64,000 bases of DNA, taken from Thermococcus thioreducens (lineage in GTDB: Archaea > Methanobacteriota_B > Thermococci > Thermococcales > Thermococcaceae). How positions within the stretch are numbered: the first letter of the stretch is position 1; each line of letters opens with the position of its first letter. The DNA lies in assembly GCF_002214545.1 (NCBI RefSeq), contig NZ_CP015105.1, positions 124,001-188,000 of the forward strand, read 5' to 3'. The position numbers and the translations under genes are program-made. The notes beneath the pieces are model-generated. The model did not search any database and had not been told where the DNA came from. It saw only the letters and a program-made list of their open reading frames with translations. Below, piece after piece: positions 1 through 64,000 of this stretch.

Positions 1-48
1 AGGAAACCTATTTCGTCCCGTCCATTGAGTTTAAGTGGGTGTAGCCCC

Positions 49-978
49 ATGAGGGTAAAATATCTCATACTGTTGGTTTTCCTTGTACCAGCCCTTATCC
101 TCCTTCCCGCTTTGGGGAATCTTGACCTTCTCGTTGTTCTCAGCGGAAGCATGCAACCCCTCTTCAACCCGGGAGACATGGTTGTAATTGAAATAGTTGA
201 TCCCAGCACAGTGGGAATCGGAGACGTCATAGCGTTCCACCCCCCTGATGCCAAAGACGAAAAAACACTGGTCACACACAGGGTCGTTGATGTGGTCACG
301 AACGGGAGCCACAGATACTTTCAGACCAAGGGTGACAACAACGAGGATCTCGATCCATTCCTGGTTCCCCCTGAGAATGTCGTTGGGAGGGCTGTCTTCT
401 CGATTCCCTATCTGGGATACCTTACAAGGCACAATCCCAACAGGACAGTCAAACTCGCGGTGTATTTCCTTCTCATAGTCTTCCCCGGGCTCATAGTCCT
501 GTACAGCGAGCTCTCGTACCTTAGGGGATACTCTCCAAAAATGGAGAGAAGGGAAGAGAAGCTGAAACTCTGGAGGTCGAGGACTGTAGAGGAGGTGCTG
601 CCTCTGCGGGCCGTTGGGATATTCTTTATCTCCATGGCTGTGCTTACTATGATGCTCCACCCAGCGATAGAGGCAACACCCCGGGGTGTCGTTAATACGG
701 GCACGCTTCCGGTTCTCCTGCTCAGAAACGGCGTACCCGACTACGTCTATCTGCCTCCCGGTAAAACGTACGCCGGGGACTACGAACTTGCCGTTAACTC
801 AGTCCTCCCCGTAATGTGGCTGGTCAAGGCATACGAGGTTAATCCTTTTATACTTAAATCGCTGAACGTTATAATATCCCTCCTGCTGACGCTCGTAACG
901 TTCCCTCTGTGGGTGAGGGAGTTCCCGGATATAAAAAGCCGGGTAAGGAGGCGGCACCATGAAACTCTGGGAATATAA
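49..978 (+). CDS. Archaeal signal peptidase I (S26, Ser/His type) with extra C-terminal membrane domain
   Basis: Membrane serine protease expected to remove signal peptides on the outer face of the membrane. The ATG at 49 starts a hydrophobic helix (residues about 4-28), followed by the catalytic serine motif LSGSMQP and a THRVV segment where a histidine takes the place of the bacterial lysine, as in archaeal, ER and SipW-type enzymes; a KGDNN motif follows. A second helix lies near residue 140. Unusually, residues about 180-309 continue with a charged linker, another helix, a roughly 60-residue outer loop and a final helix. The frame is open back to base 1, so an upstream start outside the window is not excluded, but the helix begins right after this ATG. 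Overlaps the next gene by 20 bases. Family assignment is firm; the C-terminal domain is unassigned. Confidence 0.85.
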   Translation: MRVKYLILLVFLVPALILLPALGNLDLLVVLSGSMQPLFNPGDMVVIEIVDPSTVGIGDVIAFHPPDAKDEKTLVTHRVVDVVTNGSHRYFQTKGDNNEDLDPFLVPPENVVGRAVFSIPYLGYLTRHNPNRTVKLAVYFLLIVFPGLIVLYSELSYLRGYSPKMERREEKLKLWRSRTVEEVLPLRAVGIFFISMAVLTMMLHPAIEATPRGVVNTGTLPVLLLRNGVPDYVYLPPGKTYAGDYELAVNSVLPVMWLVKAYEVNPFILKSLNVIISLLLTLVTFPLWVREFPDIKSRVRRRHHETLGI

Positions 979-1993
979 CCTGCTCTCCCGGATAAAACGG
1001 TACTGGGTGCCTCTAACCGTAATCTTTCTGCTTCTGGCGGCGGTTTTTGGTTATGCGTACATCACGACTCCGACAACGGTTACCAAGGAGATTACGGTCA
1101 CCAGAACCCTGTACCTCTGGTCTGGCGGGATTGAAGGGATGGGCGTTGTAGTTCAACCCAACCCTATATGGGACGTTGGAAGAAAAGTTGTACTGCCGAT
1201 ATACCCCCTGTCCATAATGCCCACAGCAGAGGTGGAACTTCACTTTAACATGAGTGGAGATAACGTCAACGTCGAATTCGAGAGGGAGCTGAAGGTTGTT
1301 TACTATCTCTCCTATGACAAGGAGAGGGTTGTGGAGGAGACGTACCGGGCGGTCTCCAACACTTCAACGGGTAGTTCCTTCGCGGACAGCCTGTCCCTAA
1401 ACATCAGTGATATCTTTAACCGGATAGAGCTCACCCGAAACATCCTGAAACTTCCAAAGGAGAGCGTTGGGGTTGAGCTCGTTGGCAGGATAAGGTACTC
1501 CGGCACCGTTAACGGCAGACCCGTGGAGGGTACCCAGGAGTTCCGGGGGAGCATAAGCTTCCCCTATGATGGATTTTACAGCATCGCGAGTGACCTGAAA
1601 AACGGCACTCAGGCGTTTACCGAGACTGTTACAGAAAACCGAACCGTAAACCAGGGAAAGCGTGTCATGTTCCTGGCACTCTCGGCTCTCTCTGCGGTTC
1701 TCGCGGGGATTGCAGTGGCCGTGGGTTGGAGGTTCAACCCGGCGGCATACAACGTTAACGAGATGGAGCTTGAGAGGGAGAAGAAAAAGCTCGCCAAGTG
1801 GGTAAGCTCTGGGAGGCTTCCTGAGCGTCTGTCCACTGAGAGGGTGGAGCTCGCTTCGCTTGCTGACCTCGTTGAAGCTGCCATAGACATGAACAAACGC
1901 GTGATCCACGACCCCAGCGAAGGTGTCTACTTCTTCTTGGACGGGGGGATGCTTTACTACTTCAGGGAAAGGATTACCAAAGGGGAGAAATGA
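959..1993 (+). CDS. DUF5305-type membrane-anchored protein
   Basis: 344-residue protein with an N-terminal helix (about residues 17-35), a large extracytoplasmic beta-rich region with N-glycosylation sequons (about 40-230), a second helix (about 235-256) and a cytoplasmic tail rich in charged residues. This layout and the [15 protein letters not shown] start match the archaeal DUF5305 family, known as a neighbour of SipW-like signal peptidases and TasA/camelysin-like secreted proteins. The start overlaps the signal peptidase gene by 20 bases with AAGGAGG-like sequence just before it, so the two are almost certainly co-expressed. Function is unknown; a role in processing or assembling a surface fibre is inference from family context only. 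Confidence 0.75.
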
Positions 1994-2058
1994 AGTTCAA
2001 ACGAAAGTCTTTTTTAGCATCACTGTGGGATAGGCTTAGGAGTAAGAAGGTGATGCTC

Positions 2059-4800
2059 ATGAGCATGGACATGACCACTGAGATGTTCAAAGAGGAAGGA
2101 TGGATAAGAAAAACGTGTAAAGTGTGCGGTAAGCCCTTCTGGACGCTCGATCCGGACAGGGAGACCTGCGGCGACCCGCCATGTGACGAGTACGCCTTTA
2201 TAGGCAAGCCCGGCATACCTAAGAAGTACACCCTGGAGGAGATGCGCGAGAAGTTCCTGAGCTTCTTCGAGAGGCACGGCCACGGAAGGGTGAAGCGCTA
2301 CCCGGTTTTACCGCGCTGGCGCGATGATGTCCTCCTCGTTGGCGCTTCAATCATGGACTTCCAGCCGTGGGTCATCAGCGGCGAGGCCGACCCGCCCGCG
2401 AACCCCCTCACAATAAGTCAGCCCTCGATAAGGTTTACCGACATAGACAACGTCGGAATAACCGGCAGGCACTTCACGATATTTGAGATGATGGCTCATC
2501 ATGCATTCAACTACCCCGGTAAGCCAATATACTGGATGGACGAGACGGTCGAGCTCGCTTTCGAGTTCTTTACGAAAGACCTCGGAATGAAGCCCGAGGA
2601 CATAACCTTCAAGGAGAACCCGTGGGCCGGTGGGGGAAACGCGGGGCCGGCCTTTGAGGTGCTCTACCGCGGCCTGGAGGTTGCAACCCTCGTTTTCATG
2701 CAGTACAAGAAGGCCCCGGAGAACGCTCCAGCTGACCAGGTCGTCGAGATAAAGGGCGACTACTATGTCCCGATGGAGACGAGGGTAGTCGACACCGGCT
2801 ACGGCCTTGAGCGCTTGGTGTGGATGAGCCAGGGGACGCCGACGGCTTACGATGCCGTCCTCGGCTACGTCGTTGAGCCGCTGAAGAAACTCGCTGGAAT
2901 AGAGAGGATAGACGAGAGAATCCTCATGGAGAACTCCCGCCTGGCGGGAATGTTCGACATCGAGGACATGGGTGACCTCAAGGTTCTCCGCCAGGAAGTC
3001 GCGAGACGCGTCGGCATAAGCGTCGAGGAGCTTGAGAGGGCAGTAAGGCCCTACGAGCTCATCTATGCCATAGCAGACCACACGAAGGCTTTAACCTTCA
3101 TGCTGGCAGATGGGGTTATTCCATCGAACGTCAAGGCGGGCTATCTTGCCAGGCTCCTCATAAGGAAGAGCATAAGGCATTTGAGGGAGCTTGGTCTGGA
3201 GATACCGCTCGCTGAGATCGTCGCCATGCACATAAAGGAGCTCTCACCGACGTTCCCGGAGTTCAAGGAGATGGAAGATGTAATCCTCGATATAGTCAAC
3301 GTCGAGGAGAAGCGCTACCACGAGACGCTCAAGCGCGGTAGCGACCTAGTGAAACGCGAGATTGCCAAGCTCAAGAAGGCAGGAAAAGACGAGATACCCC
3401 TCGAAAAGCTGATCCTGTTCTACGAGAGCCACGGCTTAACTCCAGAGATAGTCGCGGAAGTAGCCAGGAGTGAGGGGGTTAATGTTCACATCCCCGACAA
3501 CTTCTACACCTTGGTTGCGAAGGACGCCGAGAGGACAGCGAAGGAGGAGGCCGCCAGGTACGTTGTTGACTTTGAGCTGGTCAAAGATCTGCCCGACACG
3601 AGGACGCTCTACTACGAAGATCCCTTCATGAAGGAGTTCGATGCGGAGGTGCTCAAGGTCATTGAGGACTGGGTCGTTCTCGACCAGACCGCCTTCTACC
3701 CCGAGGGGGGAGGCCAGCCCTACGACACCGGTGTGCTCACCGCTGGGGACGAAGAAGTGAGGGTAACCAACGTCCAGAAGGTCGGAAAGGTAATCCTCCA
3801 CCGCGTTGATAAACCTGAAGCATTCAAGGAGGGCATGACCGTCCACGGGAAGATCGACTGGGAGAGGAGAATCCAGCACATGCGCCACCACACCGGAACC
3901 CATGTCCTCATGGGCGCTTTGGTTAGGGTTCTTGGAAAGCACGTCTGGCAGGCTGGCTCTCAGCTCAGCACCGACTGGGCCAGGTTAGATATTTCTCACT
4001 ACAAGCGCATAACCGAGGAGGAGCTCAGAGAAATCGAGCGCCTCGCCAACAGGGTTGTCATGGAGAACAGGCCGGTGAAGTGGGAGTGGCTTCCGAGGAC
4101 AGAGGCCGAGATGAAGTACGGCTTCCGCCTCTACCAGGGTGGTGTTGTCCCAGGAAGGATCATCAGGGTTCTCAACATCAAGGACTGGGACGTCCAGGCC
4201 TGCGGTGGAACGCATCTGCCGAACACCGGGCTTATTGGCCCGATTAAGATTCTCAGGACGGAGCGCATACAGGACGGCGTAGAGAGAATAATCTTCGCCG
4301 CCGGAGAAGCTGCCATCAACTGGATGCAGGAAACCGAGAGGATACTGAAGAGGACGAGCGAGGTCTTCCGCGTTCCTCCGGAGAAGGTTCCAGAGACCGC
4401 CGAGAGGTTCTTCAACGAGTGGAAGGTGGCCAGGAAAGAGGTGGAGAAGCTGAGGAAGGAGCTGGCGAAGCTCCTCGTTTACGAGCTTGAGAGCGAGGCC
4501 GAAAAGGTCGGCGACGTTGAGTTCATAGGTAAAGTCGTCGAGGGGAAGATGGATGACCTCCGCGAGGCGGCAAACAAGCTCAGGAAGGAGAAGAGGGTTG
4601 TCGTCCTCATAAGCTGGGAGGGCCACTTCGTCGTTGCCGTGGGGGACAACCTCGACCTCAAGGCCGGTGAGCTGGCGAAGGTGATAACGAGCGTCGCCGG
4701 CGGTGGCGGCGGTGGAAGGAAGGAGCTCGCCCAGGGCAGAATCAGGAACCCGCTGAAGGCGGAAGAGGCTATAGCCGAGGTGAAGAAGAGCCTCGGCTGA
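2059..4800 (+). CDS. alaS: Alanine-tRNA ligase
   Basis: Charges tRNA-Ala with alanine and hydrolyses mischarged Ser/Gly-tRNA. The archaeal N-terminal extension carries a zinc-like cysteine set (C20, C23, C37, C42). The class II catalytic core follows, then the editing domain with HHTGTH (HxxxH at 611-615) and CGGTH (715-719), and a C-terminal DHHA1 domain with the glycine run GGGGGGR. At 913 residues it has the normal archaeal length. An ATG at 1990 overlaps the previous stop codon and would add 23 residues, but AAGGTGA at 2047-2053 is well spaced for ATG 2059, which also gives the usual archaeal N-terminus [10 protein letters not shown]. No frameshift or intein. Confidence 0.97.
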
Positions 4801-4830
4801 TTCAAACCTTTTGGGGTGGTTGAAATCAGA

Positions 4831-5181
4831 GTGAAGGCCCTGACCAGGGAAGCGACTGAAATAGCCCGGGAAAGTGGGTTGATTGCGGTTCCAGAGTATC
4901 GCACGGCTGACGGCACTAGAATCGACCTGGCGATACTGAGCGATGGAAAGAAACTGCTCGCAGTCGAGTTCGAGAACTCCTACAAATGGATCCGGCAGAG
5001 GCTCCTCTACAACATCGTCAAGGCTTCCAGGGCCGGCTTCTCGGAGCTCTGGGTGGTGTACCCGTTTCAGGTGCCTTCCCTTGGCTGGATAAACGAGTAT
5101 GCCATGGAGCTGGGCGTAGAGCTTAAGATTCTCGGGCCGGAGGAGTTCATGGAAAAGATACGGAGCATCAGAGCCCAGTAG
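4831..5181 (+). CDS. Small PD-(D/E)XK nuclease-like protein
   Basis: 116-residue soluble protein. A segment RIDLAIL followed about 13 residues later by LAVEFEN resembles the D...ExK/E core of PD-(D/E)XK nucleases, and the flanking helix pattern agrees; the lysine is not clearly in place, so catalysis is uncertain. GTG 4831 is chosen because GGTGGTTGA at 4815-4823 is well spaced; GTG 4816 would lie inside that site. It sits 30 bases after alaS on the same strand and could be co-transcribed. I do not recognise a named family, and the nuclease assignment is inference from motif spacing. Confidence 0.6.
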   Translation: MKALTREATEIARESGLIAVPEYRTADGTRIDLAILSDGKKLLAVEFENSYKWIRQRLLYNIVKASRAGFSELWVVYPFQVPSLGWINEYAMELGVELKILGPEEFMEKIRSIRAQ

Positions 5182-5920
5182 GCTCGTCTATGAAGAAAAC
5201 TTCGATCCCAAACTTTTCTTTTACGACCTCCATCAGGGCCTTGACGCCCAAGGTCTCTGTCTTATAGTGCCCGGCGACGGCAACGCTTATTCCAAGGTCG
5301 AGGGCAGTCAGGTAGTCCGCGTGGGTAAACTCGCCGGTTACGAGGAGATCTATCTCCCTTCTCCACGCCTCTTCAAGGGCGAATGCTCCAGCCCCGCTGA
5401 TGGCTCCGACGGTTTTTATCTCCCCTTCCCCGAACTCGTAGGTTTTAACGGTTGTATCGAGCTTTTCGGCTATTACCTGGGCGACCTTCTCTATCGGCTG
5501 CGGCTCCTCGAACTCGCCGAGGAAGCCTATGCTCAGACCTTTGTATTCCCCAAAGGGTTCCTTCGGCTCAATACCAAGGAGCCTCAAAAGCCCGACGTTG
5601 TTTCCCACCTCGGGATGTGCGTCGAGCGGAAGATGTGCCGCGTAGAGGTTAATGCCCGCATCGAAGAGTGCCTTCAGGCGTCTGTAGTGCACCCCCGTGA
5701 TGTATCCCAGACCGCCCCATATCATGCCGTGGTGGACCACCATCATGTCGGCCCCGGCCTTCGCGGCCCTCCCGATTGTTCTTAGCGTCGTATCGACGGC
5801 AAAGGCTATTCTCTCAACTTCCTCCTTTCCTTCCACCTGGAGGCCGTTGCTCGATTTGTCTGGATAAGCCGAAATCTGCAGGTATTCATCGAGGAAGGCA
5901 ACGAGCTCGTCGCGGTTCAT
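5168..5920 (-). CDS. Nif3-like dinuclear metal-centre protein
   Basis: Member of the Nif3/YbgI/DUF34 family, ring-forming proteins with a two-metal site and debated activity (some bacterial members are named GTP cyclohydrolase 1 type 2 homologues). Metal ligands visible are the VHHG pair (H63, H64), HLPLD (H96, D100) and a C-terminal HYKTE. Length 250 residues is normal for the form without the central insertion. ATG 5920 is preferred over ATG 5941 because GGGTGAG lies just upstream. The 3' end overlaps the converging small nuclease-like gene by 14 bases. Confidence 0.9.
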   Translation of the reverse strand: MNRDELVAFLDEYLQISAYPDKSSNGLQVEGKEEVERIAFAVDTTLRTIGRAAKAGADMMVVHHGMIWGGLGYITGVHYRRLKALFDAGINLYAAHLPLDAHPEVGNNVGLLRLLGIEPKEPFGEYKGLSIGFLGEFEEPQPIEKVAQVIAEKLDTTVKTYEFGEGEIKTVGAISGAGAFALEEAWRREIDLLVTGEFTHADYLTALDLGISVAVAGHYKTETLGVKALMEVVKEKFGIEVFFIDEPTGL

Positions 5921-6019
5921 CTTCTCACCCCATATCCACATGGTGAATTATCTACTAACTGAATATGTCCAGCAAACCCTTTTAAAACCGAGCCTCAACT
6001 CCAGCCGAGAGGTGTTGGG

Positions 6020-7795
6020 ATGGATGGAGATGAGTTTAGGAAGGCCGTTGAGGAGCTCGCGAGGGCCCTCATGAACGGTGAGATAAAGAGCCGTGAGGAG
6101 CTCAACAGGTACAAGATAGCCGTATCCAGGAAGTATCACCTTTCAAAGATTCCCGGCAACTCTGACATTCTCAAGGCCATCCCGGAGGAGAGGCGCGAGG
6201 AGTTCAGGGAACTGCTCAAAAGGAAGCCCACTCGTACAATAAGCGGCGTCGCGGTAGTTGCCATGATGACCAAGCCCTTTCCGTGCCCACACGGCAGGTG
6301 CATCTACTGCCCCGGCGGGCCGAGCGTCGGCTCGCCCCAGAGCTACACGGGAAAGGAGCCTTCAGCTTTAAGGGCCGTCCAGAGCGCCTACCATCCGTAC
6401 ATCATCATGATGCGTAGGCTAAAGCAGCTCACCGACATAGGGCACGACGTGGACAAGGTTGAGGTCATAATCCAGGGGGGAACTTTTCCAGCGGTTGACC
6501 TGGACTACCAGGAGTGGTTCGTCAAGTGTGCCTTCAAAGCGATGAACGACTTCCCGCACTTTAAGGATATAGAAGACCTTGAGGAGAAGCTCGTCAGGCT
6601 GATAGTCCACAAAGACGAGTCCGTCTTTGATGAAGACCCCGCCTTTAGAGAGGCGTGGCAGAAAACACACGCAAAGCCCTACCACTACCTCGAAGACGAG
6701 CAGAGGAAGAACGAGAGGGCCAGAGTGAGGATGGTAGGCCTTACTATCGAAACGCGCCCCGACTGGGCCTTTGAGAGGCACATAGACAGGATGCTGAAGC
6801 TCGGAACGACGCGGGTTGAGCTCGGCGTCCAGACGATTTTCAACTTCATCCACGAGCGGACAAAGCGCGGTCACGGTGTCGAGGAGATAGTTAAAGCTAC
6901 ACAACTCCTCCGCGATGCAGGCCTTAAAATCAACTACCACATAATGCCTGGTTTGCCAGGAAGCAACTTCGAGCGCGACCTCTACACTTTCAGGGCGATT
7001 TTCGAAGACTCTCGCTTCAGGCCCGACATGCTGAAGATATACCCCACGCTCGTTACGGCAGATGCCCCGCTTTCCCGCTGGTGGAAGGAAGGAAAGTACC
7101 GCCCCTACCGCACCGAGGAGGCCGTTGAGCTTCTGGTTGAGGCATATAAGCTCTTCCCCAAGTGGGTCCGCGTGATGAGAATTCAGCGCGATATACCGGT
7201 TCAGCTCATCGTTGACGGCGTCAAGCACTCCAATTTGGGTCAGTTAGTCTTCAACGAGCTGGTTAAGAGGGGCATAAGACCGAGGGAGATTCGCTTTAGG
7301 GAAGTCGGCCACATGATGGAGAAGTTCGGGGTTCAGTCCGAAATCGAGCACATCAAACTGCTCCGTGAGGACTATGAAGCGGCTGGAGGTAAAGAGATAT
7401 TCCTCAGCTTTGAGGACGTCAAAAACGACATCCTCATCGGGTTCTTGAGGTTGAGGATTCCGAGTGAAAAGGCCCACCGGAGGGAGATAAACTGCTGTCC
7501 CTCAGCCATAGTCAGGGAGCTCCACATTTACGGCCCGCTCGTGCCGATAGGTGGAAAGCCTAAGTACGAGTGGCAGCACAGGGGATATGGAAGGGAGCTT
7601 TTGAGCGAGGCCGAGAGGATAGCGAGAGAGGAGTTCGACGTCAGGAAGATGCTCGTGATCAGCGGCGTGGGAGTTAGGAACTACTACCGGAAGTTCGGCT
7701 ACCGGAAAAACGGGCCCTACGTCGCCAAGAGGCTCGATAGGGGGTACGCTGACTTTGAAATCCTCGGGCACTTCGACGGGCACTTAAACACCTGA
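6020..7795 (+). CDS. elp3: Elp3-type tRNA U34 modification radical SAM/acetyltransferase
   Basis: Installs the carboxymethyl group at the wobble uridine of tRNAs. Order of domains: N-terminal tRNA-binding helices (1-70), radical SAM core with C89-x4-C94-x2-C97 (inside PCPHGRCIYCPGG), and a C-terminal GNAT acetyltransferase domain with the acetyl-CoA loop near residues 520-535 (HRGYGREL). At 591 residues it is full length. Start ATG 6020 follows GAGAGGTG. It stands alone on its strand, divergent from the Nif3-like gene, and the region between has a TTTTAAAA promoter element near 5980-5990. Confidence 0.95.
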   Translation: MDGDEFRKAVEELARALMNGEIKSREELNRYKIAVSRKYHLSKIPGNSDILKAIPEERREEFRELLKRKPTRTISGVAVVAMMTKPFPCPHGRCIYCPGGPSVGSPQSYTGKEPSALRAVQSAYHPYIIMMRRLKQLTDIGHDVDKVEVIIQGGTFPAVDLDYQEWFVKCAFKAMNDFPHFKDIEDLEEKLVRLIVHKDESVFDEDPAFREAWQKTHAKPYHYLEDEQRKNERARVRMVGLTIETRPDWAFERHIDRMLKLGTTRVELGVQTIFNFIHERTKRGHGVEEIVKATQLLRDAGLKINYHIMPGLPGSNFERDLYTFRAIFEDSRFRPDMLKIYPTLVTADAPLSRWWKEGKYRPYRTEEAVELLVEAYKLFPKWVRVMRIQRDIPVQLIVDGVKHSNLGQLVFNELVKRGIRPREIRFREVGHMMEKFGVQSEIEHIKLLREDYEAAGGKEIFLSFEDVKNDILIGFLRLRIPSEKAHRREINCCPSAIVRELHIYGPLVPIGGKPKYEWQHRGYGRELLSEAERIAREEFDVRKMLVISGVGVRNYYRKFGYRKNGPYVAKRLDRGYADFEILGHFDGHLNT

Positions 7796-7870
7796 ATAGT
7801 GTTTTATTCTCTCCAGGCTTTGGTTTTCTGGCTCTTCCCATTGGTTGGAAGACCTTTTCTCATCAGTAAA

Positions 7871-7879
7871 ACTTTTAAG
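7871..7879 (+). promoter_or_regulatory. TATA box for the tandem paralogue pair
   Basis: ACTTTTAAG lies 36-44 bases before GTG 7915. The preceding 75 bases after the elp3 stop hold T-rich stretches (for example GTTTTATTC) suited to archaeal termination. Confidence 0.5.
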
Positions 7880-7914
7880 CACCGGTGAACAGGTATGGAC
7901 TGAGGTGAGCCGGA

Positions 7915-8484
7915 GTGGTGAAAAAGCCCCGTGTTTCATATGAGACAAGCTTCCGGGCCAAGGTTCTCATACTGGCGCTCATCTTTGGGATCGCCATATT
8001 CATGATAGTGTATTACCCCCTGCTGAGCCATCAGACCAACCCTTGGGGAGTTGCCGCCCCAAAGGGGCAGATCGTCCTTGCCCAGAACTTTACCCTCGGT
8101 TCCGTGAACTACACCGACGCCGTTCCGGCAACGTCCGGGAACAACATCCTTGTCCTGAAGGGCAACGACAACTTGGGGGACACGCTCACCCTGGAAGTCC
8201 AGACTCCAGGATGGTGCATTGACCTTTGGGTATGGGGCGGCTCCTCGAAAGGCTGGCAGCAGAAGTACGACTGCGCCAGGGAAGTCCAGCTGAGTCAGTA
8301 CGCCTTCAGGAGGGTTCCGACACATGAGGCCAAGGAGATACTCTACTGGTACCTTGAGACGGGCTACGTGATAGTTTTCCACAAAGAGAACCCCGTTCAG
8401 AACTACGAGCTGGTAAACTTCACCGTGACATACGGCGGACAAACTGACTGGGGAGCGTTTAAGGTGTCCCTTGGGAAGTCATGA
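7915..8484 (+). CDS. Membrane-anchored protein, paralogue 1 of a tandem pair
   Basis: 189 residues: short basic N-terminus, one membrane helix (about 14-35), then an extracytoplasmic domain with N-glycosylation sequons and two cysteines (in GWCIDL and YDCAREV) that are conserved in the next gene and may form a disulfide. The domain ends YELVNFTVTYGGQTDWGAF. No catalytic motif seen and no family recognised beyond a Thermococcales-type hypothetical. GTG 7915 is chosen because AGGTGAG at 7903-7909 is correctly spaced. Transcribed with the downstream paralogue, nine bases away. Confidence 0.75.
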   Translation: MVKKPRVSYETSFRAKVLILALIFGIAIFMIVYYPLLSHQTNPWGVAAPKGQIVLAQNFTLGSVNYTDAVPATSGNNILVLKGNDNLGDTLTLEVQTPGWCIDLWVWGGSSKGWQQKYDCAREVQLSQYAFRRVPTHEAKEILYWYLETGYVIVFHKENPVQNYELVNFTVTYGGQTDWGAFKVSLGKS

Positions 8485-8493
8485 GGTGGTTCC

Positions 8494-9021
8494 ATGAGGA
8501 TATCCTACGAAACGGAGTTTCGGCTTAAGGTTCTTCTCATAGTTCTTATCTTCGGTATCATAATTTTCAGGATAATCTACTACCCCATCCTCACCCACAA
8601 GACCGTTCCATACGGCGTCGCCGCGCCGAAGGGGCAGATACTCCTCCTTGATAACATAACACTCGGCAACTACACCTGGGAGAACGCCGTTGACATGCAG
8701 AACCACCTGATACTGAAGGGGAGCGAGGACTACGGGAACTCCGTGCTCTTGGAAATTCAGACACCCGGCTGGTGTGCGGACGTTGCCTTCTGGGACGGGC
8801 AGAAGTTCATCGTGAGCGAGAAGTGTGTGAGAAAGCTGGCCATCTCCAAGTACTTCTTCATGGTGACCTCAGCATTCTACTGGTACGTGGAGCCAGGTTA
8901 TCACCTGATCTTCTACAAGCCAGGGGAAAATCCTGAAAAGTACGAGCTGGTTAACTTTACAGTGACCTACGGCGAGAAAACCGACTGGGGGGCCTTCAAA
9001 GTCGCCTATGGAAAAAGCTGA
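8494..9021 (+). CDS. Membrane-anchored protein, paralogue 2 of a tandem pair
   Basis: 175 residues with the same plan as its upstream neighbour: ISYETEFR start, one helix, the shared segment YGVAAPKGQI, the two cysteines (GWCADV, EKCVRK) and the near-identical end YELVNFTVTYGEKTDWGAF. The loop between the cysteines and the segment before the end differ most. The pair clearly arose by duplication and has diverged. GAGGTGGTTCC precedes ATG 8494. Function unknown; a small extracytoplasmic sensor or envelope component is only a guess. Confidence 0.75.
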   Translation: MRISYETEFRLKVLLIVLIFGIIIFRIIYYPILTHKTVPYGVAAPKGQILLLDNITLGNYTWENAVDMQNHLILKGSEDYGNSVLLEIQTPGWCADVAFWDGQKFIVSEKCVRKLAISKYFFMVTSAFYWYVEPGYHLIFYKPGENPEKYELVNFTVTYGEKTDWGAFKVAYGKS

Positions 9022-9151
9022 GGAGTTAAACCCTGCTTCGGCATCTTTTTTCATTGGTCTCGCCAGATTATGGCAGAAAGTCTGTTCTGTTAACAGAGGG
9101 CCAGGCATAGGTGTCCGATGCGTTTTTAACTTCCTCACCCGACCAGGGCAT

Positions 9152-9667
9152 ATGAGGTTCGACCCGAGGCCCTTCACCGAACCTGTGCCCTTCAGGTGCC
9201 TCTACTGCCTCGACTGCTGCCGCGGGAGGCACGTGTATCTGACTCTGGGGGACATAGGGAGGATAGCGAGAGCCGGCCACGACCCCCAAGAGTTCGTGAC
9301 GTTTTCCGTGGAAGGGAACAAAATCCGCTTCGTCCTCGCGGTGAGAGAGTGGGACCTCGGCTGCGTCTTCCACGACCCGGAAACCGGAAAGTGCCGGATT
9401 CATGGGGTCAACCCAGTAATCTGCAGGATTTATCCCTTCATGGTTTCGCGAAAGCCCCTCGGGGTCGAGGGAGAAAAACCGCTTCGGTACAGGGGCCAGA
9501 GTCTCTGGCTCTATTACGATGCATCCTGCCCGGGGATAAACGCTGAAAACCCTGAAACACTTATAACGCCGGAGGAAATAGCGGAGCTCGGCCTCGAGTT
9601 CGAGAGGGAGTTCGAGAGGACAGACATGGATGGCCTCGCGAGGCTCATTGATGAGCTCGAAAGGTAG
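9152..9667 (+). CDS. YkgJ-family cysteine-cluster protein
   Basis: 171-residue soluble protein of the YkgJ/Fe-S-or-zinc cysteine-cluster family. Cysteines occur at 16, 19, 22, 23 (CLYCLDCC), 71, 81 and 91 (GCVFHDPETGKCRIHG...PVICRIYP), the usual family spacing. Function of the family is not established; metal binding is expected. ATG 9152 is chosen because GTTTTTAAC at 9122-9129 is about 27 bases upstream, which fits a leaderless transcript, and because homology-like sequence begins here; an open frame runs back to 9008 but overlaps the previous gene. Confidence 0.8.
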   Translation: MRFDPRPFTEPVPFRCLYCLDCCRGRHVYLTLGDIGRIARAGHDPQEFVTFSVEGNKIRFVLAVREWDLGCVFHDPETGKCRIHGVNPVICRIYPFMVSRKPLGVEGEKPLRYRGQSLWLYYDASCPGINAENPETLITPEEIAELGLEFEREFERTDMDGLARLIDELER

Positions 9668-9694
9668 ATATATCCCCTTTGACTATATTAAAAC

Positions 9695-10273
9695 ATGGGG
9701 GACTGGAAGACCACGCTGCTCCTCGCTCCGTTCATCGTTCAATTGGTCATCAATCTGATTTTCTATGGCTTTCCGGCCATAATGTTCTCGGGGATAGTTC
9801 CGAGGTCCCTCTATCCAAAAATTGCCTGGAGTCTGCCCGTTCTCATCGTCATATACTTCCTCCTGGGGATGGCGGCCCTCTACTACATGGGGATCTCACC
9901 AAGGCCGAAAAGGGGCAGGCTACTCGGCTCGGCGTACTTCGCCCTCGGTGCTCTCGGCTCAGCCTGGGTGATACTGCAAACCCTCGCGGGCATGGAAACT
10001 CCCCTTTTGGCGATAGCCTTCGGCATCTGGCTTACCTCATCCATCGTTGGAATCCTCTCCCTCTGGCTGCTGGAGGAGACGGTTCCCGAGGCCGCTGCCG
10101 CCGCGATAATCGCTTTCTTAGGTATTTCGGCCTTCATCAGTGCTGCAACGGCCCAGTGGGTGGTCACCGACTACTATATCCACGTCCACACGAACGGGGG
10201 GATGGAAAACGCCACGGTTGTCGTAGAACACCCGATTGAGGTGTCTCCCCCGAACCTCACAAACTCAAGCTGA
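9695..10273 (+). CDS. Multi-spanning membrane protein of unknown function
   Basis: 192 residues with five probable membrane helices (about 8-30, 43-66, 75-95, 100-122, 128-148) and a C-terminal extracytoplasmic tail with N-glycosylation sequons ending NLTNSS. No known motif. AGATATAT at 9667-9674 is 25 bases before ATG 9695, so the message is probably leaderless. It is an independent unit between the YkgJ-like gene and nip7. Confidence 0.7.
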   Translation: MGDWKTTLLLAPFIVQLVINLIFYGFPAIMFSGIVPRSLYPKIAWSLPVLIVIYFLLGMAALYYMGISPRPKRGRLLGSAYFALGALGSAWVILQTLAGMETPLLAIAFGIWLTSSIVGILSLWLLEETVPEAAAAAIIAFLGISAFISAATAQWVVTDYYIHVHTNGGMENATVVVEHPIEVSPPNLTNSS

Positions 10274-10278
10274 GCTAA

Positions 10279-10287
10279 CCTTTTAAG
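10279..10287 (+). promoter_or_regulatory. TATA box for nip7
   Basis: CCTTTTAAG is 31-39 bases before ATG 10318; GGTGGG just upstream of the ATG serves as ribosome binding site. Confidence 0.5.
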
Positions 10288-10317
10288 GAATGCCCAAGAC
10301 TCCCAACAGGTGGGTTC

Positions 10318-10824
10318 ATGGAGGGTGAGCTGAGGTATAGGCGGGCCTCATCGTGGGAATACGATTTGATCCTCCGCGAGGCCGAGAAGTATGGCGAGTT
10401 GAAGCATAACTTCTTTGCGGTGGTTGAGGGGAGATTCCGCGATGTTTACGCCGTGAACGAAAGTCTGTGGCGGGAGATCGAGCGAATGAAAGCCAGGCCC
10501 TACGCCTACGGAACCTTCGTAGGCACGATAAAGGTGGACAAAAACTTGGTCGAGAAGTTCTATCCCAACGTGGAGTTCTTCTACTTTGTGGAAGTTAAGA
10601 AGAACTACGCCGTGCTGACCCCAAAGGCGGGCTTTCTCTTCACGACCGGGAAGGACGTGCCGAGGAGCGGCGTGAGGAAATACAGCTGGCAGGGGACGAA
10701 GAAGCTCGTTATCTACGATGAAAACGGGATAATCCTCGGCATAGGGCGGATAAACCCTGAGAGCAGGAGAAAGTTCATTCTGAACGTTACCGACATCGGC
10801 GAGTTCATAAGGAGGAAGCGCTAG
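10318..10824 (+). CDS. Nip7-like ribosome biogenesis protein with PUA domain
   Basis: 168 residues, the normal size for archaeal Nip7, a pre-rRNA-binding assembly factor of the large subunit. The N-terminal alpha/beta domain (1-90) starts [11 protein letters not shown] and contains the RDVYAVNE segment; the C-terminal PUA domain (about 92-165) includes FLFTTGKD and LGIGRINP. Overall sequence closely follows the Pyrococcus Nip7 proteins known to me. Own promoter, no operon partners. Confidence 0.88.
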
Positions 10825-10855
10825 CTGGCAAAGGAAGTATAAGAGAAAACTGACC

Positions 10856-11287
10856 TCAGTCTTTTTCGCTGTTCTTCCTTTCGAGCTTCTCCTCCCACGT
10901 GAGTATCATGTGGGTAAAGGTCTCGTCTTCCTCCTCTATTCCGCGCTTTATCTCGGAAACGTGGGCGTACTGGGCGCGGAGCTTGTCGAGGATGTAGTCA
11001 ACGGCCTTCTCAGGGTCCGCGGTGGTTCCGCAGGTGTAGACGTCTAGAGCGGCGTAGCCCTTCTCGGGCCAGGTGTGTATTGAGATGTGGCTCTCGGCCA
11101 CAATGACCATCCCGCTGACACCGGTGGGGGAGAACTTGAAGAAATAGCTTGCCTTGACCTCCATTTTACCGACCTTGGCTGCTTCTAGGAATATCTGTCT
11201 TATCTTGTCAGCGTTACCGAGGATTTCGGGATCGCAACCTGCCGCCTCAACAACGTAATGGAACCCGATCGTCTCTATCTCAGCCAT
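10856..11287 (-). CDS. speD: S-adenosylmethionine decarboxylase proenzyme
   Basis: Pyruvoyl enzyme that makes decarboxylated SAM for polyamine synthesis, including the long polyamines of hyperthermophiles. The proenzyme cleaves itself between E65 and S66 in AESHISIHTWPE; H71 and C86 are the other processing/catalytic residues. 143 residues fits the short prokaryotic class. ATG 11287 follows GAGGTGAG; the nearby ATG 11296 lies within that signal. TTTAAAAAG (minus strand, 11321-11330) is the likely TATA box. Convergent with nip7, 31 bases apart. Confidence 0.95.
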   Translation of the reverse strand: MAEIETIGFHYVVEAAGCDPEILGNADKIRQIFLEAAKVGKMEVKASYFFKFSPTGVSGMVIVAESHISIHTWPEKGYAALDVYTCGTTADPEKAVDYILDKLRAQYAHVSEIKRGIEEEDETFTHMILTWEEKLERKNSEKD

Positions 11288-11618
11288 GGCTCTCACCTCT
11301 TGTTGCTCCTATTACGAACCCTTTTTAAAGTTAAGCCCTGAAGCGGAGAGCTGTGAACGGACCGTTCTGGTGTTGAACTGCTCTGAACTGGGCTGGAATT
11401 TATTGAGCGGTTATATCCTGCCCGTTATTGAAATTTTCCGAAAGCTCATGGAGGATTCCCTGCAATTCCGATTTGAAGGCTCTTTCATGGGTTAAGTCCC
11501 CTCTGCGTCCAGTTTAATCATGCTCACCGATGGCCTTTTTTAGGCGTGAACCACTAATTTTAAAACTCATACCTCCAACTAACGACAAGTTTACTAAAAC
11601 TCACGAAGGGGTGAAGGT
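11288..11618. other. Intergenic region between speD and secF
   Basis: 331 bases between divergent genes. It holds the speD promoter at its left end and the secF TATA box (AATTTTAAAA, 11556-11565) at its right end. I see no tRNA, no strong hairpin and no convincing gene between; a 69-codon open frame at 11286-11495 has no ribosome binding site and begins inside the speD start. Confidence 0.5.
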
Positions 11619-12536
11619 ATGTCGAAGCCTAAATCAAAGGCAAAGCCCACGGCAGGGGACGCCGTGAGGGCGAAGAAACAGGAAAAGCTGAGCTTCCTGG
11701 CAAGGATGGAATACAGAAAGATGATAATGTACCCGCTCGTAGTGTTCGTAATAGCGTTGATACTTCTCGCAGTCAACTTCCCAACGCTGGGTATAGACCT
11801 CAGAGGCGGTGTTGTGGTTACCGCCTACGGGGTTAATGCAAACCCGGATGAACTGGCCAAGTACATAAGCGATAAAATCGGTGTGGACGTCAGGGTCGAG
11901 AGCTTCACCGGTGTCGAGACAAGCGGTGTCAGGGTTTATGCGCCTATAGGCACCGACCCGCTTAGAATAATCGATGCCATGAAGGAGAAATATCCTGCCG
12001 CTGAATATACCCACAGCGAGGTGCAGCCAACCTTTGGAGAGATAGCCCAGCAGCAGGGAATAAGGGCGCTGGCATTTGCGTTCCTCGCCATGGCGGTCGT
12101 GGTCTTTCTGTTTTTCAGGAACCTCGTGCCGTCGCTCACGATAATATTCTCCGCACTCTCGGACATGACGATAGCAGTTGCCCTGATGGGCATCTTCGGG
12201 ATAGAGCTTACCACCGCCACTATAGCGGCGCTGCTCATGCTCATAGGTTACACTGTTGACAGCAACATCCTCCTGACGACCAAACTCCTCAAGAGAAAAG
12301 AGGACTCCATAGACAAGGCCTACCTCTCGGCCGTTTCGACGGGCTTCACGATGAGCACCACGACCCTGGGTGCCCTGCTGATTCTCTGGATAATCTCTAC
12401 GAGTCAGACAATAGACAACATCGCCATAGTCCTCATCTTCGGTCTGCTCGCGGACTTCATGAACACGTGGGTTCTCAACGCGGGCGTGCTCAAGTGGTAC
12501 CTTACTAGGGAAGCTGTCAGGGGTGGTAAGGCATGA
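11619..12536 (+). CDS. secF: Protein translocase subunit SecF
   Basis: Partner of SecD in the membrane complex that assists late steps of Sec export. One N-terminal helix (about 34-53), the LGIDLRGGVVV motif at the start of the outer domain, and five more helices ending near 290 including GYTVDSNILLTTKL. 305 residues is typical for archaeal SecF. GGGGTGAAGGT precedes ATG 11619. It lies before secD, the usual archaeal order, and overlaps it by four bases (ATGA). Confidence 0.95.
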   Translation: MSKPKSKAKPTAGDAVRAKKQEKLSFLARMEYRKMIMYPLVVFVIALILLAVNFPTLGIDLRGGVVVTAYGVNANPDELAKYISDKIGVDVRVESFTGVETSGVRVYAPIGTDPLRIIDAMKEKYPAAEYTHSEVQPTFGEIAQQQGIRALAFAFLAMAVVVFLFFRNLVPSLTIIFSALSDMTIAVALMGIFGIELTTATIAALLMLIGYTVDSNILLTTKLLKRKEDSIDKAYLSAVSTGFTMSTTTLGALLILWIISTSQTIDNIAIVLIFGLLADFMNTWVLNAGVLKWYLTREAVRGGKA

Positions 12537-14056
12537 AGAGAAGAACCAAAAAGCTCCTCCTGAACTGGAGGATAATCCTGCTCACTCTGTTCCTCATAGG
12601 CTCGATAGTGACCCTTGCGGTTAGGCCTCTCACGTTTGGTATCGACATAAGCGGCGGTGTCGCGCTCGTTGCTCAGACCGAACACCCCGTTGACACCAAG
12701 ACCATGCAGCTCGTAACGGACTCCCTTCAGAAGAGGCTGAACACCCTCGGCCTTAGAGACATAACCGTTGAGGCCCAGGGAGACCAGATAGTGCTAATTA
12801 AAGTCGCCAACGTTACCTCTCCAGAGGAGGCGAATCAGATAAAGAGCGTCATCGAGAGTCAGGGTGTCTTCTATATGGAGTTCGCGGGGACGGTATTTGG
12901 AACGGGAAACGATGTTGAGTATGTGGGTATCTACAAGATAAACCCCGACAACAGCTGGAGCGTTCCCTTCAGAATCTCCAAGAGCGCAGCCGAAAAGTTT
13001 GCCGAGCTTGCCAAGGGTAAGGCCGGCTGGCCGGTTGACATGTTCCTTGACCCGCCGGTCAACTCTCTGATGATTGTCCCCGAGAGCGTTTACAAGACGA
13101 TGAACAGCTCGGAGTTCAACGCCAACGCCCCGGAGGCACCGACGCTCCTTGAGAGGATTACCAGGGCCTTTAACATAAGCGTCGTTGCCTACGCCAACCA
13201 GAGCGCCGACGAGATAGTCAAGCTCGCTCAGGGCAAGGACAAGATAGTCCTCGTTGACGTCCCGGGGGAGCTTCAGACCCAGCTTGAGGCAATGAACATC
13301 ACGGTAAGGTACGTCCCGAGGGCCCAGGGGGAGAGTGACCACGCGCTTATCGTAAGGGTTCTTGGCCTTTACGGCCCGTACTCCCTCGGCGAGGGTCTTA
13401 CCGTAGGGGAACCCCAGCAGGACGTCCAGATAACCGGAAGTGCTCCGGACAGGCTTACGGCCGAGCAGGAGGCGAGCACCATCTACACCGTCCTCAAGAG
13501 CGGGTCGCTCCCGGTCAAGCTCAACGTCGTCGGCATGGAGTTCATATCCCCGAGGCTCGGTGAGGGCTTCAGGACGCAGGCTCTCTACGCGGGCATCGGC
13601 GCGCTTATAACCGTCCTGCTCATCGTCTACTTCCACTACAGGAAGTGGAGGATAGCCATACCGGTTGCCTCGACCAGCCTCTTCGAGGCGGTAATCATCC
13701 TTGGCTTTGCAGCGCTGATCAAGTGGAACCTTGACCTGCCCAGTATTGCCGGTATCATCGCGGCCATAGGTACTGGTGTCGACCAGCAGATAGTCATAAC
13801 CGATGAGCTACTCGGTGGGGAGAAGACCACGAGGATAAGCAGGCGCTCAAGCATGCTCAAGAGGATGGGAAGGGCGTTCTTCGTCATCTTCGCGTCAGCA
13901 GCGACTACGATAGCGGCCATGAGCTTCCTGCTGGTTTACTTCGTCGGAACGCTCAAGGGTTTTGCCTTCACGACGATCCTCGGAGTGCTCATCGGAATCC
14001 TGATAACCAGGCCTGCCTATGCAGAGATAGCCAAATACCTCCTCGGTGAGGACTGA
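12533..14056 (+). CDS. secD: Protein translocase subunit SecD
   Basis: 507 residues: N-terminal helix, FGIDISGGVAL motif, a large extracytoplasmic domain (about 40-345) and five C-terminal helices with GTGVDQQIVITDEL. Archaea lack SecA, so the energy source for SecDF here is thought to be ion flow. Starts inside the secF stop (ATGA) and its own TGA shares a base with the ATG of the next gene, so the three genes are translationally coupled. Confidence 0.95.
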   Translation: MKRRTKKLLLNWRIILLTLFLIGSIVTLAVRPLTFGIDISGGVALVAQTEHPVDTKTMQLVTDSLQKRLNTLGLRDITVEAQGDQIVLIKVANVTSPEEANQIKSVIESQGVFYMEFAGTVFGTGNDVEYVGIYKINPDNSWSVPFRISKSAAEKFAELAKGKAGWPVDMFLDPPVNSLMIVPESVYKTMNSSEFNANAPEAPTLLERITRAFNISVVAYANQSADEIVKLAQGKDKIVLVDVPGELQTQLEAMNITVRYVPRAQGESDHALIVRVLGLYGPYSLGEGLTVGEPQQDVQITGSAPDRLTAEQEASTIYTVLKSGSLPVKLNVVGMEFISPRLGEGFRTQALYAGIGALITVLLIVYFHYRKWRIAIPVASTSLFEAVIILGFAALIKWNLDLPSIAGIIAAIGTGVDQQIVITDELLGGEKTTRISRRSSMLKRMGRAFFVIFASAATTIAAMSFLLVYFVGTLKGFAFTTILGVLIGILITRPAYAEIAKYLLGED

Positions 14057-14748
14057 TGTTCGTCGTGATAATGGGTGCTGGCAGGGTCGGCTTCCTCGTG
14101 GCAAAGATGCTTGAGGAGGAGGGGCACGACGTAACGATAATAGAGATGAACAAGGAGCGCGCCAAGGAGCTCTCCCTCCTCATCAACGGCCTGGTCATCG
14201 AGGGCGATGCGACCGACCCGAAAACGCTGGAAGAGGCCAACATAAAGCAGGCAGATGCCTTTGCAGCCTTGACAGGTAAGGACGATGCCAACCTGCTAGC
14301 CTGCATACTGGCCAAGCACCTCAACCCGAAGATCAAGACGTCGCTCAGGATAAGCAACCCGCAGAACAGGCGTATATTCGAGGAGGTCACTGACCTGAAG
14401 CGCTACTTCGACTTTGTGATTTCACCTGAAGAGATAGCCGCTGAATACATCAGCAGGAACATAGTCACGCCGGGCTTCGACCGCGTTTTGTTCCCAAAGG
14501 AGGGCGCTGAAATAGTTCGCTTTACCATCAACGGGGACAGCGAGATAGCGGGCAGGCTGGTCAAGGAGCTGAAGCTGCCGAGGGACGCACTCATGGTGGC
14601 TGTTTACGACGAGAAGGGCAATCTGATAATTCCCTCTGGCGATACAAAGCTTCCAGACAGGGGACAGGTTATAATCTTCGCCAAGAACAGTGTTCTCGAC
14701 GACGTGAAGAGGCTTTTGGAGAAGAAGAAACCCAACAATGAAAGTTAA
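14056..14748 (+). CDS. TrkA/KTN (RCK) potassium-uptake regulatory protein
   Basis: 230-residue cytosolic regulator: Rossmann RCK_N domain with GAGRVG (7-12) and an acidic residue in IIEMN ending strand 2, then an RCK_C domain (about 142-222). Such proteins bind NAD(H), ATP or Ca2+ and gate a Trk/Ktr or channel partner. No membrane subunit lies in this window. Its ATG overlaps the secD stop by one base. The 3' end sits in an inverted repeat (14738-14772). Confidence 0.9.
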   Translation: MFVVIMGAGRVGFLVAKMLEEEGHDVTIIEMNKERAKELSLLINGLVIEGDATDPKTLEEANIKQADAFAALTGKDDANLLACILAKHLNPKIKTSLRISNPQNRRIFEEVTDLKRYFDFVISPEEIAAEYISRNIVTPGFDRVLFPKEGAEIVRFTINGDSEIAGRLVKELKLPRDALMVAVYDEKGNLIIPSGDTKLPDRGQVIIFAKNSVLDDVKRLLEKKKPNNES

Positions 14749-14772
14749 CATGACATTTTTTTCAACTTTCAT
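14738..14772 (+). terminator. 3' hairpin at the end of the secF-secD-RCK operon
   Basis: ATGAAAGTT (14738-14746) and AACTTTCAT (14764-14772) form a perfect nine-base stem with a 17-base T-rich loop. It straddles the RCK stop codon and is followed by ATTTTTGTTC. An alternative stem AACATGA (14746-14752)/TCATGTT (14770-14776) shares bases with it. Confidence 0.55.
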
Positions 14773-14820
14773 GTTCATTTTTGTTCTTTCCCCGTCAAAT
14801 CCTCGGCTCATAGGCCAAAA

Positions 14821-14830
14821 ACTATTTAAA
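14821..14830 (+). promoter_or_regulatory. TATA box of the A-ATPase operon
   Basis: ACTATTTAAA is the only strong TATA-like element between the RCK gene and atpH. It predicts a leader of about 40 bases that contains a GGGGGG ribosome binding site before ATG 14895. Confidence 0.55.
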
Positions 14831-14894
14831 CCGATTAGGGAAGCCAAAGGTGGCGTGAGGATCACCTGTTTTCGGTGTCATTGGGGGGCTAATC

Positions 14895-15206
14895 ATGGAG
14901 GACGTCATCAAGCAGATTGTTGATGCAGAGAAACGGGCGGAAGAGAGGATCGAGAGGGCCAAGGAGGAAGCCAAGAGGATAGTCCTCAAGGCCCGTGAAG
15001 AGGCCAAGCTTTTGGAAAAGAACATAGTGCAGGAGGCCGAAAGGAACGCCGAATCCCTCATTGAAAAAGCACGTCTCGAAGGGGAGGAAGAGGCAAAGAA
15101 GATACTTGAGGCGGGAGATTCTGAAATCGAAGAGCTCAAGGTCAGAGCCACCAACAACTTTGAGAAGGCCATCTCCGCTGGAATAGCGCTCGTGAGAGGG
15201 GGCTGA
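14895..15206 (+). CDS. atpH: A-type ATP synthase subunit H
   Basis: 103-residue, almost entirely alpha-helical coiled coil rich in Glu, Lys, Ala and Arg. It pairs with subunit E to form the two peripheral stalks that hold the catalytic head against rotation. First gene of the H-I-K-E-C-F-A-B-D operon, one base from atpI. Confidence 0.93.
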   Translation: MEDVIKQIVDAEKRAEERIERAKEEAKRIVLKAREEAKLLEKNIVQEAERNAESLIEKARLEGEEEAKKILEAGDSEIEELKVRATNNFEKAISAGIALVRGG

Positions 15207-15207
15207 A

Positions 15208-17184
15208 ATGTTCAAGCCTGAAGAGATGGTCAGGATAGAGATCATCACGCTTAACAGGTACAAGGACAGCCTCCTAACGTACCTCCACGAGAGCGGTATT
15301 GTGGAGATAAGGGAGCTCGACGTCAAAGTTGCCCAGAGTGATTCTCCCAACGAGTACCACAGGAAGGCCGCCTCGTACAGCATAACCATCTCAAGGCTTG
15401 CAGATTTCCTTAAGGCCTACAGAAAGTCCACCGGGGGCGGCATCAGGGAGTTCATATTCCCGAAGGAGCGGGCAAGGAAGAGGTACAGGTACGAGGGAAT
15501 CGAGAGGCTCATAAGGGACGTTGAAGCGTTCCTTGCTCAAGTTGAGCCCGAGATAAAGGCAGTTGAGGGCAAGATAACCTCCACCCAGACTGAAATCGAG
15601 AGGATAAAGGGCGACATAGCGATACTGGAGCTTCTTTCGGCTCTCAACCTTGATGTGTCGTACCTCAGATCAACCCAAATGCTGGAAATCGTCGTCGGAA
15701 CCGTTGACAGAAACCGGTTTAAGCCCCTAGTTGAGGAGGTAACCAAGGCTACGGAGAACAGAGCTGTCATAGTTTCAAGGGAACTGAAGGACAAGGTTCT
15801 GGCGGTTTTCGTCTTCCTCAAGGCCGACTACGACAGGGCCAACCCTATTCTGGCCAAGTACTCCCTTGAGAGGCTTGAGATTCCGGAAGGTGAGGGGACT
15901 CCCAGGGAGCTCATAGCCGTCTACGAGGAGAAGCTCAGGAGAAAGGAGGAGGAGCTTGAGAGCGCCAGGAAAGACGCGGAGATGCTTGCCGAGAAGTACT
16001 ACGAGGATGTCCTCTTCTACCAGGAGCTCATGGAGAACGAGCGCGACAAGTCAACCGTACTGCCGATGCTGGCCAGGACGAACATGACATTTGCTTTGAC
16101 CGGCTGGCTTCCCAGGAGTGATGTCCCCAAGGTTCTGGAGGGCATCAAGAGGGTGACCAACGGCACCGCCTACATCAACGTCAGGGAGCCCACAGATGAG
16201 GAACTCGACGAGATTCCGATAAAGCTCAAGAACCCGGGCTGGGCCAGGCCCTTCGAGATGCTCACCGAGATGTACGGCGTCCCCAAGTACAACGAGATAG
16301 ACCCGACTCCGATAATAACCTTCACCTACTCGTTCTTCTTTGGATTCATGCTCACGGACTTCATGTACGGCCTCATAATAGCGATAATAGCCGCGCTCCT
16401 CGTCAAGGGGCACAGGAAGTTCAACGACGGCACCTACAAGTTCGCCTACACCCTGCTTATAAGCTCGTTCTTCACAATGGCGATGGGTGTTATCTTCGGC
16501 AGCTACTTCGGCAACGCCCTCGATTTGGCAGGCTTCACGGTCCCGCGCGTCTGGGACACCTTCCAGGATGCCCTCGTGGTGCTCCAGCTGGCCCTGGCGA
16601 TAGGTATAGCCCACCTCTTCACCGGCTACACCCTCGGCTTCATAGTCAAGCTCAGGAACGGCGAGGTTAAGGACGCGATACTCGACCAGCTCTCCTGGAT
16701 GCTCATAATACTCGGAATAACCTTCCTGTTCCTGGCGGGCAGAGATCCGGCGCTGGACATGCCTGGGAAGGCACTCTTCGGAGTCGGTCTGGTGCTCTTC
16801 GTACTCAGCGAGCTCAAGAACGGTGCACTGGCAGTTCTCCTGGTTATCTCGGACTTCTTCGGCTTCGTGGGCAGCTGGCTCAGCTACGCGAGGCTCATGG
16901 CACTGGCCCTAGCGACGGCGGGAATCGCGATGGTCGTCAACATACTGGCCCAGATGGTCTGGGGCATAAGCATCGGCCCCGTCCCAATAGGCATAGTCGT
17001 CGGGATCATACTGTTTGCCGGCGGCCAGCTGTTTTCGGTCGCCATCAACGCCCTCGGAGCGTTCGTTCACTCGCTCCGTCTTCAGTACGTTGAATTTTTC
17101 GGAACGTTCTACTCAGGTGAAGGTAAACCCTTCCAGCCCTTCAGGGCAAAAAGAGAAGTTTCCGAGCTGGAGTTTGAAGCTTAA
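15208..17184 (+). CDS. atpI: A-type ATP synthase subunit I (a subunit)
   Basis: 658 residues. The N-terminal half (1-350) is a cytoplasmic collar domain with long coiled coils; the C-terminal half has seven or eight helices that form the two ion half-channels. The conserved SYARLMALALATAG segment holds the arginine that faces the c-ring glutamate. Full length; 15 bases before atpK. Confidence 0.95.
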   Translation: MFKPEEMVRIEIITLNRYKDSLLTYLHESGIVEIRELDVKVAQSDSPNEYHRKAASYSITISRLADFLKAYRKSTGGGIREFIFPKERARKRYRYEGIERLIRDVEAFLAQVEPEIKAVEGKITSTQTEIERIKGDIAILELLSALNLDVSYLRSTQMLEIVVGTVDRNRFKPLVEEVTKATENRAVIVSRELKDKVLAVFVFLKADYDRANPILAKYSLERLEIPEGEGTPRELIAVYEEKLRRKEEELESARKDAEMLAEKYYEDVLFYQELMENERDKSTVLPMLARTNMTFALTGWLPRSDVPKVLEGIKRVTNGTAYINVREPTDEELDEIPIKLKNPGWARPFEMLTEMYGVPKYNEIDPTPIITFTYSFFFGFMLTDFMYGLIIAIIAALLVKGHRKFNDGTYKFAYTLLISSFFTMAMGVIFGSYFGNALDLAGFTVPRVWDTFQDALVVLQLALAIGIAHLFTGYTLGFIVKLRNGEVKDAILDQLSWMLIILGITFLFLAGRDPALDMPGKALFGVGLVLFVLSELKNGALAVLLVISDFFGFVGSWLSYARLMALALATAGIAMVVNILAQMVWGISIGPVPIGIVVGIILFAGGQLFSVAINALGAFVHSLRLQYVEFFGTFYSGEGKPFQPFRAKREVSELEFEA

Positions 17185-17196
17185 GGAGGTGCATGA

Positions 17197-17688
<492 letters not shown>

Positions 17689-17726
17689 CTCCCACAACTT
17701 TCTTTATAGGTCAAGGAGGAAGGAAG

Positions 17727-18338
17727 ATGGATGGAGCAGAGCTGATAATTCAGGAGATAAACAGGGAAGCGGAGCAGAAGATACAGTACATACTCAGCGA
17801 GGCCCAGAAGGAGGCGGAGAAGATTAAGGAAGAGGCGAGAAAGAGGGCCGAAGCGAGGGCCGAGTGGATACTCAGGAAGGCCCAGACCCAGGCGGAGACG
17901 GAGAGGCAGCGCATAATAGCCAACGCGAGGCTTGAGGTTCGGAAGAAGCGCCTTGAGGTCCAGGAGGAGCTCATTCAGGAGGTAATAACTGCACTCAGGG
18001 AAAGGCTCGCGGAGCTTTCCGAGGAAGAGTACTTCCCGATGCTCATCGACCTTACCGTTAGGGCCCTTGAGGAGCTCGGTGGAGATGCCTGCATTGTTCG
18101 CTCCAACGAGAAGACCCTGAAGCTCCTTGAGAGCAAGCTGGGAGAGTTCAGGAAGGCCGTTGCGGCAAAGCTCGGAAGGGACGTGGAGATAAGCCTCGGT
18201 GAGCCGATATCGACCATAGGCGGCGTTCTTGTGGAGGCCCCCGACGGCTCCGTTAGGGTCGACAACACCTTCGAGTCAAGGATAGAAAGGTTTGAGAGTG
18301 AACTGAGGGCAGAGATAGCCAAGGCTCTCTTCGGGTGA
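17727..18338 (+). CDS. atpE: A-type ATP synthase subunit E
   Basis: 203 residues: a long N-terminal helix (1-100) that wraps around subunit H, and a globular C-terminal domain that caps the A3B3 head. CAAGGAGGAAG lies just before ATG 17727. Overlaps the beginning of the atpC region by its stop. Confidence 0.93.
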   Translation: MDGAELIIQEINREAEQKIQYILSEAQKEAEKIKEEARKRAEARAEWILRKAQTQAETERQRIIANARLEVRKKRLEVQEELIQEVITALRERLAELSEEEYFPMLIDLTVRALEELGGDACIVRSNEKTLKLLESKLGEFRKAVAAKLGRDVEISLGEPISTIGGVLVEAPDGSVRVDNTFESRIERFESELRAEIAKALFG

Positions 18339-18343
18339 GGTTA

Positions 18344-19444
18344 ATGGAAGCAGGAGCCGTAAGCGGAATCCTAAACACGACGCTGGCTGTGGTGTTCGCC
18401 TGGGTGGGATATAAGACGGCAAGGATAGTGTGGAAGTACACCCCATATTCATACCCCAACGCCAGGATAAAGGCCATGGAGGCGAAGCTCCTGAGCGAGC
18501 AGAGGTTCAACGAGCTCGCCGAGAGCAGAACGCTCCAGAACTTCATCGTTGGTCTAGAGGACACCGACTACAAGGACTACCTCACCGACGTTTCGGTCTA
18601 CACCGTCGAGGAGATAGAGAGAGCCCTAGAAAAGGCCCTTGCCGGAACCTACGAGCTGATGATTAAGATCCTCCCGAAGAGGGTTAACCCGTTCTTCAGG
18701 TTCATGCTCGAGGAGTGGGACGTCAGGAACATAGCGAGTGTCGTCAAGGCCAAGTTCGCCGGCGAGGTTGCGGGCGACTACGTCATGGAGATAGGTCCGA
18801 TGCTTCCAAAGGTCAAGGCCATGGCAGAGGCAAAGACCATGGAGGAGATACTCGTTATCCTTGAGGGCACTCCCTACGAGGAGCCCTACCAGAGGTTGCT
18901 CCTTGGGGAGATCTCGCTCCAGGAGTTCGAGACAGAGCTCTACAGGATGCACTATGGAAAGCTCCTCAGCTACGCCCTCTCAAGGAAAGACGACGAGCGC
19001 GTCATCCTTGAGGAGTTCGTCAGGCTCAAAATCGACAAAGCCAACATACTCACCGTTCTCAGGGCAAAGTCCGCCGGAATGACCGCGGAGGAAATAAGGC
19101 CGCTGATAATCCCAGGCGGGAGTATAAAACTTGACCCCCTCCTCCACGTTGACGACCTGGGCATGGCCTTGGCCGAGCTGGACTCTACCAAGTACGGCAA
19201 GGTCATCAGGGACGTCAGGGAGGAAGTCGAGAGGGATCTCAGCGTCCTTGAGAGGGCCCTTGAGAGGCACATCATTGAGAGGATGAACGAGCTCAACAGG
19301 TTCTACCCGCTCAGCGTCGCGGCTCCGTTAAGCTACATCCTCCAGAAGGAGAGGGAAGTCAGGAAGCTCAGGGCCATAGCGAAGCTCATCGAGGACGGAG
19401 TTCACCCTGAGAGAATAAAGGAACTCGCGGGTGATGTTGCATGA
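18344..19444 (+). CDS. atpC: A-type ATP synthase subunit C (d subunit)
   Basis: 366-residue, largely helical funnel-shaped adaptor that joins the central rotor to the K ring. ATG 18344 is preferred with GGGTGAGG at 18333-18340; GTG 18335 in the same frame overlaps that site. The start of the protein ([14 protein letters not shown]) is more hydrophobic than in many homologues. Overlaps atpF by four bases. Confidence 0.93.
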
Positions 19445-19749
19445 AGATAGCCGTGCTTGGGGACAAGGACACCGCGCTCGGCTTCAAGCTCGCCGGTGCC
19501 CACGAGGTTTATTCCTTCGACGACACCCCACTTGATATGGAGCGCCTGAAGAACAAGCTGAAGGAGCTCGTGGAGAGGGACGATATAGGGATAATCCTGA
19601 TAACTGAGAGATTCGTCCAGAAAGTTGAACTTCCGGAGGTTACCCTTCCAATCATCCTTCAGGTGCCGGACAAGTCCGGCTCCAGGCTTGGTGAAGAAGC
19701 GATCAAGGAGATAGTTAGAAGGGCAATTGGTGTTGAGCTGAAGAGGTGA
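19441..19749 (+). CDS. atpF: A-type ATP synthase subunit F
   Basis: 102 residues, a Rossmann-like rotor-stalk protein starting [15 protein letters not shown] and containing the GIILITE core segment. Binds subunit D inside the catalytic head. ATGA overlap with atpC; six bases to atpA. Confidence 0.94.
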
Positions 19750-19755
19750 AGGGAA

Positions 19756-21513
19756 ATGGGAAGGATAATTCGTGTTACCGGTCCGCTCGTCGTTGCCGAC
19801 GGAATGAAAGGCTCGAAGATGTACGAGGTCGTCCGCGTCGGCGAAATGGGGCTCATAGGAGAAATCATCCGCCTTGAGGGGGACAAAGCGGTCATTCAGG
19901 TCTATGAGGAGACTGCAGGTATAAGACCGGGTGAGCCTGTTGAAGGAACCGGGGCTTCACTGAGCGTCGAGCTCGGTCCCGGACTTCTTACCGCGATGTA
20001 CGATGGAATTCAGAGGCCGCTCAACGTTCTCAGGGAGCTCAGCGGCGACTTCATAGCGAGGGGCCTCACCGCCCCGGCTCTGCCCCGGGACAAGAAGTGG
20101 CACTTTACACCGAAGGTCAAGGTCGGAGATAAGGTTACCGGCGGCGACATCCTCGGCCTCGTTCCTGAAACCAGCATCATAGAGCACAGAATCCTCGTCC
20201 CGCCGTGGGTCGAGGGTGAGATAATCGAGATTGCCGAGGAAGGCGACTACACCATAGAGGAGGTCATAGCAAAGGTCAAGAAGCCGGACGGGAGCATAGA
20301 GGAGCTCAAGATGTACCACAAGTGGCCCGTCCGTGTTAAGAGGCCCTACAAGAGGAAGCTCCCGCCGGAGGTTCCGCTCATCACCGGACAAAGAACCATT
20401 GACACCTTCTTCAGCCAGGCCAAGGGCGGAACCGCGGCAATTCCGGGCCCCTTCGGTTCAGGAAAGACCGTCACCCAGCACCAGCTCGCCAAGTGGAGCG
20501 ACGCCCAGGTGGTAGTTTACATAGGCTGTGGTGAGCGCGGAAACGAGATGACCGATGTCCTTGAGGAGTTCCCGAAGCTCAAGGACCCGAAGACCGGGAA
20601 GCCGCTCATGGAGAGGACGGTTCTCATAGCCAACACCTCGAACATGCCGGTCGCGGCAAGGGAGGCCTCAATCTACACCGGAATCACCATCGCCGAGTAC
20701 TTCCGCGACCAGGGCTACGATGTCGCTCTGATGGCAGACTCGACGAGCAGGTGGGCTGAAGCTTTGCGTGAAATCTCCGGAAGGCTTGAGGAGATGCCCG
20801 GTGAGGAGGGCTATCCAGCTTCCCTCGCCAGTAAGATTGCCGAGTTCTACGAGCGTGCCGGCCGTGTGGTCACCCTCGGAAGCGACGAGAGGATTGGAAG
20901 TGTTTCCGTCATAGGTGCCGTTTCACCGCCCGGTGGAGACTTCAGCGAGCCCGTCGTCCAGAACACGTTGAGGGTCGTCAAGGTCTTCTGGGCGCTCGAT
21001 GCTGACTTGGCCAGGAGGAGACACTTCCCGGCAATCAACTGGCTCAGGAGCTACTCCCTCTACCTCGACTCAATTCAGGACTGGTGGCACAAGAACGTTG
21101 ATCCCGAGTGGAGGAAGATGCGCGACACGGCAATGGCGCTCCTCCAGAAGGAGGCGGAACTGCAGGAGATAGTCAGAATCGTCGGTCCGGACGCGTTGCC
21201 CGACAGGGAGAAGGCGGTGCTCATAGTCACAAGGATGCTCCGTGAGGACTACCTCCAGCAGGATGCGTTTGACGAGGTGGACACCTACTGCCCGCCGAAG
21301 AAGCAGGTCACCATGATGAGGGTTATCCTCAACTTCTACGAGAAGACCATGGAGGCCGTCGACAGGGGGATTCCGGTCGACGAGATAGCCAGGCTCCCGG
21401 TCAGGGAGAAAATAGGCCGTATGAAGTTCGAGCCGGAGATAGAGAAGGTCAAAGCCCTCATCGATGAGACGAACGAGCAGTTTGAAGAGCTCTTTAAGAG
21501 GTACGGAGCGTGA
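19756..21513 (+). CDS. atpA: A-type ATP synthase catalytic subunit A
   Basis: 585 residues. Beta-barrel domain (1-75), the A-subunit-specific bulge (about 110-190), the nucleotide-binding domain with the archaeal P-loop GPFGSGKT (231-238) and [12 protein letters not shown], and a C-terminal helical bundle. Forms the three catalytic sites with subunit B. No intein is present, although inteins interrupt this gene in some relatives. Confidence 0.97.
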
Positions 21514-21518
21514 TTCCG

Positions 21519-22910
21519 ATGCCGGGAATGGAGTACTCGACCGTTAGCAAGATTTACGGGCCGCTCATGATCGTCCAGGGCGTCAAAGGTGTGGCATACG
21601 GTGAGGTCGTCGAGATAGAGACCGAGAGCGGGGAGAAGAGGAAGGGACAGGTGCTTGAGGCCAGGGAGGACATGGCAATCGTTCAGGTCTTCGAGGGGAC
21701 TAGAGACCTCGACATAAAGAGCACCCGCGTCCGCTTCACCGGCGAGACTCTCAAGGTTCCGGTCAGCATGGACATGCTCGGCAGGGTCTTCAACGGTATC
21801 GGAAAGCCGATAGACGGAGGTCCGGATATAATCCCGGAGGACAGGCGCGACGTCCACGGCGCTCCCCTCAATCCCGTCGCGAGGGCCTACCCGAGGGACT
21901 TCATCCAGACCGGTGTTTCCGCTATAGACGGAATGAACACCCTCATCCGCGGTCAGAAGCTGCCCATCTTCAGCGGTTCAGGTCTTCCACACAACATGCT
22001 CGCTGCCCAGATAGCCAGGCAGGCGAAGGTCCTTGGTGAAGAGGAGCAGTTCGCGGTAGTTTTCGCGGCCATGGGTATCACCTATGAGGAGGCCAACTTC
22101 TTCAAGAAGAGCTTCGAGGAGACCGGGGCTATCGAAAGGGCCGTCCTCTTCCTTAACCTGGCAGACGACCCTGCCATCGAGCGCATCATCACCCCACGTA
22201 TGGCGCTGACGGTTGCCGAATACCTCGCCTTCGACTACGACATGCAGGTTCTGGTTATACTCACCGACATGACCAACTACGCGGAAGCTTTGCGTGAGAT
22301 TTCCGCGGCGAGGGAAGAGGTTCCAGGAAGGCGCGGTTATCCCGGTTACATGTACACCGACTTGGCGACCATCTATGAGCGTGCCGGCCGTGTCAGGGGC
22401 AGGAAGGGTTCCATCACCCAGGTGCCCATCCTGACGATGCCGGACGACGACATCACCCACCCGATTCCAGATTTGACCGGTTACATCACCGAGGGACAGA
22501 TAGTCCTCAGCAGGGAGCTGCACAGAAAGGGTATCTACCCGCCCATTGACGTTCTCCCGAGCCTCAGCCGTCTGATGAAGGACGGTATAGGTAAGGGAAT
22601 GACCAGGGAAGACCACCCGCAGCTCAGCCAGCAGCTCTACGCTGCCTACGCTGAGGGACGTTCCCTGAGGGACCTCGTCGCCGTTGTTGGTGAGGAGGCA
22701 CTCAGCGAGACCGACAGGAAGTACCTCAAGTTCGCTGACAGGTTTGAGCGTGAATTCGTCGCCCAGCGCTACGACGAGGACAGGAGCATCGAGGAGACCC
22801 TCGACCTCGGCTGGGAGCTCCTAGCTGAACTTCCGGAGAGCGAGCTCAAGCGTGTCAGGAAGGAGTACATCCTCAAGTACCACCCGAAGTACCGGAAGAG
22901 GGAGGGCTGA
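21519..22910 (+). CDS. atpB: A-type ATP synthase regulatory subunit B
   Basis: 463 residues, the non-catalytic nucleotide-binding partner of A. It lacks a P-loop (SGSGLPHN stands at that place) as expected. Start choice: ATG 21519 gives the usual [15 protein letters not shown] start; GTG 21510, overlapping the atpA stop, is an alternative adding three residues. No strong ribosome binding site, so translational coupling to atpA is likely. Confidence 0.96.
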
Positions 22911-22937
22911 CCTCCCTTCAACATTTAGGTGGTCGAG

Positions 22938-23591
22938 ATGGCAGAGCTTCTCAACGTCAAGCCCACCCGTATGGAGCTCCTGAACCTCAAGAGGCGCATT
23001 AAGCTGGCAAAAAAGGGCCACAAGCTCCTCAAGGACAAGCAGGACGCCTTGGTCATGGAGTTCTTCACGATATACGACGAGGCGCTCCAGCTTAGGGAAG
23101 AGCTGGGCAGGAAGATGGCTGAGGCCTTCTCTGCCCTTCAGAGTGCTGAGATAGACGTTGGAACCCTGCGCCTCAGGGAGATAGGCCTCTCCGTGAAGCC
23201 CAACAGGGAGGTCGAGATAAAGCGGAGGAACGTCATGGGCGTCCCGGTTCCTCTCATCGAGGCAGAATCCTTCAGGAGGAGCGCGGACGAGCGCGGCTAC
23301 GCCTTCGTTTCCAGCTCGGCCAAGGTGGATCTCGCCGCCGGGAAGTTCGAGGAGGTTCTTGACCTGGCCGTCCGCCTGGCCGAGGTGGAGGAGACACTCA
23401 AGAGGCTCGCGAAGGAGATAGAGGTCACCAAGAGGCGCGTCAATGCCCTTGAGTACATCATAATCCCCAGGATGGAAGCCACCGTCAAGTTCATCAAGCA
23501 GCGCCTCGACGAAATGGAGCGCGAGAACTTCTTCAGGCTGAAGAGGGTCAAGGCGCTGATAGAGGCAAGAACCCATGCAGAGGGTTCGTGA
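22938..23591 (+). CDS. atpD: A-type ATP synthase subunit D
   Basis: 217 residues forming the long antiparallel coiled coil of the central rotor shaft (helices about 10-70 and 125-195) with a short beta hairpin between. GGTGGTCGAG ends directly before ATG 22938; GTG 22929 lies within it. Last subunit gene of the operon. Confidence 0.95.
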
Positions 23592-23638
23592 GGAACAACC
23601 CTTTTATTTCCTGCCTTCCTTTTTCCTCCGGTGGTGAC

Positions 23639-24862
23639 ATGACCGAGAAGCTGTTCTATGCCAACGCTTACCTCTGGGAGGCCGGGGCCACTGTTCAAAA
23701 GGCTGAGAGAGACGGCAAAAACGTGAAATTGCTCCTTGACAGGACGATTTTCTACCCCGAAGGCGGTGGCCAGCCCTCAGATAGGGGGATTATAGTCGGC
23801 GAGGGCTTCAGGATAATCGTTGAAAAGGTCGATGGAAAGGACGAGATATGGCACGAGGGGAAACTTGAAGGCCGCCTTCCCGAGGCAGGTGAACCGGTGA
23901 GGTTAATCCTTGATGCCGAGTGGCGCTACGAGAACATGCGCCAGCATACTGGACAGCACATACTCTCCGCGGTCTTCAAGGACCTCTACGACGCCAACAC
24001 GACGGGCTTCCAGATATTCGAGGCCTACAACAAGATAGAGATAGACTATCTCGGTGAGCTCACATGGGAGATGATTTTTGAGGTTGAGAAAGCTGCCAAC
24101 GGAATCGTCTGGTCGGACCTTCCGGTTGAGGTGGAGGTTTACGAGGAGCTTCCCGATGAGCTCAGAAAAAAGCTCCGGAAGGAGCTCTCCGATAAAGTCC
24201 AGCCCCCGATAAGGATAGTCTCCATTCCCGGGGTTGACGTCATCCCCTGCGGCGGAACCCACGTGAGGAGCACCCGTGAGGTCGGTATCATAAAGGTGGT
24301 CAACTTCTACCGGAAGAGCAGGAAGCTGTGGAGGATAGAGTTCGTCTGCGGAAACAGGGCGCTGAAGTACCTGGACGAGCTTATGGCTGACTACTGGCTG
24401 AGCCTCGATGAGATGTCGAACAAGAACCGCCCGCTCGTCGAGCGCGTGAAGGAGCTCAAGGCCGAAATGGAGAAACTTGAGGAGGAAAAGGACGGCCTTA
24501 GAAGAGAGCTCTGGAGATGGAAGGCAAAGGCCCTGCTGGACAACGCAGAGGAAATCAATGGAATCAGAGTCGTCTCGTACATCGAGGACGCCCCGATGAA
24601 AGACGCCCAGGCCTTCGTGGTTTACCTCGTTGATAAGAACCCCGGCACTGTGGCCCTGGTGGCCGGCGAGAACTACGCCATATTCGCCAAGAACAGGGAA
24701 GTTGGAGGCATCTCGATGAGAGACCTCCTGGGGAAGGTTCTTTCGGAAGTCGGCGGGGGTGGGGGCGGAAGTGAGACCCTTGCGAGAGGGGGAGGGTTCA
24801 AGGTGAGGCCCGAAGAGGTTCTAGAAACCGCTCGCAGGGCTCTGAGTGCCCACCTTGGGTGA
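23639..24862 (+). CDS. AlaX-type alanyl-tRNA editing protein
   Basis: Free-standing homologue of the AlaS editing domain that hydrolyses Ser- or Gly-tRNA-Ala in trans. 407 residues: a small N-terminal glycine-rich domain ([11 protein letters not shown]), zinc/editing motifs HTGQH (H103, H107) and CGGTH (C204, H208), a coiled coil (about 265-300) and a DHHA1-like C-terminus with GGGGGGSETLARGGG; this is the long AlaX-L form. GGTGGTGAC precedes ATG 23639. It starts 47 bases after atpD, and CCTTTTATTT at 23600-23609 could be a private TATA box. Confidence 0.92.
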   Translation: MTEKLFYANAYLWEAGATVQKAERDGKNVKLLLDRTIFYPEGGGQPSDRGIIVGEGFRIIVEKVDGKDEIWHEGKLEGRLPEAGEPVRLILDAEWRYENMRQHTGQHILSAVFKDLYDANTTGFQIFEAYNKIEIDYLGELTWEMIFEVEKAANGIVWSDLPVEVEVYEELPDELRKKLRKELSDKVQPPIRIVSIPGVDVIPCGGTHVRSTREVGIIKVVNFYRKSRKLWRIEFVCGNRALKYLDELMADYWLSLDEMSNKNRPLVERVKELKAEMEKLEEEKDGLRRELWRWKAKALLDNAEEINGIRVVSYIEDAPMKDAQAFVVYLVDKNPGTVALVAGENYAIFAKNREVGGISMRDLLGKVLSEVGGGGGGSETLARGGGFKVRPEEVLETARRALSAHLG

Positions 24863-24918
24863 TGCCTCCTTTATGGTCCTCTCTTTTGGGATGGTGCCAG
24901 GCTTTAATTGAAAGTAAA

Positions 24919-24928
24919 ACTTTTTAAA
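24919..24928 (+). promoter_or_regulatory. TATA box for the plus-strand orphan permease pair
   Basis: ACTTTTTAAA in the 130-base gap after the AlaX gene, predicting a start of transcription near 24950 and a leader of about 40 bases. Confidence 0.5.
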
Positions 24929-24992
24929 GACTGTCGGAAATTTTTACTGTAATGCGTTAAGACTGTACGCACCTTCCTGCGGGGGTGTGCTT

Positions 24993-26009
24993 TTGTCCCT
25001 GCGGCGGATAGTAATAAGATATACCATAGTAACCCTCCTGGTCGCGTTTGTGCTTGGATACGCCATAAAGGGTGTCGTGGAGAAGAGGGCATACCTGGAG
25101 GCTATAGATTTCTTCCAGTACAATCCCAACGCGGGGAAGGTTGTGGCTGCGGCAGAAAAGCTCGGTATGGATCCCTTTGAATATTACGTTAAATACATCG
25201 CCCCTAAAAACCATCCCGAGCTGGGAAAGTCGAGCCTCAGGGTCGGTCTGGAGTACCTGGTGCTCACCTTTAAGGGCCTTCTCGGACCTTCCCGGGAACG
25301 GGGCTGGAGCTACCTCTGCGGTTTCATCAAGCCAAGCTGGGACTTCGTTTACAACACCCTTATTTTCCTCGTCATGGCTGAGGTAGCCGTCGTTCTTCTG
25401 GCACTTCTGCTGTCGTTTAGGGCCGTGAAGAGCGAGCGCTTCTCCGGCTTCCTCCAAACTGCCGCCAGAGCCTTCAACGGCATCCCGGTGTGGTTCTTTG
25501 TAGTACTCTTTTTCCTGCTCATAATCTACTCTCCCATTCCGTCAGATCTGGCGAACGGCCTCAAAGGCTCCGGCTTGAGAATGCTCGCCTATTTCGTCTT
25601 CCCCGTCCTCTCCGTGCTCCTCGTTGCCTCATGGGGGCTCGCGGAGGGCATAACGGTCGTTATGAGGGAGGAGTTCGGGCAGTTCTACGTTGAAGCAAAG
25701 AGGGCGATGGGTCTGCCCGAGAGTAGGGTGAAGAGGCACATCGTGAGGGCCTCCATAGTCCCGGTAATGCACGTCTGGCTCCAGAACTTCATCGAAGTAC
25801 AAACGCTCGTCCTTGTCGTTGACTACCTCTTCAAACTCAACGGCCTGGGGACTGTACTCGCATCAACGCTCATCATAACCCCCGACAGCGTGTTTTTCTT
25901 CCCTGGGACGTTCGCCTTCGTTGTCATGGTGCTGGTCCTCCTGAACTTCCTGGTCTCGATGACCGTTGAGGTTCTCTCGATAAAGCTGGAACCGAGGGGT
26001 GGGAAATGA
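24993..26009 (+). CDS. DppB-like ABC transporter permease (orphan pair, plus strand)
   Basis: 338 residues with one N-terminal helix, a large outer loop (about 35-110) and five C-terminal helices. The EAA loop reads FYVEAKRAMGLPESRVKRHIVRAS, the ATPase docking site, with the usual GLP core. TTG 24993 is preferred because GGGGGTG at 24981-24987 is correctly spaced; GTG 24987 is the alternative and would put the site at two bases. Followed by a DppC-like gene with ATGA overlap. No ATPase or binding-protein gene accompanies the pair. Confidence 0.8.
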   Translation: MSLRRIVIRYTIVTLLVAFVLGYAIKGVVEKRAYLEAIDFFQYNPNAGKVVAAAEKLGMDPFEYYVKYIAPKNHPELGKSSLRVGLEYLVLTFKGLLGPSRERGWSYLCGFIKPSWDFVYNTLIFLVMAEVAVVLLALLLSFRAVKSERFSGFLQTAARAFNGIPVWFFVVLFFLLIIYSPIPSDLANGLKGSGLRMLAYFVFPVLSVLLVASWGLAEGITVVMREEFGQFYVEAKRAMGLPESRVKRHIVRASIVPVMHVWLQNFIEVQTLVLVVDYLFKLNGLGTVLASTLIITPDSVFFFPGTFAFVVMVLVLLNFLVSMTVEVLSIKLEPRGGK

Positions 26010-27190
26010 GGAGAAGAACGCTCGGCGCGGCGATATTAGTTGCGTTCCTCCTTTTCACGGCATTCTCTTACGCCACCCTGGATAAGGTCAAGCTCGACAA
26101 CTGGGACAACTACATCTTCTGGGTTGACTACCCCCGGGGCGCTAAACCGGTGTGGCTTGCCGACTCGTCCAAAACCGTCGCCTTTAGTGGGACCCTTGAC
26201 TACATCGTGACCCAAACAGCCCCCTCCAACATCCTGCTTGAGGGGGACGGAAGGGTGTCCATAACGATATTCCGCCCCGATGGGAAGGTCGTTAGACTTG
26301 GAGGGACGATAAACGGCACCACGAGCGTTAACTCGAACGTTGAGCTGGCACTCCAGGCGAGGCGCTTTGCCATTGAGGAGCTCGGAATGAGAAGGGAGGA
26401 TCTGGCGTTCATAACGCCGACCCAGGCTCTGTTCATGGACGGGGCTAAGAAGCCCCTTCCCGGAAACTACACCGTTCAGGTCGATCCGGCGGGAGTTAAG
26501 GCGGCGATAATTGGCGACACCTACGGTTCCCTCGGCACGGACTACAAGGGAAGGGACCTGTGGGTGGGTTTCATCGGTTCGACTGTGAACACGCTGATCC
26601 TGGCATCTTTAACGACCCTGCTGATAATAATCGTCGGCCTCCTCCTGGGCATTGGTTCAGGCTATTACGAGAACCGGTTTGGGGATGCAGTTTCGGTTCT
26701 GCTGGAGGCCCTGAACTCCATTCCCTACCTCCCCCTGGCGATAGTGATAATATTCGTCCTCTCCTCGACGGGTTCCCACGGCAAGCTTGAGATGGGAACC
26801 GTCGAACTGGCCCTCGTGCTGTCCCTGCTCCTCGTCGGGAAGTTTGCGAGTGCCGTTAAGGGCATCGTCATGCACGAGAAGGTTCAGGAGTACATAGAAT
26901 CCGCGAGGGCCCTGGGTGCGGGCGACCTGGCGATAATCGTGAGGCATATAATGAAGGCAGTCGTCCCCTACGCCCTCTCGTACTCCACGCTTCTCTTCGC
27001 CCAGATGATAGCGGTGGTTTCTGTACTCGGCCTCTTCGGGATAATCCCTGGCGTTAACTGGGGCTCCTTTGTGGCCGAAGCCTTCTCTCAAAACGCCATT
27101 TACACCCTCTGGTGGTGGCCGCTCTCTCCCTCTGTGGCGATAGTTCTGGTGAGTGTGAGTTTAACCCTGCTTAGCGGCTCATCTGGTTAG
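26006..27190 (+). CDS. DppC-like ABC transporter permease (orphan pair, plus strand)
   Basis: 394 residues: helix 1 (about 6-25), an extracytoplasmic insertion of roughly 160 residues beginning NWDNYIFWVDYPRG, then five helices with the EAA loop YIESARALGAGD. The GTDYKGRDLW segment before helix 2 is the DppC family signature. The C-terminus stops early at LTLLSGSSG, about ten residues short of the other two DppC proteins of this window, and its last codons overlap the 3' end of the converging permease gene by 12 bases. Confidence 0.8.
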   Translation: MRRRTLGAAILVAFLLFTAFSYATLDKVKLDNWDNYIFWVDYPRGAKPVWLADSSKTVAFSGTLDYIVTQTAPSNILLEGDGRVSITIFRPDGKVVRLGGTINGTTSVNSNVELALQARRFAIEELGMRREDLAFITPTQALFMDGAKKPLPGNYTVQVDPAGVKAAIIGDTYGSLGTDYKGRDLWVGFIGSTVNTLILASLTTLLIIIVGLLLGIGSGYYENRFGDAVSVLLEALNSIPYLPLAIVIIFVLSSTGSHGKLEMGTVELALVLSLLLVGKFASAVKGIVMHEKVQEYIESARALGAGDLAIIVRHIMKAVVPYALSYSTLLFAQMIAVVSVLGLFGIIPGVNWGSFVAEAFSQNAIYTLWWWPLSPSVAIVLVSVSLTLLSGSSG

Positions 27191-28435
27191 GAACCTATCC
27201 TCTATGCTCAGGTTTATCAGCACGAAGGCCATCGCAAACACCGCCAGCGCGGCTCCAATGGGAACCACTATCCACCACGCCATGCTGAAGAGCTGGTTCT
27301 CCGTTATCATGTTGCCCAGCAGTGTTCCCCAGTTGAATCCAGGTATTGCCTCAAAGAAGCCCAGGAGGGACACCAGCGCGACAACCTTCGGCATGACTAT
27401 TGAGAACTGGTAGACGCTGTACGGCAGAACCGCCCGGGATACGTGGTGCCTCAATATCCACCACCTTGAGCCCCCGAGGCTTATCGCCGATTCCACGTAC
27501 TCCTTGCCCAGCTCCGTCTCAACGAGCGCCCTGACGTTTCTCGCTATTTTTCCGAAGAGGAGCAGTCCCATCAGAAGGACGAAGCTCCAGAACGGCACCT
27601 CCAGATGGCCGCCATAGGTGACCTTGCCGGTAATCGGGACCATCATCACCATTACCGGAACGAGGGGCAGTATTGTCGAGAGCTTTGTAAGGGCATCAGT
27701 TACTGTGCCTGCGATTCCATACAGGGCGCTCAGCACGCCCAGAACAGCGCCGATGGCGACTGCGGTGAAGCCAACGGTGACCACCATAACCATCGTCTCC
27801 CTGAAGCCCCAGACAAAGCCCTGCCAGATGTCCCTTCCGGTCGAGTCCGTCCCGAGGATTCCGTAGACCCTCCCAAGTACTCTGACCTTCGGTTCATTTT
27901 CGGAGGTTATCTCAATGATGTAGGTGCCCTTTTCCACCCCATCTTTACCCATGAATATTGGATCTAAGCCCCCTCTGAAAATGAGATCGGAGTCCGTGTA
28001 GTTCAGCCCCTTGTCTTGGGCTATCTTTCCCATTACCATAAACATCATGCCGAGCCTTATCTTGCTCCTCGACAGCCCCCGGTAGAGAGTATACTCCCTG
28101 CCGTCGGGGAGGGTTATGTTTATGGTCATATCGCACGGGAACTCCGAGTAAACTATTATGTCCTGTGGAGCCTCGGAGTAGCGGAAGTCGTATTCGTAGA
28201 CGTAGAGGTTTCCCTCGATTTTCGTGGGGGCCAGGTTCTCCGTTGGGGGCAGGTTTTTTCCAAAAAGGTTGATCCAGCTCGGCGGGACGAGCTTCGGGTT
28301 GTCGGCCCAGTACATCTTGTTGTTCCAGTTGTGTATTGCCTCCTCGTTGGCAAGGCTCGGTCCCACCGCTGCTGCTAGGAGGTAGAAGAGGAGTATGCTC
28401 GCGGCAATCTTTACCTTGTTGGGAATCTTTTTCAT
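27179..28435 (-). CDS. DppC-like ABC transporter permease (orphan pair, minus strand)
   Basis: 418 residues, same plan as its plus-strand counterpart: signal-anchor helix, insertion starting NWNNKMYWADNPKLVPPSW, GTDSTGRDIW signature, then five helices with an EAA loop YVESAISLGGSRW. Ends normally with NLSIEDRFLTR. Coupled to the upstream DppB-like gene by an ATGA overlap. Sequence similarity to the plus-strand pair is clear but distant, so this is an old duplication and not a recent inverted repeat. Confidence 0.8.
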   Translation of the reverse strand: MKKIPNKVKIAASILLFYLLAAAVGPSLANEEAIHNWNNKMYWADNPKLVPPSWINLFGKNLPPTENLAPTKIEGNLYVYEYDFRYSEAPQDIIVYSEFPCDMTINITLPDGREYTLYRGLSRSKIRLGMMFMVMGKIAQDKGLNYTDSDLIFRGGLDPIFMGKDGVEKGTYIIEITSENEPKVRVLGRVYGILGTDSTGRDIWQGFVWGFRETMVMVVTVGFTAVAIGAVLGVLSALYGIAGTVTDALTKLSTILPLVPVMVMMVPITGKVTYGGHLEVPFWSFVLLMGLLLFGKIARNVRALVETELGKEYVESAISLGGSRWWILRHHVSRAVLPYSVYQFSIVMPKVVALVSLLGFFEAIPGFNWGTLLGNMITENQLFSMAWWIVVPIGAALAVFAMAFVLINLSIEDRFLTR

Positions 28436-29499
28436 TCGCGTCCCTCCTTTCCTACCCTGGGGTCGAGGTGTATGTAGAGCGACTCCATAACAACGGCGTT
28501 TATGAAGTAGAACAGCATCATAACGAAAGCCGCGAAGAAGACCCCGTAGCTGTTGTAGCGAAATGCCACACCGTTCACACCGTGCCCCAGCCTGAAGGAG
28601 TAGGCGAGTATCCAGCCCACGCCGTGGATGTCGAATATGACCTCAACTACAAAGGCGCTCATCATGATCTCCAGGAAGTTGTAGGTGGTAAACGTCAGAA
28701 ACGCCGGCAGCGCGGTTCTCAGGAGTTTCTTCATTATCCTCCTATCTGGCAGGCCCTTCGCCCGGTCGTACAGGACGTGACCTTCGTTGCTCTCAAACCT
28801 GACGAGGTTCCTTACGTTGAATGCATACTCCCATATCATCGCCACAACCAGGGTGAAAACCGGTAGGAGAAGCCCGATGATATATACAACGGGCAGGGAG
28901 CCTCCATCAATAGAGGTCCTCCGTAGGTAGCCCTCAAAGTCTATTGGGAGGAGAGATACCTTCCAGTACAGCATGTAGAGGAGCACAACGGCTATGAACC
29001 ATGAAGGAATCGCCGAGAAGAGCGGGGTGAGGAGGGATAGGAGCCTGTCCGTCTTGCCGCCCTTATAGCCCGCCCTCAGCCCCAGATAGAGGCCGAACGT
29101 CAGTATGAACAGTTCGGTCAGGACCACGAGCAGAAGGCTCTTCAGGATGTATGTGTAGTACTCGTACCCGCTCCCCGTTTTTTCAAAGGGGTTGCTGAGG
29201 AAGTCGTACGCCACCTGGAGATGGTCTTTCATGAGCTCCCGTATGCTGGAGAGCCCGAGGGCGTCCATGGCCATTTCTCTAGCCAGCTGTTCGAGGCTGA
29301 CGTGTTTTTCTATGACCTTTTTGACGCTCTCCGGAAGGTGGCTCACCATGTCAAGGTAATCCCCATAGACATCGCTGTTGTACAGCTCTGCGTTGATGTG
29401 CCCGAGGACGGCCATATAATCAAGAATCAGTACTCCGATCAGGAACAGGACTAGGTTTTTAATGAGCACTCCAAGGTATAAATGCCATCTTCCGCGCAT
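28432..29499 (-). CDS. DppB-like ABC transporter permease (orphan pair, minus strand)
   Basis: 355 residues with an N-terminal helix, an outer loop (about 35-120) and five helices. The EAA region (VLYDRAKGLPDRRIMKK) keeps GLP but has lost the usual acidic-alanine start, so ATPase contact may be altered. GGGGGT lies seven bases before ATG 29499, and TTTTAAAGG (minus strand, about 29529-29537) is the TATA candidate. First gene of the minus-strand pair. Confidence 0.8.
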   Translation of the reverse strand: MRGRWHLYLGVLIKNLVLFLIGVLILDYMAVLGHINAELYNSDVYGDYLDMVSHLPESVKKVIEKHVSLEQLAREMAMDALGLSSIRELMKDHLQVAYDFLSNPFEKTGSGYEYYTYILKSLLLVVLTELFILTFGLYLGLRAGYKGGKTDRLLSLLTPLFSAIPSWFIAVVLLYMLYWKVSLLPIDFEGYLRRTSIDGGSLPVVYIIGLLLPVFTLVVAMIWEYAFNVRNLVRFESNEGHVLYDRAKGLPDRRIMKKLLRTALPAFLTFTTYNFLEIMMSAFVVEVIFDIHGVGWILAYSFRLGHGVNGVAFRYNSYGVFFAAFVMMLFYFINAVVMESLYIHLDPRVGKEGRE

Positions 29500-29613
29500 C
29501 TATACCCCCTGTTTTACGTTGGTGTAAACCTTTAAAATCTAATGCACAGAAGTATTAACGTTGTAACACATGAACGTCTGAAGAACAGGCCTAAAATAAA
29601 TCGTAACGGGGAG

Positions 29614-30465
29614 TTACAAATAGTGTGCACACGACTGGAGGTTAAGGGCATACCCAAGACCCAAACGTTGCAGTACAATCTTTCTCTGGAACTCCGGCAC
29701 AATGGGCCTTGAGAGCTCCCTCTCGGCCTTTTCCCTGTCCATGAGACCGTATCTCACGAGCGCTGCTATCCTCCTCTGCTCAAAGCTGTGGCCGTGCTTC
29801 TCCCAGTACCTCTCAAGCGCCGGGCCGAGGACGAGGCAGTTGGTGGTGTATCCCGGTAGCTTTGGGAACTCGAAGGGGAGGCCTTTGAGGAGTTCAAGCC
29901 TCTCCTTCTCGGGCATCATGGAGAGGAGCCTTATCTGAACCACTCCCCCCTTCATGGGCCGGTAGGGGCGGTGTCCGAAGGGAAGCTCGTGGCCCGTTAT
30001 GATGTACCGGTAGCCGTTTCTGAGGGCGTATTTGTGAAGTTTTTTCAGGGTTCTCCTGGAACAGCGCCTGCAGGGGGAATCCCCTTTGAGAAGGGCCTCG
30101 CGGAAAATGTCTGAGTAATCATAGCGCAGAACCGTGAACGGGACGTCAAGTGCCCTGGCAATCCTCTCCGCGTTTTCTATGGCTTCTTTCGCCATAAACC
30201 CGTGGTCGACCATGACCGCCTCCAGTTCCGGGACATTGTACACCTCCTTTGCCAGATACAGCGCTACCGTGCTGTCTTTGCCGCCGGAGTAGGCAACGAT
30301 TGCCCTGTCAACTTTCTTCATAAGCTCCTCAAGCTCGGCGCGGATTTTCTGCCTGTTGAGGGGGTGCTTTAGGTAGACCTGGCATTCCCTGCAGATTGGC
30401 CTGCCGTCGATTATGTCTATCTTTGCGGTTCTCTCATCGTGGATGCAGAGTGAGCACTTGAGCAT
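29614..30465 (-). CDS. PP-loop ATPase, tRNA thiolation type (TtuA/TtcA-like)
   Basis: 283 residues. N-terminal zinc ribbon with C4, C7, C25, C28; PP-loop SGGKDS (60-65) that adenylates a nucleobase; CRRC (132-135) and a later cysteine in TTNCLVLG that could hold an Fe-S cluster or carry sulfur. This layout belongs to the Ncs6/TtuA/TtcA group that makes 2-thiouridine or 2-thiocytidine in tRNA; the exact target base cannot be told. The TATA box (minus strand 30487-30495) is about 26 bases before ATG 30465, so the mRNA is probably leaderless. Confidence 0.82.
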   Translation of the reverse strand: MLKCSLCIHDERTAKIDIIDGRPICRECQVYLKHPLNRQKIRAELEELMKKVDRAIVAYSGGKDSTVALYLAKEVYNVPELEAVMVDHGFMAKEAIENAERIARALDVPFTVLRYDYSDIFREALLKGDSPCRRCSRRTLKKLHKYALRNGYRYIITGHELPFGHRPYRPMKGGVVQIRLLSMMPEKERLELLKGLPFEFPKLPGYTTNCLVLGPALERYWEKHGHSFEQRRIAALVRYGLMDREKAERELSRPIVPEFQRKIVLQRLGLGYALNLQSCAHYL

Positions 30466-30495
30466 AGTGAGGGGAACGAAGGGCGGTTTAAAAAG

Positions 30496-31179
30496 TTATT
30501 TTTCCAGCTTTGGGAACTTTGAACGAAGTTTTCTGGGGGCTTTCTTGGCCTTCTCAACGGTTTCCTCGGTTTTCTTCTTCCCCTTTCTGGTTGTGAAGAA
30601 CCCAACAACCGCTACGGCGTTCTGGAGGAGTATTCCGTCGTTGTTCCTTGCTATGAACCGGCCGAAGAGCAGTCCAAAGATAAGTCCGAGAACCCAGAGG
30701 GATAGGATGAAGGTGTTCGCGCTCACTCCGCCGGGGCTGAGGGTCACTGAGAAAGCCTTGTAGGCGAGCGCAAAGGCGACAACGAAGACCGTTTCGAGCA
30801 TTATCGTCAGCTTAGTGGCCGTTCCGATTATTCCCAAAAGCCTGCTGTCTTCCGTGTACTTCTCTATGATCCTCTGGTCGTGGAGGCCGTAGATTAGAGT
30901 TTTGGTAATGTTGGCCCCGCTCCTGAAGGCGAGGAAGCCGAATATTGCCGCGGCCCCGGAAGTCCCCCAGAGCTTCCAGAAGGCCCAGATACCAACAGTG
31001 AGCCAAAAGAGGGTGTAGAGCTTTTCTAAACCCTTCTTTTTGTTCTCCGGTATCTCCAGCCTTAAGACCTTCCTCCATGTCATGCCGGCCAGGCTTCCAA
31101 AAGTCCGCATAAGCATTAGAACCAGGTTGATGAAGAGGAACGCGATGAGGAATACGAAGGCCAATATCTCACGTATCAT
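30496..31179 (-). CDS. Membrane protein of unknown function with basic C-terminal tail
   Basis: 227 residues with about five helices (1-26, 55-75, 80-95, 125-150, 160-180) and a strongly basic tail from about 195 (TRKGKKK...). No known motif. ATG 31179 is chosen: the first helix starts there, GGTTGGA lies upstream and a TATA-like TTAAATAT sits at 31211-31219 (minus strand); the frame is open further upstream but without hydrophobic or conserved-looking sequence. Thirty bases before the PP-loop ATPase gene, which has its own promoter. Confidence 0.65.
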   Translation of the reverse strand: MIREILAFVFLIAFLFINLVLMLMRTFGSLAGMTWRKVLRLEIPENKKKGLEKLYTLFWLTVGIWAFWKLWGTSGAAAIFGFLAFRSGANITKTLIYGLHDQRIIEKYTEDSRLLGIIGTATKLTIMLETVFVVAFALAYKAFSVTLSPGGVSANTFILSLWVLGLIFGLLFGRFIARNNDGILLQNAVAVVGFFTTRKGKKKTEETVEKAKKAPRKLRSKFPKLEK

Positions 31180-31273
31180 AGCTATCCAACCATAAAAGAT
31201 GGGTAATGGAATATTTAACGTTTCCTCCCGGTGGAGATACTCACGCCCGATTGTTCCAAACCAAATATGGGTG

Positions 31274-32407
31274 CTATCTCTCAAAGTACTCCCTGTAAAG
31301 CTCCCTCGCCTTCTCCTCTCCAACGCCCTTTATCAGCACCTTCCCGCTTTTAAAGACCACAACTTCCGCATCGCCATCCTTAAACCGGAGGGTGCCGTTT
31401 TTCATTGTGTATCCAATCCTGCGGGAGCTCAGTTTCATCGCGAGCTCTTCCAGGTTCAGTCCATCAATATTGAGCCTGAAGGCCCCGTCGCAGGTTTCCT
31501 CTATCTCCGCCCTCTTCCTCTTCACTATTGGGGCAACATCCCTCGCAACGCGCCTCGCGCTGAACAGCGTCAGCGGATCCATTGTCCGGTATATGGCCAG
31601 CTGACAGCCGCTTATACGGACGTCGATGTACCTCTTGGCCTCCATTGCCTTTTTCAGATATTCCCTTATGCTCTCGGCCCTGTCAAAATCCAGCCCGGCT
31701 TTTTTAAGCCTCTCAACGTTCAGCTCGTGAATCGTGAGGGGCTGGAGCATCATCTCGTCCACACCAAGCGAAGCGGCCAGCTCGGCTATCCTGGGTATGT
31801 CTTCGTCGTTTATACCTGGCATGAATATCGTCCTGACAATCGAGCGGACGCTTTTGTCCCTTCCGACTATTCTAAGGGCGTTGACGACTGCGTCGAAAGT
31901 GTCGGCGTTCGTTATCATCAAATGCTTCTCTCTCGTTGAAGCGTCGAGGCTTATCATGACCAGGTCAAAATCGAGCTTCTTCCACAGCTCCTCCGTCAAA
32001 AGCGAGCCGTTGGTCTGAAGGTCGAGCCTCGCCTCCGGAAACCTCTCGCGGAGCATCCTGTTTACTTCGACTATCCTTTTGCTGAGCAATGGCTCACCGT
32101 ACTGGGAGACCGTTATGGCGTACGGCCCCTCCCAGCCGTAGTAGCCCGGCTTTGGGGCCTTCCCGAGCTTGACCGCGACGTTTGAATAGCAGAATATGCA
32201 GTCGTGGTTGCAGGCTGGGGTTAGCTCATAGCTCGGGTGGTGAACGGGATTTGGGTTGCTTAAATCAAGCCCCTGACAGCCCTGACAGTGAGTGGGGAAC
32301 CTTAAGTCCATCACGAACTCCTTTAAGAGCCTCGCCTCCTTGTTCTCAAGGATCTGGGGCTCCACGCCCATGCTCCTTGCGAACTCCTCCCAGCTCATCC
32401 GCTTCAT
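31274..32407 (-). CDS. Radical SAM protein with TBP-like C-terminal segment
   Basis: 377 residues. CQGC (41-44) precedes the radical SAM motif C66-x3-C70-x2-C73 (in TPACNHDCIFCYS); the barrel runs to about residue 290 with SQYGEPLL and LDLQTNGS segments. The last roughly 75 residues (FRLNIDGLNLEELA ... VVVFKSGKVLIKGVGEEKA) look like half of a TATA-binding-protein fold. Belongs to an archaeal radical SAM group of unknown reaction. ATG 32407 follows GGTGAG; the TATA box TTTTTAAAC is at 32437-32445 on the minus strand. It follows pyrK but has its own promoter. Confidence 0.8.
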   Translation of the reverse strand: MKRMSWEEFARSMGVEPQILENKEARLLKEFVMDLRFPTHCQGCQGLDLSNPNPVHHPSYELTPACNHDCIFCYSNVAVKLGKAPKPGYYGWEGPYAITVSQYGEPLLSKRIVEVNRMLRERFPEARLDLQTNGSLLTEELWKKLDFDLVMISLDASTREKHLMITNADTFDAVVNALRIVGRDKSVRSIVRTIFMPGINDEDIPRIAELAASLGVDEMMLQPLTIHELNVERLKKAGLDFDRAESIREYLKKAMEAKRYIDVRISGCQLAIYRTMDPLTLFSARRVARDVAPIVKRKRAEIEETCDGAFRLNIDGLNLEELAMKLSSRRIGYTMKNGTLRFKDGDAEVVVFKSGKVLIKGVGEEKARELYREYFER

Positions 32408-32454
32408 TCTCTCACCGGCCGAAACGGAGAAAAGGGGTTTAAAAAGATGATTGG

Positions 32455-33156
32455 TCAGAGCAGTCCCCTCAGCTGGAAGCCGTCGAAGACAGGGCCGTCT
32501 CTGCAGACGAGGTACTTTCCGAGGTTGCAGGAACCGCATACGCCGATTCCACACTTCATGTAGCGTTCAGCCGATATCTGGACGTTCTCATAGTTCATGA
32601 CCCTGAGAACGGTCTTGAGCATCGGCTCCGGGCCGCAGGCATAGGCCCAGTCAAATTCTCCCTTTCTTTCGGCGAGAACCTCTGTTGGAAAGCCCCTCCT
32701 TCCGGCCGAGCCGTCGTCTGTGGTTATGATGACCTCGTCAACATAATCCTCAACGTCCATCAGTGCCAGCTCGTCCCTTGAGCGGGCACCATAGATGAGC
32801 GTGATACCTCCCAACTTTTTCCTGTTCTGCCTTGCGAAGGCGTATAGTGGGGGAATCCCTATCCCGCCACCCACGAGGGCTATCCTCTCCCCCCTGGGCT
32901 CGAAGCCCCTGCCGTACGGCCCGCGGATCCAGACGTGGTCACCTTCCTCGATCTCGAAGAGCCTTGATGTGAACGGGCCGACGCGCTTGACCACTATCAG
33001 GTCTCTCCACGCCAGGCTGAAGGGCTTCTCACCGACTCCGGGAAGCCAGACCATTATGAACTGTCCCGCCCTGAATTCCAGCTTCTTATCGAAGCGGAAC
33101 GCTTTAACGTCCTCTGCAACGTTCCAAACTTCCCTAAGCTCTACCCTTTCCAGCAT
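32455..33156 (-). CDS. pyrK: Dihydroorotate dehydrogenase electron-transfer subunit
   Basis: 233 residues. FAD-binding barrel (1-95), NAD-binding domain with GGGIGIPPL, and C-terminal 2Fe-2S cysteines in CGIGVCGSC...YLVC. Passes electrons between NAD+ and dihydroorotate dehydrogenase PyrD in pyrimidine synthesis; pyrD is not in this window. The start overlaps the end of pyrC by 23 bases, so the two are co-translated. Confidence 0.94.
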   Translation of the reverse strand: MLERVELREVWNVAEDVKAFRFDKKLEFRAGQFIMVWLPGVGEKPFSLAWRDLIVVKRVGPFTSRLFEIEEGDHVWIRGPYGRGFEPRGERIALVGGGIGIPPLYAFARQNRKKLGGITLIYGARSRDELALMDVEDYVDEVIITTDDGSAGRRGFPTEVLAERKGEFDWAYACGPEPMLKTVLRVMNYENVQISAERYMKCGIGVCGSCNLGKYLVCRDGPVFDGFQLRGLL

Positions 33157-34366
33157 CTACCCTGCCCCCCTGGGGATTTCCTATGATTTCGTCCTCTTCC
33201 ATGACGACGTTTCCCCTGAGAACCGTCATCACGACCTTCCCCCTCAGCTTTCTGCCCTCCCACGGGCTCCATTTGGCCTTTGTGTAAAATTCCTCCGGCT
33301 TAACCATCCACTCTTTCTTGAGATCCACCACCGTGAAGTCGGCGTCTTTGCCGGCTTCGAGACCCTTGTTTCTTATTCCAAATATTCTAACTGGATTCCC
33401 GTGCATCTTTTCCACTATATCTTGGAGCTCCAGCATCCCCCTGTTCACCGCATCGAGGAGAAGTGCCACCTCTGTCTCCAGCCCGGGAATTCCAGCGGCT
33501 CCGTTTTCCTTGTCCTCCGGTGTGTGGGGCGCGTGATCGCTTGCTATTATTGGAATCCGGGAAAAGTTCTCCCAGAGTGCTCTCCTGTGTTCCTCGGCCC
33601 TCAGCGGAGGATAGACCTTTAGGAGCGGGTTCCTTTCGTAGTCCTTCTTCGTCAGGAAGAGGTGGTGTGGTGTGACCTCGAAGCTGACCCACGGCAGGCT
33701 GGCTCTAAGTATGGAGCTTATTCCGCCCCCAGTGGAGACATGGCAGATGTTGAGGGGTTTTCTGAATTTCTCGGCGGCTTTCAGGGCGCGTTTTATGGCG
33801 GTTATCTCGGCCTCTGGTGGTCTTTCAGGTTTTTTCTGGATTAGTCCGGCGTCCTCGGCATGAACGCTGACGATCCCTGGGGCGCAGAAGTAATCGCTTT
33901 CAAAGTCGCTGGAAAAAATCCCACCCGTTGAGGCGCCCATGAATATTTTATAAAAGTCTGCCTGCGCCTTTTTGGCTTCATCGCAGTTACCGTTCAGGAG
34001 AAAACTTAGCGCGTAATCTGTGTATGCCCTACCGGAGAATGCCGCTTCTCTTCTCCGAAATGTCGATGAGTCGAGTACCGGTGGGTCAGTGTTCGGCATG
34101 TCAAAAACAGCCGTTATGCCGCCGTGAAGCGCCGACATAGTACCGGTTCGGATTGTCTCTTTGGAACGCTGCCGAAAGTCTCTGAGATGGACGTGAACGT
34201 CTATGAGGCCTGGAAGAATGACCTTTCCACGCCCGATCCTAACCGTTTCTTCTCCCTTTAATTCTCCGGTGGATATTCTGGAAATTTTGCCGTCAAGAAC
34301 CCCTATGCTCCCGTCTATCAGTTTCCTACCCTTTAAGAATTTGCCTTTCAGGACAAGGTCGTACAT
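33134..34366 (-). CDS. pyrC: Dihydroorotase
   Basis: 410-residue zinc amidohydrolase that cyclises carbamoyl aspartate. Metal motif DVHVHLRD (H58, H60), later ICHVSTGGG, TPHHLFL and the IIASDHAPHT aspartate segment are all present. Type I dihydroorotase size. First gene of the pyrC-pyrK operon; the likely TATA box (minus strand, 34397-34406) is about 35 bases upstream of ATG 34366, leaving a very short leader. Confidence 0.95.
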   Translation of the reverse strand: MYDLVLKGKFLKGRKLIDGSIGVLDGKISRISTGELKGEETVRIGRGKVILPGLIDVHVHLRDFRQRSKETIRTGTMSALHGGITAVFDMPNTDPPVLDSSTFRRREAAFSGRAYTDYALSFLLNGNCDEAKKAQADFYKIFMGASTGGIFSSDFESDYFCAPGIVSVHAEDAGLIQKKPERPPEAEITAIKRALKAAEKFRKPLNICHVSTGGGISSILRASLPWVSFEVTPHHLFLTKKDYERNPLLKVYPPLRAEEHRRALWENFSRIPIIASDHAPHTPEDKENGAAGIPGLETEVALLLDAVNRGMLELQDIVEKMHGNPVRIFGIRNKGLEAGKDADFTVVDLKKEWMVKPEEFYTKAKWSPWEGRKLRGKVVMTVLRGNVVMEEDEIIGNPQGGRVDAGKGRA

Positions 34367-34724
34367 AGCGCCCGCACCGGGATGGATGCTACTCTATTTT
34401 AAGTTTTTTGCATCCACACCTTCAATTGGGGAATAAAAATCGGGTGCTAACGATTTTTACGGCTTTCCCCAATCATATGTGGTCTTCTTAATATATTTGG
34501 TGGCTTTTTCTCAGTTATTGTTAAAATTAGAACATGACAAACAACGCAAGATGTCATTGAGAGACAGATAAGAGTTGTGAAATCTTTTAGGGCCTGTAGG
34601 TGGCTTTTCTAAAGCCACTACTTTTACAAGAACGTAACCCTTAAATAGGCTTTCAATGTATATCTTCATGCCATTATACACCATATGTGGCAACATTGCC
34701 AAAAAGTGAAGGAGGCAGTGGAGT
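34367..34724. promoter_or_regulatory. Divergent regulatory region between pyrC and the peptide-ABC operon
   Basis: 358 AT-rich bases without a gene. Contains the pyrC TATA element (34397-34406, minus), the binding-protein TATA element CCCTTAAATAGG (34638-34649, plus), a perfect hairpin GTGGCTTT-TCT-AAAGCCAC (34600-34618), and two pairs of repeats: CATATGTGG at 34474-34482 and 34682-34690, and GGTGGCTTTT at 34499-34508 and 34599-34608. The second CATATGTGG is inside the expected mRNA leader. Confidence 0.55.
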
Positions 34725-37214
34725 ATGAAGAAGGCTTTGGGATTGTTTATTATGGGTTTGATGTTGTTTAGTATTTTTTCAGTCCATGCAGTCAGCGCCG
34801 CTGACTACACCCCCAAGGACATACCCCTGAACAGCGACGAGGCCAAGGCCCGCTTCAAGGCCGACCTCCAGTGGTACCTCCAGTACGGCCACTTCGTTAT
34901 CAGCAATGGTCCGTACATGCTCGTCATGTACTCCCCGGAGAACCTCTACCTCAAGCTTGAGAAGTTCACCGGTGCGAGGACCATCTACACCAACACCCTC
35001 CCGAAGGACGGTTATGCCGACGTCATTGAGTACCAGGGTGTCCAGAACCCCGAGAACGTTATCCTCCAGATCGCCAAGGGTGAGTACGACCTCGGTATGT
35101 TTGCCTTCGCTGCTGGAAAGTACCAGGGTCTTGGTGCCGATGTTCTCGCGAACCTTAACCTCTATAAGAGTGCCAGCTCCTACAATGAGTTGACCTTCAA
35201 CACCTACCACGACCCGGACAAGGACGCTCCGCTCGTTACCGTTGGTGACCAGGTCTACTTCAACCCGTTCGCCATCAGGGAAGTTAGGTTTGCGATGAAC
35301 TTCCTCGTCAGCAGGGACTACATCGTCCAGAACATCTACCAGGGTAGCGGTGCCCCGATGCTCGGCTGTATAAGGCCCAGCCACCCGGCCAACAAGTACT
35401 TCGAGCCGGTTTACAAGGCCCTTGGAATAACCGGCGCCGGCAACGAGCAGTTGGCCCTCCAGATGATTGACCAGGCCATGCAGAAAGCCGCTCAGGAGGT
35501 TGCCAACTACGGCCACACCCTTGAGAAGAAGGATGGAATGTGGTACTTTGACGGCCAGCCGGTTACCGTCAAGTTCATCATCCGTATCGAGGACGAGAGG
35601 AAGGAGATTGGTCTCTACGTTGCCGACCTGCTTGAGAAGAAGGTTGGCTTCAAGGTTGACAGGCTCCTCTGGGACAGGCAGAAGGCCGGTCAGGTCGTCT
35701 TCGCCAAGCCGCCGAGCAACTACGAGTGGAACATCTACACCGGCGGATGGGGTACCAGCGGTATCCCGAGCGTCTGGATTGACGACTACACCGCCTGGTT
35801 CTACGCCGCCTGGTACGGATACGTTCCGGGTGCAGTTGAGCCCAAGCACGTCAACACCGTTACCGTTGAGGAGGCACTCAAGTACATAGGCAACGGCGAT
35901 GTTAACGCCGGTCTCCAGAAGATAGGCGCCGAGTACTACACCAACGCAGACAAGCTCGGTCCGATGCTTAAGTGGACCGAGGAGGAGCTCACCTACCTGC
36001 TGACCTACTTCGTTATCAGCAAGGATGCTGTCGAGGGAACCCCGCACATCAACGCCGACCTTGTTCCGACCGACCCGATCAAGATAACCACCAAGGAGCA
36101 GTACTGGGACCTCCAGAAGATAAGCATGCTCATAGGCCTCCTCGAGAGCGAGAGGGTCTTCATGATCGAGACCTGGGAGTTCTACCCGGCCAACAAGCAG
36201 AGGGTCGTTAAGATCGTCCCCGAGGCCAGCACCGGTATCGGCCAGCGCTGGAGCATCATGACCGCCCAGACTCCGGACAAGCACCTCAAGATCGCCCAGT
36301 TCGCCTCAACCGGTGCCATGTTCATGAGCGCCTTCAACCCGGTTGGTGGTCTGAGCGATGTTTACAGCGTCAGGGTCTGGAACCTTATCAGGGACTACGG
36401 TGCCACCACCAACTTCGACGGTATCGTCACCCCGTACAGGTGCAAGTGGAACCTTGAGCGCGGTGATTTCACTGTCCCGGACGATGCAGTTATCTACAAC
36501 CAGACCCAGGGCTGGATAGCCGAGAACGCTGGCAAGACCGCCAAGGTTAAGGTTACCGTCACCTGTGACTTTGGCGAGTGGCACAACGGTGTTAAGGGCA
36601 ACATCGACGACCTCAAGTACTACATAGCCTTCCTCTACACCTGGGCCTACAAGGACGGTGCCGACGACCCGTACTACGATGAGGGTCTTGGTGGAACCGC
36701 TGGAACGCTCGGCAACATCCTCGGCTGGCAGTGGACAGATGACGGCTACGTCGTCTACGGTACCTACGAGCACCCGCTCGCCGACGACATGACCGCAGGA
36801 TTCTACGTGTTCTACCCGACCCTGCCGTGGGAGCTCTACTGGGCCATGGGAGAGCTCGTCGCCAAGAGCAAGGAGTACGGAATTGACAAGACCTACTCCT
36901 TCAGCAGCGGTGCCGAGGGAGTCCTCTGGCTCGACCTCCTCACCAAGGAGCACGTCGACGACCTCGCCAATGTCATGCTCAAGATCTCAGGCCTTACATG
37001 GGACGACGTAACTAAGACCCCCACGACCACTCAGCCGCCCACCACCAGCAGTCCGAGCCCGACCGAGACCACCAGCAGTCCGAGCCCGACCCAGAGCCCG
37101 ACCGAGACCACCACGACCCCGACCGGCGGAACCAGCACAACCACCTACGTCGTTGTCGGCCTGGTGATAATCATCATAGCAGGAGCCGCCTGGTACTTCA
37201 CCAAGAAGAAGTGA
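34725..37214 (+). CDS. Oligopeptide-family ABC transporter substrate-binding protein
   Basis: 829-residue surface lipid-independent binding protein of the DppA/OppA family (SBP_bac_5). Signal peptide MKKALGLFIMGLMLFSIFSV with cleavage near AVSAA; large two-lobed ligand domain; a Thr/Ser/Pro linker (about 765-800, likely O-glycosylated); then a single C-terminal membrane anchor and KKK. Substrate may be peptides, but related Pyrococcus proteins bind beta-glucosides, so specificity is open. Codon use is extremely uniform (mostly C/G third positions with GGT for glycine), a sign of very high expression. GGAGG precedes ATG 34725. Confidence 0.92.
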   Translation: MKKALGLFIMGLMLFSIFSVHAVSAADYTPKDIPLNSDEAKARFKADLQWYLQYGHFVISNGPYMLVMYSPENLYLKLEKFTGARTIYTNTLPKDGYADVIEYQGVQNPENVILQIAKGEYDLGMFAFAAGKYQGLGADVLANLNLYKSASSYNELTFNTYHDPDKDAPLVTVGDQVYFNPFAIREVRFAMNFLVSRDYIVQNIYQGSGAPMLGCIRPSHPANKYFEPVYKALGITGAGNEQLALQMIDQAMQKAAQEVANYGHTLEKKDGMWYFDGQPVTVKFIIRIEDERKEIGLYVADLLEKKVGFKVDRLLWDRQKAGQVVFAKPPSNYEWNIYTGGWGTSGIPSVWIDDYTAWFYAAWYGYVPGAVEPKHVNTVTVEEALKYIGNGDVNAGLQKIGAEYYTNADKLGPMLKWTEEELTYLLTYFVISKDAVEGTPHINADLVPTDPIKITTKEQYWDLQKISMLIGLLESERVFMIETWEFYPANKQRVVKIVPEASTGIGQRWSIMTAQTPDKHLKIAQFASTGAMFMSAFNPVGGLSDVYSVRVWNLIRDYGATTNFDGIVTPYRCKWNLERGDFTVPDDAVIYNQTQGWIAENAGKTAKVKVTVTCDFGEWHNGVKGNIDDLKYYIAFLYTWAYKDGADDPYYDEGLGGTAGTLGNILGWQWTDDGYVVYGTYEHPLADDMTAGFYVFYPTLPWELYWAMGELVAKSKEYGIDKTYSFSSGAEGVLWLDLLTKEHVDDLANVMLKISGLTWDDVTKTPTTTQPPTTSSPSPTETTSSPSPTQSPTETTTTPTGGTSTTTYVVVGLVIIIIAGAAWYFTKKK
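37041..37094 (+). repeat. Two tandem copies of a 27-base unit in the linker
   Basis: 37041-37067 and 37068-37094 differ at a single base near the end of the unit and encode TTSSPSPTE then TTSSPSPTQ. A recent in-frame duplication in the Thr/Ser/Pro linker, not a CRISPR. Confidence 0.85.
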
Positions 37215-37250
37215 AGCAGTTTCGATCTTTTCCTTCTTTTTTGAAATTTT
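37215..37250 (+). terminator. T-rich partial terminator after the binding-protein gene
   Basis: TTTTCCTTCTTTTTT follows the stop codon. Together with a separate TATA box for the next gene it allows far more binding protein than permease. Confidence 0.5.
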
Positions 37251-37324
37251 GTCCTCACCTCTTGGGGCTTTAACTGCGGGTTTCTGCAATGCACTCTTAT
37301 GAAAATGTGCACATCTATGCAGTA

Positions 37325-37334
37325 AGATATATAA
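37325..37334 (+). promoter_or_regulatory. Second promoter of the peptide-ABC operon
   Basis: AGATATATAAAG-type TATA box 64-73 bases before the permease start, in the 183-base gap after the binding-protein gene. Confidence 0.55.
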
Positions 37335-37397
37335 AGTCAGTTTTACAATGCTGAAAAAGATACATTAAACACGAGCAACCTACGTGGGGGTGAAAAA

Positions 37398-38453
37398 ATG
37401 GGGTATCTCAAGTACCTTGCATTTAGAATTGTGAATGCCCTTCTTGTTTTGTTGATAGTAACCTTTATTATTTCAGCATTGTTCGTTAGGGTTGCCGAAG
37501 AAAGCAACAGGTCGAAGATGTATGAAGAACTAATGCTTTGGGAAAGAACTGAAGGTGCTAAAATCAAGCAGAGCCAGGGCCTTGAGGCCTTTGAACAGGC
37601 AAAGGCTGCAAAGCAGGCATCTCTTGAGGAGAAGTACGAACTGAACATCCCGTACTGGCAGAAGGTTTACAGAAAGGCCGTTCGTACTCTCAAGCTTGAC
37701 TTCGGAACGACGAGCATGCCGATTTTCGGTACGAACAACGTCTCCGACATCATTAAGGTCGCCGTCCCAAGGAGTATCCTGCTCTTCACAACGGCAACGA
37801 TAATAGTCATCATACTTGGTATCTTCCTTGGGGTTAGGGCTGCAAGGCACGCGGGCAGTGTCTTTGACAGGGGCCTTTCTATCTTTGCACTGCTCACGTA
37901 CAGTCTGCCGATGTGGTGGACCGGAATGATGTTCCTCCTGATATTCGCATTCAAGCTCGGCTGGTTCCCGCTCAGTTCAATGTTCGACCCACAGCTCACC
38001 GGCTGGGCCCACGTTAAGGACGTCCTCTGGAAGCTTGCCCTCCCGGTGTTCACCTACGTCTTCGTCGTCTTTGGAGGCTGGGCGTGGACAACCAGAAACA
38101 TCATGATAGGAACCCTTCAGGAGGACTTCATCATGGCCGCCAAGGCCAAGGGTGTTCCCGAGCACAAGATCATCTACGGCCACGCCCTCCGTGCCGCTGC
38201 CCCGCCGATAGTCACCATGATAATCTTCGCCCTCCTTGGATCGCTCGGCGGTGCAATCATCAGCGAGCTCGTCTTCAACTACCCCGGAATGGGCAGGCTC
38301 TACTGGGTTGCCCTCCAGCAGAACGAGACCAACCTCCTCATAGGGCTGACGTACTTCTTCACGGTGCTCTACCTGGCAGGAGTGGTTCTGGCTGACATGA
38401 TCTACGGATTCCTCGACCCGCGTGTCAAGGTCGGTGCTTCCGCCAGGATGTGA
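37398..38453 (+). CDS. dppB: Peptide ABC transporter permease DppB
   Basis: 351 residues; N-terminal helix, outer region (about 30-105) and five helices with the EAA loop DFIMAAKAKGVPEHKIIYGH. GGGGGTGAAAAA precedes ATG 37398. The first 250 bases are AT-richer and less codon-biased than the rest of the gene. Second gene of the complete Dpp/Opp system, 11 bases before dppC. Confidence 0.9.
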   Translation: MGYLKYLAFRIVNALLVLLIVTFIISALFVRVAEESNRSKMYEELMLWERTEGAKIKQSQGLEAFEQAKAAKQASLEEKYELNIPYWQKVYRKAVRTLKLDFGTTSMPIFGTNNVSDIIKVAVPRSILLFTTATIIVIILGIFLGVRAARHAGSVFDRGLSIFALLTYSLPMWWTGMMFLLIFAFKLGWFPLSSMFDPQLTGWAHVKDVLWKLALPVFTYVFVVFGGWAWTTRNIMIGTLQEDFIMAAKAKGVPEHKIIYGHALRAAAPPIVTMIIFALLGSLGGAIISELVFNYPGMGRLYWVALQQNETNLLIGLTYFFTVLYLAGVVLADMIYGFLDPRVKVGASARM

Positions 38454-38464
38454 GGTGATTCACG

Positions 38465-39922
38465 ATGAGATGGGTCGACGTCAAAGAAGGATTTAAGGAA
38501 TTCCTTGAAGAATTCAAGAGGGAGAAGACCGGCATAGCCGGTGTCATTCTCCTTGTTATCCTTGTCCTTGTTGCACTCACTGCACCGTACACCACCATAC
38601 CGGATCTGCCAGAGAAGTGGAGGAGCTCCGCCTACTGGGAGGACAACCCCAAGAACGTTCCTCCGACCTGGTACAATATGTTCACCTCCCAGAAGCTTGT
38701 TCCTCAGGAAGTATACTACATCAACGACCTGAAGATAACTCACCCCTCCGATACAAGGACTGTAATTGAAGCTGATTACAACTTCCCCAACCGCTATATC
38801 CTGGGGCCGCAGGGCATAATTATACGTGGGCTGAACGTATCTGTTGGCGATCCAATGAATGCCCCAGTATTTGACCTGTACCTCCTGAGGCCGGATGGGA
38901 AGAAAATCCCCCTACTCAAAAACAAGCCCCTGAGCGCAGGCACGATCTCCGTGGGCAGGGACAGTACGATATCGGCCAACGTCTACATATGGCTCGTCAA
39001 CGTCACAGAGGGCAGGGAGATAACCATGTTTGAAGTTCCACTTCAGACGATCCTTATCAGCGACATGGTCGCCCCAATGTTTGCCAAGGTTGAGCCCGGG
39101 ATGAACGTGACCCAGATAATAGAAAACCCCGAGCCCCTCTGGGGCAATTACAAGCTTGTCCTCGATATAAACAACCCCGCACCCGACAAGAACAAGATTA
39201 TGCTTGATAACATAAAGGTGACCTTCCTTGGAAGGAGCTACGGAACAATGGGTACCGACTACCTTGGCAGGGATCTCTGGGCCGGCATCATCTGGGGTAG
39301 CAGAGTTTCGCTGACCATTGGTGTGCTCGTCTCCGTCCTAAGCACCGTCATCGGCCTTGTATACGGAGTTACCAGTGCATACCTCGGTGGAAACGCCGAC
39401 GAGTTCATGATGCGTATCAACGAGATATTTGCCTCAATTCCGAGCCTGCCGATACTTATCCTCATCGGAGCCACAATGGGACACATAACACTAATGTTCA
39501 TAGTGCTGCTGTTGGTCATCTTCGGATGGATGGGAATAGCAAGGATTTCGAGAAGTATGGCGCTCCAGATCAAGGAGCAGACGTACATTGAGGCGGCTAG
39601 GGCACTCGGTGCCGGCAACGGCAGGATAATCTTCAAGCACATCCTGCCCCAGCTCCTTCCCTATGCCTTCGCGGTCATAGCCCTCAGCGTTCCGAGCGCG
39701 GTTATCGCCGAGGCTTCACTGAGCTTCCTCGGTATCGGTGACCCGACGGCCGTTACGTGGGGTCAGATACTCAACGCGGCCCAGAATCAGGCGGCAACGA
39801 CCAAGGGCTACTGGTGGTGGGTTCTCCCGCCCGGGCTTGGAATCGCTGTCGTCGGCCTTACCTTCGTCCTCATAGGTACGGCCCTCGATAAGATACTCAA
39901 CCCGAGGCTCAGGAGGCTGTGA
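38465..39922 (+). CDS. dppC: Peptide ABC transporter permease DppC with large outer insertion
   Basis: 485 residues, well above the bacterial size of about 300. Between helix 1 (about 22-42) and the GTDYLGRDLW signature lies an extracytoplasmic insertion of about 220 residues starting SAYWEDNPKNVPPTW. Five C-terminal helices carry the EAA loop TYIEAARALGAGN. The same insertion occurs in the two orphan DppC proteins of this window, so it is a lineage feature; it may dock the membrane-tethered binding protein (inference). Confidence 0.9.
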   Translation: MRWVDVKEGFKEFLEEFKREKTGIAGVILLVILVLVALTAPYTTIPDLPEKWRSSAYWEDNPKNVPPTWYNMFTSQKLVPQEVYYINDLKITHPSDTRTVIEADYNFPNRYILGPQGIIIRGLNVSVGDPMNAPVFDLYLLRPDGKKIPLLKNKPLSAGTISVGRDSTISANVYIWLVNVTEGREITMFEVPLQTILISDMVAPMFAKVEPGMNVTQIIENPEPLWGNYKLVLDINNPAPDKNKIMLDNIKVTFLGRSYGTMGTDYLGRDLWAGIIWGSRVSLTIGVLVSVLSTVIGLVYGVTSAYLGGNADEFMMRINEIFASIPSLPILILIGATMGHITLMFIVLLLVIFGWMGIARISRSMALQIKEQTYIEAARALGAGNGRIIFKHILPQLLPYAFAVIALSVPSAVIAEASLSFLGIGDPTAVTWGQILNAAQNQAATTKGYWWWVLPPGLGIAVVGLTFVLIGTALDKILNPRLRRL

Positions 39923-39932
39923 GGTGGTATAA

Positions 39933-40892
39933 ATGGCTAGGAACGTACTCGAAGTTAAAGACCTCAAGATGTATTACTTCACCAGCAAGGGTGTCGTCAA
40001 GGCCGTCGACAACATCTCGTTCAACCTCAGGAAGGGTGAAGTGCTGGGACTTGCCGGTGAGAGCGGATGCGGCAAGTCCTCCCTTGGTTTTACCCTTATG
40101 GGAATGCCGACTCCGCCGGGCAAAATCGTCAGCGGTAGCGTGAAGATTGACGGGAGGGAAATAGTTGGTCTCCCGGAGGATGTCCTTAGGAAGGAGATAC
40201 GCTGGCAGAAGATATCCATGATCTTCCAGGGTGCAATGAACGCCCTCAACCCCGTCTATACCGTCGGATATCAGATGACCGAGCCGCTGATACTCCACAA
40301 GGGTATGAGCAAGGATGAGGCCCTTGACAGGGCCCAGAAGTACCTTGAGCTCGTCGGTCTCGACCCCGAGATAGTCTACCGCTACCCGCACGAGCTTTCA
40401 GGTGGTATGAAGCAGCGTGTCATCATCGCCACGGCCCTCCTCCTTGAGCCCGACGTCGTTATCGCTGATGAGCCAACGACTGCTCTCGACGTCGTTGTTC
40501 AGGCTCAGATCATCAACCTCATGAAGAAGCTGAAGAAGGAGCTTGGCCTTTCAATGATATTCATCACCCACGACCTTAGTATACTCGCCGAGATCAGCGA
40601 CCGCGTTGCCATCATGTACGCAGGTAAGATCGTTGAGATAGGAGACAGCGAGAAGGTCTACTACGAGCCGGCCCACCCGTACACCCAGAAGCTTCTCTCG
40701 GCAATACCGAGACTGCATGAGGACGTGGAGAAGCTGGAGTTCATCCCGGGACAGCCGCCCAACCTCATCAACCCGCCCAAAGGATGCCGCTTCCACCCGA
40801 GGTGCCCGTACGCAATGCAGGTTTGTAAGGAGCAGGAACCCGAGCTTAAGGAAGTTGATAAGGATCACTATGCCGCATGCTGGCTGCTGTGA
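39933..40892 (+). CDS. dppD: Peptide ABC transporter ATPase DppD
   Basis: 319 residues. Walker A GESGCGKS (42-49), Q-loop, signature ELSGGMKQR, Walker B VVIADEPTTALD, and the C-terminal oligopeptide/dipeptide domain with four cysteines (GCRFHPRCPYAMQVC ... AACWLL) of the kind seen to bind an Fe-S cluster in a mycobacterial OppD. Pairs with DppF. Confidence 0.94.
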   Translation: MARNVLEVKDLKMYYFTSKGVVKAVDNISFNLRKGEVLGLAGESGCGKSSLGFTLMGMPTPPGKIVSGSVKIDGREIVGLPEDVLRKEIRWQKISMIFQGAMNALNPVYTVGYQMTEPLILHKGMSKDEALDRAQKYLELVGLDPEIVYRYPHELSGGMKQRVIIATALLLEPDVVIADEPTTALDVVVQAQIINLMKKLKKELGLSMIFITHDLSILAEISDRVAIMYAGKIVEIGDSEKVYYEPAHPYTQKLLSAIPRLHEDVEKLEFIPGQPPNLINPPKGCRFHPRCPYAMQVCKEQEPELKEVDKDHYAACWLL

Positions 40893-40902
40893 GGTGTGAG
40901 AG

Positions 40903-41910
40903 ATGGCGGAGCCGATACTCAAGGTTGAAAACCTCAAGAAGTACTTCCCGATCAAGAGGGGCTTCATCGACACGATCAAGGGCGCCCCCCAGAAAAAGGT
41001 TCACGCGGTGGACGGCATTAGCTTTGAGATATACAAGCAGCAGGTCTTTGCCCTCGTTGGTGAGAGCGGGTGTGGTAAGTCCACCACAGGAAAGCTGATC
41101 GTTAAACTGCTGGAGCCCACCGATGGAAGGATATACCTTGAGGGCAAGGACGTGACCAACGTCAAGACCAAGGAGGAGATACTCGACTACAGAAGGCACG
41201 TGCAGATGATATTCCAGGATCCGTTCAGCTCAATGAACCCGAGGTTCAGGATATTCGACATCCTTGAGGAACCGCTTCTCATACACGGCATCGGCGAAAC
41301 CAAGGCCGAGCGTGAGGAGCTCATCTACAAGGCCCTTGAGATGGTCAAGATAACCCCACCGGAGGACTACGTCGGCAGGTTCCCGCACATGCTGTCCGGT
41401 GGTCAGAGGCAGCGTGTCGCTATTGCAAGGGCCCTCATCCTGAACCCGACCTTCATCGTTGCCGACGAGCCGGTCTCGATGCTCGACGTGTCCATCCGTG
41501 CCGAGATCCTTGAGCTGATGAAGGAGCTCAAGGAGAAGATGGGCGTCACCTACCTCTACATCACCCACGACATGTCTACGGCCAGGTACTTCGCCGACTG
41601 GATGGCGGTCATGTACCTCGGAAGGATAGTCGAGATGGGTCCGGTCGAGAAGGTCATTGACAACCCGCTTCACCCCTACACCAGAGCGTTGCTGGCGGCG
41701 GTTCCCGAGCCGAAGCCAGAAAGGAGAAACGTCATCAAGGAGCTGCCGATCAGGGGTGAGGTGCCCAACGCCGTCGACATACCGCCCGGGTGCCGCTTCC
41801 ACCCGAGGTGTATCTACGCCCAGAAGGGACTCTGCGACACCAAACACCCGCAGCTCGTCGAGTACGAGCACAACCACTGGGCCGAGTGCCACCTCGTTGG
41901 CAAGTACTGA
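40903..41910 (+). CDS. dppF: Peptide ABC transporter ATPase DppF
   Basis: 335 residues. Walker A GESGCGKS (53-60), signature MLSGGQRQR, Walker B FIVADEPVSMLD and the same four-cysteine C-terminal domain (GCRFHPRCIYAQKGLC ... WAECHL). Last gene of the operon; CTTCTCTTTTTCTTTCC follows the stop and is a likely terminator. The DppDF pair could also serve the two orphan permease pairs (inference). Confidence 0.94.
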   Translation: MAEPILKVENLKKYFPIKRGFIDTIKGAPQKKVHAVDGISFEIYKQQVFALVGESGCGKSTTGKLIVKLLEPTDGRIYLEGKDVTNVKTKEEILDYRRHVQMIFQDPFSSMNPRFRIFDILEEPLLIHGIGETKAEREELIYKALEMVKITPPEDYVGRFPHMLSGGQRQRVAIARALILNPTFIVADEPVSMLDVSIRAEILELMKELKEKMGVTYLYITHDMSTARYFADWMAVMYLGRIVEMGPVEKVIDNPLHPYTRALLAAVPEPKPERRNVIKELPIRGEVPNAVDIPPGCRFHPRCIYAQKGLCDTKHPQLVEYEHNHWAECHLVGKY

Positions 41911-41940
41911 CTTCTCTTTTTCTTTCCTTAGGTGGTGACG

Positions 41941-42417
41941 ATGGGAACGCTCAGGGATGCGATGGGATATCCTCTTCTGAGGGCTGGCCTGATAATGCTC
42001 ATTCTGGCACTGCTGATATCGGTTGCCGGTTTCTACCGTGTTAACGAGTCTTATTCCACTAGTGGGACGCTTGGAGAGGGTATGCACTACCTGGGAGACG
42101 ATAAATTTGAAAGTGAATACCTCTACCATAACAGGACCCTGATCCTTTCATCATCCGGTGCAAACCTCTCACTTATCCAGGGGACCAAAATAACGAACTA
42201 CACCCTTGCTAACCGTGAGATAACGCTTCATCCCGAGGAGAGGCCAGTGATATATGTTTTTAATGGGAGCGTGAATTATACATATGGGGCGACCGCCGTT
42301 GACTACCCCTATGCCGTCTACTCCCTCCTCGCTTTCGTGCTGATGCTTGTAGGCATAGTTATTTCCTTTATTGGATACACCCAGTTCCTGAGGGACGTGA
42401 AGGAGGGTAAAAAATGA
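41941..42417 (+). CDS. Two-helix membrane protein of unknown function
   Basis: 158 residues: helix (about 17-36), extracytoplasmic domain (about 40-125) with several N-glycosylation sequons, second helix (about 128-150) and a short charged tail. No family recognised. GGTGGTGACG precedes ATG 41941. Its stop overlaps the start of nadE by four bases, so it is translated with nadE; the link may be only positional. Confidence 0.65.
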
Positions 42418-43175
42418 GAGTACTTGATTACGGCGCGGCTATCGATAGGATAACCTGGTTTATCCGTGAAAAGGTTGGGGAAGCAGGTGCTGACGGAGTT
42501 GTCGTCGGGATAAGCGGGGGCATAGACAGCGCTACAGTTGCACACCTCGCCGTAAGGGCACTTGGAAAGGATAAGGTTCTCGGCCTGATAATGCCGTACT
42601 ACGAGAACGGCGACCTTGAGGATGCCAGGCTCGTATGTGAGGCCCTGGGAATTGATTACAGGGTGATCAGTATAAAGCCCATTGTGGATGAGTTCGAGAG
42701 GGCAGTCGGTGGACTTGACGTTAAGAGCAGGGGCAACGTAATGGCCAGGACCAGGATGGTTCTGCTGTACGCGCACGCCAACGCCATGAACCGCCTCGTC
42801 CTCGGAACCAGCAACAGGAGCGAGGTTCTCACGGGGTACTTCACCAAGTGGGGCGACGGTGCGAGCGACTACGCGCCGCTCATAAACCTCTACAAGACAG
42901 AGGTCTGGGAGATAGCGAAACTTCTTGGAGTTCCGGAGAGAATAATCAAGAAGAAGCCTACAGCCGGGCTGTGGGAGGGGCAGACCGACGAGGACGAGCT
43001 TGGAATAAGCTACCGCCTCCTCGATGAGATACTCTGGCGCATGGTTGACCTCGGAAAGGAAAAGAGTGAAATCGCTGAGGAGCTCGGAATACCATTGGAA
43101 AGGGTTGAGTACGTCGAGAAGCTGATAAGGGGCAGTGAACACAAGAGGCGCCTCCCGGTCGGCCCGGTCTTCTGA
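42414..43175 (+). CDS. nadE: NH3-dependent NAD+ synthetase
   Basis: 253 residues. Converts deamido-NAD+ to NAD+ using ammonia. ATP pyrophosphatase P-loop SGGIDSAT (34-41), then [15 protein letters not shown] and the [18 protein letters not shown] segment. No glutaminase domain, so ammonia is the nitrogen donor. Confidence 0.95.
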
Positions 43176-43184
43176 GGTGGGTTC

Positions 43185-44069
43185 ATGAAGCGAGGCTACA
43201 TTTTCGTTTTTCTAGCCGCCTCCATGTGGGGGACTCTGGGCATATTCGCCAAGTACCTTGACGGTTTTGGATTAACGCCCTTCACGATGGTGTTCTACAG
43301 GGTTTTCTTCGCCATAGTCCTCCTGGCACTGTATCTCCGCCTCAGGGGCATAGATTTCTCCCTTGAGCGCTCCCGCCTCAGATTCTACGCCCTCTACGGC
43401 TTCTTCAGCATCTTCCTATTTTACACCCTCTACTTCTACACGGTAACGATATCGTCGGTTTCATTTGCCGTTCTGCTCCTCTATACTGCCCCGGTATATT
43501 CAATAGTCCTCGGCAGGCTGGTCTTCAACGAGCCGTTGGTGAGGGAGAAGGTCACCGCCCTGGGAATGGTTATGCTTGGCGTTCTCCTTGTGAACTGGGG
43601 GGATGTGCGGTTTTCCACAAAGGCTCTGCTCTTCGGACTGCTGACGGGTTTAACCTACGCACTTTACGGTGTTCTGGCGAAGTTCGCCGTTAGGGACGAC
43701 GAGCCCGAGAAAGCGCTCTTCTACACGCTCCTCTTCGGCATGATTTACCTCCTTCCGTTCACGGCCTTCTCGGTGCCCTCGGGCGCCCTTCCTTACCTCT
43801 TTGCCCTGGCGTTCTTCCCGACATTCTTGGGCTACATACTCTACAACCACGCCCTAAAGGAGATTGAGGTGAGCAGGGCCAGCATAGTCGCCACGATTGA
43901 ACCTGTCGTGGCGATAGCACTGGCGTTCCTTTTATTTGGTGAGTCCCTTACGGCCAAACAGCTGGTTGGAGCGGCTCTCATAATTGGGGGTTCTGCCCTG
44001 GTGCATCTAAAAGAGGAAGAAAAGCCGGAAGAGAGCATTATTGAAGAGGTGCTCGAAGAGGTTCATTAG
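43185..44069 (+). CDS. DMT-superfamily (EamA) transporter
   Basis: 294 residues with ten predicted helices in two EamA repeats (about 5-135 and 148-280) and an acidic C-terminal tail. Drug/metabolite transporter family; substrate unknown. GAGGTGGGTTC precedes ATG 43185, nine bases after nadE. Its stop overlaps the converging glnA stop by four bases. Confidence 0.88.
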   Translation: MKRGYIFVFLAASMWGTLGIFAKYLDGFGLTPFTMVFYRVFFAIVLLALYLRLRGIDFSLERSRLRFYALYGFFSIFLFYTLYFYTVTISSVSFAVLLLYTAPVYSIVLGRLVFNEPLVREKVTALGMVMLGVLLVNWGDVRFSTKALLFGLLTGLTYALYGVLAKFAVRDDEPEKALFYTLLFGMIYLLPFTAFSVPSGALPYLFALAFFPTFLGYILYNHALKEIEVSRASIVATIEPVVAIALAFLLFGESLTAKQLVGAALIIGGSALVHLKEEEKPEESIIEEVLEEVH

Positions 44070-45397
44070 ACGTGGAAGTACCTCTCCAGCTCCCATTCAG
44101 TAACCTTCTTCGTATCCTCGGGAAGACCCTTAGCGCCCAGGTATTCGAGATACCCCTCCCACTCACGCTCCTTGTATGCTATGAAGTTCCTGTATGCACC
44201 GCCCAGGGCTTCCCTGACGACCCCGTCCTTCTTGAGTTCCTCCAAGGCTTCGCCAAGGCTTTCAGGTAGTGTGTCTATGCCCAGGCTTTTCCGCTTGGAA
44301 TCGCCCATCTCATAGACGTTTTCCTCAACATACGCGTCGGGCTCGATTTTTCTCCTTATTCCGTCCAGCCCGGCCATCAGTATCGCTGCAAATGCCAGGT
44401 ATGGGTTGGCACTCGGATCGGGACAGCGGTACTCTATCCTGGCACCGTTGCCCCAGAAGGCCGGAACCCTTATCAGCGCACTTCTGTTCCTGTAGCCCCA
44501 GCTTATGTATACCGGGGCCTCGTAGCCCGGGACGAGACGCTTGTAGCTGTTCACAGTGGGGTTGGTTACTGCTGTCAGGGCCTTTGCGTGGGCGAGTATA
44601 CCCCCTACGAAGTAAAGTGCGGTCTCGCTGAGCCCTTCATCACCAATAAATGCGTTCTCCCCGTCTTTCCAGAGGCTTATGTGGAGGTGCATTCCGTTTC
44701 CGGGAAAGCCGTAGAGGGGCTTTGGCATGAACGTGGCGTAGAGCCCGTGCATCTCCGATATAGCCTTTACGATGTACTTGAAGCTGACTATGTTGTCTGC
44801 CGTCCTTAGGGCTTCATCATAGCGGAAGTCTATCTCGTGCTGTGCCTTCCCAACCTCGTGGTGGAGAACCTCGGGAACGAGTCCGAGGGCCGGCATGTGG
44901 AGCGCTATCTCCCTCTTTAACTCCCTGGCCCTGTCAAGGGTCACGAGGTCAAAATAACCACCGCTGTCGGGTATCTGGAGCTCCCAGGAACCGTTCTTCT
45001 TGAAGAGGTAGAACTCCGGTTCCGGCCCTATGTACGCCCTGAATCCGGCCTTTTCGAGTTCTTCAAGGGCACCCCTGAGGACACCTCTGGGGTCGGCTGG
45101 ATAGGGCTTTCTGCCCTTGTATATATATCCATAGACCCTTGAAATTCCTTCCCATGGTATCTCCGCGTAGGCTGATGGGTCCGCTTTGAATATCAAGTCG
45201 CTGTCCTCTATCCCTTCAAATCCTGGGATTGAGGAGCCGTCAAAGGCTATGCCGTCTTCTATGGCCTCGTCGTATCTCCCTATGGGAACTTCCATGCCTT
45301 TTGGAACTCCGTTAATGTCCACGAAAATAAGCTGGATAAATTTCACCTTCTTGGGTTCGAAGAGGGTTCCCTTTTCTGACGCGCTCAAACTGTTCAT
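44066..45397 (-). CDS. glnA: Glutamine synthetase type I
   Basis: 443 residues. Condenses glutamate and ammonia with ATP. Beta-grasp domain with FDGSSIPGF (52-60), catalytic domain with GPEPEFYLF, NGMHLHIS, and the arginine segments near NRSALIRVP. No adenylylation loop tyrosine region of the I-beta class, so the I-alpha form. ATG 45397 follows AGGTGATAA; GTG 45406 lies inside that site. Likely TATA element on the minus strand at 45459-45469, leaving a leader of about 35-40 bases. Confidence 0.95.
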   Translation of the reverse strand: MNSLSASEKGTLFEPKKVKFIQLIFVDINGVPKGMEVPIGRYDEAIEDGIAFDGSSIPGFEGIEDSDLIFKADPSAYAEIPWEGISRVYGYIYKGRKPYPADPRGVLRGALEELEKAGFRAYIGPEPEFYLFKKNGSWELQIPDSGGYFDLVTLDRARELKREIALHMPALGLVPEVLHHEVGKAQHEIDFRYDEALRTADNIVSFKYIVKAISEMHGLYATFMPKPLYGFPGNGMHLHISLWKDGENAFIGDEGLSETALYFVGGILAHAKALTAVTNPTVNSYKRLVPGYEAPVYISWGYRNRSALIRVPAFWGNGARIEYRCPDPSANPYLAFAAILMAGLDGIRRKIEPDAYVEENVYEMGDSKRKSLGIDTLPESLGEALEELKKDGVVREALGGAYRNFIAYKEREWEGYLEYLGAKGLPEDTKKVTEWELERYFHV

Positions 45398-45483
45398 ATT
45401 TATCACCTATTATTGCTCTAATGTTCAGTGTTTATGCCATCTTATTGAACGATTATTCCAATAAAAGCCTTTTTACTGGATTT

Positions 45484-45498
45484 TTGTCATTGTGACAA
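45484..45498. promoter_or_regulatory. Perfect dyad upstream of the glnA TATA box
   Basis: TTGTCA-TTG-TGACAA, a perfect six-base inverted repeat with three-base spacer, about 16 bases upstream of the glnA TATA element and about 70 bases before the TATA box of the DUF61 gene. Candidate operator for a nitrogen-responsive Lrp-like regulator (inference). Confidence 0.5.
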
Positions 45499-45617
45499 CT
45501 GTGTGGTCTGAGTTCCCGCTGACTGACAAAAAATTGTTATTTTTGCCGTTTATCCTTTTTAATTTCAACAAATATAAGTTAAGCAAAGGTTTATTGGATC
45601 CGCGAGTATGGGGGAAC

Positions 45618-46025
45618 ATGCCGAAAGCTGAAGACATACTGAACAGGGAGATAGCTCGGGTAAACCTTCACCTTCCAGCGGACAGGCCCACTCTGAAACA
45701 GCTGTTGGGGGAAAAGGAACCGAGGGTCAGGTTGCGCGATGGGAGCTATCACCACTTCAGGCGTTCCGAGCTGGAGTATCTCATCTCACTCCTCGATGAG
45801 GGAGAGGAAGAACGTTTGAGGATACCGATAGTACTTGAAATAAGCACGCTGTACCGGGGCTACTTCAGGGTGAGGGGAAGAACAGAGGTTAAGGTCATTG
45901 AGAAAATCCTCGGTACCTACGATATCCTGGATGAAAAAATAGAGGGGCTCTATCCGAGATATCTCCTTCCGAAAATCAGAAAAGCCCTCCCGACGACAAC
46001 GACGTATGCGTTCATAACGGAGTGA
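45618..46025 (+). CDS. DUF61 (UPF0216) family protein
   Basis: 135-residue soluble protein of the archaeal DUF61 family, function unknown. Conserved segments visible: RPTLKQLL, RDGSYHHF and RIPIVLEIST. ATG 45618 is chosen with GGGGAAC just upstream and a TATA element AAATATAAG at 45570-45578; an open frame runs back to 45492 through the AT-rich promoter. Overlaps the next small gene's ribosome binding site. Confidence 0.8.
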   Translation: MPKAEDILNREIARVNLHLPADRPTLKQLLGEKEPRVRLRDGSYHHFRRSELEYLISLLDEGEEERLRIPIVLEISTLYRGYFRVRGRTEVKVIEKILGTYDILDEKIEGLYPRYLLPKIRKALPTTTTYAFITE

Positions 46026-46030
46026 TGGAT

Positions 46031-46306
46031 ATGGACGAAGACCTAAAGGTTCTGCGCGACTACCTGATGTTCACCGTCCCCCACGTTACGGTGCTTGCCG
46101 GTGCACTCCTGGGACTTCTCATGATAATGGGGGTACAGGTCAACACCGCTCTCGGGATATTCGCCGTCTTTTACGGGTTCATGCTCTTCGTCCTTGGCCT
46201 GGTGATAGGCCCTCACTTTTCCAAAGTGCTCTGGTACCGGCTTATGATGGTCTTTTTTGCCTTTTTGATGCTCCTGGGGGTCGTTCTTCTGTTGTATGGA
46301 GAGTAG
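46031..46306 (+). CDS. Small three-helix membrane protein
   Basis: 91 residues, hydrophobic segments about 12-32, 37-57 and 65-88, no motif known to me. Of the clustered starts (GTG 46022, ATG 46025, ATG 46031) the last is best spaced from GGAGTGA at 46019-46025, which overlaps the DUF61 stop; the two genes are therefore coupled. Confidence 0.6.
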   Translation: MDEDLKVLRDYLMFTVPHVTVLAGALLGLLMIMGVQVNTALGIFAVFYGFMLFVLGLVIGPHFSKVLWYRLMMVFFAFLMLLGVVLLLYGE

Positions 46307-46307
46307 C

Positions 46308-46316
46308 CTTTATATG
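46308..46316 (+). promoter_or_regulatory. TATA box of the surface-protein gene
   Basis: CTTTATATG about 33-41 bases before ATG 46349; GGTGAGAACGT follows as ribosome binding site. Confidence 0.5.
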
Positions 46317-46348
46317 GGAAAAGGAACAACTAAACATGGTGAGAACGT

Positions 46349-47965
46349 ATGCGGAAGGCAGTGGTTGCGTTGATCCTCCTAACTCTGGTCATGGCACTTC
46401 TCCCGGGCTCCTCCGCCCAGTTTGTCACTTTTACAACAAACGACGAAATTACCCTGCTCCGCGGGGACTACAGTATCGGGACGATAATGCTGACGAATGC
46501 CGGTGGCTTCAGTTTTAAAATAGTCAGCTATCAGAAATTCTGGGTGGAAGATGATAACGGCAACGTTGTTCCGGGCTTTAATCTCACCTTGACTCCAACT
46601 ATTTTCAGTGATTGGACATCCCAGAAGACCTATTCTGTGTCATACAACATATCCTGCGCCTCCAATGTTTCAGGTGGAACATACACACTCTATCTGCGTT
46701 TCCTGGCGTTTACCTCTGACAACTCCATGTACATAGTCCACGCCACAGTGCCGCTCCATGTGATTGAGGGGGCTCTGGATTTTGGGGTGGCGGATGCCTA
46801 TGTTAAGGAGCGTCCAGGTTCCCCTTATGTTCTCAACGGAGAGACTATAGTGGTGTTTTCCCATGTTAACAACATAGGGCACTCAAGAGTTCCCGTTCAT
46901 GCTACCGTCTCCTTTTCCCTTGGGGGGAAGGTGTATTTCCTCGAAAACAGAACCCTCAACATGGCCCCTGGGGACAACTTAGTTCGCTTTGAAGTGCCTG
47001 TAGGGTATGAACTGCCCGAGGGCACGTACAGGCTGGAGTACGTGCTCAAGTATGATGATGGGACATACAGATACTCGCGGGAGATTCCCGTCAAGTTTGG
47101 GGTGAAGCTTGTAGGGGCCTCCCTTCAGTCGGACACGGTAAAGCTTGGGGGGGAGAACAGAGCATATCTAACCCTCCTATCAGAGAGAAACGTTAACCTG
47201 AATCTCACCGTGGAGACCTACAGGAACGGGACGCTGGTTGCAAGAACCGTTGAACCCACCGTGATCAGGGGAGGTACGAACGTCATTGAGGTGAGCCTCC
47301 CAACCAACGTGTCCGGAGGGCTGACGTCCCTCATAGAGCTGACCTTTGATAGAAGGGTTATAGGGAAGAGCAACGTTTCGTACAAGGTTCTCGCACCCCC
47401 CACTATAAAGGACGTAACCTATGAGAAAGTCCCCGACAACGAGGTCGTCTTCAAGATACTCATTGAGAACCCTAACTCCGAACCCTTTGAGGGGCAGCTT
47501 TCCTACAGGATAGTGTCCAATGGAAGCGTTCTCTATAAGGACTCCCTGGAAAGCACAATAAAGCCCGGAATCAACGAGGTCTCTCTGAGGTTCAATCTTC
47601 CAGTGGGACTGGCAGTTGGTTATGAATTTACGCTCAGCGCCATGGGTGAAACCAGCGTTTCCAAAGGTGAGTTGTATCTGGAACCTCCAGCTCCACCTAC
47701 GACAGCTACAACAACCACCACTACAACCGCGTCAAATACCACGACAACGACCCCCGCTGGAACATCGGCGGGCCTCTGGGTGGGGATCCTCGTAGTGGCC
47801 TTCCTCCTGCTGGCTGTCGGGGCGTTCTACTACAACACCCGCGGGGGTGGAAAATCCAGAAAACGCGTCCGGCCCAAGCCCAAGAGGCGTTCGCCCCTTG
47901 GAAGGTTTAAGAGGCCCAAGGAGCCCAAGTTCAGGGAGAACAGAGAACTTCCAAAGAAGAAGTGA
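46349..47965 (+). CDS. Secreted, membrane-anchored beta-sandwich surface protein
   Basis: 538 residues: signal peptide (1-23, cut after SSA), several Ig/CARDB-like beta-sandwich segments (about 24-440), a Thr-rich linker (about 450-470), one membrane helix (about 475-495) and a very basic tail (KRVRPKPKRRS...). More than eight N-glycosylation sequons. The plan resembles archaeal cell-surface adhesion or S-layer-associated proteins; ligand unknown. Its stop lies 39 bases before RNase P RNA. Confidence 0.75.
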   Translation: MRKAVVALILLTLVMALLPGSSAQFVTFTTNDEITLLRGDYSIGTIMLTNAGGFSFKIVSYQKFWVEDDNGNVVPGFNLTLTPTIFSDWTSQKTYSVSYNISCASNVSGGTYTLYLRFLAFTSDNSMYIVHATVPLHVIEGALDFGVADAYVKERPGSPYVLNGETIVVFSHVNNIGHSRVPVHATVSFSLGGKVYFLENRTLNMAPGDNLVRFEVPVGYELPEGTYRLEYVLKYDDGTYRYSREIPVKFGVKLVGASLQSDTVKLGGENRAYLTLLSERNVNLNLTVETYRNGTLVARTVEPTVIRGGTNVIEVSLPTNVSGGLTSLIELTFDRRVIGKSNVSYKVLAPPTIKDVTYEKVPDNEVVFKILIENPNSEPFEGQLSYRIVSNGSVLYKDSLESTIKPGINEVSLRFNLPVGLAVGYEFTLSAMGETSVSKGELYLEPPAPPTTATTTTTTTASNTTTTTPAGTSAGLWVGILVVAFLLLAVGAFYYNTRGGGKSRKRVRPKPKRRSPLGRFKRPKEPKFRENRELPKKK

Positions 47966-47972
47966 ATACCAA

Positions 47973-47982
47973 ACTTTTTTAT
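47973..47982 (+). promoter_or_regulatory. TATA box of RNase P RNA
   Basis: ACTTTTTTAT is centred about 28 bases before the first base of helix P1, directly after the surface-protein stop codon. Confidence 0.6.
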
Positions 47983-48004
47983 CCCTATTTTCTCCACCCC
48001 ATCT

Positions 48005-48330
48005 AGGCGAGGGGGTTGGGGGCCCTCGGGGTGCTCCCGAGGAAGTTCCGCCCACCGCACCGGGGCCGCGGTGCCGCAAGGCACCTCCCGAGAGGGAGGG
48101 CAACGGCGCAGAAACGACACGTCCCGGCGGATATGGGGATGAAAGCGGCGAAGGGCCCGGCGACGGTGCCCGAGCTAACCCGCAGACGACCCGTCGGGGA
48201 GCGGTGAAACGGCCGTCCCGCGGGGTGCAAGGCCGAGGGAGGGGCGATGAGTTCCCGGTGGGAGCCCCGTGGTAGGCCGCTCAGTCGAATGCTCCCTTGA
48301 GACAGAAGGCGGGCTACGACCCCCTCGCCT
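48005..48330 (+). ncRNA. rnpB: RNase P RNA (archaeal type A)
   Basis: Catalytic RNA that trims the 5' leader of tRNA precursors. Boundaries come from helix P1: AGGCGAGGGGG (48005-48015) pairs perfectly with CCCCCTCGCCT (48320-48330). Universal blocks are present: GAGGAAGTTCCGCCC (48039-48053), CAGAAACGACAC (48109-48120), GGATGAAAGCGGCGAA near 48135, and GACAGAAGGCGGGC (48301-48314). P4 forms between CCGCC (48048-48052) and GGCGG (48308-48312). GC content is far above the neighbouring genes, as expected for a structural RNA in a hyperthermophile. Protein-like open frames here are spurious. Confidence 0.95.
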
Positions 48331-49162
48331 TAATATCCAGCAGGGATGCGAGGAGTATCAGGGCCCCTCCGAGTGCTGTTCTAACCCCTGGAACCTCTCC
48401 GAATATCAGAAACGCATAGACCACCGCGCTCATGGGGTCGAGGTAGCTCAGCAGAGCCGCCTCGTTGACCTCAACCTCCTTCAGCCCGTCCATGTACAGG
48501 AAGAGTGCCAGTACTGTGTGAACGCTCACAAGGATAAAAACCGCCCACCAGGCGGGCTCTCCAACGCCCGATGCGGCAATGAACGGCGCTAAAACAACCG
48601 ACGCCACGGCGAGCTGGAGGAAGGTCAGGGTCTTCCCGTCCACATCGCGCAGAAACCGTCCGAGGTTTGGAATCAGCGAATAGAAGAAGGCCGCTATTAG
48701 AGCGAGCAAGATTCCAACGAAGTCGCTGTTTCCAAGGTCGACATCCTGTCCGCTCATTATCAGGATGAGCCCTGCAAAGGCGGTCCCTATCAGGAGCCAC
48801 CTTTTCATTCTTAGGTTCTCCCCGAGGAACCTCCACGAGATGAGGGTCGCTACTATCGGAGCCATGTAATAGACGAGAACCGCGTTTGCTATGGTGGTGT
48901 AGCTGAACGCCGTGAAGAGGAAGACCCAGTTTAAAGCCAGAGAAACCCCCAGAGCAAGGAGGGGCTTCCATTTAGCCCCCACAATCGAAAAAAGAGATGA
49001 CGCCCACCCCTTACTGCTGGCCAGAATGGGAAACAGTAGCAACGCCCCAAGTGACACCCTGAAGAAAGCGACCCCTAAGCCGGACAGGTTTGAGAAGCGG
49101 GCGAATATTCCAACGCTCCCCCAGATGAGCATTGAAATTATGATTTTCAGCCTTCCGTTCAC
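48314..49162 (-). CDS. DMT-superfamily (EamA) transporter
   Basis: 282 residues, ten predicted helices in two EamA repeats, substrate unknown. Distinct from the EamA protein at 43 kb. It starts within the priS stop (ATGA overlap), so it is translated with the DNA primase genes. Its last codons (KARGS and stop) lie antisense to the 3' strand of RNase P helix P1 (17-base overlap). Confidence 0.88.
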   Translation of the reverse strand: MNGRLKIIISMLIWGSVGIFARFSNLSGLGVAFFRVSLGALLLFPILASSKGWASSLFSIVGAKWKPLLALGVSLALNWVFLFTAFSYTTIANAVLVYYMAPIVATLISWRFLGENLRMKRWLLIGTAFAGLILIMSGQDVDLGNSDFVGILLALIAAFFYSLIPNLGRFLRDVDGKTLTFLQLAVASVVLAPFIAASGVGEPAWWAVFILVSVHTVLALFLYMDGLKEVEVNEAALLSYLDPMSAVVYAFLIFGEVPGVRTALGGALILLASLLDIKARGS

Positions 49163-50232
49163 ATCTCATCCCCGTGCTCTTCCACCCATTCCTCGTAGGC
49201 TTCCCTGACCTCTTCCTTCCTGAACCCGGGAACTGCATCCTTGAAGGGGTTGAACCTTTCGAGCTTTTTCTCGCTTGGGCCGATGTAAGTTGCTATAAGC
49301 CCTACCTTGGAATGAAGGCTTGACGGCAGGCGAAGGATTCTTTTGACGTCAACCGTAACGCGGCCGTCGAAGTAGGCCTTTGAGAAGGTGCTCGATGCAT
49401 TAAGGAGTATCATTAGACCGCTTCTTTTTTTGCCTTTTCTGGGAGGTCTTTTAAGGGAACTGGGAAAAGAGACATTGGGGGACTTTGCGTTTAGTACAAA
49501 TTCCTGATAGATTTTTTCTTTGTTTTCAATGGTATCCTGGATCTGCCGGGGACTCAATCCAAAGTTCTCCAAGTGGCTTTTGCTAATTCTTTTTATAAAG
49601 TATCCAAATCTCAACCGAAATACTCGGTAGTAGCCGGAAGAGAGCATTATCATATTACTGTCAATATCCCTTTTATAGTTTAGCTCCTCCGCAGCACTGA
49701 TGTATGCCAGTATCTTCTCCCTTGCCTTTCCATCGAGCCTTAACGCCCACTCATCGAGAACCCTTATGTGGTAACCCCTCCCCGAATAAACGACGTGAAC
49801 GTTCTCAAAGCCGAAGTCTTCCTTTAGGATTATCAGAGTGTCCCTTGCGAGCTCTTTGGCGTCCTCCAGGCATATCGGACACACCTGCCCGTGCTCGTGG
49901 AGGTGAGCACATCTTCTCAGGGGCAAATCTTTCGCGTCTATGTCGAAGACAAGTTCAGCTCCCAGCCAGCCGCTCATATCCTTGGGCTCTTCGTAGAGGG
50001 CAACCGAAGAATAGATTGCGTAGGGGGCAGTAGCCCTCACATAGTCTTCCAGGTCGCGGACGTCCATGAAAACGTTCTTTCTGTCGTTCGGTCCCTCTCC
50101 GGTGTGGTCAAACCCAAACTCCCTCTCCTCAAGGGTTCTGACTATAAACTCTGGGAGTTTTTTGGCGCTCCATTCCTTTGAATAGTAGTGCTTCCGCTCC
50201 CTTTCGGTAACTTCTCTAAACAGCTCAGCCAT
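49159..50232 (-). CDS. priS: DNA primase catalytic (small) subunit
   Basis: 357 residues. Makes RNA/DNA primers for replication. Catalytic carboxylates D97 and D99 (VFDIDAKD), zinc ligands around C108, H110/H114, C118 and C121, and a third acidic site in RVTVDVKRILRLP. The helical insertion (about 190-300) is present but diverges strongly from Pyrococcus PriS and is encoded by AT-rich DNA (49381-49680). GGTGGTGAGA precedes ATG 50232. Overlaps the end of priL by eight bases. Confidence 0.93.
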   Translation of the reverse strand: MAELFREVTERERKHYYSKEWSAKKLPEFIVRTLEEREFGFDHTGEGPNDRKNVFMDVRDLEDYVRATAPYAIYSSVALYEEPKDMSGWLGAELVFDIDAKDLPLRRCAHLHEHGQVCPICLEDAKELARDTLIILKEDFGFENVHVVYSGRGYHIRVLDEWALRLDGKAREKILAYISAAEELNYKRDIDSNMIMLSSGYYRVFRLRFGYFIKRISKSHLENFGLSPRQIQDTIENKEKIYQEFVLNAKSPNVSFPSSLKRPPRKGKKRSGLMILLNASSTFSKAYFDGRVTVDVKRILRLPSSLHSKVGLIATYIGPSEKKLERFNPFKDAVPGFRKEEVREAYEEWVEEHGDEM

Positions 50233-51430
50233 TCTCACCACCCTCTGTGCTCTGCTTGCCCTTTCTGCTCTCGATATAGAGGCGCCTCAGGTAGTACGTC
50301 AGTGGATTTTTGATGTTCCTGCAGTGCCTGTCCGGCTTGCAGAGCTGGGGAGCGTTTGCCCGTATCTTGGAGCAGTTCGGCGGGAAGTACCACGTGGAGT
50401 TTCCGCTGTCCTCCAGGCGGGGTTTGTCCGTAAGACCGAAGCCGAGATGGTACCAGATGTTCTTGACCTCGTGTGGCTGGTCTTCGAAGAGGGGAGGGGA
50501 GCAACGGTTGCCTGCCTCGATTATGACCGGCAGTATTTCCTTCTCGACCACGCTCAGGTCACCCACGCAGTCCCGTATTCTGACGTCCCTCCTGGATGGG
50601 CTTGGGCACAGCCTCGCGTAGCTGAGGAAACTCGTAAGGAGAACAGTTATGGCGTAGTTCCTCAGGCCTGCGGGAACACCCCCAAGGGCGATTTTCACGC
50701 ATGGGGGGAAGAGTTCAAAGCGCAGTAGCCCTGCCTCTGCTGAACCCATCCTCTCAAGCCTTTCTTTGAAGTATTCCCTCGCTATCTCACCCAGCCTTTC
50801 GTAGAGCTGGAGGTAGTAGCTTGGTAGCTCATCCCTTACCTCGTAGAGGAGATTCACTGCCCTCTCAAAGTTCCTTTCAAATGATTTCTCCCAGAGCTTT
50901 AGCGCTTGCTCCGTGGTCAGGTAGACGTATCCCTCCCTAATGTACACCTCTTTGAGGCTTCCCTCCCACAGTTCCAGGAACTTTCCAAGATGTATCTTGT
51001 ACCTCAACCTCAGCTTGTCCCTCTCATCAGGTGGAAGTTCGTGGTGATGGGTTCTTTCGAGTATCGTTCTGTCTCGTGAGGGTATCTCTCCAGCATCAAC
51101 CGTTCTCAGCTCGGTTGCGGTTCCGCTTATCCTTCCTGCTCTCCTAAGCCTCTTGGCATATATCCTTGAGTTTGCTTCCTTTACGAGCTCCATCTCGATG
51201 CCGTATGGGGAAAACGCAAGGGCACCAAGGAGCGCATAAAACGTCAGCAAATCCTGAATATCACCCATCTCAAGGAGGTCTCTTGGCATTTCGCCCGACT
51301 TTACCCATAAAACCCTTTCCAAAGCCTGGTCTATCCCAACGTAGGACGGGATTATTAACAGTAATTCCGTTATTCCACCAAATTCCTCCTTCACGAGCCT
51401 TTTGGCTTTATCACTGAAAGGATCAAGCAT
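50225..51430 (-). CDS. priL: DNA primase large subunit
   Basis: 401 residues. Binds template and regulates PriS; the C-terminal domain holds a 4Fe-4S cluster. Candidate cysteine ligands lie in FPPCVKIAL, NRCSPPL, PPNCSKI and QLCKPDRHC. ATG 51430 follows GAGGTGAAGCC. TATA candidate GATATATAA at 51493-51502 (minus strand). First gene of priL-priS-EamA. Confidence 0.93.
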   Translation of the reverse strand: MLDPFSDKAKRLVKEEFGGITELLLIIPSYVGIDQALERVLWVKSGEMPRDLLEMGDIQDLLTFYALLGALAFSPYGIEMELVKEANSRIYAKRLRRAGRISGTATELRTVDAGEIPSRDRTILERTHHHELPPDERDKLRLRYKIHLGKFLELWEGSLKEVYIREGYVYLTTEQALKLWEKSFERNFERAVNLLYEVRDELPSYYLQLYERLGEIAREYFKERLERMGSAEAGLLRFELFPPCVKIALGGVPAGLRNYAITVLLTSFLSYARLCPSPSRRDVRIRDCVGDLSVVEKEILPVIIEAGNRCSPPLFEDQPHEVKNIWYHLGFGLTDKPRLEDSGNSTWYFPPNCSKIRANAPQLCKPDRHCRNIKNPLTYYLRRLYIESRKGKQSTEGGENG

Positions 51431-51710
51431 GGCTTCACCTCTCACCGATAAGTGGACTTTGGGGCATAAAACGGTTTCCGTGATGTTCATGGATTATATA
51501 TCCTCCCGTTTGAGCATTCGCCAGAAAGCCTTAGAGCGGTCGTTTATGGCAGTTGTGACCCATAATAACGTAAACTCCCGAACAATCCCTCAGCCATATT
51601 GATTTTAAGTGGAGTGACCACTTGAACCCCAAAAGTTTTATATCCTTTTGGTTCCACATGTTATATTAGATGGAAAGAGAGAGTTTGCAAAGATTTCATG
51701 GGTGATTTGG
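51431..51710. promoter_or_regulatory. Divergent region between priL and the KaiC-like gene
   Basis: 280 bases with the priL TATA box on the left and, on the right, two adjacent dyads: AAGTGG-AGTGA-CCACTT (51607-51623) and CCAAAAG-TTTTATATC-CTTTTGG (51629-51651). The second encloses the TATA box TTTTATAT of the KaiC-like gene. No gene seen between. Confidence 0.55.
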
Positions 51711-52460
51711 ATGGTCATGAAGTATACTGTCGAAAGAGTAAAAAGTGGCATTCCTGGTTTTGATGATCTAATCCAGGGTGGCTTTCCACTGGGAACCACA
51801 GTTTTGGTTACGGGCCCAACAGGCAGCGGTAAGACTACTTTCGGAGTCCAGTTTGTCTACAAGGGGGCTGCAGAGTACGGTGAACCTGGAGTCATAGTCA
51901 CTCTTGAGGAGAGGGCGCAGGATCTGAGAAAGGAAATGCTGGCCTTTGGATGGGACCTTGAACAGTACGAGAGGGAGAGAAAAATAGCCATAGTTGATGG
52001 AGTGAGCGCTGTCGTGGGCCTCCCATCCGAAGAGCAGTACGTTCTCGAAGGCAACCTCAACGCCGAGGACTTCCTCCGCTATATCTACCGCGTCGTTAAG
52101 GCCATAAATGCCAAGAGACTTGTTATCGACTCGATTCCATCCATTGCATTCAGGCTCCAGGAGGAGAGCAAGATAAGGGAAGTTCTTCTCCAGCTGAACA
52201 CGATACTCCTTGAGATGGGTGTAACGTCGATACTGACAACGGAAGCCCCAGACCCCAGCAGAGGTAGAATCAGCCGCTATGGAATGGAGGAGTACATAGC
52301 AAGGGGTGTTGTTCTTCTGGACTTCGTGGAAAAAGAGGTCGAACTGAAGCGCTATCTCCTCATCAGAAAAATGCGCGAAACCAAGCACTCAATGAAGAAG
52401 TATCCCTTCGAAATTAACGAGGAAGGCATCGTTGTCTACCCGAGCGGCGAGGTCTACTGA
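51711..52460 (+). CDS. KaiC-like RecA-superfamily ATPase (UPF0273 type)
   Basis: 249 residues, a single KaiC domain like Pyrococcus PH0284. Walker A GPTGSGKT (35-42), catalytic EE pair (E66, E67 in TLEERAQ), Walker B LVIDSIPS, and C-terminal RKMRETKHSMKKYPFEI typical of KaiC proteins. Role unknown; in archaea such proteins often act in signalling. ATG 51711 is favoured by GGTGAT four bases upstream; ATG 51717 is possible. Confidence 0.87.
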   Translation: MVMKYTVERVKSGIPGFDDLIQGGFPLGTTVLVTGPTGSGKTTFGVQFVYKGAAEYGEPGVIVTLEERAQDLRKEMLAFGWDLEQYERERKIAIVDGVSAVVGLPSEEQYVLEGNLNAEDFLRYIYRVVKAINAKRLVIDSIPSIAFRLQEESKIREVLLQLNTILLEMGVTSILTTEAPDPSRGRISRYGMEEYIARGVVLLDFVEKEVELKRYLLIRKMRETKHSMKKYPFEINEEGIVVYPSGEVY

Positions 52461-52493
52461 CATCTTTTCTTTATTCCCGCCCGTTATGGGTAA

Positions 52494-52502
52494 ACTTTTT
52501 AA
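52494..52502 (+). promoter_or_regulatory. TATA box of a probable leaderless gene
   Basis: CTTTTTAAG is centred about 27 bases before ATG 52525 and there is no ribosome binding site, so transcription should begin at or next to the ATG. Confidence 0.55.
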
Positions 52503-52524
52503 GTCCCGGTTCTTACCATTAATC

Positions 52525-53691
52525 ATGGTCACAGACAGAGAACTTAAAATTGTCCTTTTAATTGGTTCGGTAGTGGTTTTGATTATGATGGCCACCATAG
52601 ATGCCGCCCCCAGAGATCTCGATGAGTTTACCGGGGTCTGTGTGTATTCATCGGATTCCTTCTCCATCCTGAGCAACGGCAGTACTTCCGTTGGGGTGTA
52701 CTCATCCCTGCAGGAGGGCGTGGTCTACCGGGTGGAGGGGAGGATGTACAACACGAGCTCTGGTTTGAGAATCAGGCACGTACGGATAGAGCGGGCGGAG
52801 GCCACTTTTCCGTTATCAGCCGTAAAAGGGGCCTACTGGGTATCCTCCGGCTACTACATATTAACCCCGGATCGGGTGAGACTGGCCTTACCATTGTCCG
52901 CTGAGAAGGGTGAGCTCGTTGAGGTGGATGGAATATGGTATCGAAACGGGTTCTATCCCGTAAGGCACCGGGTTTTAGGTTTTCCGGAAGAGCCCAGAGA
53001 CGGCATGCCCTGGCGGATTGACGGAACGGTCATTTACGGCGGTACTAAAGCCGTAATCTGGAACGGAAGTGAGGAGATAGTCCTCTATCTCCCCTACGGA
53101 ACGAAAGTCGAGGCTGGAAGGCGCGTTAGGGTGGTGGGCATAGTCAGGTTCTACTCAAGGCTTTCCCTTATTGTTGACTCGCCGGATGATATATCCTTCG
53201 TGGGATACGGTGAGAAGGTTCCCGTTTCTGAGGCGTCCGTTGGCGATATTGCCTTTGGAAACTGTACCGTGGTTGGTGCCGGCCGTTCTCTCAAGCTCAA
53301 CTGCACAGAACTGAAGCTCCGCAACTTCAAGGCGAGAGTAGGCGATAGGATTTACTTCGAAGCCGTCAGGAGGAGGTCTTCGCTCTACTGTATTGATTGT
53401 CGCGTCATTGAGAGCAGAGAGGAGATTCCTAATGGAATATGCTCGTTCTCCTCGGGAGAGCTTGCCAGAGTATTCGGACGTGTAAAGTGGGTCAGAGTGT
53501 ATAAAAACGGCTTCGGACTGGCGAACGTTACAGATGGCAATTGCTGGGTTCTTATTAAACTCAGAAAGTCCCTCAACGTTTCCCTAAAGGTTAACCAGAC
53601 CGTTACCGCCTATGGGTTCTTCACAACCTACAGGGGCATGCCCGCCTTTGAAGTCCCGTCGGGTGATGACCTTTGCTCGGGGAGATGCTGA
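52525..53691 (+). CDS. Membrane-anchored extracytoplasmic protein with repeated OB-fold-like segments
   Basis: 388 residues: one N-terminal helix (about 8-27), then an outer region containing at least three OB-fold-like beta-barrel segments (about 40-95, 165-230, 310-380; note VYRVEGRMYN, WRIDGTVIYGG, ARVFGRVKWVRV), each with the rhythm of tRNA_anti/NirD-type OB domains. Six or more cysteines, several in close pairs (CIDC, DLCSGRC), suggest disulfides. Function unknown. Overlaps the start of the TctA-like gene, so co-translated. Confidence 0.65.
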   Translation: MVTDRELKIVLLIGSVVVLIMMATIDAAPRDLDEFTGVCVYSSDSFSILSNGSTSVGVYSSLQEGVVYRVEGRMYNTSSGLRIRHVRIERAEATFPLSAVKGAYWVSSGYYILTPDRVRLALPLSAEKGELVEVDGIWYRNGFYPVRHRVLGFPEEPRDGMPWRIDGTVIYGGTKAVIWNGSEEIVLYLPYGTKVEAGRRVRVVGIVRFYSRLSLIVDSPDDISFVGYGEKVPVSEASVGDIAFGNCTVVGAGRSLKLNCTELKLRNFKARVGDRIYFEAVRRRSSLYCIDCRVIESREEIPNGICSFSSGELARVFGRVKWVRVYKNGFGLANVTDGNCWVLIKLRKSLNVSLKVNQTVTAYGFFTTYRGMPAFEVPSGDDLCSGRC

Positions 53692-54800
53692 AGGGGATTA
53701 TTGCGGGAACCATCAGCGGTACCCTCCCTGGAATCCATGTGAACACGCTGGGGGCGTTTCTGGCGGGGATCGGTGCAGGCGATAACCTGTTGCTGTTCTC
53801 GATGGGTTTAACACACACTTTTCTTGATGTTATCCCATCAGCCTTTCTCGGTGTTCCCGACGAGGGGACGGCCCTTGGGATTCTTCCTGCACACAGGCTC
53901 GTTATTCGTGGAAAGGCAATGGAGGTCGTCAGAATAGCGCTGTGGGCGAGCTTCCTTGCGGTGCTCATGGCGATACCGCTCTCTCTGGTCTATCCCATCC
54001 TGGCCCGGCTGTACGCTCCGCGGATCGGAAGGGTGGCCGTAGGGGCTCTGGCCCTTCTCTTAATCCTCACTGAGAGCGGTCTGAAGAGGCTCTATGCGGT
54101 GCTGGTGTTCCTCCTATCCGGCCTGCTCGGGATTCTGGCGTTCAGGCTTCCGCTGAAGGAGCCGTACTATCACCTCTTCACGGGGCTCTTTGGCATCCCC
54201 GTGCTGGCTGCAGCGCTTGTGGACGGGGGTGGACATGTTGTCCCGGGTAGTGGGGAAATTGAAATGGAGGCAAAGCGCTTTATCGGCTTTTCCCTTCTGG
54301 GAACGTTCCTTGGAATGGTGGCCTCGCTGATTCCAGCTTTTACAGCCTCCCAGGCTGCCCTCATAGGCTCTTTTTTCTCAAAGGACGAGCGTTCGTTCCT
54401 GGCAGTTGTATTTTCGGTCAACACGTCCAACTTTCTGTTCTCCTTCATGAACTTCCTGGAAACCGGGAGGGTGAGAAACGGCATTGTGGCACTCATGGCT
54501 CCCTCTGCCCGGGGGTTTCTGCCGTACTACGCCCTGGCGGCGGTCTTTGTTTCCCTCTTAGTTCTGAGTTATGGGGATGCTTTGGCGGGTGCTGTACTCA
54601 GAGTTCTGGCTTACGTGCCCTACAGGTTTATGAACGGTGTGGTAGTAACTCTCCTCGTGCTCCTGTCCCTGCACTTCGACGGACTTCTCGGACTTCTTGT
54701 CTTGGCGGGAGGCGGTATGGTGGGTTTCCTGGCGGTGCTCTTTGGTGTCAAAAGGACGAACTGCATGGGGGTTCTCATGCTCCAAATAATAATCGGATAA
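53673..54800 (+). CDS. TctA-like polytopic membrane protein
   Basis: 375 residues with about ten helices and two glycine/proline-rich segments (GTISGTLPGIHVNTL and a second near 210, ASLIPAFTASQAAL) that mark the TctA/DUF112 fold (COG1784-like). In bacteria TctA works with TctB and a periplasmic TctC in citrate-type uptake; neither partner is visible here. TTG 53673 is chosen because GGTGAT at 53662-53667 is well spaced; ATG 53685 has no room for a binding site. Confidence 0.75.
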   Translation: MLGEMLKGIIAGTISGTLPGIHVNTLGAFLAGIGAGDNLLLFSMGLTHTFLDVIPSAFLGVPDEGTALGILPAHRLVIRGKAMEVVRIALWASFLAVLMAIPLSLVYPILARLYAPRIGRVAVGALALLLILTESGLKRLYAVLVFLLSGLLGILAFRLPLKEPYYHLFTGLFGIPVLAAALVDGGGHVVPGSGEIEMEAKRFIGFSLLGTFLGMVASLIPAFTASQAALIGSFFSKDERSFLAVVFSVNTSNFLFSFMNFLETGRVRNGIVALMAPSARGFLPYYALAAVFVSLLVLSYGDALAGAVLRVLAYVPYRFMNGVVVTLLVLLSLHFDGLLGLLVLAGGGMVGFLAVLFGVKRTNCMGVLMLQIIIG

Positions 54801-54810
54801 GAAGAGAGGA

Positions 54811-55119
54811 TTAGATGGACTTCTCCTTCAGAATCCTCTGAAGCTCGGCGTAGTCTGTTACTATCCTCTTGTTGTCTAGGGTCGTAAAGTATGCTTTTTT
54901 CCTTTTGACCTTCTTGATGTCTGTATACTTCATCTCAGGCGGATCGTAAGAACCGGGCTCCACGACCTCATCTTCGACCGTGTACATGCCGAGGTCGGGC
55001 TGACCCACGTACTTCCAGACCTCATAGAAGACCTCGGGCTCAAGGTGGATTTCTCCATCGATTTCTATCCAATCCGCCCCTATCTCCTCAAGAAACTCTT
55101 TCACTACCTCGAAGTGCAT
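54811..55119 (-). CDS. Small conserved protein of unknown function
   Basis: 102 residues, acidic N-terminal half (EIDGEIHLEPEVFYEVWKY) and basic KKVKRKKAYF segment in the second half. No motif recognised. ATG 55119 follows GGTGGTTCT. Shares the TATA-rich region 55130-55160 with the divergent methyltransferase gene. Convergent with the TctA-like gene, ten bases apart. Confidence 0.6.
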   Translation of the reverse strand: MHFEVVKEFLEEIGADWIEIDGEIHLEPEVFYEVWKYVGQPDLGMYTVEDEVVEPGSYDPPEMKYTDIKKVKRKKAYFTTLDNKRIVTDYAELQRILKEKSI

Positions 55120-55150
55120 AGAACCACCGGCATAATATAGGACGCTAAGG

Positions 55151-55160
55151 GTTATATACC
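55151..55160. promoter_or_regulatory. Shared, nearly symmetric TATA element
   Basis: GTTATATACC reads as a TATA box on both strands: about 35 bases before ATG 55190 (plus) and about 36 before ATG 55119 (minus). A second weak element, ATAATATAG, is at 55132-55140. Confidence 0.45.
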
Positions 55161-55189
55161 TATCGCCGAACTTCAAACGGTGGTGAGAG

Positions 55190-56380
55190 ATGGCGAGGGT
55201 AATCGTTGACGCTCAGGCCGCGAGAGCCATAGGAAAGGGCGCGATGATAGTCTTCAAAAAGGGTGTCGTGAGAACGGAGGGTCAGTTCGAGCCCGGCGAT
55301 ATTGTTGAGGTCTACACCAGAGGAGGCAAGTTCCTTGGAAAGGGCTTTGTCAATCCCAACTCCAACATCATGATCAGGCTCGTAACCAAGGATCGCGATA
55401 CGGAGATAAACAAGGAGCTCTTCCGCGAAAGGATCAGGAAGGCCAACGAGTACCGCAAGAAGGTCCTCGGCTACGACAGGGCCTACCGCATGGTGTACGG
55501 CGAGGCGGATTATCTGCCTGGCCTTATAGTTGACCGCTTCAACGAGATAGCCTCCCTTCAAATTTCGAGCGTAGGGATGGAGAGGTTCAAGCTCGACCTT
55601 GCCGAGGCAATAATGGAGGCCGAGCCGGAAATCGAGACGGTCTTCGAGAAAAACACCGGACGCTCAAGGAGGAGGGAAGGTTTGCCCGAGATAGAGAGGG
55701 TTTTGCTCGGCAAGGAGAAGTACCGGACGGTGATCGAGGAAGGCAAAGCCAAGTTCATCGTTGATATGCGCGGCCAGAAGACCGGCTTCTTCCTTGACCA
55801 GAGGGAGAACAGGATAGCCCTTGAGAAGTACGTCAAGCCGGGAATGAGGGTCCTCGATGTTTTCACATACACCGGCGGCTTTGCTATACACGCGGCTGTT
55901 GCTGGAGCTGATGAGGTCGTCGCCGTCGACAAGTCTCCCTGGGCCATCAACATGGTGAAGGAGAACGCCAAGCTCAATGGCGTAGAGGACAGGATGAAGT
56001 ACGTCGTTGGCTCGGCCTTCCCGGTGATGGAGGAGATGATAAAGAGGGGTGAGAAGTTTGATATCGTTATCCTCGATCCGCCGGCCTTTGTCCAGCACGA
56101 GAAGGACTTAAAGCGGGGTCTCCGCGCTTACTTCAACGTGAACTACGCTGGCCTACAGCTCGTGAAGGAGGGGGGAATACTCGTCACTGCCTCCTGCTCC
56201 CAGCACGTCGACATGCAGACCTTTAAGGATATGGTCATAGCGGCTGCTGCAAAGGCGGGCAAGTTCCTCAGGCTCCTCGAACCGTATAGGACGCAGGCGC
56301 CGGATCACCCGATACTCATGGCCTCGAAAGATACGGAGTACCTCAAGGCGCTCTTCCTCTACGTTGAGGACATGAAATGA
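55190..56380 (+). CDS. RlmI-like class I RNA methyltransferase with PUA domain
   Basis: 396 residues. N-terminal PUA domain (1-75), central EEHEE-like domain (about 80-190) and a Rossmann methyltransferase domain with LDVFTYTGGFAIHAA (SAM motif I), VDKSPWAI, LDPPAFV (motif IV) and TASCSQHV containing the cysteine used by cytosine-C5 methyltransferases. Matches the COG1092 family (bacterial RlmI, Pyrococcus PH1915). Target RNA not known here. GGTGGTGAGAG precedes the ATG. A structured RNA element begins right after its stop codon. Confidence 0.88.
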   Translation: MARVIVDAQAARAIGKGAMIVFKKGVVRTEGQFEPGDIVEVYTRGGKFLGKGFVNPNSNIMIRLVTKDRDTEINKELFRERIRKANEYRKKVLGYDRAYRMVYGEADYLPGLIVDRFNEIASLQISSVGMERFKLDLAEAIMEAEPEIETVFEKNTGRSRRREGLPEIERVLLGKEKYRTVIEEGKAKFIVDMRGQKTGFFLDQRENRIALEKYVKPGMRVLDVFTYTGGFAIHAAVAGADEVVAVDKSPWAINMVKENAKLNGVEDRMKYVVGSAFPVMEEMIKRGEKFDIVILDPPAFVQHEKDLKRGLRAYFNVNYAGLQLVKEGGILVTASCSQHVDMQTFKDMVIAAAAKAGKFLRLLEPYRTQAPDHPILMASKDTEYLKALFLYVEDMK

Positions 56381-56461
56381 GTTTGGGGGACGATGAGGAG
56401 AAAGCACCTCCTCTGAAACCGGCGTGAGTGATGAGACGCCCACGGTCCGAGTCCCTAAACA
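56381..56461 (+). ncRNA. Candidate structured small RNA, C/D-box-like
   Basis: Starts right after the RlmI-like stop. Outer stem: GTTTGGGGG (56381-56389) with TCCCTAAAC (56452-56460), nine pairs including two G-U. Inside: C-like box ACGATGA (56390-56396), CTGA as D' (56413-56416), GTGATGA as C' (56428-56434), CCGA as D-like box (56447-56450). The C'-to-D distance is exactly 12 bases as in archaeal C/D guides; C-to-D' is 16. Competing hairpins GAGGAG/CTCCTC (56395-56413) and GGCGT/ACGCC (56421-56440) are possible. Two boxes deviate by one base from consensus, so the class is uncertain. Confidence 0.5.
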
Positions 56462-56492
56462 GGTCGCTCTGCCGACCGAAATCCTTTTTTAT
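56462..56492 (+). terminator. Hairpin plus T-run after the candidate RNA
   Basis: GGTCG (56462-56466) and CGACC (56473-56477) form a small stem followed by ATCCTTTTTTATTTG. Suits transcript ending after the structured RNA, between two convergent genes. Confidence 0.5.
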
Positions 56493-56545
56493 TTGATCGT
56501 TTGAACGACCAAAATCGCAGAAGTTATGGTCATTACAACGACCGC

Positions 56546-57289
56546 TTACAGCCTCAGTATCAGACTGTGCCTCCACCGGGTTCCGACCTTGAACTTCACG
56601 TCCTTGACTTGGTAGCCCAGCTCTTCTCCCTTTTCCGTTATGGCATTTATTAGCGGCTCCTTGTCCGGAAGAAAGAGGGCGACTTTTCCATCGGGCTTCA
56701 GATATTCCATCGCCTCCTCAATGAGCATCACCGAGAAGGCCTCTCCGTATTTACCCCCTCCAACGCCTTCCCTCTCCGTCAGAACTCCCTTTGTAGGCCT
56801 CTCGTAGTAGGGCGGAGCGGAGAAGATTACGTCGAACTTTTCCTCTTCAGGTATCACTCCCTGGATTATTCCACCGCTGCTCTTGATTAACCTGACTCTT
56901 CTCCCGTTCCGCTCGATGTTCTTCATGGCATAATTGAAGAACTCGTCGTCAAGTTCCGTCGCGGTAACGTCGCACTTGAAGAGCTTCTCAGCAATGAGGG
57001 CCATCATCGCGGTGTGCCCGGTTCCAATCTCAAGAACCTTCTCGCCGTCGCGGAGAAACGTCTTCAGGAAGAGGTAGCGCGAGATGGGGGTGGTCACCAG
57101 CCCGTGCGGGTGGTACTCTATCTCCAGCCCGAAGAGGGCCTTCGCTATCGCCCTGTTGTAGAGTATTCTTGCCTCCCTGTTCGAGAAGTCGAGCCTTCCG
57201 CGCTCGTCTAAGTATTTTTCCAGCCCGGGGAAAAGTCTAACGGCCTCCCTAACTGGCAGTCCCAGCTTTCCGTCCTTCCATGCGTGCAT
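56546..57289 (-). CDS. RlmF/METTL16-like methyltransferase
   Basis: 247 residues. SAM motif I VLEIGTGHTAMMALIAEK, acidic TELDDEFF, and a catalytic SAPPYY in the position of the (N/D/S)PP(Y/F) motif of N6-adenine methyltransferases. The start segment (RLDFSNREARILYNRAI) and GLVTTPISRYLFL follow the archaeal RlmF-related group. Probably methylates adenine in an RNA; target unknown. No clear ribosome binding site upstream of ATG 57289. Confidence 0.8.
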   Translation of the reverse strand: MHAWKDGKLGLPVREAVRLFPGLEKYLDERGRLDFSNREARILYNRAIAKALFGLEIEYHPHGLVTTPISRYLFLKTFLRDGEKVLEIGTGHTAMMALIAEKLFKCDVTATELDDEFFNYAMKNIERNGRRVRLIKSSGGIIQGVIPEEEKFDVIFSAPPYYERPTKGVLTEREGVGGGKYGEAFSVMLIEEAMEYLKPDGKVALFLPDKEPLINAITEKGEELGYQVKDVKFKVGTRWRHSLILRL

Positions 57290-57325
57290 GGAGAAAAGTA
57301 AGCGTGGAAAAGAAAAGAGTTTCGC

Positions 57326-58591
57326 TCAGAGAAGAGCCAGGGCCGCCATGACCTTGGCGTCTTCCACCATGTTGTCTATCTTCGCGTACTCGTTGGGCTG
57401 GTGTGCCGTCTCGTCGAGGGTCGCCCAAACCACAGCTGGAATCCCGAGCTTCCTGAAGTAGGCCGCGAAGGTTCCGCCGCCTATTCCGCCGACCTTAGCT
57501 TCCTTTCCGCGGAGCTTTTTCAGGGCCTCTTTAAGAAGAACCACTATCTTGCTGTTCGGGTCGGTTGGGGCCGGAGCGTCCATGCGCTGGAGAACCTCAA
57601 ACTCTATCTCCGGCAGAACTTCGCCGTCGAACTCCTTCCGGTATTTCTCCTTGATCTCCTCGGCAATGGCCTTGGCGTCGGTGAGGATATCGTCTACCCC
57701 GTACCTCGGCAGAATCCTGCAGTCGAAAACCACCTCGTGTTCGCCGGGGGCTATGTTCGGACTGTCCGCTGGATTTTTAACCATTGTCGGCTCGAAGGTA
57801 CTCTCCGGCGGGTCGAAGAGCTCGTCCCTCTCGCCGTACTTCTCGTGGAGGAGCCTGTCGAGGTGGTAAGCAAAGTCGAGCGCCACGCGGTGGGCGTTTA
57901 ATCCCTTGTCCGGCATGCTGGCGTGAACCTGCTTGCCCTTAACCCTAACCCTGAGCCAGAGGATGCTCTTCTCGGCAACCTCGATGAAAGTGCCTTCCTC
58001 GTTCCCGCCGTCCGGGACAAGGACGAGGTCGTCCTTCCTGAAGAGCTCCGGATGGTTTTTCATCAGCCATTCAACTCCGTACTTGCTGCCGGTTTCCTCG
58101 TCGCTGACAAAGGCGAGGATTACTGTCCTCTTCGGCCTTATTCCGAGGTTCATCATGGCCCTTACAGCGTAAAGCGAAGCCACGAGGCTCTGCCCGTTGT
58201 CCTCGCTTCCGCGCCCGTAGACCTTCCCGTCCTTGACGACCGGCTTGAAGGGCTCCGTGACCGTCCACTTGCTCAGGTCTCCCGGTGGGACGACGTCTAT
58301 GTGGGTGAGGATCCATATCCTCGGGGCGTCAGGTTTTTCACCGTAGTAGTACGCTAAAATGCTCGGTCTGACTCCATTTTTCGCCCTCTCGTCCGGCGCG
58401 TTGTAGACCTCAACCTTGTCGAAGGGCCAGTCCTTGATTATCTCAAGCAACTTCTGGGCCTTGTCGTATTCCCCCTCGTAGCCGTAGTCTGGGCTTATGG
58501 CGGGGATTTTTATGAGTTCGACGAGGGTTTCGACCATCTCATCGCGGAGCTTTTCTATCTCTTGGGAGACTTTTCCGAGGGTTTCGCTCAT
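57326..58591 (-). CDS. M20-family metallopeptidase (ArgE/DapE-like)
   Basis: 421 residues. Zinc ligands and catalytic residues are visible: H97-x-D99 (LTHIDVVPPG), D131 (GRGSEDNG), E165/E166 (SDEETGS), an aspartate in VLVPDGGN and a C-terminal histidine in DETAHQPNEY. A lid domain (about 215-330) interrupts the catalytic domain. Cleaves a small peptide or N-acyl amino acid. Starts 12 bases after the PqqD-like gene with GGTGGTGG before ATG 58591, so it is in that operon. Confidence 0.92.
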   Translation of the reverse strand: MSETLGKVSQEIEKLRDEMVETLVELIKIPAISPDYGYEGEYDKAQKLLEIIKDWPFDKVEVYNAPDERAKNGVRPSILAYYYGEKPDAPRIWILTHIDVVPPGDLSKWTVTEPFKPVVKDGKVYGRGSEDNGQSLVASLYAVRAMMNLGIRPKRTVILAFVSDEETGSKYGVEWLMKNHPELFRKDDLVLVPDGGNEEGTFIEVAEKSILWLRVRVKGKQVHASMPDKGLNAHRVALDFAYHLDRLLHEKYGERDELFDPPESTFEPTMVKNPADSPNIAPGEHEVVFDCRILPRYGVDDILTDAKAIAEEIKEKYRKEFDGEVLPEIEFEVLQRMDAPAPTDPNSKIVVLLKEALKKLRGKEAKVGGIGGGTFAAYFRKLGIPAVVWATLDETAHQPNEYAKIDNMVEDAKVMAALALL

Positions 58592-58603
58592 AGATACCAC
58601 CAC

Positions 58604-58939
58604 CTAAAATATCTCATCCGTCTTTTTAAATTCAATCAGGTATCTCTTCCCCAGTTCGATGAGAAACGTTATCAGGCGTTCGTAGAGAGGTTCAACTTCA
58701 TTTCCAAAGCGTGCCTTTAGGGCCTTTCCTATTTCCCTCACGGTTCTCCTTCCGTCGCAGAGCTCCCATATGTAGACTCCAACCTCGTCGAGTTCTATCC
58801 TTCTGTACTCGCCGTGGAGCTTCCTCGCGAGAAAGTCAAGCTTTGAGTCCATCGGGACGAGAAGATAGTACTTCCCATCGATTTTTTTCAGCTCGATCTT
58901 TTCGTTGCGGACTGGTATGAGGTTCAGATAGTTCTCCAT
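58604..58939 (-). CDS. PqqD-like (RiPP recognition element) protein
   Basis: 111 residues with the winged-helix plan of PqqD: strands KIELKKIDGKYYLLVP, then ELDEVGVYIWELCDGRRTVREIGKAL-type helices and a C-terminal helix pair. In PQQ and other modified-peptide pathways such domains bind the precursor's leader peptide. No partner radical SAM enzyme or precursor is seen beside it. GGAGG precedes ATG 58939 and TTTTAAATTTTAAA (58957-58970, minus) is a TATA candidate. Upstream of and co-transcribed with the M20 peptidase gene. Confidence 0.75.
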   Translation of the reverse strand: MENYLNLIPVRNEKIELKKIDGKYYLLVPMDSKLDFLARKLHGEYRRIELDEVGVYIWELCDGRRTVREIGKALKARFGNEVEPLYERLITFLIELGKRYLIEFKKTDEIF

Positions 58940-58990
58940 GGTTATTCCTCCGGCGTTTAAAATTTAAAAGTTGGGAAAAAAGAGGGAAAA

Positions 58991-60865
58991 TCACTTCTTC
59001 TTGCCCGTCATGTATAGCCAGACGGCTATTCCTGCGAGGAAGAGAACTCCAAGGACGTTGCTGCTGAAGCCAACGCTCGGTGCTACGCCCCCAACTATCA
59101 GTGCCGCGAAGAATATGCCCATGAGGGCCTCACCGGCTATGAGTCCTGCGGCGCCGAGGACACCCGGGTCGGTCGGCTTCTCCTCGGTGTCCCCTCTGGC
59201 CTTGCCGACGAAGTACCTGATGAGGCCGCCGATGAATATCGGGACGCCGAGGCTGAGCGGCAGGTAAATGCCGACGGCAACGGGCATGACAGGGGTTCTG
59301 AACTTGGAGCCTTTCATGGCGAGTATCTCGTCGAGGATTATGAGGGCTACCGCTATTCCGGCTCCGATGTAGATCATGTTCCACTCAAGGTTGCCTGTAA
59401 AGACGCCCTCGGTGACCTTGGCCATGAGGAAGGCCTGCGGGGCAGCCAAAGCGTTCTCTTTGGCGGTTGGGGTTCCGGCTATGCCGTAGGCCTGGATGAG
59501 GAGGTTGAGCACCGGGGCCATGACGAGGGCCGCGAAGAACGTTCCGACTATCTCGAAGACCTGCTGTCTCTTTGGCGTGGCTCCGACGAGGTAACCGGTG
59601 GCGAGGTCCTGCATGGTGTCACCTGCTATTGCTGCCGCGGTACATATGACCGCTGCGACAAGAATGGTCGCCGCCATTCCCTCCATCCCGCTGAGGCCCA
59701 GGGCCTTGAGCACGAAGGCCGTGAAGAGCAGGCTCATGATGGTGATTCCTGAGACCGGGTTGTTGGAGGAACCGACGACACCCGCGAGGTAGCCGGCTAT
59801 CGAGCTTCCGAGGAAGCCGACGATGAGGAGTATCACTGCCATAACTGCCGCGATCCCTATCGAGCCGATTATGTGGAAGTACAGCAGGAAGAGCGGTATC
59901 ACGAAGGCTGCTATGAGTATCAGCACGTAGTTGAGCGGAAGGTCCTCCTCCGTCCTGATGACAGCCTCCCCCGCCTGCCTCCTCTTGGCGACCTCAAGAC
60001 CGGCCTTGATGCCCCTCTTTATCGGGTTCCTTAGCTTGATGAGGCTCCAGATTCCACCGACGACCATTGCACCAACGCCCATGTACCTGATCTTGGTGCT
60101 CCAAATTACCCACGCCATATCAACCGGGCTGAGGTCGGTGGCGCCCATCTGGCCCGCGTATATGGGTATGGCTATGAACCAGGCTATTGCACCGCCGAGG
60201 AAGACGAGGAAGGCTATGTTGAGCCCGACGATGTAGCCGACGGCGATAAGCGCCGCCGAGAGGTCGCTTCCGAAGTAGTAGACGCGGGAGCCGACCATCT
60301 TTGCTGCTTCAACCGTGCCCTTCCAGAGGCCAGAGCTTCCGAGGAGCTTAAAGAGGCCGCCGAAGATTCCGCCGTAGAGAATGGGCTTTGCGTGGCTTCC
60401 GCCTTTGTCTCCGGCTATGAGCACCTCGGCACAGGCGGTACCTTCAGGATATGGGAGCTTCTCCTCGACTATGAACGCCCTCCTGAGTACGACTGTGAAG
60501 AGTGCACCGAGGGAACCTCCAAGGGCCGCTATTATGGTCACCAGGTAGTACGGGAAGGTCGTGTAGTACCCGAGGACTACCAGGGCTGGGAAGGTGAAGA
60601 TGACTCCGGCTGCGAGGGACTCACCGGCTGAAGCGGCGGTCTGGACCATGTTGTTCTCAAGGATGTTCCTGTCCTTGAAGGCAAAGAGTATTGCCATCGA
60701 TATGACTGCCGCCGGGATGCTGGCACTGACGGTCATACCGGCGTACATGCCGAGGTATGCGTTCGCTGCACCCATCACTATCGATAAAATAACACCCAAA
60801 ACAAAGGCCTTGATGGTGTACTCCGGCAGGGACTTTTCGGGTGGTATGTACGGTTTAAACTCCAT
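58991..60865 (-). CDS. OPT-family oligopeptide transporter
   Basis: 624 residues with about 14-16 helices. Family segments visible: GMTVSASIPAAVISMAIL, NNMVQTAASAGES, PYPEGTACAEVL and GDTMQDLATGYLVGATPKRQQ. A cation-coupled secondary carrier for small peptides or metal chelates. GGGGGTG precedes ATG 60865. The promoter holds a dyad (60890-60905). Lies 51 bases upstream of the PqqD-like gene on the same strand. Confidence 0.93.
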   Translation of the reverse strand: MEFKPYIPPEKSLPEYTIKAFVLGVILSIVMGAANAYLGMYAGMTVSASIPAAVISMAILFAFKDRNILENNMVQTAASAGESLAAGVIFTFPALVVLGYYTTFPYYLVTIIAALGGSLGALFTVVLRRAFIVEEKLPYPEGTACAEVLIAGDKGGSHAKPILYGGIFGGLFKLLGSSGLWKGTVEAAKMVGSRVYYFGSDLSAALIAVGYIVGLNIAFLVFLGGAIAWFIAIPIYAGQMGATDLSPVDMAWVIWSTKIRYMGVGAMVVGGIWSLIKLRNPIKRGIKAGLEVAKRRQAGEAVIRTEEDLPLNYVLILIAAFVIPLFLLYFHIIGSIGIAAVMAVILLIVGFLGSSIAGYLAGVVGSSNNPVSGITIMSLLFTAFVLKALGLSGMEGMAATILVAAVICTAAAIAGDTMQDLATGYLVGATPKRQQVFEIVGTFFAALVMAPVLNLLIQAYGIAGTPTAKENALAAPQAFLMAKVTEGVFTGNLEWNMIYIGAGIAVALIILDEILAMKGSKFRTPVMPVAVGIYLPLSLGVPIFIGGLIRYFVGKARGDTEEKPTDPGVLGAAGLIAGEALMGIFFAALIVGGVAPSVGFSSNVLGVLFLAGIAVWLYMTGKKK

Positions 60866-61154
60866 GGCTGCACCCCCATGGGTTGAGCATAGTAACTAAT
60901 TACTACCAAATTAAAAACATTTTGCCGAGTTCCAGTTTTTAAAATTCTAAAGTCGAACCTTTACGTTCTTTTATTACGAAAGGTTATAGAGACTTCCTGC
61001 GTGTTCCCATCTGATGGACGTTGTGTTCCAGTCGACTTGTATGAACCTGCAATCATACACCTGTGGCCGGGAAGTGCATAGGGTGGTGGGGCAATGCCTT
61101 ATATACTCCTGGAGTGATACTCCTACGTCTGCAAAAGAAAGCGGGGGTGGCGGT
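60866..61154. promoter_or_regulatory. Divergent regulatory region between OPT and MBL-hydrolase genes
   Basis: 289 bases without a supported gene. OPT side: TATA-like TTTTTAATT (60910-60919, minus) and the dyad TAGTAA-CTAA-TTACTA (60890-60905). Middle: inverted repeat AACCTTT (60956-60962)/AAAGGTT (60979-60985). MBL side: TATA CTTATATA (about 61098-61104) directly followed by ACTCC, GGAGT and ACTCC half-sites (61105-61123). An open frame upstream of the MBL start crosses this region but has no start signal of its own. Confidence 0.5.
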
Positions 61155-61970
61155 TTGATAGAGATTACCTTCCTTGGCAGCGGTGGTGGAAGGTTCATCA
61201 CCATAACGCAGTTCCGCTCCACCGGCGGTTTCCATATCCGCGCCAGCAGGAATATATACGTCGACCCGGGGCCGGGTGCGCTGGTTCGCTCCTGGAGATA
61301 CAAGCTCGACCCAAGGAGGCTGGACGCAATATTCGTCTCCCACAGACACGTCGACCACTGCAACGACGTCGAGGTAATGATAGAGGCCATGACCGGCGGC
61401 GCACTGAAAAAGAGGGGCATGCTCATAGCATCGAAGAGCGTCGTGTACGGCGATGAGACACACACTCCCGCGGTCAGCAAGTACCACATGGACGTCCTTG
61501 AGAGCATCCACATACCCGAACCGGGAAGCAAGATAGCCATCGGCGATGAAGAGCTGATAATAACCCCCACCGTCCACTCAGACCCCACGACGATAGGCTT
61601 CCGCATGAGAACCCACTACGGCGACATATCCTACATCCCGGACACGGCTTACTTCGATGAGCTCATAGAGTGGCACGACGGTTCAAAGCTTCTGATAGCC
61701 GCCGTGACGAGGCCTAGGGATATGGGGATTCCATACCACCTCAGCACCGACGACATCGTCATGATGCTCAAGAAGATGAACGAGAAGCCGGAAGTTCTTG
61801 TGATGAGCCACATAGGAATGAAGATGCACTTCGCGAACCCCTACAAGGAGGCCAAATACATAGAGACCGTCACCGGCGTTAAGACATACGTTGCAAAAGA
61901 GGGCTTCAAACTCATGGTGGAAAAGAACGAAATATCGGTTAGGACTCTGCGGCCCGCGAGGTTCGTTTAG
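61155..61970 (+). CDS. MBL-fold metal-dependent hydrolase
   Basis: 271 residues. Zinc motif SHRHVDHCND (H63, H65, D67, H68), then PTVHSDPTTIGF, SYIPDTAYFDE and a C-terminal VMSHIG histidine. The fold is of the metallo-beta-lactamase superfamily with RNase Z or phosphodiesterase-like arrangement; substrate unknown. TTG 61155 is chosen because GGGGGTGGCGG is just upstream and the conserved IEITFLGSGGG strand begins there; the ATG at 61014 would lie upstream of the TATA box. Four bases separate it from the converging mutase gene. Confidence 0.82.
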   Translation: MIEITFLGSGGGRFITITQFRSTGGFHIRASRNIYVDPGPGALVRSWRYKLDPRRLDAIFVSHRHVDHCNDVEVMIEAMTGGALKKRGMLIASKSVVYGDETHTPAVSKYHMDVLESIHIPEPGSKIAIGDEELIITPTVHSDPTTIGFRMRTHYGDISYIPDTAYFDELIEWHDGSKLLIAAVTRPRDMGIPYHLSTDDIVMMLKKMNEKPEVLVMSHIGMKMHFANPYKEAKYIETVTGVKTYVAKEGFKLMVEKNEISVRTLRPARFV

Positions 61971-61974
61971 CCCT

Positions 61975-63336
61975 TTATTTTTTCATTACTTCCTCAACGG
62001 CCTTTCTGACAGTTCCGTAGGCCAGCTCAAAGAGCTCGTCGCGCCTCTTCTCGCTCGGTGCCTCGACCACGACGCGGATCTTTGGCTCCGTTCCGCTCGG
62101 CCTTACGAGAACCCACGAGCCGTCTTTCAGCTGGAAGCGGTAGCCGGAGATCGTGAGAACCTCCTTCACTTCTCCCCCCAGCTTCTCTTTGAGGGCATTG
62201 TATGCCCTCTCAAGAGCAATACCCTTGAACTCGTCCGGGCACTTCACGTTCTTCTTGGTGAGGTAGTATGTCGGTATCTCCTCCCTGATTATCTCCGAGA
62301 GCGGCTTTCCGCGCTCGTCTATGAGCTTTATGAGGAGCCCCATGGTCACGAAGCTGTCTATCCAGGGCCCGAACCTCGGGTGGACCAGCTTCCAGGGCTC
62401 GGCCGCGAAGATTGCCCCGTACCTCTTTATCCCATCGTGGGGCTGGCCGAGGGGAATCCTCACCACCTTTCCGCCGGCCTTCTCGACGACGTGGTCTATC
62501 CTTGAGCCGGTGTCTATGGAAACGACGACAGTCCCTCCCCCGTGCTCCTCCACGTAGAGCTTTGCGAAGAGCGCTATAACGGTGTCCTCGTTGATGTAGT
62601 TCCCCTTCTCGTCAAAGACAGCTATCCTGTCGGCGTCGCCGTCCTGGACGATTACGAGGTCGACGCCGAGCTCCCTCGCCAGCTCACCGAGGTAGGCTAT
62701 GTTCTCGTACCTCGGCTCCGGCTTCCTTCCCGGGAAGTGACCGTCCACGTGGGCGTTGACGCTTATCACCCTCGCCCCCATCTCGCGGAGCATGTGGGGT
62801 GCCACAACGCTCCCGGCACCGTTGGCGCCGTCGTACAGGACTTTCAGGTTAGTCTCGTGGTTTACGAAGTCGAGAACTGCTCCAATGTAGCCGTCTGTGA
62901 TGTCAGTGGGTTTCACCGTCTTTATCTCGTCCCACTCGGCCTTTTTGAATCTCCCAGAGAAAACGAGCTCCTCCAGCTCCCTCTCCTGCTCGACGTAGAA
63001 CTCCGTTCCATCGCCATTGAAGACCTTTATGCCGTTGTCGGTCGGTGGGTTGTGGCTCGCTGTAATCATGACTCCAGCGTCCCCGTATTCCCGCGTTCCC
63101 CAGGCAAGGGCTGGCGTTGGTATGAGTCCAAAGTCGAGAACCTCCTTTCCCGTCGAGAGGAGCCCCGAGATGAGGGCGCTCTGGAGCATTACGCTTGAGG
63201 TTCTTCCGTCCCTCGCAACGGCTACCGTTTCTCCATCGACGTACGTCCCCACGGCCCTTCCGATGTCCATTGCAAGTTCAGGCGTGACCTTCTCCCACAG
63301 GGTGCCCCTAATTCCAGCCGTTCCGAAGAGCTTCAT
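61975..63336 (-). CDS. Phosphohexomutase (phosphoglucosamine/phosphomannomutase family)
   Basis: 453 residues of the alpha-D-phosphohexomutase superfamily. Active-site serine S94 in ITASHNPP, metal-binding DGDADRI, sugar-binding loop (GAIFAAEPWK segment) and phosphate-binding RPSGTEPKIRV. Archaeal members act as GlmM or phosphomannomutase and the two cannot be separated by eye. GGTGGTGAT precedes ATG 63336; TATA element on the minus strand at 63364-63373. Confidence 0.92.
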   Translation of the reverse strand: MKLFGTAGIRGTLWEKVTPELAMDIGRAVGTYVDGETVAVARDGRTSSVMLQSALISGLLSTGKEVLDFGLIPTPALAWGTREYGDAGVMITASHNPPTDNGIKVFNGDGTEFYVEQERELEELVFSGRFKKAEWDEIKTVKPTDITDGYIGAVLDFVNHETNLKVLYDGANGAGSVVAPHMLREMGARVISVNAHVDGHFPGRKPEPRYENIAYLGELARELGVDLVIVQDGDADRIAVFDEKGNYINEDTVIALFAKLYVEEHGGGTVVVSIDTGSRIDHVVEKAGGKVVRIPLGQPHDGIKRYGAIFAAEPWKLVHPRFGPWIDSFVTMGLLIKLIDERGKPLSEIIREEIPTYYLTKKNVKCPDEFKGIALERAYNALKEKLGGEVKEVLTISGYRFQLKDGSWVLVRPSGTEPKIRVVVEAPSEKRRDELFELAYGTVRKAVEEVMKK

Positions 63337-63365
63337 ATCACCACCGTAACTACTTGGGAGGCGGT

Positions 63366-63770
63366 TTAAATAGGTTTGGCTACGTATATGGGCAGTCCCC
63401 GGTAGTTCACCAGCTTCATCCCCCTGGGCATCGCATCGCCCGTTAGGGGGAGGATATACACCGGAAGCCTGAGCCTTTCTCCGAGGCTCAGGATAGGCCC
63501 CACTATCTCCGGTGTGGGCCTGACCGAGTAGAGAGCTTTAGCGTCCCTGTAGAGCTCAGGCCTCGGGCTGAAGAGGTCGTCGCGAGCCGCCTTTATACCC
63601 AACTCCCCGGCTTTCTTAACGGAGTCCGGGTTCCAGTCTACAGCAAGAACGTCATAGCCGAGCTCCTTCAGTCTAAGCGCCACCTTGAACTGGAAGCCTA
63701 TCCCCAGCTCCACAATTTTTCCTTTGGGCACTTCATTAGCCAGAAACTCCGCGAAGTCCTCAACCGGCAT
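63366..63770 (-). CDS. UPF0146 family protein
   Basis: 134 residues with a Rossmann-like first half: VELGIGFQFKVALRL and AVDWNPDS resemble SAM-binding motifs, but no catalytic motif follows, as usual for this small archaeal family of unknown function. TTTTTAAAC (63791-63800, minus) is about 25 bases before ATG 63770 and there is no ribosome binding site, so the message is probably leaderless. Confidence 0.82.
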   Translation of the reverse strand: MPVEDFAEFLANEVPKGKIVELGIGFQFKVALRLKELGYDVLAVDWNPDSVKKAGELGIKAARDDLFSPRPELYRDAKALYSVRPTPEIVGPILSLGERLRLPVYILPLTGDAMPRGMKLVNYRGLPIYVAKPI

Positions 63771-63802
63771 GGAAGAAAATGGGGGGGGAAGTTTAAAAAG
63801 CT

Positions 63803-64000
63803 TCAGAATACTGCTTTTCCTGTGTTTTTCTCAAAGATGTGGGCTTTGCACATGTCGAATACCACGTCAATCTCCTGGCCTTCCTTCACTTTTGACTCCG
63901 AGCGGAAGGCTCCGAGGAACGTCACGTCACCAACGCGGAGGTGCACGATTTTTTCGCTTCCCAGGTTCTCAATGATGTCGACCATTGCCCTGACCATGTT
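63803..64000 (-). CDS. C-terminal part of a MalK-type ABC transporter ATPase (truncated by window)
   Basis: Only the last 65 or so residues are present; the frame continues beyond base 64000. The segment NLGSEKIVHLRVGDVTFLGA followed by EGQEIDVVFDMCKAHIFEK is a TOBE/MOP regulatory domain as at the end of maltose/trehalose MalK ATPases of Thermococcales. The nucleotide-binding part is outside the window. Confidence 0.75.
   Translation of the reverse strand, partial: NMVRAMVDIIENLGSEKIVHLRVGDVTFLGAFRSESKVKEGQEIDVVFDMCKAHIFEKNTGKAVF

Follow-up and report, generated by a model that had tools for sequence, protein, structure and literature searches.

The gene of an EamA/DMT-family transporter and the gene of the RNase P RNA (rnpB), which converge in the 64,000-nucleotide stretch of Thermococcus thioreducens DNA analysed here (the window), overlap tail to tail, and the stop codon of the transporter is the antisense of a CTA triplet conserved in the RNA. 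RNase P is a tRNA-cutting ribozyme, and the Thermococcaceae are heat-loving archaea. The junction recurs in this family, with stop codons at a few fixed positions and a forced protein C-terminus, and elsewhere among the archaea unrelated genes end on the same triplet. Such an overlap between a protein gene and a structural RNA gene very probably results from genome compaction, rnpB being the immovable partner and providing a ready-made stop codon on its antisense strand; both this history and the absence of a function for the overlap are what we infer from the arrangement. The first-pass annotation had noticed the overlap from one sequence, and its observation holds, with a wider reach than that sequence could reveal.

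Any protein gene packed against this highly conserved RNA gene thus receives both its stop codon and its last residues from the RNA, and the locus provides a clean natural test case of RNA/protein gene overlap, the RNA being invariant and the protein end free. It also calls for caution among annotators and experimenters, as a deletion strain in which the 3' end of EamA or PriS is trimmed or recoded would have a damaged RNase P RNA. No description of this rnpB overlap was found in the titles and abstract openings of the literature searched, most of it outside subscription journals.

Anatomy of the Junction

The rnpB gene occupies positions 48007-48328 of the plus strand and matches the archaeal RNase P RNA family of Rfam (RF00373) over the whole model (1-288) with 183.3 bits (E 7.6e-53), the gathering score being 84. 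A putative TATA-like promoter element read from the sequence (TTTTTTAT, 47975-47982, plus strand) lies about 24 nt before helix P1, whose 5' strand (48006-48018, plus) forms 13 pairs with its 3' strand (48317-48329, plus). The RNA itself is ordinary, and shares with RF00373 the full-length match, P1 and the conserved GGCUUA/GGGCUA segment; the added point is that the conserved UUA or CUA reads TAA or TAG on the opposite strand.

On that strand, the transporter gene is an open reading frame of 282 amino acids at 48314-49162 (minus, GTG start as called), whose product belongs to the EamA/DMT transporters according to two stretches of PF00892 (E 3.9e-37; 128 bits against a cut-off of 28.2). The protein ends in ...LLDIKARGS, and the TAG that follows (48316-48314, minus) lies exactly opposite the CTA that is conserved in rnpB directly before P1. 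The 3' strand of P1 is antisense to codons -1 to -4 of EamA and to the third base of codon -5, and it lies wholly within the EamA reading frame, as had been claimed. The antisense relation of the last five codons and the stop codon to rnpB also stands, although the span given for it, 48314-48330, must be corrected to 48314-48331, that is, 18 nt rather than 17. Measured against the Rfam span of rnpB, the two opposite-strand 3' ends share 15 nt (48314-48328). Two genes for primase subunits precede EamA on the minus strand, priS (small subunit, 49159-50241; PF01896, E 1.8e-15) and priL (large subunit, 50225-51490; PF04104, E 3e-27), and the short overlaps between these open reading frames as called, 4 nt for priS/EamA and 17 nt for priL/priS, bear out the proposed operon-like order priL-priS-EamA.

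Conservation of Helix P1 and of the CTA Triplet

Helix P1 was indexed on the rnpB ends of 86 relatives, i.e., the 88 loci without G052 and G091, whose ends are cut or doubtful. Each of its 13 pairs is canonical in 84-86 of these 86 Thermococcaceae, with two-sided changes at several pairs, and one of them lies beyond the Rfam end of rnpB. These data bear on the trivial explanation that the overlap is an illusion of annotation, either because EamA or PriS truly ends at another place or because Rfam sets the end of rnpB too far downstream. The ends of EamA, PriS and rnpB are indeed predictions from sequence here, but the EamA frame is open to its stop codon, with homology to the last residues in relatives, and the canonical pairing of P1 extends even past the Rfam end, which makes an illusion extremely unlikely.

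The triplet at the site of the EamA stop codon is CTA in 87/87 Thermococcaceae rnpB genes. It is CTA or TTA in 9/10 other members of the class and in 38 of 40 further archaea, which were drawn from 175 more distant genomes and represent 27 families, with full-length matches near the top of the list; the two exceptions among the 40 are a triplet displaced by one base (G203) and a missing one (G220). As the CTA and most of P1 are equally fixed in genomes without any overlapping gene, it is the RNA and not the protein that sets them.

Recurrence in the Thermococcaceae

Among 94 Thermococcaceae genomes, 90 had an rnpB match and 88 loci were read, two (G046 and G063) being left out because contig ends cut them. 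EamA or PriS adjoins rnpB in 79 of the 88 loci. Of the other nine, seven have rnpB truly apart (G001, G002, G004, G006, G012, G033, and G093), and in G052 and G091 the neighbor is missing owing to contig ends, so that they were not counted as apart. We take G024 to be T. kodakarensis, G026 T. onnurineus, G004 P. abyssi, G006 P. horikoshii, and genus g3 Pyrococcus. The convergent order rnpB-EamA-priS is therefore kept across most of the family, rather than differing in all close relatives. A genome contig search returned five loci, two of them from Thermococcus.

The stop codon of the neighbor lies between -1 and +15 nt of the rnpB end in 72/79 loci, positive values denoting positions inside rnpB, and the comparison with related genomes that had been proposed as a check thus shows the overlap to recur, 37 genomes having the exact same TAG. 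The classes are +15 (37 loci; 31 EamA, 6 PriS), +4 (13), 0 (5), -1 (17; 16 EamA, 1 PriS), and elsewhere (7). The last class comprises broken or truncated EamA genes (G056, G060, and G064), the more distant PriS of G015, G049, and G088, and G082, whose apparent stop at +47 was rejected as it comes from a mis-chosen frame, the true EamA-like frame ending at -1. Four of the 31 EamA rows at +15 (G018, G023, G029, and G057) give fragmented matches, and these genes are disrupted or doubtful.

These classes match the stop codons that the antisense of rnpB offers. In frame 0, a TAG from the CTA occurs at 15 nt in 87/87 complete rnpB genes (the cut gene of G052 left out). In frame 1, only the 16 genomes whose P1 strand is CTCAC have a stop at 4 nt, the others reaching one after 46-154 nt or running to the end, and frame 2 has none before 29 nt; save for the 16 genomes with a TGA at +4, the two non-zero frames run for 29-272 nt or through rnpB. 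All 13 genomes with a gene ending at +4 carry the TGA in P1. Because of this match, the neighbor can be said to end at the first stop of its frame at the edge of the ribozyme.

Where EamA is missing, PriS itself enters P1 at +15, as in G021, G035, and four genomes of genus g3 (G005, G007, G009, and G011), or priS abuts rnpB at -1, as in G008. The stop class has switched at least seven times according to an EamA tree of 59 rows, built without the last residues, and 14 times according to a PriS tree with 74 labeled rows. These counts are approximate, as the two trees are quick, partly conflicting ones with many open forks; both leave out G056, G060, G064, G082, and G088.

Several loci have peculiarities of their own. 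The rnpB-adjacent EamA is broken by frameshifts, stop codons or deletions in several Thermococcus-like genomes (G018, G029, G057, G060, G056, and G064; loci L036, L080, L079, L083, L094, and L069), while a distant paralogue of EamA, located about 5 kb from it, has an open frame in many. In G049, a deletion took most of EamA and left its last codons (LLASALDVLRR) as a fossil tail between priS and rnpB (L073). In G076, EamA is split by about 0.9 kb of extra DNA, possibly an insertion element, with the matches to residues 106-280 and 1-113 lying apart (L012, downstream of rnpB). Finally, G040 and G017 (L052 and L057), whose EamA tail is ASALDLIWARGS, pair on the EamA tree and are separate on the PriS tree, a discrepancy that suggests recombination of the EamA-rnpB block between species.

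The Imposed C-Terminus

In the 37 genomes with a stop codon at +15, the residues before the TAG are Ala (37), Arg (37), and Gly (37), then Ser (27), Pro (5), or Leu (5). The ending ARG[S/P/L]-TAG is thus common to the unrelated EamA (31) and PriS (6) proteins. The Ala, Arg, and Gly codons show only two substitutions, GGG to GGA and AGG to AGA, neither of which alters the residue. Codon -5, which encodes Lys in the window, encodes eight different residues in the 37 genomes, its third base G alone being held by P1. The claim that selection on P1 fixes the C-terminus KARGS therefore holds for Ala, Arg, and Gly in 37/37 genomes, must be relaxed to Ser, Pro, or Leu for the last residue, and fails for Lys. 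These observations support the view that the C-terminus is set by P1 together with the CTA next to it, with the ribozyme leading and the protein following. In a PDB look-up for a Pyrococcus-like PriS, the alignment with solved relatives reaches only as far as the last few residues, which speaks neither for nor against the ARGL ending.

Unrelated Genes at rnpB in Other Archaea

Outside the family, ten other genomes of the class were read. In G094, a PhoU/TrkA_C gene converges with rnpB and ends at +15; in G095-G100, PcrB-type genes end at 0 or -1 (Pfam was run on G097 only), a convergent open reading frame ends at -3 in G101, and FrhB ends at -5 in G102. No convergent neighbor was found at rnpB in G103.

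Convergent genes end exactly on the triplet in 4 of the 40 more distant archaea, namely Endo_dU (G215), Flavoprotein (G201), and Ribo_biogen_C, the latter at +15 in G112 and at +16, on the same triplet, in G203. Other ends supported by Pfam are those of DUF116 (+2, G159), DnaJ (-5, G240), SBP_bac_3/PAS (-5, G247), and Ribo_biogen_C (-9, G125). In the remaining genomes of the 40, convergent open reading frames of at least 90 amino acids with an end between -10 and +60 were missing or not observed; two short antisense open reading frames ending in rnpB (G137 at +6 and G220 at +9) had no Pfam match and were discounted. Altogether, the same ribozyme triplet serves as the stop codon for at least six unrelated families, EamA, PriS, PhoU/TrkA_C, Endo_dU, Flavoprotein, and Ribo_biogen_C.

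A Ribo_biogen_C-type gene (RLI/Tsr3-like) is a neighbor of rnpB in archaea of five families (six genomes), convergently at L182, L189, L184, L187, and L202 and on the same strand at L176; it was identified by Pfam (PF04034) in G112, G203, and G125 and by eye in G253, G226, and G172. RNase P RNA and ribosome-biogenesis genes form a recurring neighborhood.

Possible Transcription across the Junction

An EamA mRNA that includes its stop codon carries about 16 nt complementary to the 3' strand of P1 and the CTA, and possible read-through of the priL-priS-EamA operon would yield a putative antisense transcript across rnpB. It had been proposed on this basis that replication-operon transcription could be linked with tRNA processing, and such a link would matter far more than a passive overlap. 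In this reading, primase-EamA transcripts would cross rnpB, pair or interfere with the RNase P RNA, and tie tRNA processing to the transcription of replication genes. It can draw on the complementarity itself, on the gene order kept in most of the family, and on a simple duplex model at 85°C, in which pairing of the EamA mRNA with the P1 strand amounts to -14.2 kcal/mol, vs. -9.9 kcal/mol for P1; the stronger predicted duplex argues for a possibility only, as P1 forms within one molecule. The lack of any T5 run on the minus strand for 2375 nt past the EamA stop codon could also speak for it.

Several lines of evidence nevertheless disfavor such a coupling. EamA is often broken or deleted, PriS takes its place, rnpB lies apart from priS in 7/88 loci, the slot is filled by unrelated genes in other archaea, and overlaps are routine in this genome (see below); the locus does not behave as the conserved functional unit of a cis-antisense RNase P regulator. 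T-runs do not favor it either. A T-run scan found no U-tract near the junction for either transcript, with no T5 run on the plus strand for 937 nt past rnpB, but 67 of 132 convergent gene ends of the genome also lack a T5 run within 450 nt; because this is so common, the missing run is uninformative about termination. In the same control, 27/132 convergent gene ends have a T5 run within 50 nt, compared with about 5% of random positions. Similarly, 538 of 897 3' ends mapped by Term-seq in P. furiosus have no robust poly(U) signal (PMC10746257). A terminator-like stem at 48541-48557 (minus strand, in EamA) was set aside, the pattern scan having found two such elements where 1.1 were expected.

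The primary transcriptome of T. kodakarensis offers a comparison. The available part of that report confirms the RNase P RNA, describes antisense RNAs to six tRNAs and 329 antisense transcripts at the 3' ends of open reading frames, and makes no mention of an antisense RNA to the RNase P RNA, the method being one that maps starts and not read-through (PMC4247193). The likeness lies in the close relationship and in the frequency of antisense RNAs over 3' termini. Those RNAs, however, have mapped starts (PMC4247193), while at the EamA-rnpB locus read-through is a possibility only. Taken together, these data make the cis-antisense coupling very unlikely. It is very unlikely, too, that selection maintains the overlap as a device for reciprocal antisense pairing, in which the message of EamA (of PriS in Pyrococcus-like genomes) would end in a 16-nt complement of the P1 strand, and vice versa. 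Were it real, transcription of the primase operon could modulate the folding or the amount of RNase P at high temperature, and the C-G or U-A pair of P1 would be expected to co-evolve with the stop codon of the neighbor. Regulation is neither needed nor supported as a reading of the overlap, and passive constraint is favored.

The overlap might instead be kept for the sake of rnpB, if the formation of its 3' end made use of the convergent coding region, for instance of a U-tract stemming from Lys or Glu codons, in a shared 3' end. The +4 class, mostly from genus g4, has a mean T-run of 4.0 in the 40 nt past rnpB vs. 2.7 further downstream, and the DNA just past rnpB is also T-rich in the outgroup PcrB genes. 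In contrast, the +15 class, window included, is not enriched, with 1.8 vs. 2.1 in control coding DNA (31 EamA rows), and in the window the first T5 run past rnpB lies 937 nt away, which leaves this explanation very unlikely.

Probable Compaction against the Ribozyme

The preferred reading, compaction, would operate as follows. rnpB cannot yield, P1 and the preceding CTA/UUA being fixed by ribozyme function, and the end of the convergent neighbor would thus slide, through deletions and losses of stop codons, up to rnpB and then a few bases into it. The new stop codon would be the first one available in the frame of the neighbor. One frame would always supply the TAG or TAA opposite the conserved CTA or TTA (+15); another would supply the TGA within P1 (+4), open only where a P1 pair is U-A rather than C-G; in the third, the stop codon would be forced to the rnpB end or just outside (0 or -1). 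Any protein arriving there, EamA here and PriS elsewhere, would then have its last residues fixed by the overlap, and these residues need not matter to the protein.

Convergent overlaps between prokaryotic genes have been described as arising by displacement of stop codons (PMC4161906). The rnpB overlap resembles them in that a stop codon is lost or moved and the next one in frame lies inside the neighbor, as well as in being short and evolutionarily plastic (PMC4161906). It differs in that the neighbor is a catalytic RNA, so that base pairing and the conservation of the ribozyme, not codons, constrain the overlapped letters, and in that one triplet is reused by unrelated genes.

To estimate how frequent such overlaps are, genes were called from codon usage alone in 464 kb of this genome, by a simple procedure whose calls are crude. 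Since 22 of the 66 convergent pairs overlap, an overlap of the rnpB type is not commoner than expected for the genome and, as such, represents no more than chance; 18/66 pairs fall between -15 and +1, and 31/66 have a gap of at most 5 nt. What is out of the ordinary is that one stop codon recurs, among relatives as well as in genes of unrelated families, and the recurrence at one point comes partly from shared descent. Two observations sit less easily with compaction. The 72/79 stops within 16 nt are tighter than the genome-wide spread (31/66 within 5 nt), although these rows are related and not independent, and although EamA can be dispensed with, most of the 94-genome family retains the rnpB-EamA-priS order, so that the neighborhood may bring some benefit.

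The 464 kb contain seven tRNA genes, none overlapped by a called gene, a number too small for comparison. Within the window, the EamA paralogue (43185-44069, plus) and its convergent neighbor (44066-45406, minus) share 4 nt, as is ordinary for convergent genes, and a further RNA gene, that of the C/D box guide RNA sR43, is found at 56388-56452 (Rfam RF01128, 70 bits).

Follow-up and report, generated by a model that had tools for sequence, protein, structure and literature searches.

The RF01128 family and archaeal C/D box sRNAs

The Rfam family RF01128, named sR43 and carrying the description "Small nucleolar RNA sR42", is one of the catalogued families of archaeal C/D box sRNAs. In such RNAs the N-plus-five rule places the methylated base (PMC4644070), the targets of double guides are usually closely spaced (PMC7994747), and turnover of guides has been described (PMC4644070, PMC7994747). 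A 71-nt RNA of T. kodakarensis, ncRNA03 (1593064–1593134; PMC9014305 Table 1), gave 403 circular reads in the wild type versus 1 in an RNA ligase knockout (PMC9014305); Table 1 of that study lists neither an alias nor a start site for it (PMC9014305).

The window analysed here is a 64,000-nt stretch of the Thermococcus thioreducens genome, and all positions below refer to it unless marked otherwise. A scan of the whole window against Rfam returned two matches only, an archaeal RNase P RNA and RF01128. The RNase P RNA gene (RF00373) lies at 48007–48328 and scores 183 bits. RF01128 matches 56388–56452 at 70 bits, where the cut-off is 45 (E 1.5e-14), and related C/D families score 11–17 bits on the sRNA, all below their own Rfam cut-offs. 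The element at 56387–56455 is an ordinary member of the catalogued RF01128 family of archaeal C/D box sRNAs.

The original prediction was of a structured RNA with C/D-like boxes, possibly not a classical guide, for which an Infernal-type family search was proposed. That search gives the RF01128 match above the curated cut-off, and the C/D-like character is borne out by the 70-bit score and by family-wide conservation, which together put it well outside what chance would produce. Because the sRNA belongs to a named Rfam C/D family, the C/D-type reading is firmer than first thought, and the probability that this is a classical double-guide C/D box sRNA, representing RF01128 in Thermococcus, is put at about 0.93.

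Organisation of the locus

The locus comprises the following parts, all on the plus strand.

55190–56380, +, gene for an RlmI-like protein with PUA and SAM methyltransferase domains; its stop codon abuts the sRNA
56387–56455, +, C/D box sRNA body (RF01128, sR43/sR42), ~69–71 nt including the closing stem
56387–56391, +, 5' arm of the closing stem, GGGAC; its partner is GTCCC at 56451–56455
56390–56396, +, box C, ACGATGA; nearly all homologs read GATGA or AATGA here
56397–56412, +, D' guide, GGAGAAAGCACCTCCT; the nine bases at its 3' end pair with 16S AGGAGGUGC, E. coli 1046–1054
56413–56416, +, box D', CTGA; CTGA in 85/88 homologs
56417–56427, +, D'–C' spacer, AACCGGCGTGA; 11 nt, partly complementary to the D guide
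56428–56434, +, box C', GTGATGA
56435–56446, +, D guide, GACGCCCACGGT; pairs with 16S ACCGUG(A)GGCGUC, E. coli 1074–1086
56447–56450, +, box D, CCGA; CNGA in all parsed homologs
~56462–56492, +, terminator-like element: a 5-bp hairpin, GGTCG/CGACC, and then a T6 run, from sequence and folding

The ends of the sRNA body were set by the covarying GGGAC/GTCCC stem and by the length of the circular ortholog from T. kodakarensis (71 nt; PMC9014305). Beyond exceeding the covariance model cut-off, the copy has boxes C, D', C' and D in order with their conserved GA elements, a C'–D spacing of ~12 nt and a longer C–D' spacing of 16 nt. All four boxes, the 12-base C'-to-D spacing, and the 5-bp hairpin with its T-run at ~56462–56492 were found where they had been predicted.

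The sRNA does lie directly behind an RlmI-like methyltransferase gene, as had been pointed out, with RlmI assigned at superfamily level; the best NCBIfam match of the protein is 23S rRNA C1962 methyltransferase, with an E of 3e-92, a match that stays below the equivalog cut-off. Among homologs the sRNA usually sits between convergent genes for an RlmI-like and a second (Methyltransf_10-like) methyltransferase. In 42/87 homologs the end of the RlmI-like gene lies immediately upstream in the same orientation, and in 15/87 it lies downstream on the opposite strand, so that the sRNA gene has changed strand relative to its neighbours. Eight loci read MTase> sRNA> <RlmI, against RlmI> sRNA> <MTase in the window (55190–57289). 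The closing stem is an inverted repeat, a feature that could allow a strand flip.

A second RF01128 match of interest lies at 1593071–1593134, minus strand, of a genome that we take to be T. kodakarensis KOD1. These coordinates coincide with those of ncRNA03, from which it follows that the ortholog in T. kodakarensis is both expressed and circularised; the tie between this published circular RNA and a known C/D family is drawn here. The lack of a listed start site would fit processing from an upstream transcript. By this route the sRNA would probably be released by processing of transcripts that read through the 3' end of the RlmI-like gene. Its C/D and C'/D' motifs would be expected to bind L7Ae, Nop5 and fibrillarin, and the RNA ligase Rnl may close part of the sRNA into circles by way of the closing stem.

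Conservation and the closing stem

RF01128 matches were found in 89/94 Thermococcaceae genomes, including 73/74 of the good ones, and in all six genera; there were none in the 21 other genomes of the same phylum that were searched. One complete Thermococcus genome seems to be without the sRNA, its only GCACCTCCNCTGA match having no C/D context and reading as protein-coding. Most of the records returned by a pattern scan of named genomes were metagenome-assembled Thermococcus; a few bacterial matches were due to chance. Boxes, guides and spacing were parsed in 88 homologs. Within the D' guide, GCACCTCC is invariant (88/88), and the ACGCCCACG core of the D guide is present in 72/88, two one-base variants counted. 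The C'–D distance is 12 nt in 67/88 homologs, a pattern that includes the window copy, and the D'–C' spacer ranges from 3 to 13 nt, with 3 nt in several Pyrococcus copies; the greater length in the window copy, 11 nt, counts against the double-guide reading.

The terminal stem joining C and D, GGGAC/GTCCC, is paired in 91% of cells, with 37 distinct stem pairs. Shuffling the partners gives 57% paired, with a maximum of 71% in 1000 shuffles, and sliding the stem by one gives 44–51%. Compensatory pair types occur in all five stem columns, for example CCGC/GCGG, GGCA/TGCC and AGCG/CGCT. The 9-bp stem originally drawn between 56381–56389 and 56452–56460 does exist and includes two G-U pairs; the covarying stem, however, lies one register off. 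The original prediction had named unconserved stems or boxes in relatives as evidence against itself; these relatives keep the boxes and show covariation in the closing stem.

Likeness to the anti-Shine-Dalgarno end

The D' segment was noted at the outset to end like the 3' end of archaeal 16S rRNA, and was proposed to pair with GGAGGTG ribosome sites. The identity holds: CACCTCCT equals the last 8 bases of the 16S rRNA of the same genome, which ends ...GATCACCTCCT, and a scan of both strands of 688 kb gave 37 GGAGGTG-plus-start arrangements. A non-guide regulatory RNA, in which CACCTCCT pairs with mRNA Shine-Dalgarno sites and blocks translation, is nevertheless extremely unlikely. All four C/D boxes and a second guide are conserved alongside the segment; the last base of the match, base 8, varies among the 88 homologs (T in 39, A in 47, C in 2); and changes adjoining the match extend the pairing to 16S AGGAGGUGCAU, which occurs once in the 688 kb scanned. 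The D' guide looks like an anti-Shine-Dalgarno end because the 16S rRNA itself contains AGGAGGUGC. With an internal 16S target and a variable last base, pairing of the D' segment with Shine-Dalgarno (GGAGGTG) sites of mRNAs is not needed. A spurious lead, that of an anti-Shine-Dalgarno RNA, is removed in this way and given a plain cause.

Predicted 16S targets

Both guides of the sRNA are complementary to rRNA and place the predicted target base 5 nt before box D' or D, with moderate statistical support. The D' guide, GCACCTCCT, forms 9/9 pairs adjoining D' with 16S AGGAGGUGC (local 989–997), and the D guide, GACGCC-CACGGT, forms 6+6 pairs with 16S ACCGUG-A-GGCGUC (local 1017–1029) around one bulged A. 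Both sites are invariant, lying in a 41-base 16S block that is identical in 60/60 genomes where the pattern search found the block. By the N-plus-five rule the predicted methyl sites are local G993 (D') and U1021 (D), which align with E. coli G1050 and U1078 and lie 28 nt apart in the 16S head. As judged from this complementarity, the sRNA most likely guides ribose methylation of these two neighbouring 16S sites, the D' and D guides directing 2'-O-methylation of G1050 and U1078, respectively. Two testable 16S methylation sites are hereby named; the literature searched yielded no paper on 2'-O-methylation mapping at G1050/U1078 in Thermococcales.

For each guide the best duplex is the one in 16S, that of the D guide (-21.8 kcal/mol) being the best in 16S and 23S; shuffled guides did as well by duplex energy in 13/120 and 37/120 cases, so that the energies alone are weak to modest evidence. 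Shuffled guide pairs had both best matches within 60 nt in only 3/120. The two bases upstream of GCACC in the D' guide changed from AA to AT or GT in 13 homologs versus 2 other changes, and each AT or GT change lengthens the D' duplex with 16S AGGAGGUGCAU; the 13 homologs are related and do not represent 13 independent events.

Counter-evidence comes from the bulged A after six pairs in the D duplex, which is unusual for a guide. It lends some weight to the alternative of a C/D box sRNA in which one guide or both act elsewhere (the D guide at 23S local 1462, for example, or a guide on an mRNA or tRNA) and the two 16S predictions are partly wrong, the more so as the next-best D duplex, at 23S local 1462, is nearly as stable (-20.3 against -21.8 kcal/mol, 1.5 kcal/mol worse). 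This alternative is unlikely, though far from negligible, as at the 16S site all 12 nt of the conserved D guide take part in the pairing and the two 16S targets lie close together, the usual arrangement in double guides (PMC7994747).

Elsewhere in the genome, the complement of the D' guide has one perfect 13-nt match besides the sRNA, and an exact 12-nt complement of the D guide lies antisense inside a gene whose product is PLP-type acyltransferase-like; both were taken as chance, as were G-U-containing complements of the D guide, which occur at about the control frequency. Neither 16S nor 23S has a match to GAGAAAG, the 5' half of the D' guide, even with G-U pairs, and this too counts against the guide assignment. 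This segment (56398–56404) is nearly invariant across the family despite having no rRNA match.

Spacer pairing and replacement of the D guide

The doubt originally expressed about a classical guide came from competing hairpins, and it finds no support, as these hairpins are not conserved: they are absent or different in most homologs. Folding stability is unremarkable for the 112-nt stretch (z -1.6) and averages a z of -0.4 over 69 distinct homolog sequences.

One of these hairpins pairs the D guide with the D'–C' spacer (~-10 kcal/mol) in the window and in many Thermococcus copies. Sixteen genomes keep the D' guide but carry an unrelated sequence, mostly of 10 nt, in place of the D guide; 6/16 of these have an ACCCG/CGGGT spacer pairing, and most of the others retain a shorter or altered one. 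That the D' guide hairpin and the spacer:D-guide hairpin form a functional fold, such as a switch, would accord with this persistence. Such a fold is very unlikely, however, given that Pyrococcus and several other copies cannot form the spacer pairing, that the mean fold z over the 69 sequences is -0.4, and that against shuffled spacers the pairing has a mean z of -0.4, or -1.0 for long spacers. Other C/D sRNAs in 280 kb of the same genome were sought as a control for the spacer hairpin; one was found, too few to serve.

There is a slim chance that in Thermococcus the long D'–C' spacer mimics the 16S target (ACCGGCGU versus ACCGUGAGGCGUC), masks the D guide and is kept despite replacement, the D guide being self-regulated or its half made into a structural hairpin. 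For the double-guide sRNA as such, the replacements offer a clean natural case in which one guide is lost while the partner guide and the rRNA site are retained. The 16S site is intact in the nine replaced-D genomes in which the block was located; a search of the 16 genomes did not turn up the old D guide at another place, and the replacement guides have no good target in the rRNA of T. thioreducens. Eleven of the 16 also have a T before GCACC, giving a longer D' pairing with 16S.

Comparison with known systems

The window copy matches RF01128 over its full length and is like it in both guides, all boxes, size and spacing. Its differences are a D'–C' spacer 8 bases longer than that of several Pyrococcus members, and CCGA as box D. 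The T. kodakarensis ncRNA03 occupies the same place, directly behind the RlmI-like gene, whereas its box C' is GTGCTGA in contrast to the GTGATGA of the window. With snoPyro_CD (RF00095), sR17 (RF01144) and sR30 (RF01134) the sRNA shares the general C/D architecture, but the guides differ and these families reach only 16–17 bits, below their gathering scores.
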